Shown here: piece after piece, positions 1-42,471 of the stretch | How positions within the stretch are numbered: position 1 is the stretch's first letter | How the letters are laid out: each line of letters begins with the position of its first letter | NCBI GenBank assembly: GCA_019312835.1 | Contig: JAFDCJ010000245.1 | Span: 1-42,471, forward strand | Direction: 5' to 3' | Source of the DNA: Deltaproteobacteria bacterium | GTDB lineage: Bacteria > Desulfobacterota > Desulfobacteria > Desulfobacterales > JAFDCJ01 | Length of the DNA: 42,471 bases | Notes under the pieces: model-generated | Database searches by the model: none | What the model saw: only the letters and a program-made list of their open reading frames with translations | What the model was told of the DNA's origin: nothing | Made by a program: the position numbers and the translations under genes

Positions 1-494
1 CCTCAGTACCGGTATCGATAAGTTGAGTATTTTTTTTAGCAGCTTTCATGTAGTCGGTCTAAAATTGTTCTGGGAAAGGACGCATTAATCTATGCCGGAA
101 TTCAGAGCCGATCCGGCATTGATAGTGGACTATCTGTCTAATTTTGCTTTAAAATATTAGGTTGTGCAAGTCAACATATATTTGCTAAAAAACTGAAATA
201 ATTAACTAAATTCTATTTAGTGACTGATTTTTAATTTCGGCCCACATGTATTAAATTGTTGAATTTTGTTTATCGAATGAATGAAATATTGTATTATTTC
301 GTTCATCCCTGCCAGCGTTTAATTTGCTTAATTTGAGATCTATTCAATTACTGAAAGTAAGGACTCGGTTCAGCAAGTCCTACTTGAGATGCCTTGTTAG
401 ATATGCCCCCCTGTGCTAAACAATTCACAGCCTGTTGCATGTCAAGTACAACAGAGATGGCCTCCCGGTCACCTACACCTGAAAGGAGCTGCTC
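1..494. other. AT-rich intergenic region with two dyads
   Basis: I see no supportable gene here. It is clearly more AT-rich than the coding sequence that follows. Two symmetric sequences stand out: ATGCCGGA at 92-99 pairs perfectly with TCCGGCAT at 112-119 around a 12-nt loop (no T-run follows, so it is not an obvious terminator), and arms 275-288 and 295-308 pair at 12 of 14 positions around ttgtat, which could be an operator. The last bases hold the ribosome-binding site of the next gene (aaaggag, about 7 nt before the ATG at 495). A long minus-strand frame entering at 348 is antisense to the DUF6125 gene and is not credited. Confidence 0.5.
275..308. promoter_or_regulatory. Imperfect palindrome upstream of DUF6125 gene
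   Basis: GAATGAATGAAATA (275-288) and TATTTCGTTCATCC (295-308) are inverted repeats matching at 12 of 14 positions, with a 6-nt centre. Size and AT content resemble a repressor operator, but no promoter hexamers at good spacing and no adjacent regulator gene were found. The regulatory role is inference. Confidence 0.25.
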
Positions 495-1013
495 ATGAAA
501 CTGGAAATCTTTGAAAATATGGATGCTACGGAATTGCGCCGATACATTCAATTTCTTTTGTGGCATTACCGCGTCGTGGATGCCTTCTGGTACCTCAACA
601 TCACTGAAAAATTTGACGAGACCACCGCTGACGAGCTGAATGAGAAAGTATGGGGCCGGGTGGCGTCTATGGCGGCCAAAGACCTTGTCAGCCGATTTAA
701 GATTCGGGAAAAAGGGTTGGAGGGGTTTGTCAGAGCACTGCGATATTTCCCCTGGTGCATCCTGGTTGGATATCAAATCGAACAGGCACCCGAGCAAGTC
801 CTTATATCCGTGCCTTCCTGCCCGACCCAGGTGGCACGAACCAAAAGAGGCTTGAATGAATATGCCTGCAAAGAGATGCACCGGGACGAATTCACCAGCT
901 TTGCCAGGGAGATAGATCCGCATATCCAAATCGAGTGCCTGTTTGCACCACCGGATCCTCATCCGGAGGATATGCATTGCCGGTGGCGGTTTACGATCGA
1001 GAATCAGGTTTAA
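495..1013 (+). CDS. DUF6125 family protein (ATC-hydrolase-like)
   Basis: A 172-aa soluble protein with no signal peptide or membrane segment. The C-terminal block matches DUF6125 as I know it: an [10 protein letters not shown] strand followed by PPDPHPED and a Cys-x-Trp-x-Phe end (residues about 140-166). DUF6125 is distantly related to L-2-amino-thiazoline-4-carboxylic acid hydrolase and is common in Desulfobacterota, often near acyl-CoA or sulfur metabolism genes; no reaction has been established to my knowledge. A central conserved Cys (in [11 protein letters not shown]) and EYACKEM are further family features. The ATG at 495 is preceded by a strong AAAGGAG about 7 nt away. The gene stands alone, with a 166-bp gap to the next. 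Family assignment is fairly secure; function is not. Confidence 0.8.
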
Positions 1014-1179
1014 GCCTTCTTCCCGGCGTGTCGATAATTCAGACCGAGTGCTTGAAACGAAAGGTATACGGTTGAAGGTATAGGGTATAAGGTGGATGGA
1101 ATTCTGTCTATTCTACAAACCTTGCACCTGGTAAATTCTTGCAAAAAGGTAAAATTGAAATCCAAAATCATAATTCTGT

Positions 1180-1794
1180 ATGTTAGAAACTAATGGGAAA
1201 TTCCCCATGCCCCTCGCTTTTGACTCCCTCAGCCATGGAACCATTGCATTTGGATTCTTTAACATTGAGACTGACATGCTGCTCTGCGACCGCTACTTTT
1301 TCTTTGCAGACGATTTTTGCGCAAAGATAAAGCAGATCGCGGGACACTCTGCAGAGCAAAAATATCAAACCGGGTGGAAGGTTTATACCATTGACAGCCC
1401 TGACGAAATCGGAGACCTGATGGGAGCTATACACGGGGCTCGCTACATGGGTTTTATCGGCGAACTCTATCGTTGCTACCCGTTTCCGCAACAACCGGAA
1501 GATTTCAAGCAGAACCCTGAAGGCGACCGAACCCAATCGGTGGTTACTGAAATTATTTCAAGGTATGCCAAAACCGAAGAGATACAGATAGCCATTGATA
1601 ATAAAAAGCTGCAAACCGCCATCGGCTGCTATCATTTCAATCGAGATCAATTTCAGGATTTACTAAAATATGTCTGGCGGGGCGGTTATCCGCGCTGGAA
1701 GAATGATATCAGACCGGCATATGTATTGGATATGAATCAGCAAATTATGGCCAACCGTGCCGGCATTTTCGAAAATATGGAGTTTAATGATTAA
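1180..1794 (+). CDS. Conserved-looking hypothetical protein
   Basis: 204 residues, soluble, no signal peptide. I do not recognise the family. The N-terminal FDSLSHGTIAFGFFNIETDML stretch is strand-rich and hydrophobic and looks like a structural core; two Cys occur near residues 36 and 47. The C-terminus is rich in aromatic and charged residues (YVWRGGYPRW). An in-frame TAA lies at 1171, so the gene cannot start earlier than 1180; a second ATG at 1210 is possible, and neither has a convincing ribosome-binding site. The reading frame is long, uses coding-like codons and has no competitor in another frame, so I take it as real. It is followed by the DHOD-like gene in the same direction, 135 bp away. 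Confidence 0.65.
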   Translation: MLETNGKFPMPLAFDSLSHGTIAFGFFNIETDMLLCDRYFFFADDFCAKIKQIAGHSAEQKYQTGWKVYTIDSPDEIGDLMGAIHGARYMGFIGELYRCYPFPQQPEDFKQNPEGDRTQSVVTEIISRYAKTEEIQIAIDNKKLQTAIGCYHFNRDQFQDLLKYVWRGGYPRWKNDIRPAYVLDMNQQIMANRAGIFENMEFND

Positions 1795-1929
1795 AAATGG
1801 TTGATATTTCTTTCCAAAAGCATTACGGAATATAATTTCAAATTCATCCATATGTTCATAAAGATTGAAACGCTGCCGTGTAAAAATGGCGGCTGTACTA
1901 TTGTTAACAACTGGAAAGGAGTTAGTAAA

Positions 1930-2916
1930 ATGGCAGATTTATCGACCCAGTACCTCGGACTGAAGCTGAAAAACCCTATAATCGCAGGCAGCTCGGGCCT
2001 GACCAATTCAGCCAAAAGCATCAAAGAGCTCGAAGCGGGCGGTGCGGGCGCTGTGGTGTTAAAATCTATTTTCGAAGAAGAGATCGCCTTTGAATATGAC
2101 GATATTTTGAAAGAAGCCGAGTCCAAGGGCTACGACCTCGACCAATTCGATTATTATGATTACAAGATCAAAGAGGACAATTTAAATAAATACACCACAC
2201 TCATCAGCGAGAGCAAAAACAGTGTGTCCATTCCTGTTATTGCCAGTGTCAACTGTGTTTACTCCCATGAATGGCTCGCTTTCGCCTCCCAGCTCGAAAA
2301 GGCCGGTGCAGATGCATTGGAGCTGAACATGTTTTTCCTGCCGTCTGATTTCGAACGCACCAGCGAAGAGAAAGAAGCCGCATATTTTCAGACCATTGAA
2401 AAGGTCCAAAAAGCGGTGAGCATACCGATTTCGTTGAAAATCAGCTACTATTTCTCCAACCTTGGGCCCATGATACAGAAACTGTCGGAAACCGGTATTG
2501 CGGGTCTGGTGCTATTTAACCGGTTTTTCAGCCCCGATTTTGACATCGATAAATTTGAGGTTGTGCCCTCCAACACCTTCAGCGCGCCGTCCGATCTGCC
2601 GATTTCCCTGCGCTGGATTGCCATTATGGCCGCAAGGGTAAGCTGCGACCTGGCAGCGTCCACCGGCGTACATGACGGTACAGCCGTTATTAAACAGCTG
2701 CTTGCGGGCGCCAATGCCGTTCAGGTCGTCTCCGCGCTTTACAAAAAGGATAAAAGTTATATTCAAGAAATGCTGAACACCCTGGAGGAGTGGATGACGG
2801 CAAAGGGGTTTAACAGTTTGGCTGATTTCAGGGGCAAGATGAGCCAGGCCCGCAGCAGCAACCCGGCAGCTTATGAAAGAATGCAGTTCATGAAATATTT
2901 CGGTGGTAAGGGTTGA
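1930..2916 (+). CDS. Dihydroorotate dehydrogenase-like flavoprotein
   Basis: A 328-aa TIM-barrel flavoprotein of the PyrD superfamily, subgroup of DHOD-like proteins of unknown function. Seen: the N-terminal QYLGLKLKNPIIAGSSGLT block, the central PVIASVN strand, and a C-terminal GGxH/GANAVQVVSALYK-type phosphate-binding region (STGVHDGTAVIKQLLAGANA). The catalytic loop is abnormal: where true DHODs have Asn-x-Ser-Cys-Pro-Asn, this one reads ELNMFFLPSDFER, so the Cys/Ser base is missing. It may therefore bind FMN without acting in pyrimidine synthesis; no pyr genes are nearby. Start: the frame is open from 1801, but the ATG at 1930 has GGAAAGGAG 7-8 nt upstream and matches the family N-terminus. 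Convergent with pgi, separated by repeats. Confidence 0.85.
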   Translation: MADLSTQYLGLKLKNPIIAGSSGLTNSAKSIKELEAGGAGAVVLKSIFEEEIAFEYDDILKEAESKGYDLDQFDYYDYKIKEDNLNKYTTLISESKNSVSIPVIASVNCVYSHEWLAFASQLEKAGADALELNMFFLPSDFERTSEEKEAAYFQTIEKVQKAVSIPISLKISYYFSNLGPMIQKLSETGIAGLVLFNRFFSPDFDIDKFEVVPSNTFSAPSDLPISLRWIAIMAARVSCDLAASTGVHDGTAVIKQLLAGANAVQVVSALYKKDKSYIQEMLNTLEEWMTAKGFNSLADFRGKMSQARSSNPAAYERMQFMKYFGGKG

Positions 2917-2930
2917 TGAAGTAAAATCGT

Positions 2931-3107
2931 GTTTAGTATTTGGTGTTTTGTGTTCAGTGTTTGAAAAACTGCTCTCACAAGCTGTCCTGCTCAATACAAA
3001 ACACGAAACACCAAAAAACTAAAGCTCATGATGTTGTGTTTGGTATCAAAGCATGTTTTGGTATCCGCCGAGTGTTCTACTAAATACCAAACACAACATA
3101 CCAAACA

Positions 3108-3110
<3 letters not shown>
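2931..3110. repeat. Double inverted-repeat element between convergent genes
   Basis: Two consecutive stem-loops made of degenerate words such as TTTGGTGTTTTGTG and ACCAAACAC. Outer pair: left arm 2931-2963, right arm 2993-3023, roughly 25 of 31 positions complementary. Second pair: GTTGTGTTTGGTAT at 3033-3046 pairs perfectly with 3084-3097. The right end reaches the pgi stop codon (3108-3110); the left end is 14 nt after the DHOD-like stop. It could serve as a bidirectional terminator or 3'-end protector for the convergent transcripts, although it lacks G+C-rich stems with U-tracts. Confidence 0.75.
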
Positions 3111-4841
<1,731 letters not shown>

Positions 4842-5051
4842 TCAGATTCTATTTATATATTACTTCTATCAAACTGTAAATTACTTACTTCGGTAAACGA
4901 CATCGCAGCAAATCGGAATGCTACTTTTTGGCATCGTCGGTTTCTGCGAAGCAGGAGGGTGCAGCCGAACCGGGGCAATTGCATCATGCCCGCCGGTTAT
5001 CAAGGAAGGGTTCTGAGCGTTTTCGGATGAGAAGCGAACCCGGATATCAGG

Positions 5052-5489
5052 TTATTTGAGGACTTTTCTCAGGTTGATGAAATTGCTGCGATCAAAACCA
5101 AGGGTTTTGAAAAATGAAAGCAGGTCCGAAGAATCCCAGCGCACCGAAGTATAGACGTTTTCGACACCCTGGGCCCTGTAGTGGTTCAAAATTTCTTCTG
5201 CCAGACTGGCACCGATGCTTTGGCCCATGTAATTGGGGTCCACCCCCAGGGTGGCAATCCAGGCGCTTTTGGGCATTCCAAAACCGGCCGTCAGAATATA
5301 GCTGATCATAAAACCCACAACCTTACCGTCCTGCTCCGCGACGAAGCAGGCCTGGTCTTTGCGTTGGGCATGTTCCTCTACAACGCGCTTGAAATCAGGA
5401 TCCACGGGTTTCATGGTGATGGCCGCATAAATCCGGCTAATCGCTTCCGCATCTTTTGTTTGTAAATGTCTTATTTGAACTTTATCCAC
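5052..5489 (-). CDS. GNAT-family N-acetyltransferase
   Basis: A 145-aa single-domain GNAT protein that transfers an acetyl group from acetyl-CoA to an unknown amine. The fold is evident: beta1-alpha1 (VQIRHLQTKDAEAISRIY), the central strand pair ACFVAEQDGKVVGFMI, and motif A ATLGVDPNYMGQSIGASL, a version of the R/Q-x-x-G-x-G/A pyrophosphate loop (QSIGA), then the C-terminal LLSFFKTLGFDR seen in RimI-like members. Start: GTG at 5489 with GAGAG 8 nt upstream; no ATG gives a better N-terminus. The downstream gap to pgi is about 290 bp. It may form a unit with the small DUF2080 gene 30 bp upstream. Substrate unknown. Confidence 0.88.
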   Translation of the reverse strand: MDKVQIRHLQTKDAEAISRIYAAITMKPVDPDFKRVVEEHAQRKDQACFVAEQDGKVVGFMISYILTAGFGMPKSAWIATLGVDPNYMGQSIGASLAEEILNHYRAQGVENVYTSVRWDSSDLLSFFKTLGFDRSNFINLRKVLK

Positions 5490-5519
5490 CGATAAGTCTC
5501 TCTTTCATCATGAAGTCAT

Positions 5520-5729
5520 TTAAATTCGGATGATTTTAACCTTGTGGCCCACCCAGTTGGGAGGTAGATACACCCGGCCGCTGTTTCCGCTTGACTTGAC
5601 CCGCTTTTCGATCATTTCTTCACCATAGATTTCAAACTTGACCTTGTTGCTGGGCATATCCTGGCTATCAGGCGTATCTACGACGGGCTCACTGTCATTA
5701 CCTGGATCTGGTTTCTTTTCGTTTGGCAC
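5520..5729 (-). CDS. DUF2080 small protein (putative transposon-encoded)
   Basis: 69 residues. The last 40 (KVKFEIYGEEMIEKRVKSSG, then NSGRVYLPPNWVGHKVKII) match DUF2080, a small family best known from methanogenic archaea and labelled putative transposon-encoded protein. The fold is probably a short beta-strand swap of the AbrB/SpoVT type, which would allow DNA binding; that is inference. The first 28 residues are acidic and low in complexity (PDPGNDSEPVVDTPDSQD). Start: GTG at 5729 with AGAGG about 7 nt upstream. No transposase or terminal repeats lie beside it, so either a remnant of a mobile unit or a domesticated gene is possible. It runs with the GNAT gene, 30 bp downstream. Confidence 0.75.
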   Translation of the reverse strand: MPNEKKPDPGNDSEPVVDTPDSQDMPSNKVKFEIYGEEMIEKRVKSSGNSGRVYLPPNWVGHKVKIIRI

Positions 5730-6050
5730 GTTAACCGCCTCTTTGGTTTAATAGCTTAAATCAATATTTTTTTCCACCGGCTAATAAAGAATCGCCTTCA
5801 TTTTTTCCACAGCGATTTTGATTTATCCGCATCAATAATGCGCTTTATTAAATTTAGGTTTCCATCGTCTTGATTATTGATGTAAGATGCTGTACATAAC
5901 CGGTTTCAAAAGCTACAATACAGCTACAATGTATCAGAGTCAAGTAAAAAGAAATGAAACGCGAAGCTGGAAGTCGGAATGCGGAATGTGGAAATAGAAA
6001 TCAGTGGAAAATTTCGCACTCCCCCTTCCGAATTCAAACAGGGTGATCGT
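5730..6050. other. Divergent spacer with degenerate inverted repeat
   Basis: The spacer separates the minus-strand DUF2080 gene from the plus-strand activase gene. The first 200 bp are AT-rich and featureless to me. Bases 5966-6036 hold a degenerate inverted repeat: left arm GGAAGTCGGAATGCGGAATG (5969-5988) and right arm around 6012-6036 (atttcgcactccccc then ttccgaattc). The same 20-bp left word recurs exactly at 14358-14377. The right arm ends 14 nt before the activase ATG. Confidence 0.6.
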
Positions 6051-6818
6051 ATGATTACTTGCGGTATCGATGTCGGTTCCATTACCACCAAAGCAGCACT
6101 GGCCAAAGACGGTGAAGTGATTGCCGATAAAGTGGTTTTTACCGGATACAATGCCAGGCTCGCCGGGGAAAACGTGTTTGACGAGATCCTGCGGCAAAGC
6201 GGTCTGACCCGCCCTTCGATTGATAAAATCATCTCCACAGGTTACGGTCGCAACAGTTTGGATTTCGCCGACAAGGCCATTACCGAAATTACCTGCCACG
6301 CCGCGGGATCCCATTACCTGGACCCCGAGGTCCGATCCGTTATCGATATCGGCGGCCAGGACAGCAAAGCCATTGCCGTCAACGCAAGCGGAAGCCCGCT
6401 GAATTTCGTCATGAATGATAAATGCGCGGCCGGCACCGGCAGATTTTTAGAGGTCATGGCCAGAGCCCTGGAAGTGGATCTCGATAATTTTGGTGAATTT
6501 GCGTTAAAAGCGCAGCACCCATCATCTATCAGCAGCCTGTGTACGGTATTTGCGGAGTCCGAGGTCATCTCGCTGATCGCCAAAGGGGAGCAGAGGGAGA
6601 ACATCATTGCCGGCATCCATGATGCCATCGCCGCCAGGGTGGTCACCATGGCCAATCGGGTCGGTTTCAATCCTAAGGTTATGATGACTGGCGGGGTGGC
6701 CAAAAACAGCGGGGTGGTCAGAGCCCTGGAACAAAAAATCGGGCACAAAATCGAGGTGTCCGCCAAATCCCAGGTGACCGGCGCCATCGGGGCGGCGATC
6801 CTGGCGCAAAGGGCATAG
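6051..6818 (+). CDS. Acyl-CoA dehydratase activase (HgdC/BadF/BcrA family)
   Basis: A 255-aa ASKHA-fold ATPase that, in characterised relatives, uses ATP to push one low-potential electron into a 2-hydroxyacyl-CoA dehydratase (or benzoyl-CoA reductase). Seen: the phosphate loop GIDVGSITTKAAL at residues 5-17, a second ATP site IDIGGQDSKA near 100, and the two Cys that in HgdC bridge the dimer's [4Fe-4S] cluster, C125 in NDKCAAGTGRF and C164 in SLCTVFAESEV. The GGVAKN motif near 205 completes the fold. The frame is open from 5979, but that part is an intergenic repeat arm; ATG 6051 gives the family N-terminus. No dehydratase alpha/beta subunits lie in the window, so its partner is unknown. Confidence 0.92.
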   Translation: MITCGIDVGSITTKAALAKDGEVIADKVVFTGYNARLAGENVFDEILRQSGLTRPSIDKIISTGYGRNSLDFADKAITEITCHAAGSHYLDPEVRSVIDIGGQDSKAIAVNASGSPLNFVMNDKCAAGTGRFLEVMARALEVDLDNFGEFALKAQHPSSISSLCTVFAESEVISLIAKGEQRENIIAGIHDAIAARVVTMANRVGFNPKVMMTGGVAKNSGVVRALEQKIGHKIEVSAKSQVTGAIGAAILAQRA

Positions 6819-6828
6819 CCCGGCGAGC

Positions 6829-7044
6829 CTATTTCTTGATAAGCAGAAACAGCCCGACCACACCACTTGCCGCGCCGCCAATATACAACAGCATTACCTT
6901 GTCCGTCGGTGCACCTGAAAATGCCTCTTTTAGCTGAGACCCGATTGATCCGGACATTTGATAGGCCCAGATTGCCAATCCAACACCGATCACCAGTAAG
7001 GCCAGGCCGATTATCTTCTTCAAAGGTTTGGATCCTTTCGCCAT
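6829..7044 (-). CDS. DUF3185 family small membrane protein
   Basis: 71 residues with two predicted membrane helices: IIGLALLVIGVGLAIWAYQ near residues 10-28 and LLYIGGAASGVVGLFLLIK at the C-terminus. Between them a short loop (SGSIGSQLKEAFSGAPTDK) carries the pattern of DUF3185, a widespread two-helix protein of unknown function. The Met at 7044 opens the family-like basic N-terminus MAKGSKPLKK; the longer frame to 7086 adds an unlikely MACEPRPIRQRKK leader. It is the last gene of the minus-strand group after the TmcB-like gene (63 bp away) and ends 10 bp from the end of the convergent activase gene. Confidence 0.78.
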   Translation of the reverse strand: MAKGSKPLKKIIGLALLVIGVGLAIWAYQMSGSIGSQLKEAFSGAPTDKVMLLYIGGAASGVVGLFLLIKK

Positions 7045-7107
7045 GCTCTTTTTTCTTTGTCTGATGGGCCGAGGTTCGCAGGCCACATGCTGCCTTCCGA
7101 ATTCAAG

Positions 7108-8439
7108 CTATTCATGCGCTTCCGGTTTCATATGATCCGGCACGATCATTGCCTCGACGATGATTTCCTTTAGCGACAGCACTTTTATCCCCAGGTCATA
7201 TTCCTCACCGAGGTCGTTGATCTGGTCGAAGCAGTTATGGCACGGTGCGATAACAATCTTGGCGCCCGTGGCCCTGATCTGATCGGCTTTCACCCGGCCG
7301 GACGCCATGCGCACCGGCTTGTATTTCGGGCCCATGGGCATGATGCCACCGCCCCCGCCGCAGCAATGGTTGTGGTCGCGGTTGGGTGACATATCACGGA
7401 AGTCCTCGGCCAGATAGGGGATGATCCGACGGGCTTCCTCCCAGAGTCCGCCATTGCGTGACACATTACAGGGATCCTGGTAGGTAACCGGTTCCTTGAT
7501 TTTTTTTGCGGGGTCAATCTTAATGCGGCCGTCCCTTAGGTATTCATAGAGAAGGCGCACAAAATGGACGACCTTCACCGGCGGATGGCCGCTATCGTAG
7601 CCGGCCATGTAAGGTCCTTCAAACACCATGGATCGGTAGGCATGGCCGCATTCGGTTATTAATATATTCTCGGCGTTCAACTCCTCTGCTTTTTCATAAA
7701 CATTTTTTACCTGCCGGCCGGCCAGTTCACGATCACCGCAGAACATCGGCAGGTTGGTGCAATCCCACCCAAAACTGGGTATGGTCCAGCTTTCGCCGGC
7801 AGCGGAGAGAATAATCCCGGCATATGAGATATCCTGTGGATAATAGACCGGTTCGCGCGGGTTGATGGTGTACATGTATTTGACGTCTCGCCTGTCAACC
7901 GGTATTGCCACGCCACGGTAGTCGTCTTCGGCTTCTTCGGCCATCCATTCGCAGGTGTCGATGAGCTCTTCTTTCGGTATGGCCATGTGATTGCCGGATT
8001 TACGGCAGTTTTCCGAAAATTCATACAGGCTGTGGGGTTTGAAACCCTGGGAATAGCAGACACTGCGAACAATTGCGATCATGGTGGCAACGTCGATACC
8101 AAAGGGACAGAAAACCGAGCAGCGTTTGCACATGGTGCACTGCAGCCAGGCGATTTTATAGCAGTTCTCAAAAAAATCCCGGCTTAGCCTTCCCTTGCGG
8201 CGATACATCTTTCCAAGGGTTTGTTTAACTTTATAGGCCGGGCTCAGCTGGGGATCGCGGTCATTGGCAAGATACACAAAACAGCTTTCGGCACACAGCC
8301 CGCAGCGCGAGCAAATACTGAGCCAGGTTCGGATGCGGGCACCCCTGTTGGCCTTCAGTATTTGACGAATTTTATCCTGATCAACTGGTATTTCGTTACG
8401 TGCAAACTCCTCTTCGAGAACGTCACTTATGTCAACCAT
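7108..8439 (-). CDS. tmcB: TmcB/HdrD-like iron-sulfur electron-transfer subunit
   Basis: A 443-aa cytoplasmic iron-sulfur protein of the HdrD/DsrK/TmcB group, thought to accept electrons from a membrane subunit and reduce a disulfide or sulfur carrier in sulfate reducers. Two [4Fe-4S] ferredoxin motifs are intact: CSRCGLCAESC (C43, 46, 49, 53) and CTMCKRCSVFC with a following Pro (C101, 104, 107, 111). Two CCG domains follow: the first is degenerate (FCGDRE...ITECGHAYR), the second is complete (DPCNVSRNGG, then NHCCGGGGGIMP, APCHNC). The length and N-terminus (KIRQILKANRGAR) fit TmcB better than the roughly 550-aa DsrK. Start: ATG 8439 with GGAG 6 nt upstream is preferred over ATG 8451. No TmcA cytochrome is nearby. 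Confidence 0.8.
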   Translation of the reverse strand: MVDISDVLEEEFARNEIPVDQDKIRQILKANRGARIRTWLSICSRCGLCAESCFVYLANDRDPQLSPAYKVKQTLGKMYRRKGRLSRDFFENCYKIAWLQCTMCKRCSVFCPFGIDVATMIAIVRSVCYSQGFKPHSLYEFSENCRKSGNHMAIPKEELIDTCEWMAEEAEDDYRGVAIPVDRRDVKYMYTINPREPVYYPQDISYAGIILSAAGESWTIPSFGWDCTNLPMFCGDRELAGRQVKNVYEKAEELNAENILITECGHAYRSMVFEGPYMAGYDSGHPPVKVVHFVRLLYEYLRDGRIKIDPAKKIKEPVTYQDPCNVSRNGGLWEEARRIIPYLAEDFRDMSPNRDHNHCCGGGGGIMPMGPKYKPVRMASGRVKADQIRATGAKIVIAPCHNCFDQINDLGEEYDLGIKVLSLKEIIVEAMIVPDHMKPEAHE

Positions 8440-8451
8440 CTGATACTCCAT

Positions 8452-8777
8452 GGTGCTAATCTAATTTTTAATTGTAAAAATTGATCGATTGCTCACCACA
8501 TGTTTACTTGCATGATAATAAATCACAAATTACAAATCACAAATAACAAACAAATCCCAATGACCAAAATTCAAAATCACAAAATTGAAGGTTCTGCCAT
8601 CGAGTTGATACCGTCTCTATTGTCATTCCTGCGAAGGCCGGAATCCAGTCTCTTCAAGTTTTGGTTATTGAGATTTCGAATTTGATATTTATTTGTTATC
8701 TGGTGCTTGGAATTTGTAATTTCAATTTAAGAATTCGATAAACATTGTATCTGGCAAATTATATAACGCTTTGGTGA
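8452..8777. repeat. Inverted-repeat element splitting tmcC and tmcB, with nested hairpin
   Basis: A long AT-rich stem-loop. Left arm about 8518-8590 (words such as ACAAATTACAAATCACAAAT and CAATGACCAAAATTC); right arm about 8656-8735, its reverse complement with scattered mismatches, containing TGGTGCTTG at 8701-8709. In the loop lies a different known type of repeat, GTCATTCCTGCGAAGGCC followed by GGAATCCAG (8622-8648), resembling the widespread GTCATTCC-GGAATCCAG (dRS3-like) hairpins. In transcription direction the element starts about 42 nt after the tmcC stop and lies between two genes expected to be co-transcribed. Confidence 0.75.
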
Positions 8778-9428
8778 CTACCAAGATCTCGCCCCCCGCC
8801 TACCTCCCATTTCGAAGCCGATAAAGGCGCGGGTGAAAAAGAACAACAGCATGTGGCCGAGTTTGGTGAAAGGAATCAGGATCAACAATATCTCACCGCT
8901 TATCACGTGTGCGATCATCATGGGTTCATAGGGGCCGAGCTGGTGGTATGCTAAAAATCCCGTCAAAAAGGGCAGGGCGGTGAGCACCAGTAGGATATAA
9001 TCCCATGCACCGGTTAGGATGCGTACCTCGCTGCGAACGATCCGTCGGATGATCAAAAAAACAATCGAAACGAGCAAAATAACGGCCATAACGTCTGCCC
9101 ATTGGTCCGGCAGGGACCACAGACTAATTCCGAAAGCCTCATCCCATAAGATATTATGGGCGTAGAGCAACAACGGTACCGCCAGCAGGGTAATATGGAA
9201 GGCAAAAACCACGAAAGTAAAAACCGGCTGCAGGCGCATGGCGGCACTGCCCCAGGGGACCATCCAGTGAAGGATCGATTTGAGGCCCCAACCAAAACTG
9301 GCATGGTTGTAGACCACGCGATCCTTTGTCTGGCTGAGTCGCCACAAATAGGCGATTCGAAGAATCAGACCTGCGGATAAGATGATGAAGGTGGCCCACA
9401 AGGCCGGCCCGGTCAGAAAATTGTACAT
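8778..9428 (-). CDS. tmcC: TmcC/DsrM-like membrane anchor subunit
   Basis: 216 residues with five or so predicted membrane helices (about residues 8-26, 68-88, 110-130, 140-160, 172-195), of the NarI/DsrM/TmcC cytochrome-b-like fold. Histidines placed in or near helices (H40, H54, H78, H90, H161, H174 region) could ligate haem b, but I cannot assign pairs without a structure. Role by family: passes electrons between quinone or a periplasmic cytochrome c and the TmcB-like subunit downstream. Start ATG 9428 with GGAGAGG upstream. It follows the cysteine hydrolase gene by 27 bp and is separated from the TmcB-like gene by a repeat element. Gene order C then B differs from the tmcABCD order I know from Desulfovibrio. 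Confidence 0.75.
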   Translation of the reverse strand: MYNFLTGPALWATFIILSAGLILRIAYLWRLSQTKDRVVYNHASFGWGLKSILHWMVPWGSAAMRLQPVFTFVVFAFHITLLAVPLLLYAHNILWDEAFGISLWSLPDQWADVMAVILLVSIVFLIIRRIVRSEVRILTGAWDYILLVLTALPFLTGFLAYHQLGPYEPMMIAHVISGEILLILIPFTKLGHMLLFFFTRAFIGFEMGGRRGARSW

Positions 9429-9455
9429 ACCAAATTGGACCTCTCCGGCGACCCC

Positions 9456-9995
9456 TTATTTAATGACGTCCAGTATCTGTTTGAACCTGTCCCCCTCGGC
9501 CACCTCAAGCAGCTCAAACAAGACGGTTTCGACGCTGGTTAGCGATGCGCCGACCTCCCGGCATTTTTCCAAACCGATGTGTTTGTTATCGCTGGTGCGT
9601 GAAGACACTGCATCGGCAACAAGCTGGACATCGTACTTAGCCTTCCTCAGATCTCTGACGGTCTGATAGACACAGACATGGGTTTCGATGCCGGCAACCA
9701 GAACGCTATGGCGGCCCAGGACTTCGAGGGCCTGCCTGAATTCTTGATTCCGGTAGCAGCTGAAGCTGTATTTCGGTATCGGCTGCAGATCCGGCAAAAG
9801 CTCGGCAATTTCCTGGACGGTTGGTCCCAGGCCTTTTGGATTTTGTTCCGCCCACAGGATCGGAATTTCCAGCGCCCGCATGCCTTTGACGAGTTTTTTC
9901 ATATTATTGAAAAGGGTATCTTTCATGTACATCGAATGCGCCAGCTTGCCCTGGGTGTCGATGAGCAGAAAAACAGAATCATCGGTTGTCGGCAT
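9456..9995 (-). CDS. Isochorismatase-fold cysteine hydrolase (YcaC-like)
   Basis: 179-aa alpha/beta hydrolase of the isochorismatase superfamily. The Asp-Lys-Cys triad is complete: D13 in VFLLIDTQG, K75 in PIPKYSFSC, and C108 in VAGIETHVCVYQT, which also carries the cis-peptide region typical of the YcaC/nicotinamidase branch. Substrate cannot be told; amide or isochorismate-like compounds are both handled by the fold. Start: ATG 9995, with GAGGAG about 9 nt upstream; a TTG at 10001 would leave only 3 nt spacing. It is the first gene of the minus-strand group running into the tmcC-like gene (27 bp gap), so co-expression with electron-transfer genes is likely, though a functional link is not evident. 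Confidence 0.88.
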   Translation of the reverse strand: MPTTDDSVFLLIDTQGKLAHSMYMKDTLFNNMKKLVKGMRALEIPILWAEQNPKGLGPTVQEIAELLPDLQPIPKYSFSCYRNQEFRQALEVLGRHSVLVAGIETHVCVYQTVRDLRKAKYDVQLVADAVSSRTSDNKHIGLEKCREVGASLTSVETVLFELLEVAEGDRFKQILDVIK

Positions 9996-10047
9996 ATTCA
10001 ATTTCTCCTCTGGAAAATTGTTTGGCAGTGCATAAAATTAACATGAA

Positions 10048-10076
10048 AAAGGCAGAGTCGCATCGGCTCCGCCTTT
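10048..10076 (-). terminator. Rho-independent terminator of the Arg-rich gene
   Basis: AAAGGCAGAGTC and GGCTCCGCCTTT form a stem with two G-U or mismatched pairs and a short loop; read on the minus strand it is followed by TTTTT. It lies 34 nt after the stop of the 83-aa gene and just upstream of the hydrolase gene, so it separates the two minus-strand transcripts. Confidence 0.65.
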
Positions 10077-10109
10077 GAATTCATGGATCTTGTAAATATA
10101 ATGAGGGAA

Positions 10110-10361
10110 TCAATTTTCCTGTTCGTCAAAAACCGCCTCACTGCGCCATTTTCCCACACGCATCCATCCTTCCCGGCGCTCTTCCGGTCTTCTCCTTTCC
10201 CTTAATTGGCGTCTTTCCCTACCCCCTCGTTTGAAGTATTTTAAACTGAATGAAATGCGTTTATCCTCATCCGTACGGCGTTCAACAGGTGCGCGCTTTC
10301 GCCAATTGTCTTCCAGTAATGTTTTTAGATCGATTTTTCGTCTACGCTTTAACTTGTCCAT
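10110..10361 (-). CDS. Small Arg-rich hypothetical protein
   Basis: 83 residues, strongly basic: about a quarter are Arg, with runs such as GGRERRQLRERRRPEERR and a conserved-looking end EGWMRVGKWRSE. No membrane segment. A pattern of Arg-rich linker plus a WxRVxKW motif occurs in small Desulfobacterota proteins as far as I recall, but no function is known; nucleic-acid or anionic-surface binding is a guess from charge. Start ATG 10361 has AGGA 7-8 nt upstream, and a good terminator follows the gene, which supports it being expressed. Stands alone, divergent from aapJ across 507 bp. Confidence 0.65.
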   Translation of the reverse strand: MDKLKRRRKIDLKTLLEDNWRKRAPVERRTDEDKRISFSLKYFKRGGRERRQLRERRRPEERREGWMRVGKWRSEAVFDEQEN

Positions 10362-10868
10362 TCCGGCTTCCTGGTGATATTCGTCTCCTTTTCAAAGGTG
10401 GATCTGAGTCGGGCTTCAGCACTGTTCGCAATGAGCCAGAGATAAAGTTAAAAGCGACCGTTACAATTGCTTCTCCAAAGGCCCTGCCGGCTTATTCTGA
10501 GTGAAAAAAACCAATCTTTGGATGGCTGCAATCGGGTTGTCTCAATTCGTCGATCCCCTGTAGATGTCGCGGAATTTATAAGATAAAATGTTTATTCTGT
10601 CAATTAATTTTTAAAAGTAATATGTATCGCTGCTACAGCGATGTGTGGTGTTGACCTCAGTATGTGAATATTTTTCTTGCCAAAAGGATTCCGCCTTTGG
10701 TATAAGATTTACGTTTTGCGGGTCGTTTAGTAGATGAGTCGCATTCATTATTTCGAGTGACTTATGTGAACTCGACTTTCAAATCGTTTGATGTTCTGGT
10801 TGCACCGATCTTGGTGCGTTGAATTGTTTGTACCATTTCTAAAGCTTTGAGGAAAAGGAGGAAAGACA
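10362..10868. other. Divergent intergenic region upstream of aapJ
   Basis: No gene seen in 507 bp. The half nearest aapJ holds a likely promoter (10677-10706) overlapping a dyad CCAAAAGG/CGCCTTTGG, a small hairpin GCACC-gatctt-GGTGC near 10803-10818, and the AAAAGGAGG ribosome-binding site of aapJ. No clear sigma-54 (GG-N10-GC) site was found, though many amino-acid transporters have one. Confidence 0.5.
10677..10706 (+). promoter_or_regulatory. Candidate sigma-70-type promoter of aapJQMP with overlapping dyad
   Basis: TTGCCA, an 18-bp spacer and TATAAG with an extended TGG before the -10 hexamer. The spacer contains CCAAAAGG-att-CCGCCTTTGG, an inverted repeat placed where a repressor would block polymerase. 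The leader to the aapJ ATG would be about 155 nt. Confidence 0.4.
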
Positions 10869-11888
10869 ATGAGACGATTCAAACTTATTTCGTTGTTGGT
10901 TGTGGTCGTATTTTCGGTCACCGCCGGTTTGGCCGTTGCCGGAACCCTGGAGGATGTCAGAGCCAAGGGTTACATATCGGTGGGCGTCAATGAAGGCCTG
11001 TTCGGATTTTCCAAACCGGACGAAAAAGGGGTGTGGCGCGGTCTGGATGTCGATACCGCCCGGGCCATCTCAGTGACCGTGTTCGGCTCACCGGACAAGT
11101 TGAAGTTCGTACCCTTGACCGCCAAGACGCGTTTTACTGCCCTGCAGTCAGGGGAAATCGATGTGCTGACCCGAAATGCCACCCGGACCCTGGGACGCGA
11201 GACCGCCCTGGGCCTGCATTTTGCAGCAACGAACTATTATGACGGTCAGGGTTTTCTGGTGCCCAAAAAACTGGGTGTGAAAAGCGCCAAAGAACTCGAC
11301 GGCGCCACCGTGTGCGTACTGCCGGGTACAACCACCGAACTCAATGTGGCGGACTATTTCAGGGCCAATGAAATGAAAATGAGCCCCGTGGTTATCGAAA
11401 GCACCCCCGAACTGGCCAAAGCTTTTTTCGCGGGACGCTGTGACGTACTGACCTCCGACGCCTCCCAGCTGGCCTCGACCCGGGCAGTTGCTCCCAATCC
11501 GGACGATTATGTCATTTTGCCTGAAATTATCTCCAAGGAACCGCTTTGCCCGGCTGTTCGTCACGGAGACGACAAGTGGTATGATATCGTCAATTTCTCG
11601 GTGCTTGCCATGATTGAAGCAGAAGAACTGGGAATTACCTCCAAGAATGTCGATGATATGCTGAAAAGCAAAGATCCCAAGATCCAGAGATTCTTGGGCG
11701 TCAGCCCCGGCAATGGCAAAGCGCTGGGGGTTGATGAAAACTGGGCTTACAATATCGTTAAATTTGTGGGCAACTACGGTGAAGTCTTTGAGCGCAATGT
11801 CGGTGTCAACACGCCTTTGAAAATCGAGCGCGGTTTAAATGCGCAGTGGACCAACGGCGGGCTGATGTATGCACCGCCGTTTAAGTAA
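10869..11888 (+). CDS. aapJ: General L-amino-acid ABC transporter, substrate-binding protein
   Basis: 339-aa periplasmic solute-binding protein of the SBP_bac_3 family, AapJ/BztA branch. Signal peptide: basic MRRFK, hydrophobic core LISLLVVVVFSVTAG, cleavage probably after AVA (residue 24). The ligand-fold blocks are visible: YISVGVNEGLFGFSKPD, RGLDVDTARAIS, LTAKTRFTALQSGEIDVLTR, and VLPGTTTELNVADY. Length equals the AapJ class (about 340), longer than the usual 250-aa family because of a C-terminal extension (SPGNGKALGVDENWAYNIVK). Start ATG 10869 with AAAAGGAGG 9 nt upstream. First gene of aapJQMP; a terminator/attenuator follows, which would give more binding protein than permease. Confidence 0.93.
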   Translation: MRRFKLISLLVVVVFSVTAGLAVAGTLEDVRAKGYISVGVNEGLFGFSKPDEKGVWRGLDVDTARAISVTVFGSPDKLKFVPLTAKTRFTALQSGEIDVLTRNATRTLGRETALGLHFAATNYYDGQGFLVPKKLGVKSAKELDGATVCVLPGTTTELNVADYFRANEMKMSPVVIESTPELAKAFFAGRCDVLTSDASQLASTRAVAPNPDDYVILPEIISKEPLCPAVRHGDDKWYDIVNFSVLAMIEAEELGITSKNVDDMLKSKDPKIQRFLGVSPGNGKALGVDENWAYNIVKFVGNYGEVFERNVGVNTPLKIERGLNAQWTNGGLMYAPPFK

Positions 11889-11900
11889 CCATCCGGAAGA

Positions 11901-11932
11901 AAAAGGGTGCCACGCCCGGTGGCACCCTTTTT
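11901..11932 (+). terminator. Strong terminator/attenuator after aapJ
   Basis: AAAAGGGTGCCAC-gcccg-GTGGCACCCTTTTT: a 9-bp G+C-rich perfect core with flanking A/T pairs and a T-tract, 12 nt after the aapJ stop and 69 nt before the permease start. Placed inside the operon, it probably lets only part of the transcripts continue into the permease genes. Confidence 0.9.
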
Positions 11933-12001
11933 GTTGTTCAATAAAATTCGCTAACCCTCAGCGATTGAACTATACCGGTATTTTGTACAAGTGAATTGCC
12001 C

Positions 12002-13198
12002 ATGACCAGTGAAAGTACAGGCCCAAAGCAAAACGCCCAGCCGGGTACCACTGCGTTTTGGAATGACCCGAAGTGGCGATCTGTGCTATATCAGCTGGTC
12101 GTTCTTGTAATGGTGGGGCTGCTGGGCTACTATCTGGTTTCAAACACCCTGATCAACCTTGAAAAACAAGCCATCGCCACCGGTTTCGGATTTCTTGACA
12201 AGGAAGCTTCGTTTGAGATCGGCGAATCCGTCATACCCTATTCAGCCGCCAATAAATACGCACGCGCTTTACTGGTGGGTGTGCTGAATACCCTGCTGGT
12301 TTCTTTTATCGGCGTCATCCTCACGGTCATTCTTGGCACATTAATCGGCATATTGCGCCTATCCTCAAACTGGCTGGTATCCAAGCTGGCGGCGGTTTAT
12401 ATTGAAGTGTTTCAGGATATCCCAGTATTGTTGCAGTTGTTTTTCTGGTATGCTTTCTTTTATGAAGTCCTGCCATCGCCCCGGCAGGCCCTAAGCCCTT
12501 TTAGCGGTGTATTTCTAAGCAATCGAGGCCTCGTTTTAGCCGTTCCTGAATCCCATCCCGCTCATTTTCATATGTTCATTGCTTTTGTGGTCGGATGCCT
12601 CATTGTATATTTTGTGCGCCGATGGGCGCGCAAACGACAGGCCAGAACAGGGTTGCCTTTTCCTGTCTTCCGCGTTTCAATCGGCATACTGATTGTATTG
12701 CCCCTGTTGGCATGGCTGGCCGGGGGAGCGCCCACCGCGATGAGCATCCCCGAGCTAAGGGGTTTTAATTTTCAGGGCGGACAAAACGTCAGCCCCGAAT
12801 TCACCGCGTTGCTACTGGGGTTGGTTCTTTATACGGCTGCATTTGTCGCTGAAGTTGTGCGCGCCGGTATCCAGTCTGTGAGCAAAGGACAGACGGAAGC
12901 AGCCATGTCCATCGGGTTGAAATCCACCCATGTTCTCAACCTGGTGATTTTGCCCCAGGCCTTAAGGGTGATCATTCCGCCCTTGACCAGCCAGATGTTG
13001 AATCTTACAAAAAACAGCTCTTTGGCCGTGGCCATCGGTTATCCCGACTTTGTGTCGGTTGCCGGTACGGCCATCAATCAGACCGGTCAGGCAATCGAAG
13101 GGGTCGCAATGATCATGATTGTTTATCTATGCTTCAGCCTTTCGACCTCGGCCTTTATGAATTGGTACAATAAGAAAGTTGCGTTGGTTGAACGCTAG
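12002..13198 (+). CDS. aapQ: General L-amino-acid ABC transporter, permease
   Basis: 398-aa inner-membrane permease of the HisM/AapQ class. An N-terminal helix (about residues 30-50), a large periplasmic segment, then the permease core beginning at GVLNTLLVSFIGVILTVILGTLIG. The cytoplasmic EAA loop that docks with the ATPase reads EAAMSIGLKSTHVLNLVILP then QALRVIIPP near residues 298-326. Length suits AapQ rather than a 220-aa HisM. Start: ATG 12002; the TTG two codons earlier is less likely, and no clear ribosome-binding site is seen for either. The next gene follows 8 bp after the stop, so translation is probably coupled. Substrate range (broad L-amino acids) is by family only. Confidence 0.92.
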   Translation: MTSESTGPKQNAQPGTTAFWNDPKWRSVLYQLVVLVMVGLLGYYLVSNTLINLEKQAIATGFGFLDKEASFEIGESVIPYSAANKYARALLVGVLNTLLVSFIGVILTVILGTLIGILRLSSNWLVSKLAAVYIEVFQDIPVLLQLFFWYAFFYEVLPSPRQALSPFSGVFLSNRGLVLAVPESHPAHFHMFIAFVVGCLIVYFVRRWARKRQARTGLPFPVFRVSIGILIVLPLLAWLAGGAPTAMSIPELRGFNFQGGQNVSPEFTALLLGLVLYTAAFVAEVVRAGIQSVSKGQTEAAMSIGLKSTHVLNLVILPQALRVIIPPLTSQMLNLTKNSSLAVAIGYPDFVSVAGTAINQTGQAIEGVAMIMIVYLCFSLSTSAFMNWYNKKVALVER

Positions 13199-13206
13199 CT
13201 CGACAG

Positions 13207-14301
13207 ATGGAAGAATCCAATCAAATACGCAATGCCCAGATAATTAAGCCGCCGGCAACCCAGGTGGGGGTGTTGGGGTGGGTTCGAACCAACTTATTCA
13301 AGGGTTGGTTAAATTCCTTCTTGACCGTCATCACTGTCTATTTGCTCTGGAAAACAATCCCTCCCCTGTTGCGCTGGGCATTTATAGACAGTCTCTGGTA
13401 CTCGACCGGTGCGCAATGCCAACAGGGGACAGGTGCCTGTTGGTCGGTTGTGACCGCCAATATCAGGTTTATCACTTTTGGATTTTATCCATACGAACAG
13501 CAGTGGCGCCCGTTTGTGGCGATGATAATGCTGGTTGGTTTGCTGTTTTACAGTCAAAATAGAGATCATTGGAAAAAGCCGTTGGCCTATGCCTGGGTGC
13601 TGGGTCTAGCGCTGATGGGCCTGCTCATGAAGGGAGGGCTTTTTGGCCTAACATCGGTCGAAAGCACACAATGGGGCGGCATACCCTTAACCTTGCTCCT
13701 GTCGATCTTTGGCCTAACCGCTGCTTATCCTCTGGGGGTTGTTCTGGCCCTGGGGCGTCAGTCTAAAATGCGTGTCGTCAAGACCCTTTGCGTGCTGTAT
13801 ATTGAATTGATTCGAGGCGTCCCTCTCATCAGCCTGCTGTTTATGTCATCGGTGGTATTTCCGTTGTTTTTTCCGGAAGGATTCAACATCAACGCCATCA
13901 TCAGGGCCCAGGTTGCGATCATTCTGTTTACCGCAGCCTATATTGCCGAAGTGGTTCGCGGGGGATTGCAGGCCATCCCCCGCGGTCAGTATGAAGCTGC
14001 CGAATCTCTGGGGTTGAATTATTACTTAACCATGCGGTTGATTGTCTTGCCCCAGGCGCTTAAAATAGTGATTCCGCCTTCGGTCAGCATTTTAATTTCG
14101 GCCTTTAAAGATACATCATTGGTTGTTATCATCGCTCTTTTTGATTTTCTAAAAACCACGAAAACCGTTATTTCAGATCCACAATGGATGGGATTTTCCG
14201 CCGAGGCCTATGTTTTTGCCGCCCTTGTGTATTTTCTATGCTGTTTTTTCATGTCGAACTACAGCCGGCGGTTGGAACGCGAGCTGGAAACGGGGCATTA
14301 A
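13207..14301 (+). CDS. aapM: General L-amino-acid ABC transporter, permease
   Basis: 364-aa second permease, AapM class, partnered with AapQ as a heterodimer. Membrane helices at roughly 28-50, 95-115, 120-140, 150-175 and through the core TLLLSIFGLTAAYPLGVVLA; the EAA loop is EAAESLGLNYYLTMRLIVLP then QALKIVIPP near residues 258-286. A periplasmic segment with two or three Cys (CQQGTGACW) lies near residue 75. ATG 13207 starts 8 bp after aapQ. After its stop comes a 216-bp spacer with an inverted repeat before aapP, unusual inside a transporter operon. Confidence 0.92.
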   Translation: MEESNQIRNAQIIKPPATQVGVLGWVRTNLFKGWLNSFLTVITVYLLWKTIPPLLRWAFIDSLWYSTGAQCQQGTGACWSVVTANIRFITFGFYPYEQQWRPFVAMIMLVGLLFYSQNRDHWKKPLAYAWVLGLALMGLLMKGGLFGLTSVESTQWGGIPLTLLLSIFGLTAAYPLGVVLALGRQSKMRVVKTLCVLYIELIRGVPLISLLFMSSVVFPLFFPEGFNINAIIRAQVAIILFTAAYIAEVVRGGLQAIPRGQYEAAESLGLNYYLTMRLIVLPQALKIVIPPSVSILISAFKDTSLVVIIALFDFLKTTKTVISDPQWMGFSAEAYVFAALVYFLCCFFMSNYSRRLERELETGH

Positions 14302-14303
14302 GG

Positions 14304-14440
14304 TCCAGATGACAGAAGACAGAGGACAGAAAACAGAAGACAGAAGTAAAAGAATGTGGAAGTCGGAATGCGGAATGCGCAAAATGAAGTAGCTGAATGT
14401 CTGAATTTCATATTTCCGCATTCCGACTTCCGAATTTCAA
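14304..14440. repeat. Inverted-repeat element between aapM and aapP
   Basis: Begins 2-3 nt after the aapM stop with five imperfect copies of ACAGAAG/ACAGAGG (14310-14345), then the left arm GGAAGTCGGAATGCGGAATG (14358-14377). CCGCATTCCGACTTCC at 14416-14431 pairs perfectly with 14358-14373 (16 bp). The 20-bp left word also occurs at 5969-5988. The spacer continues with a small CCAGGC-tcc-GCCTGG hairpin near 14461-14475. The element probably forms a strong hairpin in the aap mRNA. Confidence 0.85.
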
Positions 14441-14517
14441 AAGGACCTGAGGGCCGAATACCAGGCTCCGCCTGGCGTGGATAAATAAACAACTCAAATC
14501 AATATGCGAGATTAATT

Positions 14518-15294
14518 ATGAACCCACAATCGCCCCAGAATGATGATGTTACCTTAACTGGCGATGCCATCATTGAAATCGTTGAAATGCACAAGTGGTA
14601 CGGCGAGTTTCACGTTCTGCAAAATATCGACCTTACCGTCCAAAAACAGGAACGGATTGTTATTTGTGGACCTTCCGGCTCCGGGAAGTCAACCCTGATC
14701 CGATGCATCAACCGTCTTGAAGAGCACCAGCGGGGCAAGATTATTGTGGACGGGATTGAGCTTACCAATGACTTAAAAAATATCGAGAAAATCCGGGCCG
14801 AAGTGGGCATGGTGTTTCAGCATTTTAACCTTTTCCCCCATCTGACCATCCTGGAGAACCTGACCCTGGGCCCCATCTGGGTCCGGAAAATCCCTAAAAA
14901 GGAAGCCGAAGAAACGGCCATGTATTATCTGGAAAAAGTCCAAATTGCCGATCAGGCCATGAAATATCCTGGCCAGCTTTCAGGGGGGCAGCAGCAGCGG
15001 GTTGCCATCGCCCGCAGCCTGTGTATGTCACCGAAGGTTATGCTGTTTGACGAGCCTACCTCCGCGCTGGATCCGGAAATGATCAAAGAGGTGCTGGATG
15101 CCATGATCGAACTGGCCCAGGAAGGGATGACCATGATTGTGGTAACTCACGAAATGGGATTCGCCAAAAGCGTGGCCCATCGCGTACTGTTTATGGATTA
15201 TGGTCAAATTGTCGAAGGCAACTCTCCGGTCGAATTTTTTGACAACCCGCAGCATGAGCGGACGAAGCTGTTCTTAAGCCAAATACTACATTAA
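14518..15294 (+). CDS. aapP: General L-amino-acid ABC transporter, ATP-binding protein
   Basis: 258-aa ABC ATPase powering the AapQM permease. All motifs are intact: Walker [11 protein letters not shown] near residue 52, Q-loop [13 protein letters not shown] near 98, signature [15 protein letters not shown] near 156, Walker [15 protein letters not shown] near 176, switch His in [12 protein letters not shown] near 209. The C-terminus [16 protein letters not shown] is typical of polar amino-acid transporter ATPases (GlnQ/HisP/AapP). ATG 14518 follows a long repeat-bearing gap with no good ribosome-binding site, so its translation may depend on the upstream mRNA structure. Last gene of the operon. 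Confidence 0.95.
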
Positions 15295-15748
15295 TTGTCA
15301 TGTGACGATATATCTAGAATATTCGCCTCTGCAGCGCTACAAATTATTAAGGTTTCAGGTGTCAGGTTTCAGGTGTCAGTCGATAGTAGGCCTTAAGGCG
15401 GAAACCGAACGCTGAAACACGATTTGCTCAAACCTCAGCATCATATTCAAAAGTTATTCTCCCCCCCTTTTGTTTAGACTGTTAACGTTGCGCTCATTTT
15501 TTTCTGAACATTCCTATACCTGACACCTGAAACCTGAAACCTAATTTCGCCTAGTTCCTACAACGAAACCCATTTCTTGGATCGTAGTCTATTGGAACCC
15601 TTTAGCCGCGTTGAATAGATCATTGCCAATTATTCCAACTGGTATATAATTATTTAAGTTTTACGGTTTTTTGACCGATATATAGCAGTATATCAATGGC
15701 CTACAGGTGCGATGCCCGGGATGTTGGTATAATGCTATCTTAGCGAGG
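15295..15748. repeat. Intergenic region with CCTGAAA/GTGTCAGG inverted repeat
   Basis: Left arm 15351-15379 consists of GGTTTCAGGTGTCA followed by GGTTTCAGGTGTCAG, two tandem copies; right arm 15518-15542 is the reverse complement (CCTGACACC, TGAAACCTGAAACC). The 140-nt loop carries no evident gene, and the remaining 200 bp before the RDD gene are AT-rich. The left arm starts 56 nt after the aapP stop. A further 300 bp hold nothing else I can name. Confidence 0.75.
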
Positions 15749-16522
15749 ATGACCGATAAAACCATGAATTTATACTATGCAGACGGTGATCAGCAGATGG
15801 GACCCATTGGCAAGGCCGAGCTCCAGACGCTGATAAAAGCCAAGAAGGTAAATGCCAAGACGCTGGTCTGGCAGGATGGAATGGAAAGCTGGCAGGAACT
15901 CGGTGTCTTTGTCCGCAGCCAAAGGCAAAAAAGAGAACGACCGAGCCAGGCGGCTGTTTCAGGAGCGCAAGCGGTGTGTTCCGAGTGCCGGCGGGTTTTT
16001 GCCGAGGAAGAGATGATCCGTTTTAACGACGCCCGGGTTTGCGCCGCCTGTAAACCTGTATTTGTTCAAAAAGTCAAAGAAGGGGTGTCGGTGGCAGGGG
16101 CGCTCGATTATGCCGGTTTCTGGACTCGGTTTGGCGCTGTGGTAATAGACGGGTTCATTATCTGGATATTTAATATGGTGCTCTTTGTACCGCTGGGTAT
16201 TATCATGCCCACCTCCACAGACGATCCATTTGCAGCCCTGTCGTTTATGCCGCTGATCATGTTGCTGCAGTATGCCATCCCGGCTGTATATGATACCTGG
16301 TTTGTCGGCAAATACGGCGCGACCCCCGGCAAGATGGCCTGCAAAATAAAGGTAGTTGTGGCCGACGGAACCCCTGTGAGCTATTCCAGAGCCCTGGGCC
16401 GGCATTTTGCCAAGTGGCTGAGCTCGCTCATCATGGGGATAGGTTTTTTGATGGCAGCCTTTGATGATGAGCGGCGGACGCTTCATGATAGGATTTGTGA
16501 AACACGAGTTGTGCGAAAGTGA
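15749..16522 (+). CDS. GYF-zinc-RDD domain membrane protein
   Basis: 257 residues with three parts. Residues 6-55: GYF_2 domain (LYYADGDQQMGPIGKAEL, then LVWQDGMESWQEL), a proline-rich-peptide or protein-binding fold. Residues 76-104: a four-Cys zinc site, CSEC and CAAC separated by 21 residues. Residues 116-255: RDD domain with four hydrophobic segments and the closing LHDRICETRVV; RDD proteins are membrane proteins, some acting in ion exchange. Start: ATG 15749 or ATG 15764 (MNLYYADG, closer to the family); GAGG abuts the first and lies far from the second, so I leave it open. First gene of the ten-gene locus up to 26420. Confidence 0.82.
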   Translation: MTDKTMNLYYADGDQQMGPIGKAELQTLIKAKKVNAKTLVWQDGMESWQELGVFVRSQRQKRERPSQAAVSGAQAVCSECRRVFAEEEMIRFNDARVCAACKPVFVQKVKEGVSVAGALDYAGFWTRFGAVVIDGFIIWIFNMVLFVPLGIIMPTSTDDPFAALSFMPLIMLLQYAIPAVYDTWFVGKYGATPGKMACKIKVVVADGTPVSYSRALGRHFAKWLSSLIMGIGFLMAAFDDERRTLHDRICETRVVRK

Positions 16523-16559
16523 CACTCATGATCCAAGATTCAGCACAGTGACAAGGATA

Positions 16560-16675
16560 AACCAAAAAATAACAAAACACAATCTGCTTTGGTCATTGAA
16601 TATTGGAGTTTGAGATTTATTTGAAATTTGGTGCTTGTAATTTGAGATTTAATTTGCATTTGAGCAAGCAAGATT
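16560..16675. repeat. AT-rich element of the TGGTGCTTG family, one arm clear
   Basis: Right arm at 16590-16675 reads GGTCATTGAATATTGG, GATTTATTTG, TTTGGTGCTTGTAATTTG, and closely parallels the right arms at 8656-8735 and 29878-29940. The left arm (ACCAAAAAATAACAAAACAC, 16561-16580) is short and pairs only loosely, so this copy looks partly eroded. It lies between the GYF-RDD gene and the next zinc-finger gene. Confidence 0.6.
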
Positions 16676-16705
16676 TTAACAAACGTCATCGGAGGAAAAT
16701 ATTCG

Positions 16706-17266
16706 GTGTTGAACTGCACCAAGTGTGACACCCCCTTGCCCGGGCAGAGTCTTGATTCCTGCGCTCTGGTTGCCTGTCCGTCATGCTCGGCTCTATTGCG
16801 GGCGGATGTTTATCCAGCCCTTTTCCGGGAATTGCCGCGGGGGCAATCCGGCGATAGCCTTCAGCTGGACAAGGAAGCCGGATGCTTTTATCATCCCCGA
16901 AAAAAAGCCGTGGTTCCCTGTTCCACCTGCGGCCGATTCGTCTGTACCCTGTGTGACGTTGCCCTCAACGGCCAGCACTTATGTCCCGCATGTTTTGAAA
17001 AAGGCAAAACCAAACGGAAAATTATAAATCTGGAAAACCAGCGCACCTGTTACGATTCCATTGCCCTGATGGTGGCCGCCACTTCCCTGTTGGTATATTG
17101 GTTTACCATTTTTACGGCCCCGCTGGTCATTTATTTGACCGTGCGGCATTGGAATTCACCGTCCAGTATCATTCCACGGACGAAGATTCGATTTGTCCTG
17201 GCATTTATCATCGCCAGCCTGCAACTAGCCGGCTGGATTTACGTGTTTACCCAGATGTTTTTCTAA
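16706..17266 (+). CDS. Zinc-finger membrane protein (B-box-like)
   Basis: 186 residues. The N-terminal 35 hold CTKC and CPSC pairs (zinc ribbon). Residues 52-93 resemble a B-box zinc finger: CFYHPRKKAVVPCSTCGR followed by FVCTLCDV and HLCPAC. Two hydrophobic segments follow (about 118-143 and 160-182), so the zinc domain probably sits in the cytoplasm on a membrane hairpin. Start: GTG 16706, with GGAGG 10 nt upstream; the TTG next to it is an alternative. It resembles the 108-aa protein at 18464 in the B-box part, suggesting duplication within the locus. 16 bp separate it from the next gene. No function known; the family is often annotated only as B-box zinc finger protein. Confidence 0.78.
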   Translation: MLNCTKCDTPLPGQSLDSCALVACPSCSALLRADVYPALFRELPRGQSGDSLQLDKEAGCFYHPRKKAVVPCSTCGRFVCTLCDVALNGQHLCPACFEKGKTKRKIINLENQRTCYDSIALMVAATSLLVYWFTIFTAPLVIYLTVRHWNSPSSIIPRTKIRFVLAFIIASLQLAGWIYVFTQMFF

Positions 17267-17282
17267 TCGCAGAGTTAACCCA

Positions 17283-18350
17283 ATGACCCAAGATACAAGG
17301 GAATATCAAAAGCTGCCCGGATCCAAGAAGGGATTCTTGATCGGCAAGTACACCCTCTGGCTGGGGTCCGACCACCTGCTTCAAATATTCTCAAGAGTTG
17401 GTGTCGAGGAATACAAGCGTTTTTATTTCAGCGATATTCAGGCGATTGTTACGCGCAAGACCGCCATTGGTGCGCTGCAAAATATTGTCGGGGGATTACT
17501 GGTCCTGATTTTTGCGGTCCCGGCCGTTATTTTTGACGGCGGATGGTCTCTCTTTTATACCATTGTCGCTGGCGTCATGCTGTTGTTGTTATTGCTCGGC
17601 TTGTTTAAAGGGCCTACCTGCGAAACGAAGCTGATGACAGCCGTGCAAACCGAAAAATTACAAACGCTGCACCGCCTAAAACATACGGCCAAAGTTATGG
17701 ATCGCCTTCGGATGCACATCCATCAAGCCCAGGGCACGTTGAACCGTGACGCTCTTGATAAAATGCCGGCGCGGCCCGGGAAGGGTCCAAATACGCACCA
17801 GCGGGTTTCACAACGCGGCTCGAGAATGCCCGCTCCGCGCAACGAAACGGGCGGCGCTCATATGGGGCTGTTTGCATTGCTGCTTTTGGACGGGATACTG
17901 GCTGGCATGGGCTTCTTCTTTACCCATGTGATGTTGACCATTATCGGCAGCATCACCATCCTGGGGACGGGAATTTTGGTCATCGTTGCCCTTGTCAAAC
18001 AGCATAATAGCGCCCTGGGCGGATCGCTAAGGGCGATTACCTGGGCCTGTCTGGGATTTATCTGCATTAATTTTGTGGCAGGATATGTTATCAGCATTGT
18101 TTTTGCCATGGAAAATCCAGGTGTTGTCTACAATCAATGGGAAATGTTCAAATCCATGTCCCTTCTCTCCCCCTGGGAAAGCCCGCTGAAGATGAGCTTT
18201 GATATCTTTACGATTAGCGGCGCACTTATTTTGGGGATTCCCGGGCTATTCATGCTTTATCGAACCGACAAGCGGTCATCGGTCCAATCACCCCTGAAAC
18301 CTGTGACATTAAGATCACCTGCGGTGCCCAGAAACACCGAAATGGGATAA
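17283..18350 (+). CDS. Polytopic membrane protein of unknown function
   Basis: 355 residues. Residues 1-58 are soluble and strand-rich (YTLWLGSDHLLQIFSRVGVE then YKRFYFSDIQAIVTRKT), recalling a PH-like membrane-edge domain. Two helices follow (63-84 and 86-107), then a basic, His-rich cytoplasmic stretch (about 110-185), then at least four more helices (198-217, 222-243, 254-277, 312-332). I do not recognise a family. It begins 16 bp after the B-box gene and probably shares its transcript. The ATG at 17283 has a weak GCAGAG upstream. A real gene by length and membrane pattern; function open. Confidence 0.7.
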   Translation: MTQDTREYQKLPGSKKGFLIGKYTLWLGSDHLLQIFSRVGVEEYKRFYFSDIQAIVTRKTAIGALQNIVGGLLVLIFAVPAVIFDGGWSLFYTIVAGVMLLLLLLGLFKGPTCETKLMTAVQTEKLQTLHRLKHTAKVMDRLRMHIHQAQGTLNRDALDKMPARPGKGPNTHQRVSQRGSRMPAPRNETGGAHMGLFALLLLDGILAGMGFFFTHVMLTIIGSITILGTGILVIVALVKQHNSALGGSLRAITWACLGFICINFVAGYVISIVFAMENPGVVYNQWEMFKSMSLLSPWESPLKMSFDIFTISGALILGIPGLFMLYRTDKRSSVQSPLKPVTLRSPAVPRNTEMG

Positions 18351-18463
18351 AACGAAAGAATATTCAATAGTCATTTGACAATATTCATTTATAATAGATT
18401 TAGATACAAATGCTTATCATTGCACTTACGTATCGATTAATTCGGAATTAATAGGCAATACCC

Positions 18464-18790
18464 ATGCAGGATCTCACCCACCAGCGCTGCATAAATCATA
18501 GGTTTCGCGAGGCAGTGGCCCGCTGTCCGGAGTGCCGGCGCTTTTTCTGCCGCGAATGCATTACCGAGCATGACGACAAAGTGCTGTGCGCCTCCTGCCT
18601 TCGAAAACGACTCAAGCCGGGCATGAAAGGATTTCACCCCTCACTGTGGATTTTTCGTTTGGGGCATTTCACGGTCGGCATGACGTTGCTGTATGTCTTG
18701 TTCTATTATTTAGCCCAGATGCTTATGGCCTTGCCGGCCGACTTCCATGAGGGCACCTTATGGCAAAAAGGCTGGTGGAAACAGCCATGA
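18464..18790 (+). CDS. Small B-box zinc-finger, single-pass membrane protein
   Basis: 108 residues. Residues 5-45 carry B-box-like zinc ligands: RCINHRFREAVARCPECRRF, FCRECITEHDD, VLCASC. One membrane helix follows (about 66-90). It resembles residues 52-93 of the protein at 16706. The stop overlaps the next gene's start as ATGA at 18787-18790, which indicates translational coupling with the DUF4129 protein and a shared role. The AT-rich 113 bp upstream include TTGACA at 18375 and TATAAT at 18390, but their 9-bp spacing does not make a standard promoter. Function unknown. Confidence 0.75.
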   Translation: MQDLTHQRCINHRFREAVARCPECRRFFCRECITEHDDKVLCASCLRKRLKPGMKGFHPSLWIFRLGHFTVGMTLLYVLFYYLAQMLMALPADFHEGTLWQKGWWKQP

Positions 18791-20427
18791 ACGCGAGCCG
18801 CAAGAAATATCAGCAAAGTGCTTTACGCATTATCGAGGAGGCGGTCCAAGTGCTGCGCACCGCTCCGGGTTGGCTGCTGAGTGTTTATTATCTGGGCACG
18901 GTTCCCTTTGTTCTTGGTTTGCTCTATTTCTGGGCTGATATGAGCCGCAGCCCCCATGCCGACCGGAACAGTGCGGCGGCTGCTCTGGGGCTGGCAGCCT
19001 TATTTGTCTGGATGAAAGTCTGGCAGACGATCTTTGCCCGGAGAGTCCGCGACCGGATCTCAGGCGAGCCATCGCCTAGCCGGTCTCCGGGACAAATTGC
19101 ATCGATTGTGGCCACCCAAAGTCTGATTCAAGCCACCCGTTTTATCGTCATGCCGGTTGCCGCCCTTCTGGCCATTCCTTTCGGCTATTGCTACGCCTTC
19201 TATCAAAATGCCACCGTGTATGGCGACCGGGATAGCCGCGATGTCAAACCTACCTGCAAATGGGCCTGGAAGCAGGCGAAACTGTGGCCCCGGCAAAACC
19301 ACATGCTTATCGGCATTTTCTGGCTATTCGGCCTGGTGATATTATTAAATGTATCCACTGCCACGCTTATTATTCCACAGCTGATCAAATCGCTGTTCGG
19401 CGTCGAGACCGTCTTTACCCTGGGCGGGATTGCCGTATTGGTCAATTCAACCTTCTGGATGGCGATGCTGGCCATAACCTACCTGTTATGGGATCCTTTT
19501 ATCAAAGCCGCCTATGTGATGCGCTGTTTTTACGGTTCAGCCCTTGGCTCCGGGGAAGACCTCAAAACGGAACTTACCCGGGTCATGAATCCGGGAGCAG
19601 AAATCATTGCGGGGCTGCTGGTCGTTGTTTTATGTGCTGCACCGGTCGGGTTAAGGGCGGCACCCCCCGCGCCGGTGGCACCGGAACAACTGGATCAGTC
19701 CATTGAGGAAATCATGAAGCGACCCGAGTTCTCCTGGCGCATGCCACGGGAGGCTGCCGAGCAGAAAGCGCCGGAATCGATGGGCCCGCTGGAGGCTGCT
19801 CTTAAATGGCTGGTGGATTTGATTGCCAAAATTATTAAAACGATCGGCAAATGGATCTCTGATTTTATAGAATGGCTGGAAAGTTTGTTGCCTCAACGTC
19901 AAGGTCAGCCGGCGACCGCAGACAAGAATTGGAAAACGCCGGTGAGGATCATCCTATTCCTGCTGTCGATTCTACTGCTGGCGGTTATGGCTTTCATTTT
20001 TATTCGAATCTGGCAACGACGGCAGGCCAAGCCTATTGAAATTATCAGTGCCCCCGCCGAACCGGTGCCCGACCTGACCGATGAAAAAGTCAAAGCCGAT
20101 GATCTGTCCACCAAACGCTGGATTAGCCTTGCCACCGAATTGGCTGATAAAGGGGACCTGCGCCTGGCCATGCGCGCCCTTTATCTGGCGACCCTGGCGC
20201 ACCTGGCGGATCGCGAAATGATCACCATTGAAAGTTATAAATCCAATCGTGAATATGAGGATGAATTAAGGCGACGCGCCCATGAACACCGGGAGTTGAT
20301 CTCCATTTTTTCCAACAGCCTGAACGTCTTTGAACGTATCTGGTACGGCATGTATCCCGTGGCGCGCTCCGAATTCGACAGCTTTACCCTGAACCAGAAA
20401 AGGATGCTAGCGGTTGCAGACCAATAA
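18787..20427 (+). CDS. DUF4129 domain membrane protein
   Basis: 546 residues. N-terminal half: about six hydrophobic segments (roughly 28-50, 65-85, 115-140, 175-200, 210-235, then 270-290). A Pro/Ala/Glu linker (APPAPVAPEQLDQS) leads to an amphipathic stretch KWLVDLIAKIIKTIGKWISD, a further helix near 390-410, and the C-terminal DUF4129 domain (AMRALYLATLAHLADRE, then FERIWYGMYPVARSEFDSF). DUF4129 is the C-terminal part of transglutaminase-like membrane proteins that sit with MoxR and DUF58 genes; the transglutaminase domain itself is absent here. Start: ATG 18787 overlaps the previous stop; the frame is open to 18760 but that start lies inside the neighbour. Ends overlapping the DUF4350 gene by 14 bp. 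Confidence 0.82.
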   Translation: MNASRKKYQQSALRIIEEAVQVLRTAPGWLLSVYYLGTVPFVLGLLYFWADMSRSPHADRNSAAAALGLAALFVWMKVWQTIFARRVRDRISGEPSPSRSPGQIASIVATQSLIQATRFIVMPVAALLAIPFGYCYAFYQNATVYGDRDSRDVKPTCKWAWKQAKLWPRQNHMLIGIFWLFGLVILLNVSTATLIIPQLIKSLFGVETVFTLGGIAVLVNSTFWMAMLAITYLLWDPFIKAAYVMRCFYGSALGSGEDLKTELTRVMNPGAEIIAGLLVVVLCAAPVGLRAAPPAPVAPEQLDQSIEEIMKRPEFSWRMPREAAEQKAPESMGPLEAALKWLVDLIAKIIKTIGKWISDFIEWLESLLPQRQGQPATADKNWKTPVRIILFLLSILLLAVMAFIFIRIWQRRQAKPIEIISAPAEPVPDLTDEKVKADDLSTKRWISLATELADKGDLRLAMRALYLATLAHLADREMITIESYKSNREYEDELRRRAHEHRELISIFSNSLNVFERIWYGMYPVARSEFDSFTLNQKRMLAVADQ

Positions 20428-21760
20428 AACCATCGCCGGAATCGCCATGGCGCTCTTGCTGCTGTTATGTGGGGTCGGGGTGGCCCATTTGTTCATTTTG
20501 CGTTTTGAATCAGGTGATGTGTATCCGGCTTACTCCTCCCTGCGCAGCGATCCGCTGGGGACCAGGGCACTATACGCAAGCCTGGAGAATATCGACAGCA
20601 TATCGGTGCGTCGAAATTATCATCGGCTCAAATCCCTAGCTTTCGAGGCGCAAACGACTTTTTTCTATCTTGGGGCGACCCCCGGTGAGTTTAATTGGGT
20701 TCCGCAGGAAACCGTGGAAGCCTTCGACCGCCTGACCCAAACCGGTGGGCGGCTGGTCATAACGTTTTTGCCGGTTACCCAAAAGCATGAAAATAAAGCC
20801 TCACAGGGCTCCTTGAAAAAAAAGGAATCCGCGGATGATAAAACGGATACCGCAACCGGCAGCGATTCTCAGGATAGACCGCCCGCAGGCAATCGCAGCG
20901 CAACCGCCCCATCCCGATCCAACCCTGATTCCCGCAAAGAAAACGCCCACCCCCTGGCCCCGGAAGGTGGGCATGCCCGTCAAGCATCAATAAAGAAGCG
21001 CTGGGGCATTGAAATGGCATTTAAAGAAATTTTGCCGCATAAAGATGAGAAGCATCTGGCCGTTGCGGCAAGCACGAGTCGAAAAGATCTTCCCCCGACG
21101 ATTTCATGGCACACCAATCTGCATTTTGTCCTGTCCGACGACGCCTGGCAAACCCTATACAGCTATGAGGAGCTCCCGTTGATCGTTGAAAGAACCTACG
21201 GCCAAGGCACTATCTTATTATGTGCGGATTCTTATTTCATCAGCAACGAGGCATTGTGGGCGGAGCGGCATCCCCAGTTGCTGATGTGGCTGCTGGGAGG
21301 GCATTCCAACCTGATTTTTGATGAAGCCCACTTGGGTATCTACAAGCACCCGTCTGTGGCCCAGTATATTCGGCGCTACCGTTTTCACTGGTTTTTCGCA
21401 GCCCTGGCGGTCCTGGCCTTATTGTTTGTCTGGAAAAGCGCCGCTCATTTTGTGCCACCCACCGCAGATGATGCCCTGAGAGGCGCTGAGGTTGTCTCTG
21501 AAAAAGATTATACCCAGGGACTGATTGCCCTTTTGCGGCGCAACATTGCCGGCAGTCAAATATTGCGGGTATGTGCCCAGGAGTGGCGTCAGACGTTTAA
21601 AAAATCAAAACGCATTGAGGGTCGGATTCGCGCGCGCATTAACGAATTGGCCACAACCGGGGCAACGGAATTGAAAACGAGCAAGGATCCCGTAAAGGCA
21701 TATCAGGAGATCACGCGAGAGGTAAGCCAAATGGGTATGGATGCATTAAACACAGACTAA
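20414..21760 (+). CDS. DUF4350 domain membrane protein
   Basis: 448 residues. Starts with a hydrophobic anchor (IAGIAMALLLLLCGVGVAHL), then the DUF4350 region: GDVYPAYSSLRSDPLGTRALY with RRNYHRL nearby, a pattern that resembles a type-1 glutamine-amidotransferase-like sensor fold without catalytic residues. A Ser/Asn/Pro-rich, low-complexity insert sits at about 135-190. A second helix (WFFAALAVLALLFVWKSA, near 325) leads to a cytoplasmic tail of 110 residues. Start: TTG 20414, with AGGA 9 nt upstream; it overlaps the DUF4129 gene by 14 bp, so the two are coupled. MoxR follows 82 bp later. DUF4350 is a usual member of MoxR-DUF58-DUF4129 loci. Confidence 0.82.
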   Translation: MQTNKTIAGIAMALLLLLCGVGVAHLFILRFESGDVYPAYSSLRSDPLGTRALYASLENIDSISVRRNYHRLKSLAFEAQTTFFYLGATPGEFNWVPQETVEAFDRLTQTGGRLVITFLPVTQKHENKASQGSLKKKESADDKTDTATGSDSQDRPPAGNRSATAPSRSNPDSRKENAHPLAPEGGHARQASIKKRWGIEMAFKEILPHKDEKHLAVAASTSRKDLPPTISWHTNLHFVLSDDAWQTLYSYEELPLIVERTYGQGTILLCADSYFISNEALWAERHPQLLMWLLGGHSNLIFDEAHLGIYKHPSVAQYIRRYRFHWFFAALAVLALLFVWKSAAHFVPPTADDALRGAEVVSEKDYTQGLIALLRRNIAGSQILRVCAQEWRQTFKKSKRIEGRIRARINELATTGATELKTSKDPVKAYQEITREVSQMGMDALNTD

Positions 21761-21842
21761 AAAATTTATGGTTAGGCATAAATGACAACCTGGAGTTCCA
21801 ATAGACCATATGGGCCAAGCCCCGTAGCAGAGGAAAAAGGCT

Positions 21843-22808
21843 ATGAGTGAAAAGACAGAACTGTTAAAAAAAGCGTTGCTGCGCACCAAGCAGGAGGTTG
21901 CCAAAGTTATCATCGGCCAGCAACATGTCGTGGATAAAGCCCTGATCGCCATATTCTCGGGCAATCATGCTTTAATCGAAGGGGTACCCGGTGTGGCGAA
22001 GACACTGCTGGTCAGAACCCTGGCCCATGTTATGCGCTGTGATTTTGCCAGGATCCAGTTTACACCGGATCTGATGCCCACCGATATTACGGGAACCCAT
22101 ATTTTCAATCTCCAAAAAGATGTATTCACACTGGTCAAAGGACCGGTGTTTACGACTTTTCTGCTGGCTGATGAAATCAACCGGGCACCGGCCAAAACCC
22201 AATCCGCTCTGCTGCAGGCGATGCAGGAGAGAACGGTGACCATCGATCGCAAAACCCATGAATTGTCACCTAATTTTACCGTTTTTGCCACCCAGAATCC
22301 GATTGAATACGAGGGAACCTATCCCCTTCCGGAAGCGCAAAAAGACCGCTTTATGCTAAAAATCACCATGAATCATCCTGAAAGGGATGAAGAGCTAACC
22401 CTGGCCGATCGTATGCTCGGCAAGGATTCGCCTGAAAACGTTTTGGCCAGTGGACTGGTCAAGCCGGTTTTAACACCGGAAATATTGACAAAATTGCGGG
22501 AATCCCTTGAGGATATTCTGGTCAAAGAAGAGTTGGGGGCCTATATCGTCGACATCGTACGAGAAACTCGCCGGCATCCCAGCATACTTGTCGGGGCGGG
22601 TCCGCGTGCCACCCAGGCCTTAATACTGGCCGCGCGGACCCACGCTGCCATTAACGGACGTGATTTCATTACCCCCGACGATATCAAAGAGCTGGCTCTC
22701 CCGGTGCTCGAACATCGCCTGATTTTGCGTCCGGAGTTTGAAATTGAAGGCCTGACCATCAATGAAGTCATTGATGAAATTTTAAAAGAGATTGCCGTGC
22801 CGAGATAA
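21843..22808 (+). CDS. MoxR-family AAA+ ATPase
   Basis: 321 residues, soluble. MoxR ATPases act as chaperones that remodel or insert cofactors into partner proteins, commonly vWA-type proteins coded next door. Walker A is GVPGVAKTLL near residue 43, Walker B LLADEINRAPAKTQSALLQA near 107, sensor 1 VFATQNPIEYEGTYPLPEAQ near 143 (hallmark of MoxR), and an AAA lid domain follows with GAGPRATQAL near 255. Strong ribosome-binding site AGGAAAAAGG before ATG 21843. DUF58 and DUF4129/DUF4350 partners lie on both sides, which is the classical arrangement. Client protein unknown. Confidence 0.95.
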   Translation: MSEKTELLKKALLRTKQEVAKVIIGQQHVVDKALIAIFSGNHALIEGVPGVAKTLLVRTLAHVMRCDFARIQFTPDLMPTDITGTHIFNLQKDVFTLVKGPVFTTFLLADEINRAPAKTQSALLQAMQERTVTIDRKTHELSPNFTVFATQNPIEYEGTYPLPEAQKDRFMLKITMNHPERDEELTLADRMLGKDSPENVLASGLVKPVLTPEILTKLRESLEDILVKEELGAYIVDIVRETRRHPSILVGAGPRATQALILAARTHAAINGRDFITPDDIKELALPVLEHRLILRPEFEIEGLTINEVIDEILKEIAVPR

Positions 22809-22813
22809 AAGAA

Positions 22814-22957
22814 AATGCCTAAAGTGCCTAAAATGCCTAAAATTTAAAAAGGATCGGATCATTATTATGCAGGTTGCTCTGCAAATTCAGCTTCACCGCT
22901 CAAGAGTATTATAATACAAAAGACAGCATGCCTTCATTTTAGACATTTTAGGCATTA
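22814..22957. repeat. GCCTAAAAT inverted-repeat element between moxR and DUF58 genes
   Basis: Left arm 22815-22844 is three tandem copies of a 10-mer (ATGCCTAAAG, TGCCTAAA, ATGCCTAAAA); right arm 22934-22957 reads TCATTTTAGACATTTTAGGCATT, the reverse complement. It starts 6 nt after the MoxR stop and ends 71 nt before the DUF58 start. Same layout as the other elements but a different word. Confidence 0.85.
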
Positions 22958-23028
22958 CAAAATATGGAGACAGTGTTCTTTAAATCATTATCAGGGACTG
23001 AACCCAGAAATAGTCATTGGTTGCAACC

Positions 23029-24396
23029 ATGAAGTTAGTCCCCACAAATAAATTGATATTCTGGTTCGGACTTGTTTTTTTGCCGGTATCCGTTTTGATC
23101 GCACTGGTACCGACGGCAACCGGTCCGGGTATCGGTTTGGCAATTTTGCTGGTTACAGCCGTTATTGGTGATGCGGTTATCTCCAAGGGCCGGTTGACCG
23201 GGATCCAGGTCACCACCCCGGAGGTGGTCCGGCTTTCCGTAGGGCGCGAGGGTGATCTATCGCTGTCCATCGAAAACGAAGATCTAATCGTCAAACGCCT
23301 AAGGCTCGGCCTGGCCTTTCCCCGAGAGCTTTATTCACCGTACCATGATCGTCTCGCCGATCTGCCGGCCGCAAGCTCGGCCTCCCGCGTGGTCTGGCCT
23401 TTCAAAGCGTTGAAACAGGGGCAGTTTCTGCTGCAGACTTGTTACCTGGAAACCGCCTCCCGTTTTGGATTTTGGTCATTGCGTCGCGCTCAGAGAATCC
23501 ATTCCGAAATTCGCGTATATCCCGAACTTCTCCGCGAGCGCAAGCGCCTGTCAGGGCTTTTTTTAAAACGTGGCATCGGCATTCACACCCAGCGACAGGT
23601 GGGCAAAGGGCGGGAATTCGAACAACTGCGAGAATATCTGCCCGGAGACAGCTACGAGGATATCCACTGGAAAGCCACCGCCAGGCGCGGGCTGCCGATT
23701 ACGAAAGTCTATCAAATTGAACGAACCCAGCAAATATACGTTATCGTCGACGGATCGCGTCTGAGTGCTAGAAATTCAGATTCCCTCGGTCTCAACTCGA
23801 TCCCTGCGTCATCCGAAGCTGACAACTATACGACCATTATGGAGCGTTTTACAACCGCAGCACTGGTGATGGGACTTGCGGCGGACCGACAGGGAGACAT
23901 GTTCGGGCTGCTGGCGTTTGACGATCAAGTCCGGAAATTTGTTCGGGCTAAAAACGGCCGCGCGCATTATGATGTTTGCCGGGATGCTCTGTATACCTTA
24001 CAGGCGCGCAGTGTGACACCCGATTTTGGCGAGTTATTCAGTTTTGTCGCGACCAAAATCAGACGACGCGCCCTGTTGATAATTTTAACCAATTTGGATG
24101 ATCCGGTTCTGGCCGAAAACTTTACGGCCCATATCGATTTGATCAGTCGCCGGCATCTGGTCTTGGTCAACATGTTGAAACCCGCGGTCGTGAAACCGAT
24201 TTTTTCAGATCCCTCGGTCAACACGGTTGACGATATCTACACCCAACTAGGCGGGCATTTGCTGTGGCGCCATTTTCGTGAGATTGAAAAATCTCTGCAA
24301 AGGCGGGGCATCGGGTTTTATCTGCTGGAAAATGAAAACTTGTGCTCGGATCTTGTGAGCAAATATTTGTCGGTCAAAAGAAGGCAGATTCTGTAA
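23029..24396 (+). CDS. DUF58 domain protein (MoxR partner)
   Basis: 455 residues. Two N-terminal membrane segments (about 8-27 and 31-51), then a soluble region with the DUF58 signature GKGREFEQLREYLPGDSY followed by EDIHWKATARRGLP near residues 196-230. The following vWA-like domain begins YVIVDGSRLSA; its metal site is degenerate since the usual D-x-S-x-S reads DGSRLSA, so metal binding is uncertain. DUF58 proteins are supposed clients or adaptors of MoxR. Start: ATG 23029 after an AT-rich spacer; an upstream TTG at 23017 is less likely. It is separated from SpoIIM by a 98-bp element that nearly fills the gap. Confidence 0.9.
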   Translation: MKLVPTNKLIFWFGLVFLPVSVLIALVPTATGPGIGLAILLVTAVIGDAVISKGRLTGIQVTTPEVVRLSVGREGDLSLSIENEDLIVKRLRLGLAFPRELYSPYHDRLADLPAASSASRVVWPFKALKQGQFLLQTCYLETASRFGFWSLRRAQRIHSEIRVYPELLRERKRLSGLFLKRGIGIHTQRQVGKGREFEQLREYLPGDSYEDIHWKATARRGLPITKVYQIERTQQIYVIVDGSRLSARNSDSLGLNSIPASSEADNYTTIMERFTTAALVMGLAADRQGDMFGLLAFDDQVRKFVRAKNGRAHYDVCRDALYTLQARSVTPDFGELFSFVATKIRRRALLIILTNLDDPVLAENFTAHIDLISRRHLVLVNMLKPAVVKPIFSDPSVNTVDDIYTQLGGHLLWRHFREIEKSLQRRGIGFYLLENENLCSDLVSKYLSVKRRQIL

Positions 24397-24399
24397 ACA

Positions 24400-24482
24400 A
24401 GTTTCAGAGGTTCAGGATTCTGGGTTCAAAGGTTTAAAACTTACCCTAAAGCAACCCTGAACGCTGAACCTGGAACGACTGA
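24400..24482. repeat. GGTTCAGG/AACCCTGAAC inverted-repeat element
   Basis: Starts 4 nt after the DUF58 stop: GTTTCAGAGGTTCAGG then TTCTGGGTTC (24401-24428). The right arm AACCCTGAACGCTGAACCT (24454-24472) is its inverse complement. It ends only 12 nt before the SpoIIM ATG (24495), so any hairpin would lie close to the start codon. Same word family as 25491 and 31321. Confidence 0.8.
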
Positions 24483-24494
24483 ACATGTTTTATT

Positions 24495-25490
24495 ATGATT
24501 ATTGATTTACAAAAATTTATCAGTGACGAAAGACCTTACTGGAACGAACTTGAATCCGTGTTGGATCGGCTTGAAAAACGGCCTGAGTATAAGTTGAGCC
24601 TTTCCAGTCTGCAACGGTTTCACTACCTTTATCAACGCACATCGGGGGACCTGGCAAAAATAAAGACCTTTGCCTCGGAACCCAATACGCGGGCCTTTCT
24701 TGAATCACTGGTTGCCAGGGCCTTCGGCGAAATCCACGAGACCAGAAAGCGGCCCCATCGGTTTGCACCGCTGCAATGGTTTTTCACAACTTTTCCCCGG
24801 ACCTTTCGCAGGCATATTCGTGCCTTCTGGATCTGTCTGGCCGCCATGCTGGTGGGGGGCGCTTTCGGCGTATTCGTATTGCTGGTCGAGCCGGCCGCTA
24901 AAGATGTTCTGTTGCCATTTGGCCACTTGCACGGAGATCCTTCCGAGCGAGTTGCCCAGGAAGAAAATGCGACGGTAGATCGGCTTGCGGGTGCCAAATC
25001 GTCCTTTTCATCCAATCTGATGACGCATAACACAAAGGTTGCCATTTTCACCCTGGCGCTGGGATTGACCTGGGGCATTGGAACCCTGACCCTGCTATTT
25101 TATAACGGGGTTATCCTGGGAGCAGTGGCATTGGATTATGTTATGGCCGGCGAAACGACATTTTTGTTGGGCTGGCTCTTACCCCATGGCGCCATCGAAA
25201 TTCCCGCCATCATTCTGGCCGGGCAATCCGGGCTGGTCCTGGCCGGAGCGCTGATTGGCTGGGGCAAACCGCTTTCCTTGAGAATGAGGTTCAGGAAAAT
25301 CAGTGCTGATCTGGTAACGTTGATCTTCGGCGTTGCCGTGATGCTGATCTGGGCCGGTATAGTTGAAGCTTTTTTTTCCCAGTACCATGAACCCGTGCTC
25401 CCTTATGCGGTTAAAATCGGATTTGGCGTATTGGAGCTCGCTCTGCTGCTGTTGTTTCTCACCAGATCCGGGAGGCGGAAGGAAAAGTAG
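24495..25490 (+). CDS. SpoIIM-family membrane protein
   Basis: 331 residues of the stage II sporulation protein M family. In Bacillus SpoIIM supports engulfment; in non-sporulating Proteobacteria homologues stand with RDD and MoxR genes and have no known role. A soluble N-terminal helical region (1-95; FISDERPYWNELE, LQRFHYLYQRTSGDL) is followed by about five helices beginning IRAFWICLAAMLVGGAFGVF, with HNTKVAIFTLALGLTWGIGT and the family block LLPHGAIEIPAIILAGQSGL near residue 232. ATG 24495 has no ribosome-binding site and sits 12 nt from an inverted repeat; translation may be coupled to DUF58 or depend on that structure. Confidence 0.9.
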   Translation: MIIDLQKFISDERPYWNELESVLDRLEKRPEYKLSLSSLQRFHYLYQRTSGDLAKIKTFASEPNTRAFLESLVARAFGEIHETRKRPHRFAPLQWFFTTFPRTFRRHIRAFWICLAAMLVGGAFGVFVLLVEPAAKDVLLPFGHLHGDPSERVAQEENATVDRLAGAKSSFSSNLMTHNTKVAIFTLALGLTWGIGTLTLLFYNGVILGAVALDYVMAGETTFLLGWLLPHGAIEIPAIILAGQSGLVLAGALIGWGKPLSLRMRFRKISADLVTLIFGVAVMLIWAGIVEAFFSQYHEPVLPYAVKIGFGVLELALLLLFLTRSGRRKEK

Positions 25491-25588
25491 AGGTTCAGGG
25501 TTCAGGGTTGTTCTAAATTTCAGAATCGCCGAACCGCTGAAACCGCTGTAGGCGAATTAACCTTGAACCCTGAACGCAGAACCTGTAG
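25491..25588. repeat. GGTTCAGGG inverted-repeat element after SpoIIM gene
   Basis: Left arm begins immediately at the base after the stop codon: AGGTTCAGGGTTCAGGGTTG (25491-25510), tandem copies of GGTTCAG. The right arm CCTTGAACCCTGAACGCAGA then ACCTG (25561-25585) is complementary. The loop has a smaller imperfect stem (GAACCGCTGAAACCGC). Ends 67 nt before the RDD gene. Confidence 0.85.
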
Positions 25589-25655
25589 TTGATCAGGTTA
25601 CGTATGATTAAGGTAGACCGAATAAAAATATCCCTAAACGATCAACCCGGACGCC

Positions 25656-26420
25656 ATGAACCTTCAGGATAGGACCAATACTCTGACCATCAGAACACCG
25701 GAGGGAATAGAGTTTTCCTTCTTGCTGGCCGGACCGGTTACCCGCTTTCTGGCCTGGTCGGTCGATCTTATGGTTATTTTGGCCGTTAGCAAACTGCTCA
25801 CCGTGCTGGTGGGCGTTGTGGGGATTGTCAGCCGGGATCTGGCGGTTGCCGCCACTATTTTGGGTTATTTTGTGGTTTCAATCGGATATGGAATTGCGCT
25901 GGAATGGTTCTGGAACGGGCAAACCCTCGGCAAGAGATTGCTGCGCCTAAGGGTAAATGATGTTAATGGAATGCAACTGCAATTCAGTCAAATCGTAATC
26001 CGGAACCTGCTGCGATTTGTGGACAGTTTGCCGGCCCTCTATCTGGTCGGGGGGCTGGCCTGTCTGATCAGCCGACGCGCCCAGCGACTCGGCGATATCG
26101 TTGCCAACACCATCGTGACCTGGAACCCACGCCTCAGCGAGCCTGATCTGGATCAGCTCCTGGAGGGCAAGTACAACTCCCTGCGGAAATATCCGCACCT
26201 GGAAGCGCGACTCCGTCAGCACGTATCACCTCATGAGGCTCAAATTGCCCTGCAGGCCCTTGTCCGCCGGGATGAATTTGAGCCCGAATCACGCGTGGCC
26301 CTCTTTGAAAGTCTGGCCGCTCACTTCAAATCCATCGTCGTATTCCCGGCCGAAGCCACAGACGGTCTATCGGATGAACAGTATATCCGTAATGTGGTGG
26401 ATGCACTCTATCGCGGATGA
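25656..26420 (+). CDS. RDD family membrane protein
   Basis: 254 residues. Residues 15-150 form the RDD domain: FLLAGPVTRFLAWSVDLMVI carries the Arg-Asp pair, then helices near 30-50, 60-80, and LPALYLVGGLACLISRRAQR; the closing motif is QRLGDIVANTIV. It is followed by a soluble C-terminal tail of about 100 residues with LEARLRQHVSPHEAQ and a helical fold, common in the RDD proteins coded beside SpoIIM. Last gene of the locus. The gap upstream holds a repeat; ATG 25656 has a weak CGGACG only. Confidence 0.9.
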   Translation: MNLQDRTNTLTIRTPEGIEFSFLLAGPVTRFLAWSVDLMVILAVSKLLTVLVGVVGIVSRDLAVAATILGYFVVSIGYGIALEWFWNGQTLGKRLLRLRVNDVNGMQLQFSQIVIRNLLRFVDSLPALYLVGGLACLISRRAQRLGDIVANTIVTWNPRLSEPDLDQLLEGKYNSLRKYPHLEARLRQHVSPHEAQIALQALVRRDEFEPESRVALFESLAAHFKSIVVFPAEATDGLSDEQYIRNVVDALYRG

Positions 26421-26480
26421 AAACCCAATCGCTAAAAGGGATCAAAGTTCAACTGTTTTGGTCCCAAGTCGTTGGCATCC

Positions 26481-26553
26481 GTTGCGAGTTGCGGGTTGCG
26501 TGTTTCGCGGTGATTGTCTGTGGCTTCAGAACGCGCAACCCGTAACCCACAAC
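26481..26553. repeat. GTTGCGG inverted-repeat element upstream of der
   Basis: Left arm 26481-26506 is GTTGCGAGTTGCGGGTTGCG plus TGTTTC (three to four tandem GTTGCGG words); right arm 26529-26553 (GAACGCGCAACCCGTAACCC plus ACAAC) pairs at about 21 of 25 positions around a 22-nt loop. Lies 60 nt after the RDD stop and about 140 nt before der. Confidence 0.8.
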
Positions 26554-26610
26554 AATGTCCGAAATCCCTCAACAGTTCTTCCCACAGAAAGTTAGCCTTG
26601 CTATATCGGT

Positions 26611-26674
26611 CAAATATCTGATATTTGCATCTCAAGATAAATTCTTTAATTTCGTTACAGTTGGTCTACAACTG
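26611..26674. promoter_or_regulatory. Two palindromes upstream of der
   Basis: CAAATATC-t-GATATTTG (26611-26627) is a perfect 8+1+8 dyad, and CAGTTG-gtcta-CAACTG (26658-26674) a perfect 6+5+6 dyad ending 20 nt before the der ATG. Both are too short and too symmetric for terminators and could be protein-binding sites or leader hairpins. No regulator is coded nearby. Confidence 0.3.
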
Positions 26675-26694
26675 CCGTCCATCTTGAATCAATA

Positions 26695-28035
26695 ATGAAA
26701 CCCATCGTTGCCATAGTCGGTCGACCCAATGTGGGCAAATCGACCCTATTCAACCGTGTTACCCGTACCAAAGATGCCCTGGTGGACGACTTTCCGGGTG
26801 TCACCCGGGACCGGCATTATGGGGATGCCACGTGGAATGACGTTGAATTTACCCTCGTGGACACCGGGGGATTCACCGAAGGGGGCGACTTCGCGGATGA
26901 AATCAGATATCAGGTGCACCAGGCCATTGGTGATGCCGATGTGATCCTGCTGTTGCTGGACGGCAAGGCGGGGATCTCGCCGTTTGACAGTGACATCCTG
27001 GGGTATTTGCGCAGTGTCGACAAGCCGGTTTTCTTTGCAGTCAACAAAATAGACGGTGCTGAGCAGGAAATAAATCTGGCCGATTTTTATCAGCTGGGGT
27101 TACAGACCCTTTACCCTTTATCGGCCGAGCACCGCTATGGTCTCTCCGACCTTATGGACGACATGGCCGCGGTCCTATCCCCTTTAGGCAAGCAACCTGC
27201 TGAAGATCTTGCCGACGAGATGATCCGCCTGGCGGTGGTGGGTCGGCCCAACGTAGGCAAATCTTCTTTGATTAACCGGATTCTGGGACAGGACCGACTG
27301 CTGGTCAGCGATATCCCCGGCACCACCCGGGATGCCATTGATTCCGTCTGCACATTTGAGGGCAAATCCTACCTGCTGGTTGATACCGCCGGCATACGTC
27401 GGAAAGGGAAGGTCACCCGCAAGCTGGAAAAGTTTTCCATCATCAAAGCCTTAAGGAGCCTGGAGCGCTGTGACGTGGCGCTTATTGTCATGGATGCCAG
27501 CGAGGGTATTACCGACCAGGATATCAGCATTGCCGGTTATGCTTACGACCGGGGCTGTGGTTGTATCATGCTGCTAAATAAGTGGGATCTGGTGGAAAAA
27601 GATGGCAAAACGGTCAAAACCTATTACAATCGGCTGCGGGATCAGGCTAAATTTCTCAACTTCGCACCTGCTATGACGATATCAGCCTTGACCGGACAAC
27701 GCGTTGCCAAAACATTTAAACTGGTTGACGAGGTCTACGATCAGTATGTCAAGCGAATCGCCACCGGGCAGCTGAATCGAATTATGGAAAAAGCCATCGA
27801 AAAGAATACCCCTTCGCTGCATCGAGGCCAACGGATCAAGTTCTATTATGCGGCCCAGATATCCACCCGGCCGCCAACCATCGTTTGTTTCGTGAACTAT
27901 CCGCAAGCGGTTCATTTTTCCTACAAAAGATATCTGCTCAACCAGTTGCGGGAAGAATGCGGCCTGGACAAGACACCGATCCGCATGATTTTCAGGCAGC
28001 GGGAAGGCCGGAGCGCCAGGCGGAACAAGAAATGA
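26695..28035 (+). CDS. der: Ribosome biogenesis GTPase Der (EngA)
   Basis: 446-aa essential double GTPase that helps mature the 50S subunit. Two G domains: G1 [11 protein letters not shown] near residue 8, G3 DTGG near 56, G4 NKID near 119; second set [11 protein letters not shown] near 184, DTAG near 231, NKWD near 298. The C-terminal KH-like domain ends with the family-typical [18 protein letters not shown]. Usual length (E. coli 490, most bacteria 440-450). ATG 26695 without a clear ribosome-binding site, after two palindromes. rarA follows in the same direction but only after a 276-bp hairpin-rich gap, so they may be separate transcripts. Confidence 0.97.
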
Positions 28036-28311
28036 ATAATTTGTCGCTACTGATAAGGTGGGGTGTATTTAATGGGATACTTCGAATTACGCCTGGCGTG
28101 AGCGCTTCGCTTGAGGATCTCCGCCTGCGGCGGATCGAGGACCGGCCATGCGGCCTCGAGGTTGGAGGCAGACAATTGTGACAGACAACCGGTCTTTGCC
28201 TCTATTTTAGAGCCCCGCGGGGGCGCTCCTCAAACCTAGCGCAGATACTGCGCGCAGTGATCCTAGAGTTCGTCGAAGACGAACGCTCTTTAAATTCCGA
28301 AGGAATTTAAC
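28036..28311. repeat. Array of short perfect hairpins in the rarA leader
   Basis: At least six small stem-loops in 276 bp: CTCCGCC-tgc-GGCGGATC (28119-28136), GGCC-atgc-GGCC (28144-28155), GCCCC-gcg-GGGGC (28212-28224), GCGCAG-ata-CTGCGC (28239-28253), GTTCGTC-gaa-GACGAAC (28268-28284) and TAAATTCC-gaa-GGAATTTA (28291-28309). The first recurs with one loop change at 38163-38180. The last covers the rarA ribosome-binding site. No gene is seen in the gap. Confidence 0.75.
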
Positions 28312-29688
28312 ATGGACATTTTCGACTATCATGCCCGGATAGCATCCGACGCTGCCCGGCCCCTGGCGGAACGAATGCGACCGAGGGATTTAGATGAGTT
28401 TGTCGGACAGCGGCATGTGGTGGCCGAGGGTGGTATTCTTCGCACTGCCATCGAGCAGGATCGAATTTTTTCCATGATATTTTGGGGACCCCCGGGTTGT
28501 GGCAAAACCACCCTTGCCAGGATAATGGCATCCGCTACCCGGTCGTTTTTTGTTCATTTTTCAGCCGTACTTTCCGGCGTGAAAGAAATCCGCGGGGTAA
28601 TTGCGGAGGCGCACAACCAGCAAAAGCTTTACCGCAAGCGGACGATTCTGTTCGTTGATGAAATCCATCGCTTCAACAAGTCCCAGCAGGACGCCTTCCT
28701 GCATCACGTGGAAAGCGGCCTGATTACGCTGATCGGTGCCACCACTGAAAACCCGTCCTTTGAAGTCATCTCACCGCTGCTGTCAAGATGCCGGGTAATA
28801 ACCTTGAAAATGCTCACGGCCGAAGATATTGCGGCGATTGTTGACCATGCAATCAAGGATTGCGAAAGGGGATTGGGCGACTTGCGCTTGGCGTTCGAAG
28901 AAGATGCCCTTTCCCATCTCATCCGTATCGCCGATGGTGATGCCCGGATGGCCTTAAACAGCCTGGAGGTTGTGGCCGCCCTATGCGAAAACAAAACAGG
29001 GCCTTCCGAAAAAGATCAGCAACGCGTCATATCGGTGGCGGACCTGGAGCGTGCCCTGGAGAAAAAGGCCCTGAGCTATGATAAATCCGGTGAAGAGCAC
29101 TACAATGTGATCTCGGCCTTTCACAAAAGCTTGCGGGGCAGTGATCCCGATGCCGCGCTCTACTGGCTGGAAAGGATGCTGGCAGCGGGGGAAGACCCCC
29201 TTTATATCGCTCGCCGCATGGTTCGATTTGCTTCTGAAGATATCGGCAACGCCGATCCCCCGGCATTGACACTGGCCATGAGCGCCATGCAGGCTTTTCA
29301 GTTTTTGGGACACCCCGAGGGAGAGCTGGCCCTTGCCCAGGCAGCTGTATATTTAGCAACGGCGCCCAAAAGCAACAGCATCTATTCTGCCTATGGCAAG
29401 GCGCAGGCCGCCGTGCGTAAGGCCGGATCACTGCCGGTGCCGCTTCACATCCGCAATGCACCGACCCGGCTGATGAAGGATCTGGGCTACGGGAAAAATT
29501 ACAAATATGCCCACAACTACAAAGATGCCTTCGTGGTACAGGACTACCTGCCGGAAGATCTAAAAGACCGTTTGTTCTACACACCGACTGCGCGCGGCTA
29601 TGAGAAGATTGTCAAACAGCGGCTGGACAAATGGAGAAGCCAAAAGAAGAGGTCTAAGCAAAATTCAAATGAAAATAAGCCACAATAG
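28312..29688 (+). CDS. rarA: Replication-associated recombination protein RarA (MgsA)
   Basis: 458-aa AAA+ ATPase related to clamp loaders and RuvB; acts at stalled replication forks on single-strand DNA ends with SSB. Walker A GPPGCGKTTLA near residue 58, Walker B LFVDEIHRFNKSQQDAFLHH near 106, sensor 1 GATTENPSFEV near 132, arginine-finger region PLLSRCRV near 147. The C-terminal tetramerisation domain has YNVISAFHKSLRGSDPDAAL and ARRMVRFASEDIGNADP, both hallmarks. Start ATG 28312 with AAGGA 7 nt upstream, but that site is inside a perfect 8-bp hairpin, so translation may be controlled. Confidence 0.97.
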   Translation: MDIFDYHARIASDAARPLAERMRPRDLDEFVGQRHVVAEGGILRTAIEQDRIFSMIFWGPPGCGKTTLARIMASATRSFFVHFSAVLSGVKEIRGVIAEAHNQQKLYRKRTILFVDEIHRFNKSQQDAFLHHVESGLITLIGATTENPSFEVISPLLSRCRVITLKMLTAEDIAAIVDHAIKDCERGLGDLRLAFEEDALSHLIRIADGDARMALNSLEVVAALCENKTGPSEKDQQRVISVADLERALEKKALSYDKSGEEHYNVISAFHKSLRGSDPDAALYWLERMLAAGEDPLYIARRMVRFASEDIGNADPPALTLAMSAMQAFQFLGHPEGELALAQAAVYLATAPKSNSIYSAYGKAQAAVRKAGSLPVPLHIRNAPTRLMKDLGYGKNYKYAHNYKDAFVVQDYLPEDLKDRLFYTPTARGYEKIVKQRLDKWRSQKKRSKQNSNENKPQ

Positions 29689-29689
29689 G

Positions 29690-29940
29690 GAATTGCGAAA
29701 CACGAAACAAACCTGGCAATATTTAAATTCCAAGCACCAGATAACAAATTTCAAATCCAAATGACCGAAATTCAAAATCACAAACACGTAATCTGCTGGT
29801 ATGGTGCCTAAGGTTTTCGCCGATGGCGGGCGGAAAGGTTCCTTACAACTGCTCAGGGCGATTGCCTGGGATGTCTCGGTCATTGGATATTGATATTTGT
29901 AATTTGTTTGTTTTTTGGTGCTTGTGATTTGGGATTTCAG
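29690..29940. repeat. TGGTGCTTG-family inverted-repeat element before thiolase
   Basis: Left arm 29724-29787 (TTCCAAGCACCAGATAACAA, ATCCAAATGACCGAAATTC) pairs with right arm 29878-29940 (GGTCATTGGATATTGATATT, TTTTTTGGTGCTTGTGATTT). The 90-nt loop has its own imperfect G+C-rich stem (TTTTCGCCGATGGCGGGCGG). Begins right after rarA and ends 4 nt before the -35 of the thiolase promoter. Closest in words to 8518-8735 and 40449-40580. Confidence 0.82.
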
Positions 29941-29944
29941 TTTG

Positions 29945-29974
29945 TTGACCCTGCAATCCTAAATATGGTATAGA
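29945..29974 (+). promoter_or_regulatory. Candidate sigma-70-type promoter of the thiolase gene
   Basis: TTGACC, an 18-bp spacer and TATAGA preceded by an extended TGG. Start would be about 29981, leaving a 47-nt leader with the AGAGGAGG ribosome-binding site 7-8 nt before ATG 30028. Same shape (18-bp spacer, extended -10) as the candidate upstream of aapJ. Confidence 0.5.
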
Positions 29975-30027
29975 ATTCCGTTCTGAACTTTGGAGAAGCT
30001 TTCTTAAAAATAGAGGAGGTATTGAAA

Positions 30028-31314
30028 ATGAGAGACGTGGTTGTTGTCAGCGGGGCCCGCACCGCTATCGGTTCATTTGGCGGCGGTTTGATGAATGTGC
30101 CGGTGGTTGACCTGGGCGCTGTTGTAATCAAAGATGTATTGAAACGGGTGAATTTACGACCGGTTGTCGGGACAGCAGCCATGAATTTCGCACCGGACAA
30201 GCTCCAGGACAGGGGTATGATCGATCTAGAGAAAAAATCCTATGATTGGAGCGATGACGCTGCTGATGTTACCATTGATGAGGTCATCATGGGCAATGTC
30301 CTGCAGGCGGCTCAGGGGCAGAATCCCGCCCGGCAGGCCATGATCGCCGGTGGTATTCCCAAGGAGACACCGGCATTTACCATCAACAAGGTTTGCGGCT
30401 CGGGGCTCAAAGCCATTGCCCTGGGCGCATCAGCAATTATGACCGGCTCGGCCGATGTCATCCTGGCCGGCGGCATGGAGAATATGAGCCAGGTCCCGAT
30501 GGCATTGCCGAAGGCTCGCTGGGGTCACCGAATGGAGCTGACCGGCGTCGGGGATATCTACGACTTGATGGTATTCGATGGTCTTTATGAAATCTTTTAT
30601 GGTTATCATATGGGAGTGACCGCCGAAAATATTGCTGAGATGTATGGCATCGGCCGGCAGGAGCAAGATGAATTGGGCGTATTAAGTCATAACCGTGCGA
30701 AAGCCGCCATGAAAGAGGGGCTTTTCGAGCAGGAGATCGTACCGGTGGTCATCAAGACCCGCAAGGGGGAGACGGTATTTGACACTGATGAGCGCCCCAT
30801 GGATACTGACCTGGAGAAAATGGGCAGGTTGCGCCCGGCCTTTAAAAAGGACGGAACCGTTACGGCCGGCAATGCGTCCGGGATCAATGATGCGGCGGCC
30901 GCGGTTTTGCTGATGAGTGCCGATAAAGCCAGGGAACTGGCGCTGGAACCGGTTGTTAAAATCAAGGCCTTTGCCGCCGGTGGCGTCGACCCCGCCTATA
31001 TGGGATTGGGCCCGGTCCCTGCCATTCGAAAAGCGCTGAATGCCGCCGGCATGACCATGGACGACCTTAACCTGATCGAGCTAAACGAGGCCTTCGCCGC
31101 CCAGGCCATCGGCTGCCTGCGTGAATTCGGTCTCGACAATGACCGACCCAACGAACTTGGTAGCGGAATCTCCCTGGGGCATCCCATCGGATGTACCGGT
31201 GCCCGCCAGATGGTTACCGGAATGAACCAGATGCAGCGCAAGGGGTACAACACCGGTATCATTTCCATGTGTATCGGTGGCGGCATGGGGATGGCGATGA
31301 TTGTCGAGCGCTAA
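30028..31314 (+). CDS. Acetyl-CoA acetyltransferase (thiolase) with insertion
   Basis: 428-aa thiolase joining or cleaving acetyl-CoA units, in beta-oxidation or acetoacetyl-CoA formation. Catalytic residues are intact: C123 in NKVCGSGLKAI, His in NEAFAAQ region, H in GHPIGCTGAR, and the final Cys in SMCIGGGMGMA. It is about 35 residues longer than the usual 393-aa enzymes because of an N-terminal insertion at about 44-82 (RPVVGTAAMNFAPDKLQDRG, then EKKSYDWSDDAADV) ahead of DEVIMGNVLQAAQGQNPARQ. Start ATG 30028 with AGAGGAGG about 7 nt before; an in-frame TTG at 30022 is too close to it. Stands alone with its own promoter. Direction (biosynthesis or degradation) unknown. Confidence 0.93.
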   Translation: MRDVVVVSGARTAIGSFGGGLMNVPVVDLGAVVIKDVLKRVNLRPVVGTAAMNFAPDKLQDRGMIDLEKKSYDWSDDAADVTIDEVIMGNVLQAAQGQNPARQAMIAGGIPKETPAFTINKVCGSGLKAIALGASAIMTGSADVILAGGMENMSQVPMALPKARWGHRMELTGVGDIYDLMVFDGLYEIFYGYHMGVTAENIAEMYGIGRQEQDELGVLSHNRAKAAMKEGLFEQEIVPVVIKTRKGETVFDTDERPMDTDLEKMGRLRPAFKKDGTVTAGNASGINDAAAAVLLMSADKARELALEPVVKIKAFAAGGVDPAYMGLGPVPAIRKALNAAGMTMDDLNLIELNEAFAAQAIGCLREFGLDNDRPNELGSGISLGHPIGCTGARQMVTGMNQMQRKGYNTGIISMCIGGGMGMAMIVER

Positions 31315-31319
31315 CACAC

Positions 31320-31544
31320 CGGGTTCAGGGTTTAGGGTTTAAAGGTTCAGGGTTGGAAGAAGCTGTTTAGCGGAAGATACCGAATTAAGATTCTACCCAA
31401 GGCCGGCAAGTGTCGAAGGAATGCATCCTGTTCCCTTTTTAAAAAGCTGGCCAGCGCAACACCGTATTCTGGTTTTTTTGAAGTTCTGAATTTCGCATTT
31501 CAACCTCTGAACCCAGAACCCATAACCCATAACCCATAACCTTT
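31320..31544. repeat. Telomere-like GGGTT inverted-repeat element after thiolase
   Basis: Left arm 31321-31355 holds GGGTTCAGGGTTTAGGG then TTTAAAGGTTCAGGG; right arm 31500-31542 holds CTCTGAACCCAGAACCC then three CATAACC words. Starts 6 nt after the stop. The + strand left arm has four GGG tracts (31321, 31328, 31335, 31350), the minus strand of the right arm four GGG tracts (31512-31535) with 4-nt loops. The long loop (31356-31499) has no gene I can see. The remaining bases to 31679 are AT-rich with a candidate promoter. Confidence 0.82.
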
Positions 31545-31608
31545 ATTTACATTTTTTCCTTTACTTTATTTTCAATTATTGCTAATACTTATTTGAATTT
31601 TTGAATGC

Positions 31609-31637
31609 TTTACACCCTTGATATTGTTAGGTAAATA
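31609..31637 (+). promoter_or_regulatory. Candidate promoter of the 52-aa membrane peptide gene
   Basis: TTTACA, a 17-bp spacer and TAAATA, in a strongly AT-rich stretch 43 nt before the ATG at 31680. Confidence 0.35.
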
Positions 31638-31679
31638 CGGGTGTTTTACGGGGACCATCGACGGGGGAGGGAAACTGGG

Positions 31680-31838
31680 ATGAGCGTTAGTCGAAAATTG
31701 GGAATATTGGTATTTTTTGCTGTGCCGGCTATTATCGGCGGTGGGATCACCTACGCTTTATTTCATGGAAATTATATTCCGGTGCTCATTTATGAGATCA
31801 TGCTGCTGTCGATTGCCGGCGTTTTTCTGAGCAGATAA
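31680..31838 (+). CDS. Small hydrophobic membrane peptide
   Basis: 52 residues, almost entirely two hydrophobic segments: LGILVFFAVPAIIGGGITYA and YIPVLIYEIMLLSIAGVFL with a short HGN turn. Start ATG 31680 with GGGGGAGGG 8 nt upstream, a candidate promoter before it and a strong terminator after it (31881-31930): together these make a self-contained gene more convincing than its size alone. The longer frame to 31641 adds an unlikely leader. No family recognised. Same direction as the AI-2E permease. Confidence 0.6.
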   Translation: MSVSRKLGILVFFAVPAIIGGGITYALFHGNYIPVLIYEIMLLSIAGVFLSR

Positions 31839-31880
31839 TATTCGTACGCGTTTGAATGTAACATACCGATTTGATTATCG

Positions 31881-31930
31881 CCACGGCCCAGCCCTGTTGC
31901 TCTACGGTTGATCTGCCGTGGTTTTTTTTT
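31881..31930 (+). terminator. Rho-independent terminator after the 52-aa gene
   Basis: CCACGGC (31881-31887) pairs perfectly with GCCGTGG (31915-31921) and is followed at once by nine T. The 27-nt loop is long but can fold further. Positioned 43 nt after the stop and 44 nt before the permease start, so it separates the two genes. Confidence 0.75.
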
Positions 31931-31973
31931 AGAAGCAATTTCCAACCTGGAAGCGCATCATTTGGGAGGTACC

Positions 31974-33050
31974 TTGGGCTCATCATCACCACGTGACATG
32001 ATATTATGGTTTTTCCTGGCCTTGTTTCTGGTGTCCTGCGCTTTTTTGGGTTGGCTTTTATGGCCATTTTTATCGGTGATTGTGTTGGCAATCGTCATTA
32101 CCGGGGTGTTCAATCCGGTTTACCGAATGCTGCACCGCAAATTAAACCCCACCCTATCTTCGCTGATCACCTGCATCATCATATTTTTCGTTCTCTTTGT
32201 TCCGGTATCGGCCTTTGTGGGTATCCTTGCCAACGAAGCCTATGACCTTTATCTCACAGCCAGAGAAGCGGTATTGAACAATCCTATCCAGGGATTGATC
32301 GAAAACAGTAAAATCGTTGAAAAAATCAACGGCATCCTGACGAATTTCGGCGTAAACATCACCGCTGATGAACTCAACCGGGGAGCAACCCAGCTTGGCC
32401 GCACGGTCGGTCTATTTCTCTACCAGCAGGCCACGTCGATGACGGCCAATATCTTCAACTTTGTGGTCAATTTCTTTTTCATGCTGTTGATCGTGTTTTA
32501 CCTTTTGATCGACAGCCATCGTCTGGTTAGCTTTATCGTTAAATTGTCCCCCCTGCCGGATGATCAGGATGAAATCCTCATTCGCAAATTCAAGGACATG
32601 GCCGGTGCCATCCTGATCGGAAACGGCCTGGGTGGGTTAATCCAGGGAACGCTGGGGGGAATTCTTTTTGCGCTTTTCGGGTTTAGATCGCCCTTTCTAT
32701 GGGGGGTGATCATGGCTTTGCTCGCCTTTTTGCCGATTGTCGGCATCGGGGCCGTCTTCCTGCCGGCGGCGCTCTACCTGATTTTGCAGGGCCGGTTGGC
32801 GGCCGGCATATTTTTTATTGTTTTTTATGTCTTGCTGTCGGGGGGAATTGAATACCTTTTCAAGCCTAAACTGGTGGGCAAGCGCGTTCAGATGCATACC
32901 CTGCTGGTATTTCTCTCGATAATCGGTGGTTTGAAGCTGTTCGGCATCCTGGGCATAATATATGGCCCCCTGGTGGTAACCGCTTTTTTAACCCTAACCG
33001 ATATTTACGAGTCCAGTTATCAACGCATCGTTGAACCCGGCACGAAATAG
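31974..33050 (+). CDS. AI-2E family transporter (UPF0118)
   Basis: 358-aa polytopic membrane protein of the AI-2 exporter superfamily (PF01594), which includes TqsA, sodium/proton antiporters and uncharacterised exporters. About eight helices: two at the N-terminus (WFFLALFLVSCAFLGWLLWP, LSVIVLAIVITGVFNPVY), one near 55-75, then the extracellular coil (about 80-140), and the core TANIFNFVVNFFFMLLIVFYL, GAILIGNGLGGLIQGTLGG, GVIMALLAFLPIVGIGAVFL and the ending GGLKLFGILGIIYGPLVV. Start: TTG 31974, with GGGAGG 4 nt upstream; ATG 31998 is the alternative without a site. Transported compound unknown. A promoter for gyrA lies just after it. Confidence 0.88.
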   Translation: MGSSSPRDMILWFFLALFLVSCAFLGWLLWPFLSVIVLAIVITGVFNPVYRMLHRKLNPTLSSLITCIIIFFVLFVPVSAFVGILANEAYDLYLTAREAVLNNPIQGLIENSKIVEKINGILTNFGVNITADELNRGATQLGRTVGLFLYQQATSMTANIFNFVVNFFFMLLIVFYLLIDSHRLVSFIVKLSPLPDDQDEILIRKFKDMAGAILIGNGLGGLIQGTLGGILFALFGFRSPFLWGVIMALLAFLPIVGIGAVFLPAALYLILQGRLAAGIFFIVFYVLLSGGIEYLFKPKLVGKRVQMHTLLVFLSIIGGLKLFGILGIIYGPLVVTAFLTLTDIYESSYQRIVEPGTK

Positions 33051-33091
33051 GGCCGTTCTTCGTTAATGGTTATTGGCTATTCGAAAAGGGG

Positions 33092-33120
33092 CTGACAATC
33101 CCATTGAGTATGATTATTAA
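33092..33120 (+). promoter_or_regulatory. Candidate gyrA promoter
   Basis: CTGACA, 17-bp spacer, TATTAA, giving a leader of about 170 nt that includes a perfect small hairpin GCAGCC-agt-GGCTGC (33225-33239). Leader-region supercoiling control, usual for gyrA, cannot be judged from sequence. Confidence 0.4.
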
Positions 33121-33299
33121 TTCCTATCAAAGACATGATGCCGTCCCTTTAAAGGATCCGTCTCCTTATACCAGCATGATTCGCATTAAGTTGTCTATGG
33201 CAATTTTGGGAATTTAGCCGGGGTGCAGCCAGTGGCTGCTGATTAGCAATGACCAGTAACGCATAACAAATAACCCCCCGACAGGGGGCAGGAGTGGCA

Positions 33300-35729
33300 A
33301 TGATTCCAAACGAAACCAATAGCGAAATCAGTATCGAGAAGGAGATGAAAAAATCCTATCTCGATTACGCCATGAGTGTCATTATCGGTCGCGCGCTGCC
33401 GGATGTACGCGACGGTCTGAAACCCGTGCATCGGCGCGTGCTCTATGCCATGCGGGAGCTCAAAAACGACTGGAACAAGGCCTATAAAAAATCCGCCCGC
33501 ATTGTTGGTGATGTGATTGGTAAATACCATCCCCATGGTGACACGGCAGTTTACGATACGATCGTTCGTCTGGCCCAGGATTTTTCGATGCGCTACCCCC
33601 TGGTGGACGGCCAGGGAAACTTTGGCTCTGTTGACGGGGACCGGCCGGCTGCCATGCGCTACACCGAGATCCGGATGCAGCGCCTGGCGCACGAGATGCT
33701 CGAGGACCTGGACAAAGAGACCGTGGATTTTGTGCCCAACTATGACGAATCGCTTAGCGAACCGTCCGTGCTGCCCTCCAAGATTCCCTCGCTGTTGATA
33801 AACGGGTCGGCGGGGATTGCCGTTGGAATGGCCACCAATATTCCGCCGCACAATCTTTCTGAAGTGATCGATGCCATCAAGGCCGTTATCGATAACCCCG
33901 GCGTCACCTGGAAGGAGTTGATGCAATATGTTCCCGGCCCTGATTTTCCCACCGGCGGCATTATTTACGGAACCAATGGGATCAGGGAAGCGTATAAAAA
34001 AGGTCGCGGACTCTTTAAAATCAGAGCCCGGGTGATGGTCGAAACGGACAAGCACAGCCAACAGGAGACCATCGTGATCAATGAGTTACCCTACCAGGTC
34101 AACAAGGCCAAGCTGGTCGAGAAGATCGCTGAGCTGGTCAGGGATAAGCATATCCAGGGCATACGCTATGTGCGGGACGAATCGGACCGGGAAGGCATGC
34201 GTATTGCGGTGGGGCTCAAAAGAGACCAGATTGCCGGGGTTGTCATTAATCAACTCTATAAAATGACGCGCATGGAAACAACCTTCGGCGTTATTTTTCT
34301 GGCAATTGTCAACAACCGCCCCGAACTTCTAAATTTTAAGGAGATTCTGGAATATTTTATTCTGCATCGTAAAGAAATTGTCATTCGTCGCACCCGCTTT
34401 GATTTGAAAAAAGCCGAAGACCGGGCCCACATTCTGGAGGGTTTGAAAATCGCTCTCGATAACCTGGATGACGTCGTGGCCCTGATTCGAAGGTCCCAAT
34501 CCCCCGCAGAGGCTAAAGAGAAGTTGATTGAACAATACGGTCTGACACCGATCCAGGCCCAGGCGATCCTGGATATGCGGCTTCAGCGGCTCACGGGCCT
34601 TGAGCGCGAGAAAATAGTGGAAGAATATAAAAATCTGCTTAAGGATATTGCCCGCTTCAAAGAGATCCTGGCCAATGAAAGGCTGGTTCTCAACATCATT
34701 AAAGATGAACTTACCGAGATCCAGCGGGAATATGGCGATCCGCGCAACACCGAGCTTGTCGAGCATACCAAAGAAATCTCCATTGAAGACATGATCGTCG
34801 AAGAGGATATGGTCGTCACTATTTCCAAGCGCGGCTATATCAAGCGCAATCCCATCACCCTATACCGCAGCCAGCGCCGCGGAGGGAAGGGAAAAACCGG
34901 TATGGGAACCAAAGAAGATGATTTTGTCGAGCATTTGTTTGTGGCTTCGACCCACCACACCTTTATGTTTTTTACCAATAAAGGCAAAGTCTATTGGTGC
35001 AAGGTCTACGATATCCCCCAGGCGGGACGCATGAGCCTTGGGAAAGCCATCGTCAATTTGTTGAATTTTGAACCGGGGGAAAAGCTGACGACCGTATTGC
35101 CGGTTCCGAATTTTGAGCCCGGGTACCACGTGCTGATGGCCACCAGCAATGGACTCATAAAGAAAACAGATCTGATGGCGTTCAGCCGGCCCAGAGCCGG
35201 CGGTATTATTGCCCTGAACCTGATGGCTGATGACGAATTGATCGCCGCCCGCATCACCGATGGCTCCCTGAACGTGTTTTTAGGCTCTTTGATGGGCAAG
35301 GCGATCCGATTCCATGAGTCCAATATTCGACCTTCCGGCCGCACATCGATGGGCGTGCGGGGGATGAAATTGGATGCCGGTGACAGGATAGTGGCCATGG
35401 AAGTATTAACCCATGGGCAGACCCTGTTCTCCGTTACCGAAAATGGTTACGGAAAGCAAACGTCCATCGATGAGTATCCCGTTCAACAGCGGGGCGGGAA
35501 GGGCGTTATCTCCATTAAAACCACCGAACGCAACGGTCTCGTCGTATCCAGCTTGCTGGTGGATGTGGCAAATGATCTGATGCTGATGACGAATATCGGG
35601 AAAATTATCCGCATGCCCATCGAGGGCATTTCCGTTATCAGCCGTAACACCCAGGGAGTCAAGCTAATGGAGCTGGCGGCCGGTGAGCGGATCGTGGGCG
35701 CCGCGCGCTTGGCTGAGAGAGATGAATAG
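33300..35729 (+). CDS. gyrA: DNA gyrase subunit A
   Basis: 809-aa subunit carrying the DNA-cleaving tyrosine (Y121 in [10 protein letters not shown]). Winged-helix and tower regions are standard ([20 protein letters not shown]). The gyrase-specific GyrA box QRRGGKG is present near residue 524, which tells it from topoisomerase IV ParC; a degenerate repeat QQRGGKG lies near 726. Quinolone-pocket position 83 (E. coli) is Thr (T82, in [10 protein letters not shown]), with Asp kept at the 87-equivalent. Start ATG 33300 with GGAG 5 nt upstream; GTG 33294 is not preferred. gyrB is not in the window. gpsA follows after 137 bp. Confidence 0.97.
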
Positions 35730-35866
35730 CGGGTCTATCGACCGCTGTGATCGAACCTTATTTGCAGGTATGATAACACCCTTTCGAGGGTCAAACCCGT
35801 CATGCAACGAACCACGGACAACAACCAACGGACACTGGATATACAAGCTTAATCGGGATGAACGGT

Positions 35867-36907
35867 ATGGAACTAAACAATGATATAGATCCGAATGAAA
35901 TTAAGATTGGTGTCGTCGGCGCGGGAAGCTGGGGGACGGCACTGGCTAATTTAATGGCCTCGAAGGGCTTTGACATCGATTTATGGGTGTTTGAAAAGGA
36001 AGTCGTCAGCCAGATTCTCGAGTCCGGGGAAAATCAGTATTTCCTTCCGGGTGTTAAATTATCCGCCAACCTGAGACCCCACAATGATCTTGCCAAGGTC
36101 GTTTCCGGCAAGGATTTGCTGCTGGTGGTGGTTCCATCCCATGTCATGCGGGAGACCACCCTGATAATGGCGGACCATGTTTCTAAAAAAGCGATTGTTG
36201 CATCGGCTTCCAAAGGAATTGAAAATAAGACCCACCTCACCATGAACGGGGTCCTGCAAGAAACCCTGCCTCAGGTTCCATCCGAGCACTTCGCGGTGAT
36301 ATCAGGTCCGAGTTTTGCCAAAGAGGTTGCCCTAAATCTTCCAACGGTTGTGACGGTCGCCTCCAAAGATATGCAGATTGCCACCCTGGTGCAACAGGTG
36401 CTGGTGACGCCGTATTTCCGGGTTTATACCAGTGATGACGTCATCGGTGTCGAGCTGGGGGGATCTTTGAAAAACGTCATTGCATTAGCGGCCGGTGTGA
36501 TTGATGGGCTGCAGCTGGGATTGAACACCCGGGCGGCTTTGATCACCCGGGGGATGACCGAAATCAGGCGACTGGGGGTGCGGCTGGGGGCCAACCCGCG
36601 GACGTTTACCGGCCTGGCCGGGTATGGAGATTTGATCCTGACCTGTACGGGCGATCTGAGCCGCAATCACACGGTTGGCAAAAAAATAGGCGAGGGACAG
36701 AAGGTAGACGATATCCTGGGGGAAATGCGCATGGTGGCCGAAGGGGTCAAAACGGCCAAGTCCGTCTATAATCTATCGCGCAAGCTGGGCGTTGAAATGC
36801 CGATCTCCCACGAGATCTACCGTATTCTGTATGAAGATCTCGATCCCAAGGAGGCTGTGTATCGGTTGATGACGAGGGATCTCAAGCAGGAGCTTGACGA
36901 AATCTAG
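35867..36907 (+). CDS. gpsA: Glycerol-3-phosphate dehydrogenase [NAD(P)+]
   Basis: 346-aa enzyme reducing dihydroxyacetone phosphate to sn-glycerol-3-phosphate, the backbone of phospholipids. N-terminal Rossmann motif GVVGAGSWGTALANLMA near residue 16, the substrate region SASKGIENKT near 115, ISGPSFAKEVA near 146, and the catalytic Lys block GVELGGSLKNVIALAAGVID near 194, then NTRAALITRGMTEI. Length is normal. ATG 35867 has CGGGA 8 nt upstream; ATG 35858 three codons earlier is possible but has no spacing. The stop codon's last base is the first base of a 144-bp inverted-repeat element. Confidence 0.96.
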   Translation: MELNNDIDPNEIKIGVVGAGSWGTALANLMASKGFDIDLWVFEKEVVSQILESGENQYFLPGVKLSANLRPHNDLAKVVSGKDLLLVVVPSHVMRETTLIMADHVSKKAIVASASKGIENKTHLTMNGVLQETLPQVPSEHFAVISGPSFAKEVALNLPTVVTVASKDMQIATLVQQVLVTPYFRVYTSDDVIGVELGGSLKNVIALAAGVIDGLQLGLNTRAALITRGMTEIRRLGVRLGANPRTFTGLAGYGDLILTCTGDLSRNHTVGKKIGEGQKVDDILGEMRMVAEGVKTAKSVYNLSRKLGVEMPISHEIYRILYEDLDPKEAVYRLMTRDLKQELDEI

Positions 36908-37050
36908 AATTGGTTTCAGAATAACCATCTTTTGGCCGATGGCGGCGTTGCTCGCCGCAGAAAAATGCTCACGTACTTCGTGTACGCTCCGCTTTTTCTG
37001 CAACTCGCGCCTTGCCCTCGACCAAAACTTGGCAATTCTGAAACCAATTC
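36907..37050. mobile_element. REP/MITE-like element with perfect 16-bp terminal inverted repeats
   Basis: GAATTGGTTTCAGAAT (36907-36922) and its exact reverse complement (37035-37050) bound a 144-bp element. Inside, TTTTGG (36930-36935) pairs with CCAAAA (37022-37027), and GCAGAAAAA (36957-36965) with TTTTTCTGC (36993-37001), around a central CGTAC-ttcgt-GTACG. The whole folds as nested stems. It codes for nothing, so would need a trans-acting transposase; none is in the window. The first base overlaps the gpsA stop, which suggests precise insertion at the gene end or co-evolution with it. Confidence 0.75.
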
Positions 37051-37081
37051 AAGTTTATTTAATTTAAGGGGTGTCGCGGAA

Positions 37082-37804
37082 ATGGGGGAGAAGAAGGGGC
37101 ATAAAGGGGCGGGGCACCGGCAGCGGCTGCGGCAGCGGTTCCTTAATTCCGGGTTGGAAGGCTTCCATGACTACGAAGTGGTCGAATTGCTGCTGACCCT
37201 GGCAACCCCGCGCAAAGATTGCAAGGATGCGGCCAAGGCAGCCCTGGCAGAGTTTAAAACCCTGCAGGCTGTCCTGGAAGCATCCTCTTATGAGCTCTGT
37301 AAAATTGAAGGAATCGGCCCCAAAAACTCGTTTGGGATCAAACTGGTCAAAGCGGTTTCGGACCGGTATCGTGAAAAAAAATTGATCCAAAAAGTTCCGC
37401 TGAACAATTCCCGGGAACTAATGGATTTTCTTAACCATGATATCGGGGACAAAACCCGTGAGTATTTCAAAATTATTTTTCTGGATTCGAAAAACCGGGT
37501 TATTGCCACCGAAACCCATTCAAAGGGGACGCTGACCGCCAGCAGTGTCTATCCGCGGGAAGTCGTGCATTCCGCCCTGGCCAACAAAGCGGCGGCGCTT
37601 ATTTTCGCCCATAACCATCCATCTGGCGATCCGCAACCATCGCCTGACGATGTTGCCGTTACCCGTCAGCTTGTTTACGCCGGCAAGGTAATGGGGCTTG
37701 CGGTTCACGAGCACATCATTGTCGGCGACAATTGTTATTACAGTTTTGCGGATCAAGGCCAAATTGCACAAATGAGCCGGGAGTTTGACCTGCACTTCAA
37801 ATAA
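37082..37804 (+). CDS. radC: RadC family protein (JAB/MPN domain)
   Basis: 240 residues. An N-terminal helix-hairpin-helix-like part (HRQRLRQRFLNSGLEGFHDY, LCKIEGIGPKNSFGIKLVKA) precedes the JAB/MPN+ domain with metal motif HNHPSGDPQPSPDD near residue 180 and the upstream Glu in the HxHx7Sx2D-type site. RadC was once linked to recombination repair; its true role is disputed, and the fold suggests a metalloprotease or peptidase-like activity. Start ATG 37082 gives the family N-terminus; the frame running from 36932 crosses the inverted-repeat element and is not used. One base separates its stop from the next gene. Confidence 0.94.
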   Translation: MGEKKGHKGAGHRQRLRQRFLNSGLEGFHDYEVVELLLTLATPRKDCKDAAKAALAEFKTLQAVLEASSYELCKIEGIGPKNSFGIKLVKAVSDRYREKKLIQKVPLNNSRELMDFLNHDIGDKTREYFKIIFLDSKNRVIATETHSKGTLTASSVYPREVVHSALANKAAALIFAHNHPSGDPQPSPDDVAVTRQLVYAGKVMGLAVHEHIIVGDNCYYSFADQGQIAQMSREFDLHFK

Positions 37805-37805
37805 A

Positions 37806-38129
37806 ATGACGCATGACCTTAAAAAACGACCTGAATGCTTCGGGCAGCTTGACATTGTTTTTCCCATGGGTGAAGACGGGCTGCGGCATTCGCCCGAAAA
37901 CTGCCTGGCGTGCGAGGAAAAGACCGATTGCCTGCGGACGGGTCTGAAGGGTAGGGCCGGGCTTGCGGTTCATGAGGAACACGTTCATAGATCTTACGAC
38001 TCCGGAATGATCGGGTTTGCGCAAAGATGGTCACAGAAAAAGACCATCGATCGCCGCCGCAGCCGTCGGGGGTCATCTATAATCAGAAAACTGTTGGGCA
38101 GGTGTTGGCAGAAACTTTCACCCGATTAG
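37806..38129 (+). CDS. Small Cys-motif protein downstream of radC
   Basis: 107 residues. The first 45 look conserved: RPECFGQLDIVFPMGEDGLR then SPENCLACEEKTDCLR, with three spaced Cys of the kind that bind a zinc or a small cluster. The rest is basic and Arg/Ser-rich (KKTIDRRRSRRGSSIIRKLL). I recall proteins with the start PECFGxLxxVFPMGxDGLR in Desulfobacterota but no function. ATG 37806 lies one base after the radC stop, so the two are surely co-translated. No ribosome-binding site of its own beyond the end of radC. Confidence 0.72.
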   Translation: MTHDLKKRPECFGQLDIVFPMGEDGLRHSPENCLACEEKTDCLRTGLKGRAGLAVHEEHVHRSYDSGMIGFAQRWSQKKTIDRRRSRRGSSIIRKLLGRCWQKLSPD

Positions 38130-38162
38130 AACGCTAGCGCGCGTGATAAACTATTCTTGACT

Positions 38163-38180
38163 CTCCGCCAGCGGCGGATC
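38163..38180. repeat. Copy of the CTCCGCC-GGCGGATC hairpin
   Basis: CTCCGCC-agc-GGCGGATC is identical to 28119-28136 except for one loop base. It lies 14 nt before the VTT gene start. A small dispersed palindrome, perhaps a REP unit. Confidence 0.6.
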
Positions 38181-38193
38181 CGGATTGGCAAAC

Positions 38194-38901
38194 ATGGCCC
38201 CGCAATCTTCACGTTTATATCTAAAAATTCTGGTTACTTTAATTTTAGGTGCCCTGCTGTTGCTGGGGATTCTGTTGCGTGAATCACTCTGGGCGCATGT
38301 CACTTATTTTTATGATTTGCTGACGGACCGTGACCGGATAAGACTCTTTATCACTTCGTTCGGGTGGGGGGCGCCCCTGGTTTTTATGGGGATTCAAATT
38401 CTGCAGGTGATTTTTGCCCCTGTTCCGGGTGAAGCCACCGGTTTCATCGGCGGCTACCTGTTCGGCGTTCTCGAAGGATTTCTTTACTCCAGTGCGGCCC
38501 TGGCAGTGGGCTCCTGGATAAATTTTTCCATCGGGCGATTTTTCGGCATACGCTTTGTTCGGAAAATGATACCGCCGGACAAATTCGAGCGATTTGATTC
38601 AATGCTCAAGCGCCAGGGGCTAATCGTATTGTTTTTGCTTTTTGTCTTTCCCGGGTTTCCCAAAGACTACCTGTGCCTGTTTCTTGGCTTAAGCACCCTG
38701 CCGCTAAAAGTATTTATTCTACTAGCGGCTGTCGGTCGGATGCCCGGCACCTTTTTGCTGAGTCTCCAGGGAGCTTACCTTTACGAAGAAAATTATCTTT
38801 TCCTGGGCATAGCGGCGGGGGCTTGCGCCCTGCTGGCCGGCATTGCTTACTGGTACCGTGAACGCCTTTATCGATGGGCCGAGAAATTCAACGGCAAATA
38901 G
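38194..38901 (+). CDS. VTT-domain (TVP38/TMEM64, DedA-like) membrane protein
   Basis: 235 residues, five to six membrane segments. The VTT core is seen: FGWGAPLVFMGIQILQVIFA, then PVPGEATGFIGGYLFGVLEG (half-helix re-entrant loop), LAVGSWINFSIGRFFG, and FLLFVFPGFPKDYLCLFLGL followed by FILLAAVGRMPGTFLLSLQG with the family's Gly-Arg-x-Pro-Gly. Members work in lipid scrambling or membrane homeostasis; bacterial roles are little known. ATG 38194 is taken over an in-frame TTG at 38185. A good terminator starts within its stop codon. Confidence 0.88.
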   Translation: MAPQSSRLYLKILVTLILGALLLLGILLRESLWAHVTYFYDLLTDRDRIRLFITSFGWGAPLVFMGIQILQVIFAPVPGEATGFIGGYLFGVLEGFLYSSAALAVGSWINFSIGRFFGIRFVRKMIPPDKFERFDSMLKRQGLIVLFLLFVFPGFPKDYLCLFLGLSTLPLKVFILLAAVGRMPGTFLLSLQGAYLYEENYLFLGIAAGACALLAGIAYWYRERLYRWAEKFNGK

Positions 38902-38925
38902 CGCCTGCGGCGCTATTGGTTTTTT
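38897..38925 (+). terminator. Terminator starting in the VTT stop codon
   Basis: AATAGCGCC-tgc-GGCGCTATT (38897-38917) is a perfect 9-bp stem with a 3-nt loop, followed by GG and six T. The TAG stop (38899-38901) is inside the left arm. Confidence 0.85.
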
Positions 38926-39334
38926 GATATTCGTTATTAGTTTATTGGTCAGTGAAGGAGTTTGCGCTGTTATGCCCGCACAGCAGCGTGTCTCGCAGCT
39001 GTCAAAACGCGGCATACCCGGCTTTACATCATGCGGGGTTTGACCCGGAATCCAGTTCTTTACCACCGTGTTCCCAACCTGGATGCCGGTTCAAGTCCGG
39101 CATGACGACCAGAATGTGAGCGTTTGCTGACAGTCTGACACGGTCTCGCCGGCGGGAATTAACTTTATCCAAATCATGATGAATAAATAACTGATAACTT
39201 CCATTTGGACCTTTTGCTCAACTGGAGTCCTAAGTTTTTGGAATTGCCGTGAATTCTCCCTTTATATCCTCATTATTTCATGTTATCATTAAAACATTAT
39301 CAGAACGCGGAACTGACAGGAACAGGAGCAAAAA
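38926..39334. other. Intergenic region with dRS3-like hairpin
   Basis: No gene seen. It includes CTGGATGCCGGTTCAAGTCC followed by GGCATGAC (39079-39106), whose ATGCCGG/CCGGCAT stem with 7-nt loop belongs to the widespread GTCAT-CCGG...GGATCCAG class of repeats (inverse orientation to 8622-8648), and a half copy (GACCCGGAATCCAG) near 39043. The last 30 bp hold the GGAG ribosome-binding site of the next gene. Confidence 0.5.
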
Positions 39335-40396
39335 TTGGCCTCGTGGAATTTCAGAGAAGAATTGAGTCAAGCGGATCGTATTCGAAGATCCTATTACGAA
39401 CTGCTTAGAGACGAGCTGGATCAATTTTTATTGCAGTATGCACTGATTGACTCCTACCATAATTTCGTATCCCAGAAAATTCCGTTCCCCTTTGTGGAGA
39501 AGCGCGAGTTGAAGCCCCGCGCGCGCATACCCGACCAGGAATACGATAGTCAGAATGCTTTCCTGGTCATTTTTGTTGAAGACATTATAACCAGCGAGCA
39601 CAAGAAGTACATGCGCTTTTTCGATGTCAATAAAACCACCAAGACCAATTTGACGCAGTTTAAAACCCTTGCGTTGTCACAAAAATTCGATCGCAATGCC
39701 AAATATCTGGAATCGGTCCATTTTAACAACTTCATCAAACAGCTCCTGCCGGTCGATTATGCGCTTTTGATCCAGCGGGACCCGGTCGGCAAGGCCAAAA
39801 ACCGGTACAGCCTGTCGCATTTCCATGTCCGCATTGACTGGCCCATTGCCGATGCGGCTGAAGATCTAGCCCAGAGTCTGCGCTATATATCCAAGGATCT
39901 ATATGAAAAAGGGGATAAATACGCGGAGGATATTCAAAAGAAGTTTTTTGAATATTATGGTTTGCCGGTGATGGCCGGCGGCAGAAGAACAGCCGCCATT
40001 GTGGCCGCTCAGTACATGAAAAAAATTCCCGGCATAACCACTGTATATGTCGGCAGCAGTGAAACGCGGTCCCTTATTCGGATTTCTGAAAGGGGGGTGT
40101 CCAAGTCGGCTTTAATGAAGTTTTCTCCTAAAGAAGTGGAACAAATTGCCGAGACCACGGGCCTGGCACCTCAAACCTTCAAGAAGAATTATGTCGTTGC
40201 CCGGCAAAAAAAAGATTGCGTCTGTATTTTCCAGGCAACCTATGCGCGCACATCACATTCCCGGCCTTCGGAAGACGGCAAATTACGCGACATCATAACC
40301 GACCTGTACTGGCTGACCGTCGGCGAGCAGCATATCCTGCCAAAACCCAATATCTGGAAATATCCACCGCTGCCAATAAACATCATATACACTTAG
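39335..40396 (+). CDS. Unrecognised 353-aa soluble protein
   Basis: 353 residues, no signal peptide, no membrane helix, no motif I can place. Balanced composition, rich in Lys, Tyr and Phe. Features: an N-terminal helical part (residues 1-55), ARIPDQEYDSQNAFLVIFVE near 75, a strand-rich centre (YALLIQRDPVGKAKNRYSLS), and a segment GGRRTAAIVAAQYMKKIPGI near 220 that resembles a small nucleotide-fold helix but lacks a Walker motif. A CVCIF pair is near 299. Start: TTG 39335 with AGGAG 6 nt upstream; no ATG fits as well. Flanked by a repeat-rich gap and, convergently, by PBP1A. Gene is real by length and ribosome-binding site; function unknown. Confidence 0.7.
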   Translation: MASWNFREELSQADRIRRSYYELLRDELDQFLLQYALIDSYHNFVSQKIPFPFVEKRELKPRARIPDQEYDSQNAFLVIFVEDIITSEHKKYMRFFDVNKTTKTNLTQFKTLALSQKFDRNAKYLESVHFNNFIKQLLPVDYALLIQRDPVGKAKNRYSLSHFHVRIDWPIADAAEDLAQSLRYISKDLYEKGDKYAEDIQKKFFEYYGLPVMAGGRRTAAIVAAQYMKKIPGITTVYVGSSETRSLIRISERGVSKSALMKFSPKEVEQIAETTGLAPQTFKKNYVVARQKKDCVCIFQATYARTSHSRPSEDGKLRDIITDLYWLTVGEQHILPKPNIWKYPPLPINIIYT

Positions 40397-40448
40397 ATAA
40401 GTGCTCATCTTAATTATTCGCGCCATATCGCTGATGGTTCAAATTTAT

Positions 40449-40580
40449 AAAATTCCAAGCACCAATAAACAAATAAAAAACAATATCCAAATTCGAATCA
40501 CCGATGACCCAAACATTTTTGGAATTTGAGTCATTGAATTTTGGGATTTATTTGGGATTTGTGTTTTGTGATTTGGAAAT
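40449..40580. repeat. TGGTGCTTG-family element between convergent genes
   Basis: Left arm 40449-40518 (ATTCCAAGCACCAATAAACA, CAATATCCAAATTCGAATCA, ATGACCCAAAC) and right arm 40519-40580 (TTTTTGGAATTTGAGTCATT, GGGATTTATTTGGGATTTGT). The loop is nearly absent. Same words as the elements at 8518, 16560 and 29724. Sits between the unknown 353-aa gene and PBP1A. Confidence 0.78.
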
Positions 40581-40653
40581 TAATAGGATCAACGGGGGAA
40601 AACGGGTTGACAGAACCAATTCAGGTTTAACAAACCAAAAGTAAGGCCCGGCT

Positions 40654-42471
40654 TCAGCGGGGTTCGGTTCCCTTTTTAAAAAGGGCCGTCACGGCCGCTT
40701 TTGACCCATCGGTTGCAAGCCTGCCGGTATCCGGATTGATGCGTTTTTTGACGGTATTGTCGGGAAGATCGAAATACCGTTGAGGTCCATCCGCCAGGGC
40801 CGTGGTCATGAAATCCATCCAAATCGGCAGGGCCGCCCGGGAGCCGGTCTCCTTATCTCCCATCGTTCCGCCTAGATCCAGCCCAACCCAAACTCCGGCA
40901 GCCACGGCCGGTGAAAAGCCTACGAACAGAGCGTCATGGTAGTTGTTGGTTGTGCCGGTTTTTCCTGCCAGCGGTCCCCTGAGAATGCGTGCTTTGCGGC
41001 CGGTTCCTTCTTGAATGACGGCTTCCAGCATGTTGGTGATGATGGCGGCCCCTTCCCGGGTCATGACCAGACGCTTCTGAGGCTTGGCGCTCCATATAAC
41101 GCGGTCCCTGTGATCGGTGACTTCGATGATCCCGTAAGGCTCGATCCATTGCCCCCCCCTGGCGAATACGGCGTAGGCTGATATTAGATTCAACAAGGTT
41201 ACTTCCGAGGTGCCGAGCGCCAGTGATAGATTCGGGTCCAGGTTTGATTCGATCCCCATGCGGTGGGCAAAGCGTGCCACCGAGCTGGGGCCCAGGGCTT
41301 CAATTAACCTCACCGCCGGTATGTTTTGCGAGATAGCCAGCGCTTTTCGCAGCGTGATTTCTCCCAGGAAGGTTTCGGAGAAGTTTTGCGGGCGCCAGTC
41401 ATTGCCCCGGCTGGCACCCTTAAAAACAACCGGAGCATCCAGGAGCACCTGATTCTGGGCAAACCCCTGCTCGATGGCATAGGCGTAAACCAGGGGTTTG
41501 AAAGCAGACCCCGGTTGTCTGCGGGCCTCGGTGGCCCGGTTGAACATACTTTCACTGAAATCCCTGCCCCCCACCATGGCCATGATTTCACCTGACGGCA
41601 CCCCGAGGGCCACCAGGGCCGCCTGGGCAAGGCGATCATCGATCTGGTTGTTTTCCATTCGCGTTTGCAGTGACTCCAGGCCGCTGGCAACGGCTATTTC
41701 GGCCGCCCGCTGAAGCTCATCATCAATGGTGGTATATATCGACAATCCGCCCTTATACAGTATGGATGCCCCCAGAATATTTTCCAGATAATTTTTCACA
41801 TAGTCGACAAAATAAGGTGCCCGGGTGGATGTCTGGCGGCTGTGGGTCTGAATTTCTTCTTCGATTGCCCGGTTATATTCCTCGGCTGTGATGATGTCCG
41901 TGTCACGCATCTGACTGAGCACAATGTTGCGCCGTTTCAGGGCCAGCTCCTTATTCACCAGAGGCGAATAACGTGAGGGCGATTTTGGCATGCCGGCGAT
42001 TAAGGCACTTTCCGCCAGGCTCAAATCCCGGACAGACTTGCCAAAAAATATACTGGCAGCCGATGCGACCCCGTAAGCCCCGCTGCCGAAATACACCTGG
42101 TTCAAATACAGCTCCAGGATCTCGTCCTTGGTGTATCGCCGTTCCAGCTGGAAAGCCAGAATGGCCTCTTTGATTTTGCGGACGATGGTTTTACGGGGCG
42201 TCAGAAAAAGGGTTTTGGCCAGCTGCTGGGTAATCGTGCTGGCGCCCTCGACGAATTTTCCCGCCTTTATATCTTTAACGACGGCCCTGGCAATTCCCTT
42301 TAGGTCAACACCGCTGTGCTGGTAAAACTTGCGATCCTCGGTTGCGACCAGGGCGGCTTTCAAGTATTCGGGGATTTGCTTCAGCGGCACCGGATCTCTT
42401 TTTTCGAGATACAATTCGTCCAGCAACATTTTCCGGGCGGAATAAATGCGTGTGACCGTCAGGGGACGCAA
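40654..42471 (-). CDS. Penicillin-binding protein 1A (N-terminus beyond window)
   Basis: At least 605 residues of a class A bifunctional penicillin-binding protein: GT51 glycosyltransferase plus transpeptidase that polymerise and crosslink peptidoglycan in the periplasm. GT51 motifs: the catalytic-Glu block VATEDRKFYQHSGVDLKG near residue 43, EGASTITQQLAKTLF near 75, and ELYLNQVYFGSGAYGV near 120. Transpeptidase motifs: RRQPGSAFKPL with the active Ser near 320, SQN near 383, GKTGTT near 505. The frame runs to the last base of the window and the membrane anchor is missing, so the true start lies outside (about 30-50 residues). The TTG at the edge is an artefact of the cut. Confidence 0.93.
   Translation of the reverse strand: MRPLTVTRIYSARKMLLDELYLEKRDPVPLKQIPEYLKAALVATEDRKFYQHSGVDLKGIARAVVKDIKAGKFVEGASTITQQLAKTLFLTPRKTIVRKIKEAILAFQLERRYTKDEILELYLNQVYFGSGAYGVASAASIFFGKSVRDLSLAESALIAGMPKSPSRYSPLVNKELALKRRNIVLSQMRDTDIITAEEYNRAIEEEIQTHSRQTSTRAPYFVDYVKNYLENILGASILYKGGLSIYTTIDDELQRAAEIAVASGLESLQTRMENNQIDDRLAQAALVALGVPSGEIMAMVGGRDFSESMFNRATEARRQPGSAFKPLVYAYAIEQGFAQNQVLLDAPVVFKGASRGNDWRPQNFSETFLGEITLRKALAISQNIPAVRLIEALGPSSVARFAHRMGIESNLDPNLSLALGTSEVTLLNLISAYAVFARGGQWIEPYGIIEVTDHRDRVIWSAKPQKRLVMTREGAAIITNMLEAVIQEGTGRKARILRGPLAGKTGTTNNYHDALFVGFSPAVAAGVWVGLDLGGTMGDKETGSRAALPIWMDFMTTALADGPQRYFDLPDNTVKKRINPDTGRLATDGSKAAVTALFKKGTEPR

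Follow-up and report, generated by a model that had tools for sequence, protein, structure and literature searches.

Introduction

BOX elements of pneumococcus are intergenic and modular, contain a variable number of internal units and are predicted to form a single fold. The STRR sequences of cyanobacteria are short heptamer direct repeats. According to the available excerpts of the published reports, the TAACTGA sequences of Beggiatoaceae are also short heptamer direct repeats (PMC4679880), and REPs are defined as extragenic, short palindromic, multicopy sequences that are highly similar and share a common consensus (PMC12306157). In the excerpted text of a further study, REPs lie mostly between co-directional and convergent genes, and the REP superfamilies carry a terminal GTAG or CGTC tetranucleotide (PMC3733652). 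A survey of 40 genomes, likewise available in part, described families of stem-loop sequences that are intergenic and share a common predicted fold (PMC2267715).

In this study, we analysed a stretch of 42,471 nucleotides, hereafter the window, from contig JAFDCJ010000245.1 of a Deltaproteobacteria bacterium of the order Desulfobacterales (assembly GCA_019312835.1, hereafter the own genome). The gap between der and rarA in this window contains two separate things, namely a copy of a modular repeat at 28100–28288 and a hairpin at 28290–28310 that lies over the Shine–Dalgarno site of rarA. The interest lies in the repeat family rather than in the rarA copy.

Hairpins in the der–rarA gap

Perfect stems with loops of 3–5 nt were counted in the 276-bp gap (28036–28311) and compared with 2000 dinucleotide shuffles. 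Five hairpins had a stem of at least 5 bp (shuffled mean 0.76, maximum 4), four had a stem of at least 6 bp (shuffled mean 0.21, maximum 2), and two had a stem of at least 7 bp, a number that was equalled by 2 of the 2000 shuffles. With the two further 4-bp hairpins at 28101–28111 and 28144–28155, the gap contains seven. The array of six hairpins in the original prediction is therefore real as an excess, with four perfect hairpins of at least 6 bp against a shuffled mean of 0.21, whereas the number six depends on the threshold. Two hairpins do share identical GAA loops, but their stems measure 7 and 9 bp and not 7–8 bp as had been stated; the first hairpin does recur at 38163 with a single base changed, exactly as had been stated.

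Ranked by hairpins of at least 6 bp per 100 nt, the gap was third among 184 sampled gaps of the own genome. Folding against shuffles gave z values of −3.6 for 28036–28330 and −4.5 for the gap itself. A consensus scan of 27600–28700 for intrinsic terminators (a GC-rich stem followed by a T run) returned none in the gap, and its sole site was at 27798–27816 on the minus strand, inside der. A riboswitch or another known RNA was rejected as a candidate, as the Rfam covariance models gave no match at the gathering score in the window; they also gave none at E ≤ 1 in six element loci. Long inverted repeats were observed elsewhere in the window, among them 2932–3015, 14353–14439, 15357–15542, 22814–22956, 25485–25590, 26481–26553, 29738–29941 and 36901–37056. 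Most of these have arms of degenerate tandem words of about 7–8 bases, with a different word in each.

Table 1. Features of the der–rarA region, with positions in the window
Feature	Position	Strand	Basis
der (EngA GTPase), upstream co-directional gene	26695..28035	+	Pfam MMR_HSR1 (2 stretches) and KH_dom-like of EngA
Modular inverted-repeat element, GAGCG to CGCTC, 189 bp	28100..28288	+	Linker and module anatomy, model R1, BLAST similarity to other copies; borders as we read them
Side hairpin AGCG-CTT-CGCT, recurrent module hairpin of the family	28101..28111	+	Sequence
Left-arm linker TTGAGGATC	28111..28119	+	Sequence
Side hairpin TCCGCC-TGC-GGCGGA (6 bp, loop TGC)	28120..28134	+	Hairpin census; L001 and L002 have this palindrome between linkers, and it is also in L003
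Left-arm linker TCGAGGACC	28135..28143	+	Sequence; R1 match
Side hairpin GGCC-ATGC-GGCC	28144..28155	+	Sequence; R1 match 28135–28161 (+)
Left-arm inner linker TCGAGGTTGGAGGC	28156..28169	+	Sequence; in the predicted fold its GGAGGC end is paired to the GCCTC of 28198
Central loop, 28 nt	28170..28197	+	Sequence
Right-arm inner linker GCCTCTATTTTAGAG	28198..28212	+	Sequence; contains competing 5-bp hairpin CTCTA-TTT-TAGAG
Side hairpin GCCCC-GCG-GGGGC (5 bp)	28212..28224	+	Hairpin census; R1 match 28206–28233 (−)
Right-arm linker GCGCTCCTCAAACCTA	28223..28238	+	Sequence; opposite the left arm in inverted repeat I1 (28102–28125 / 28219–28242)
Side hairpin GCGCAG-ATA-CTGCGC (6 bp, loop ATA)	28239..28253	+	Hairpin census
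Right-arm linker GCAGTGATCCTAGA	28254..28267	+	Sequence
Outermost right-arm hairpin GTTCGTC-GAA-GACGAAC (7 bp, loop GAA)	28268..28284	+	Hairpin census; weak module match 28262–28293 (−), E 0.03
Putative rarA initiation hairpin TTAAATTCC-GAA-GGAATTTAA (9 bp, loop GAA)	28290..28310	+	Hairpin census; congener loci
rarA (MgsA/RarA AAA+ ATPase), downstream co-directional gene	28312..29688	+	Pfam MgsA_C, AAA_assoc_2, AAA
Lone CTCCGCCAGCGGCGGA palindrome	38163..38178	+	Not a module; no such linkers around

Anatomy of the element

Over the whole window, model R1 matched at no place other than the three listed in Table 1. The ideal fishbone fold of the element is our reading of its linkers, and the energy model returns it only partly: for the rarA copy, the fold of minimum energy shows some of the branching.

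The 16-base palindrome at 28119 occurs at 21 places of the own genome with at most one mismatch, itself included. TCCGCC-N-GCGGCGGA was nevertheless rejected as the repeat unit, as many of these 21 places have different surroundings. On contigs C40, C205 and C243, copies of the palindrome stand in the same linker frame, with GAGGATC before and a TTGAGG-like word after, between other hairpins. The palindrome at 38163 was not found by the module model at E ≤ 0.1. It was also observed that five own copies of ATCCGCCTGCGGCGGA (L011, L015, L016, L017 and L021) follow, within about 30 bases, a palindrome built around GGAAGAAA or AGAAGAAA; these palindromes next to ATCCGCCTGCGGCGGA are perhaps a second repeat family.

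Conserved linkers and variable stems

As read from several copies, a module consists of TTGAGGA-NC, a short palindrome whose loop measures about 3 nt, and TTGAGG, and the far arm of the element carries the linker complements as G-N-TCCTCAA. Among 65 distinct inserts between exact linkers, 39 were self-complementary from end to end (1000 shuffles: mean 1.68, maximum 6). At loci fetched before any pairing model was used, this held for 12 of 22 inserts (shuffled mean 0.93, maximum 4), which is the cleaner figure because many loci of the 65 inserts were found with the pairing model. In a looser insert set, 26 of 115 inserts had a stem of at least 4, against 6.9 after shuffling (maximum 15); this count and the 12 of 22 are the least biased. 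A loose linker expression, which took in many coding matches, gave such stems in 48 of 326 inserts against 22.9 shuffled. A strict gapped-pattern search for the element returned no match, the pattern being too strict.

Two alignments of the modules were examined, both of which favour pairing by construction. In A1 (27 chosen modules of 22–34 nt, picked partly for being palindromic), 92.7% of the cells were paired and 22 changes affected both sides. In A2 (119 model matches in 110 distinct rows, fitted to a model that rewards pairing), 95.2% of the cells were paired against 18–67% in sliding controls, and 100 cells were changed on both sides against 28.7 after shuffling. The loci of G086, G108 and G047 were found with the pairing model. 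One stem pair across the 110 distinct modules was CG in 40, GC in 39 and UA in 31. Even so, the stem of a module is close to free in sequence while its pairing is kept. The stem mismatches of 91 modules (14 of them with a mismatch) comprised 7 G-U and 3 A-C, which does not decide between RNA and DNA.

Two arm styles, which are often mixed, occur within this one family, namely tandem heptads (GAGGTT...AACCTC) and linker-plus-hairpin modules. Because copies of the same family mix the two, the array at rarA has something in common with the long degenerate arms found elsewhere, and the contrast that had been drawn between them holds only in part: copies with heptad arms lie elsewhere in this genome. 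A BLAST search with the C40 element gave at least 68 matches at E ≤ 10 in the own genome, with 40 of 61 candidates scored. Ten elements folded alone had z values from −2.1 to −7.2, the rarA copy being at −2.7, and two elements of the congener G001 reached only about −2. In one locus of another genome (L376, G313, around 1320–1640), a palindrome was observed inside the loop of another module, forming a hairpin within a hairpin.

Spread and turnover across genomes

Among the 116 genomes of the order, at least 13 had a match to the module model at E ≤ 0.001. At E ≤ 0.1 the model matched 22 of the 116, a figure that includes single weak matches and to which chance alone should contribute about a dozen genomes; at least 11 of the 116 had three or more matches at this threshold. 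In a sample of the phylum, which overlaps that of the order, matches were found in at least 9 of 297 genomes at E ≤ 0.001 and at least 12 at E ≤ 0.01. The E-values of the model are rough, and the per-genome counts are lower bounds, as no more than 65 or 25 candidates of each genome were scored. At E ≤ 0.1, there were at least 13 matches in the own genome and at least 5, 10, 10, 58 and 33 in G001, G047, G055, G086 and G108, respectively. Copy number varied within a single genus, from at least 4 in G022 to at least 58 in G086.

The full plan, with a left linker-hairpin arm, a central loop and a right arm in which complementary linkers stand with other hairpins, was recognised by eye in other families (L265, L342, L341 and L376). 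One-armed copies exist as well, for example L264. A one-armed module array was also observed on a contig of a viral collection (IMGVR_UViG_3300009431_001314, L383, 11450–11950).

Elements occupy the same intergenic place in the own genome and in G001 at two aligned gaps, whose neighbours, like those of the other gaps compared, were named from the sequence. In the rnc to radical-SAM gap, two of the side hairpins have close counterparts in the other genome and the rest are different, and in the gap between enoyl-CoA hydratase and CaiB-like genes (ech-caiB), the right arm is longer in the own genome than in G001. Related elements with matching flanking genes were also found in a thiolase-like gap (own, G001 and G004) and a hypF-like gap (own and G004). 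We propose that units are gained and lost in tandem. In the rarA gap of four congeners with a complete gap (L103, L104, L105 and L107), there was no module at E ≤ 0.1. Because of this absence, the rarA copy represents either a gain in the own genome or a loss in the others.

Placement relative to genes

The 27 own entries comprise 19 in called gaps, 7 beside which no neighbouring gene was called and 1 that falls under a called ORF, the gene calls being our own from codon usage. All 19 classifiable copies lay between co-directional genes and none between divergent genes, against a background of 121 co-directional gaps among 188 of at least 150 bp; three of the 19 were in called gaps of 794–2026 bp, in which a gene may have been missed. 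In relatives of the same genus (19 entries, 7 unclassifiable), 11 were co-directional and 1 was called convergent. This last one (L263) was counted as called and is probably co-directional by reading, and L202, L207 and L214 were excluded from the count because they are the same sites as L200, L206 and L203, respectively.

In G086 and G108, 37 of 44 elements could be placed, of which 21, 11 and 5 were in co-directional, convergent and divergent gaps, respectively, and the other gaps of at least 60 bp in the same loci numbered 23, 3 and 5 (n = 31). Divergent gaps are thus not avoided there (5 of 37 elements against 5 of 31 other gaps), and placement in this partial sample was not clearly different from background. 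The placement rule is therefore clear in the own genome only. Of five elements in G047, two were co-directional, one convergent and one divergent; the G055 sample had three co-directional and two convergent.

In every gap type, the intergenic regions of the own genome were on average more stably folded than their shuffles, and most of all in convergent gaps. For gaps of 80–450 bp (n = 184), the mean z was −2.29 in co-directional (126), −3.21 in convergent (28) and −2.09 in divergent gaps (30). That structure occurs only in co-directional gaps is consequently ruled out for gaps generally.

The putative initiation hairpin of rarA

A Shine–Dalgarno-like GAAGG (28299–28303) sits in the loop and 3′ arm of the hairpin at 28290–28310, whose 3′ end is one base before the start codon of rarA. 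At up to 3 mismatches this hairpin is single copy in the own genome, which rules it out as a dispersed repeat. Its stem is kept in two of the four same-genus loci with a complete gap, unchanged in G006 and, in G001, on a longer foot and with a single pair broken, and the hairpin is absent in G002 and G004. No compensatory change was found in this stem among the own genome, the identical G006 and G001.

At the position of its neighbour (28268–28284), G001 and G006 have a 7-bp hairpin of another sequence, there without linkers. Between GTTCGTC...GACGAAC in the own genome and GTTTGCC...GGCAAAC in the two congeners, two of the seven pairs differ on both sides and all pair, which is suggestive of compensatory change, the comparison being one of three sequences. 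Folded together, the two terminal hairpins had z values of −1.9, 0.0 and −2.5 in the own genome, G001 and G006, respectively, with a competing fold in the own genome and G001. In the lowest-energy fold of 28272–28325, GTCGAAGA was observed to pair with TTTTCGAC inside the coding start of rarA, in competition with the hairpin at 28268–28284.

A structured RNA leader, as the original prediction had suggested, is plausible for the hairpin over the Shine–Dalgarno site, which is kept in two of four congeners (in one with a broken pair). The proposed check by conservation and covariation of the stems was carried out: at 28268–28284 two of seven pairs are changed on both sides with pairing retained, and the modules of the wider family covary in alignments that favour pairing. 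The remainder of the array is missing from this gap in the four congeners. In a more distant rarA locus (L025), the der–rarA gap contains a tandem pair of hairpins ahead of rarA that have GAA loops and a different sequence, perhaps an independent origin of the same architecture. Whether hairpins directly precede start codons throughout the genome was also scanned; the 43 hits (22 and 21) were not taken as support for such a rule, and nothing was concluded from them.

Possible origin and function

We speculate that the gap holds two independent structures, a dispersed fishbone repeat acting as an intercistronic RNA and the initiation hairpin of rarA, and we give this reading nearly an even chance. 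It starts from what the computation shows, namely the anatomy of the element, its dispersal, the self-complementarity of the changing stems, the copies at the same site in a sister species for some elements, and the retention of the initiation hairpin in two congeners. The conserved linkers of the two arms would pair with each other across the central loop, and a small perfect hairpin would protrude as a side branch at each linker junction, so that the fold would be branched like a fishbone. Conservation would extend to the linkers and to the ability of every side hairpin to pair with itself, and not to the hairpin sequence. The element is probably transcribed with der and rarA. Its RNA, in the manner of REP or BIME, may protect the 3′ end of the upstream message, attenuate read-through or set the two cistrons apart. 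The hairpin at 28290–28310, which places the Shine–Dalgarno site in its loop and 3′ arm, probably tunes the access of ribosomes to rarA.

The stems could stay perfect while their sequences change if template switching during replication copied one hairpin arm from the other. According to the available text of one study, both perfect hairpins and compensatory changes of several bases can reportedly arise by template switching in one event (PMC8794818). Because stems would be made or mended in a single event, free sequence combined with perfect pairing is explained under a functional as well as a neutral reading. As a mutational product with no function, such arrays might be built and homogenised from a seed palindrome by replication slippage together with template switching, which we consider less likely than not. 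Whole modules differ at orthologous sites, as in the longer own right arm at one gap, copy number varies widely within one genus, and the placement of copies in G086 and G108 resembles the background, all of which would suit a neutral product. However, purely local slippage does not predict the same linker words in several families of the phylum, and the persistence of some elements at the same place in a sister species and the co-directional placement of all 19 classifiable own copies also argue against it.

Hairpins are typical substrates of Y1 transposases, and the dispersal of the copies would be expected if a Y1 transposase acting on single-stranded hairpins had spread a palindromic element of the REP/RAYT or MITE kind. 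Y1_Tnp genes were indeed found in 7 of 8 genomes searched. However, the module model gave no match at E ≤ 0.05 in eight loci around such genes (three in the own genome, three in G001 and one each in G086 and G047), one such gene on contig C364 lying about 10 kb from modules. G108 has at least 33 modules and no Y1_Tnp match in an assembly that is 70% complete, whereas G055 has 32 Y1_Tnp matches and at least 10 modules. We therefore believe that such mobilisation is improbable. We also think it unlikely that the element acts as DNA, in the form of a cruciform or a site for gyrase or an architectural protein. The nearly symmetric inverted repeat would give the same structure on both strands, copies exist in convergent and divergent gaps of G086 and G108, and the 7 G-U to 3 A-C mismatches are not decisive; against this, none of the 19 classifiable own copies lies between divergent genes.

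Beyond the reading of the gap as a fishbone repeat plus an initiation hairpin, we tentatively suggest, at somewhat less than an even chance, that there is a class of fishbone elements over several families of the phylum, with fixed linkers of 7–9 nt, any perfect palindrome as a branch, selection on shape, and template switching as the supplier of branches. If true, this class would be a natural experiment in which the shape of RNA (or single-strand DNA) evolves apart from sequence. If the modules are functional, such repeats are defined by linkers and shape and not by a palindrome consensus, and word-based finders or single-consensus models could break them up or overlook them. The many independent palindrome replacements in the family would make a stepwise origin of compensatory stems directly testable against template switching, and the modules may account for part of the structured intergenic space in these genomes.

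Comparison with known repeats

No description of the element was found in the open PMC literature, to which the search was confined and which yielded general work on repeats, palindromes or template switching, and six unit sequences were likewise without a match there. The stem-loop survey resembles this study in dealing with families of intergenic repeats that share a predicted fold, and its available text contains no mention of Geobacter, Myxococcus, delta or Desulfo, so that the present lineage was apparently not part of it (PMC2267715). Like TAACTGA and STRR, some copies of the present family have intergenic heptad words in their arms; however, those repeats are described as direct, and the present arms are inverted and carry side hairpins. 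The element shares with BOX a modular, intergenic build, a variable number of units and a predicted fold as one structure. By description, BOX has fixed module sequences, whereas the side hairpins of the present element are freely replaced.

A likeness to REP and BIME was also weighed, the array having been taken for a possible composite of REP units. The element is indeed of the dispersed, composite, palindromic and extragenic kind: the 19 own entries in called gaps are extragenic, the units are short and palindromic, and there are several copies per genome. The co-directional and convergent placement given for REPs in the excerpts of the cited study (PMC3733652) matches that of the own copies. 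It is not built of REPs, however, for its palindromes share no sequence and its linkers do, and no module lay at the eight Y1 loci. There is no common palindrome consensus among the stems, which vary across 110 modules and include 39 distinct self-complementary inserts, and alignment A1, inspected by eye without a count against background, shows no constant GTAG or CGTC end tag. In BIMEs, alternating REP units are joined by linkers, and here inverted modules are joined by linkers, but the units are not REPs. The conserved part of a REP is the palindrome, whereas in the present element conservation lies in the linkers and the palindromes are variable. By this analogy, the element may work like a REP or BIME, but it is not one.
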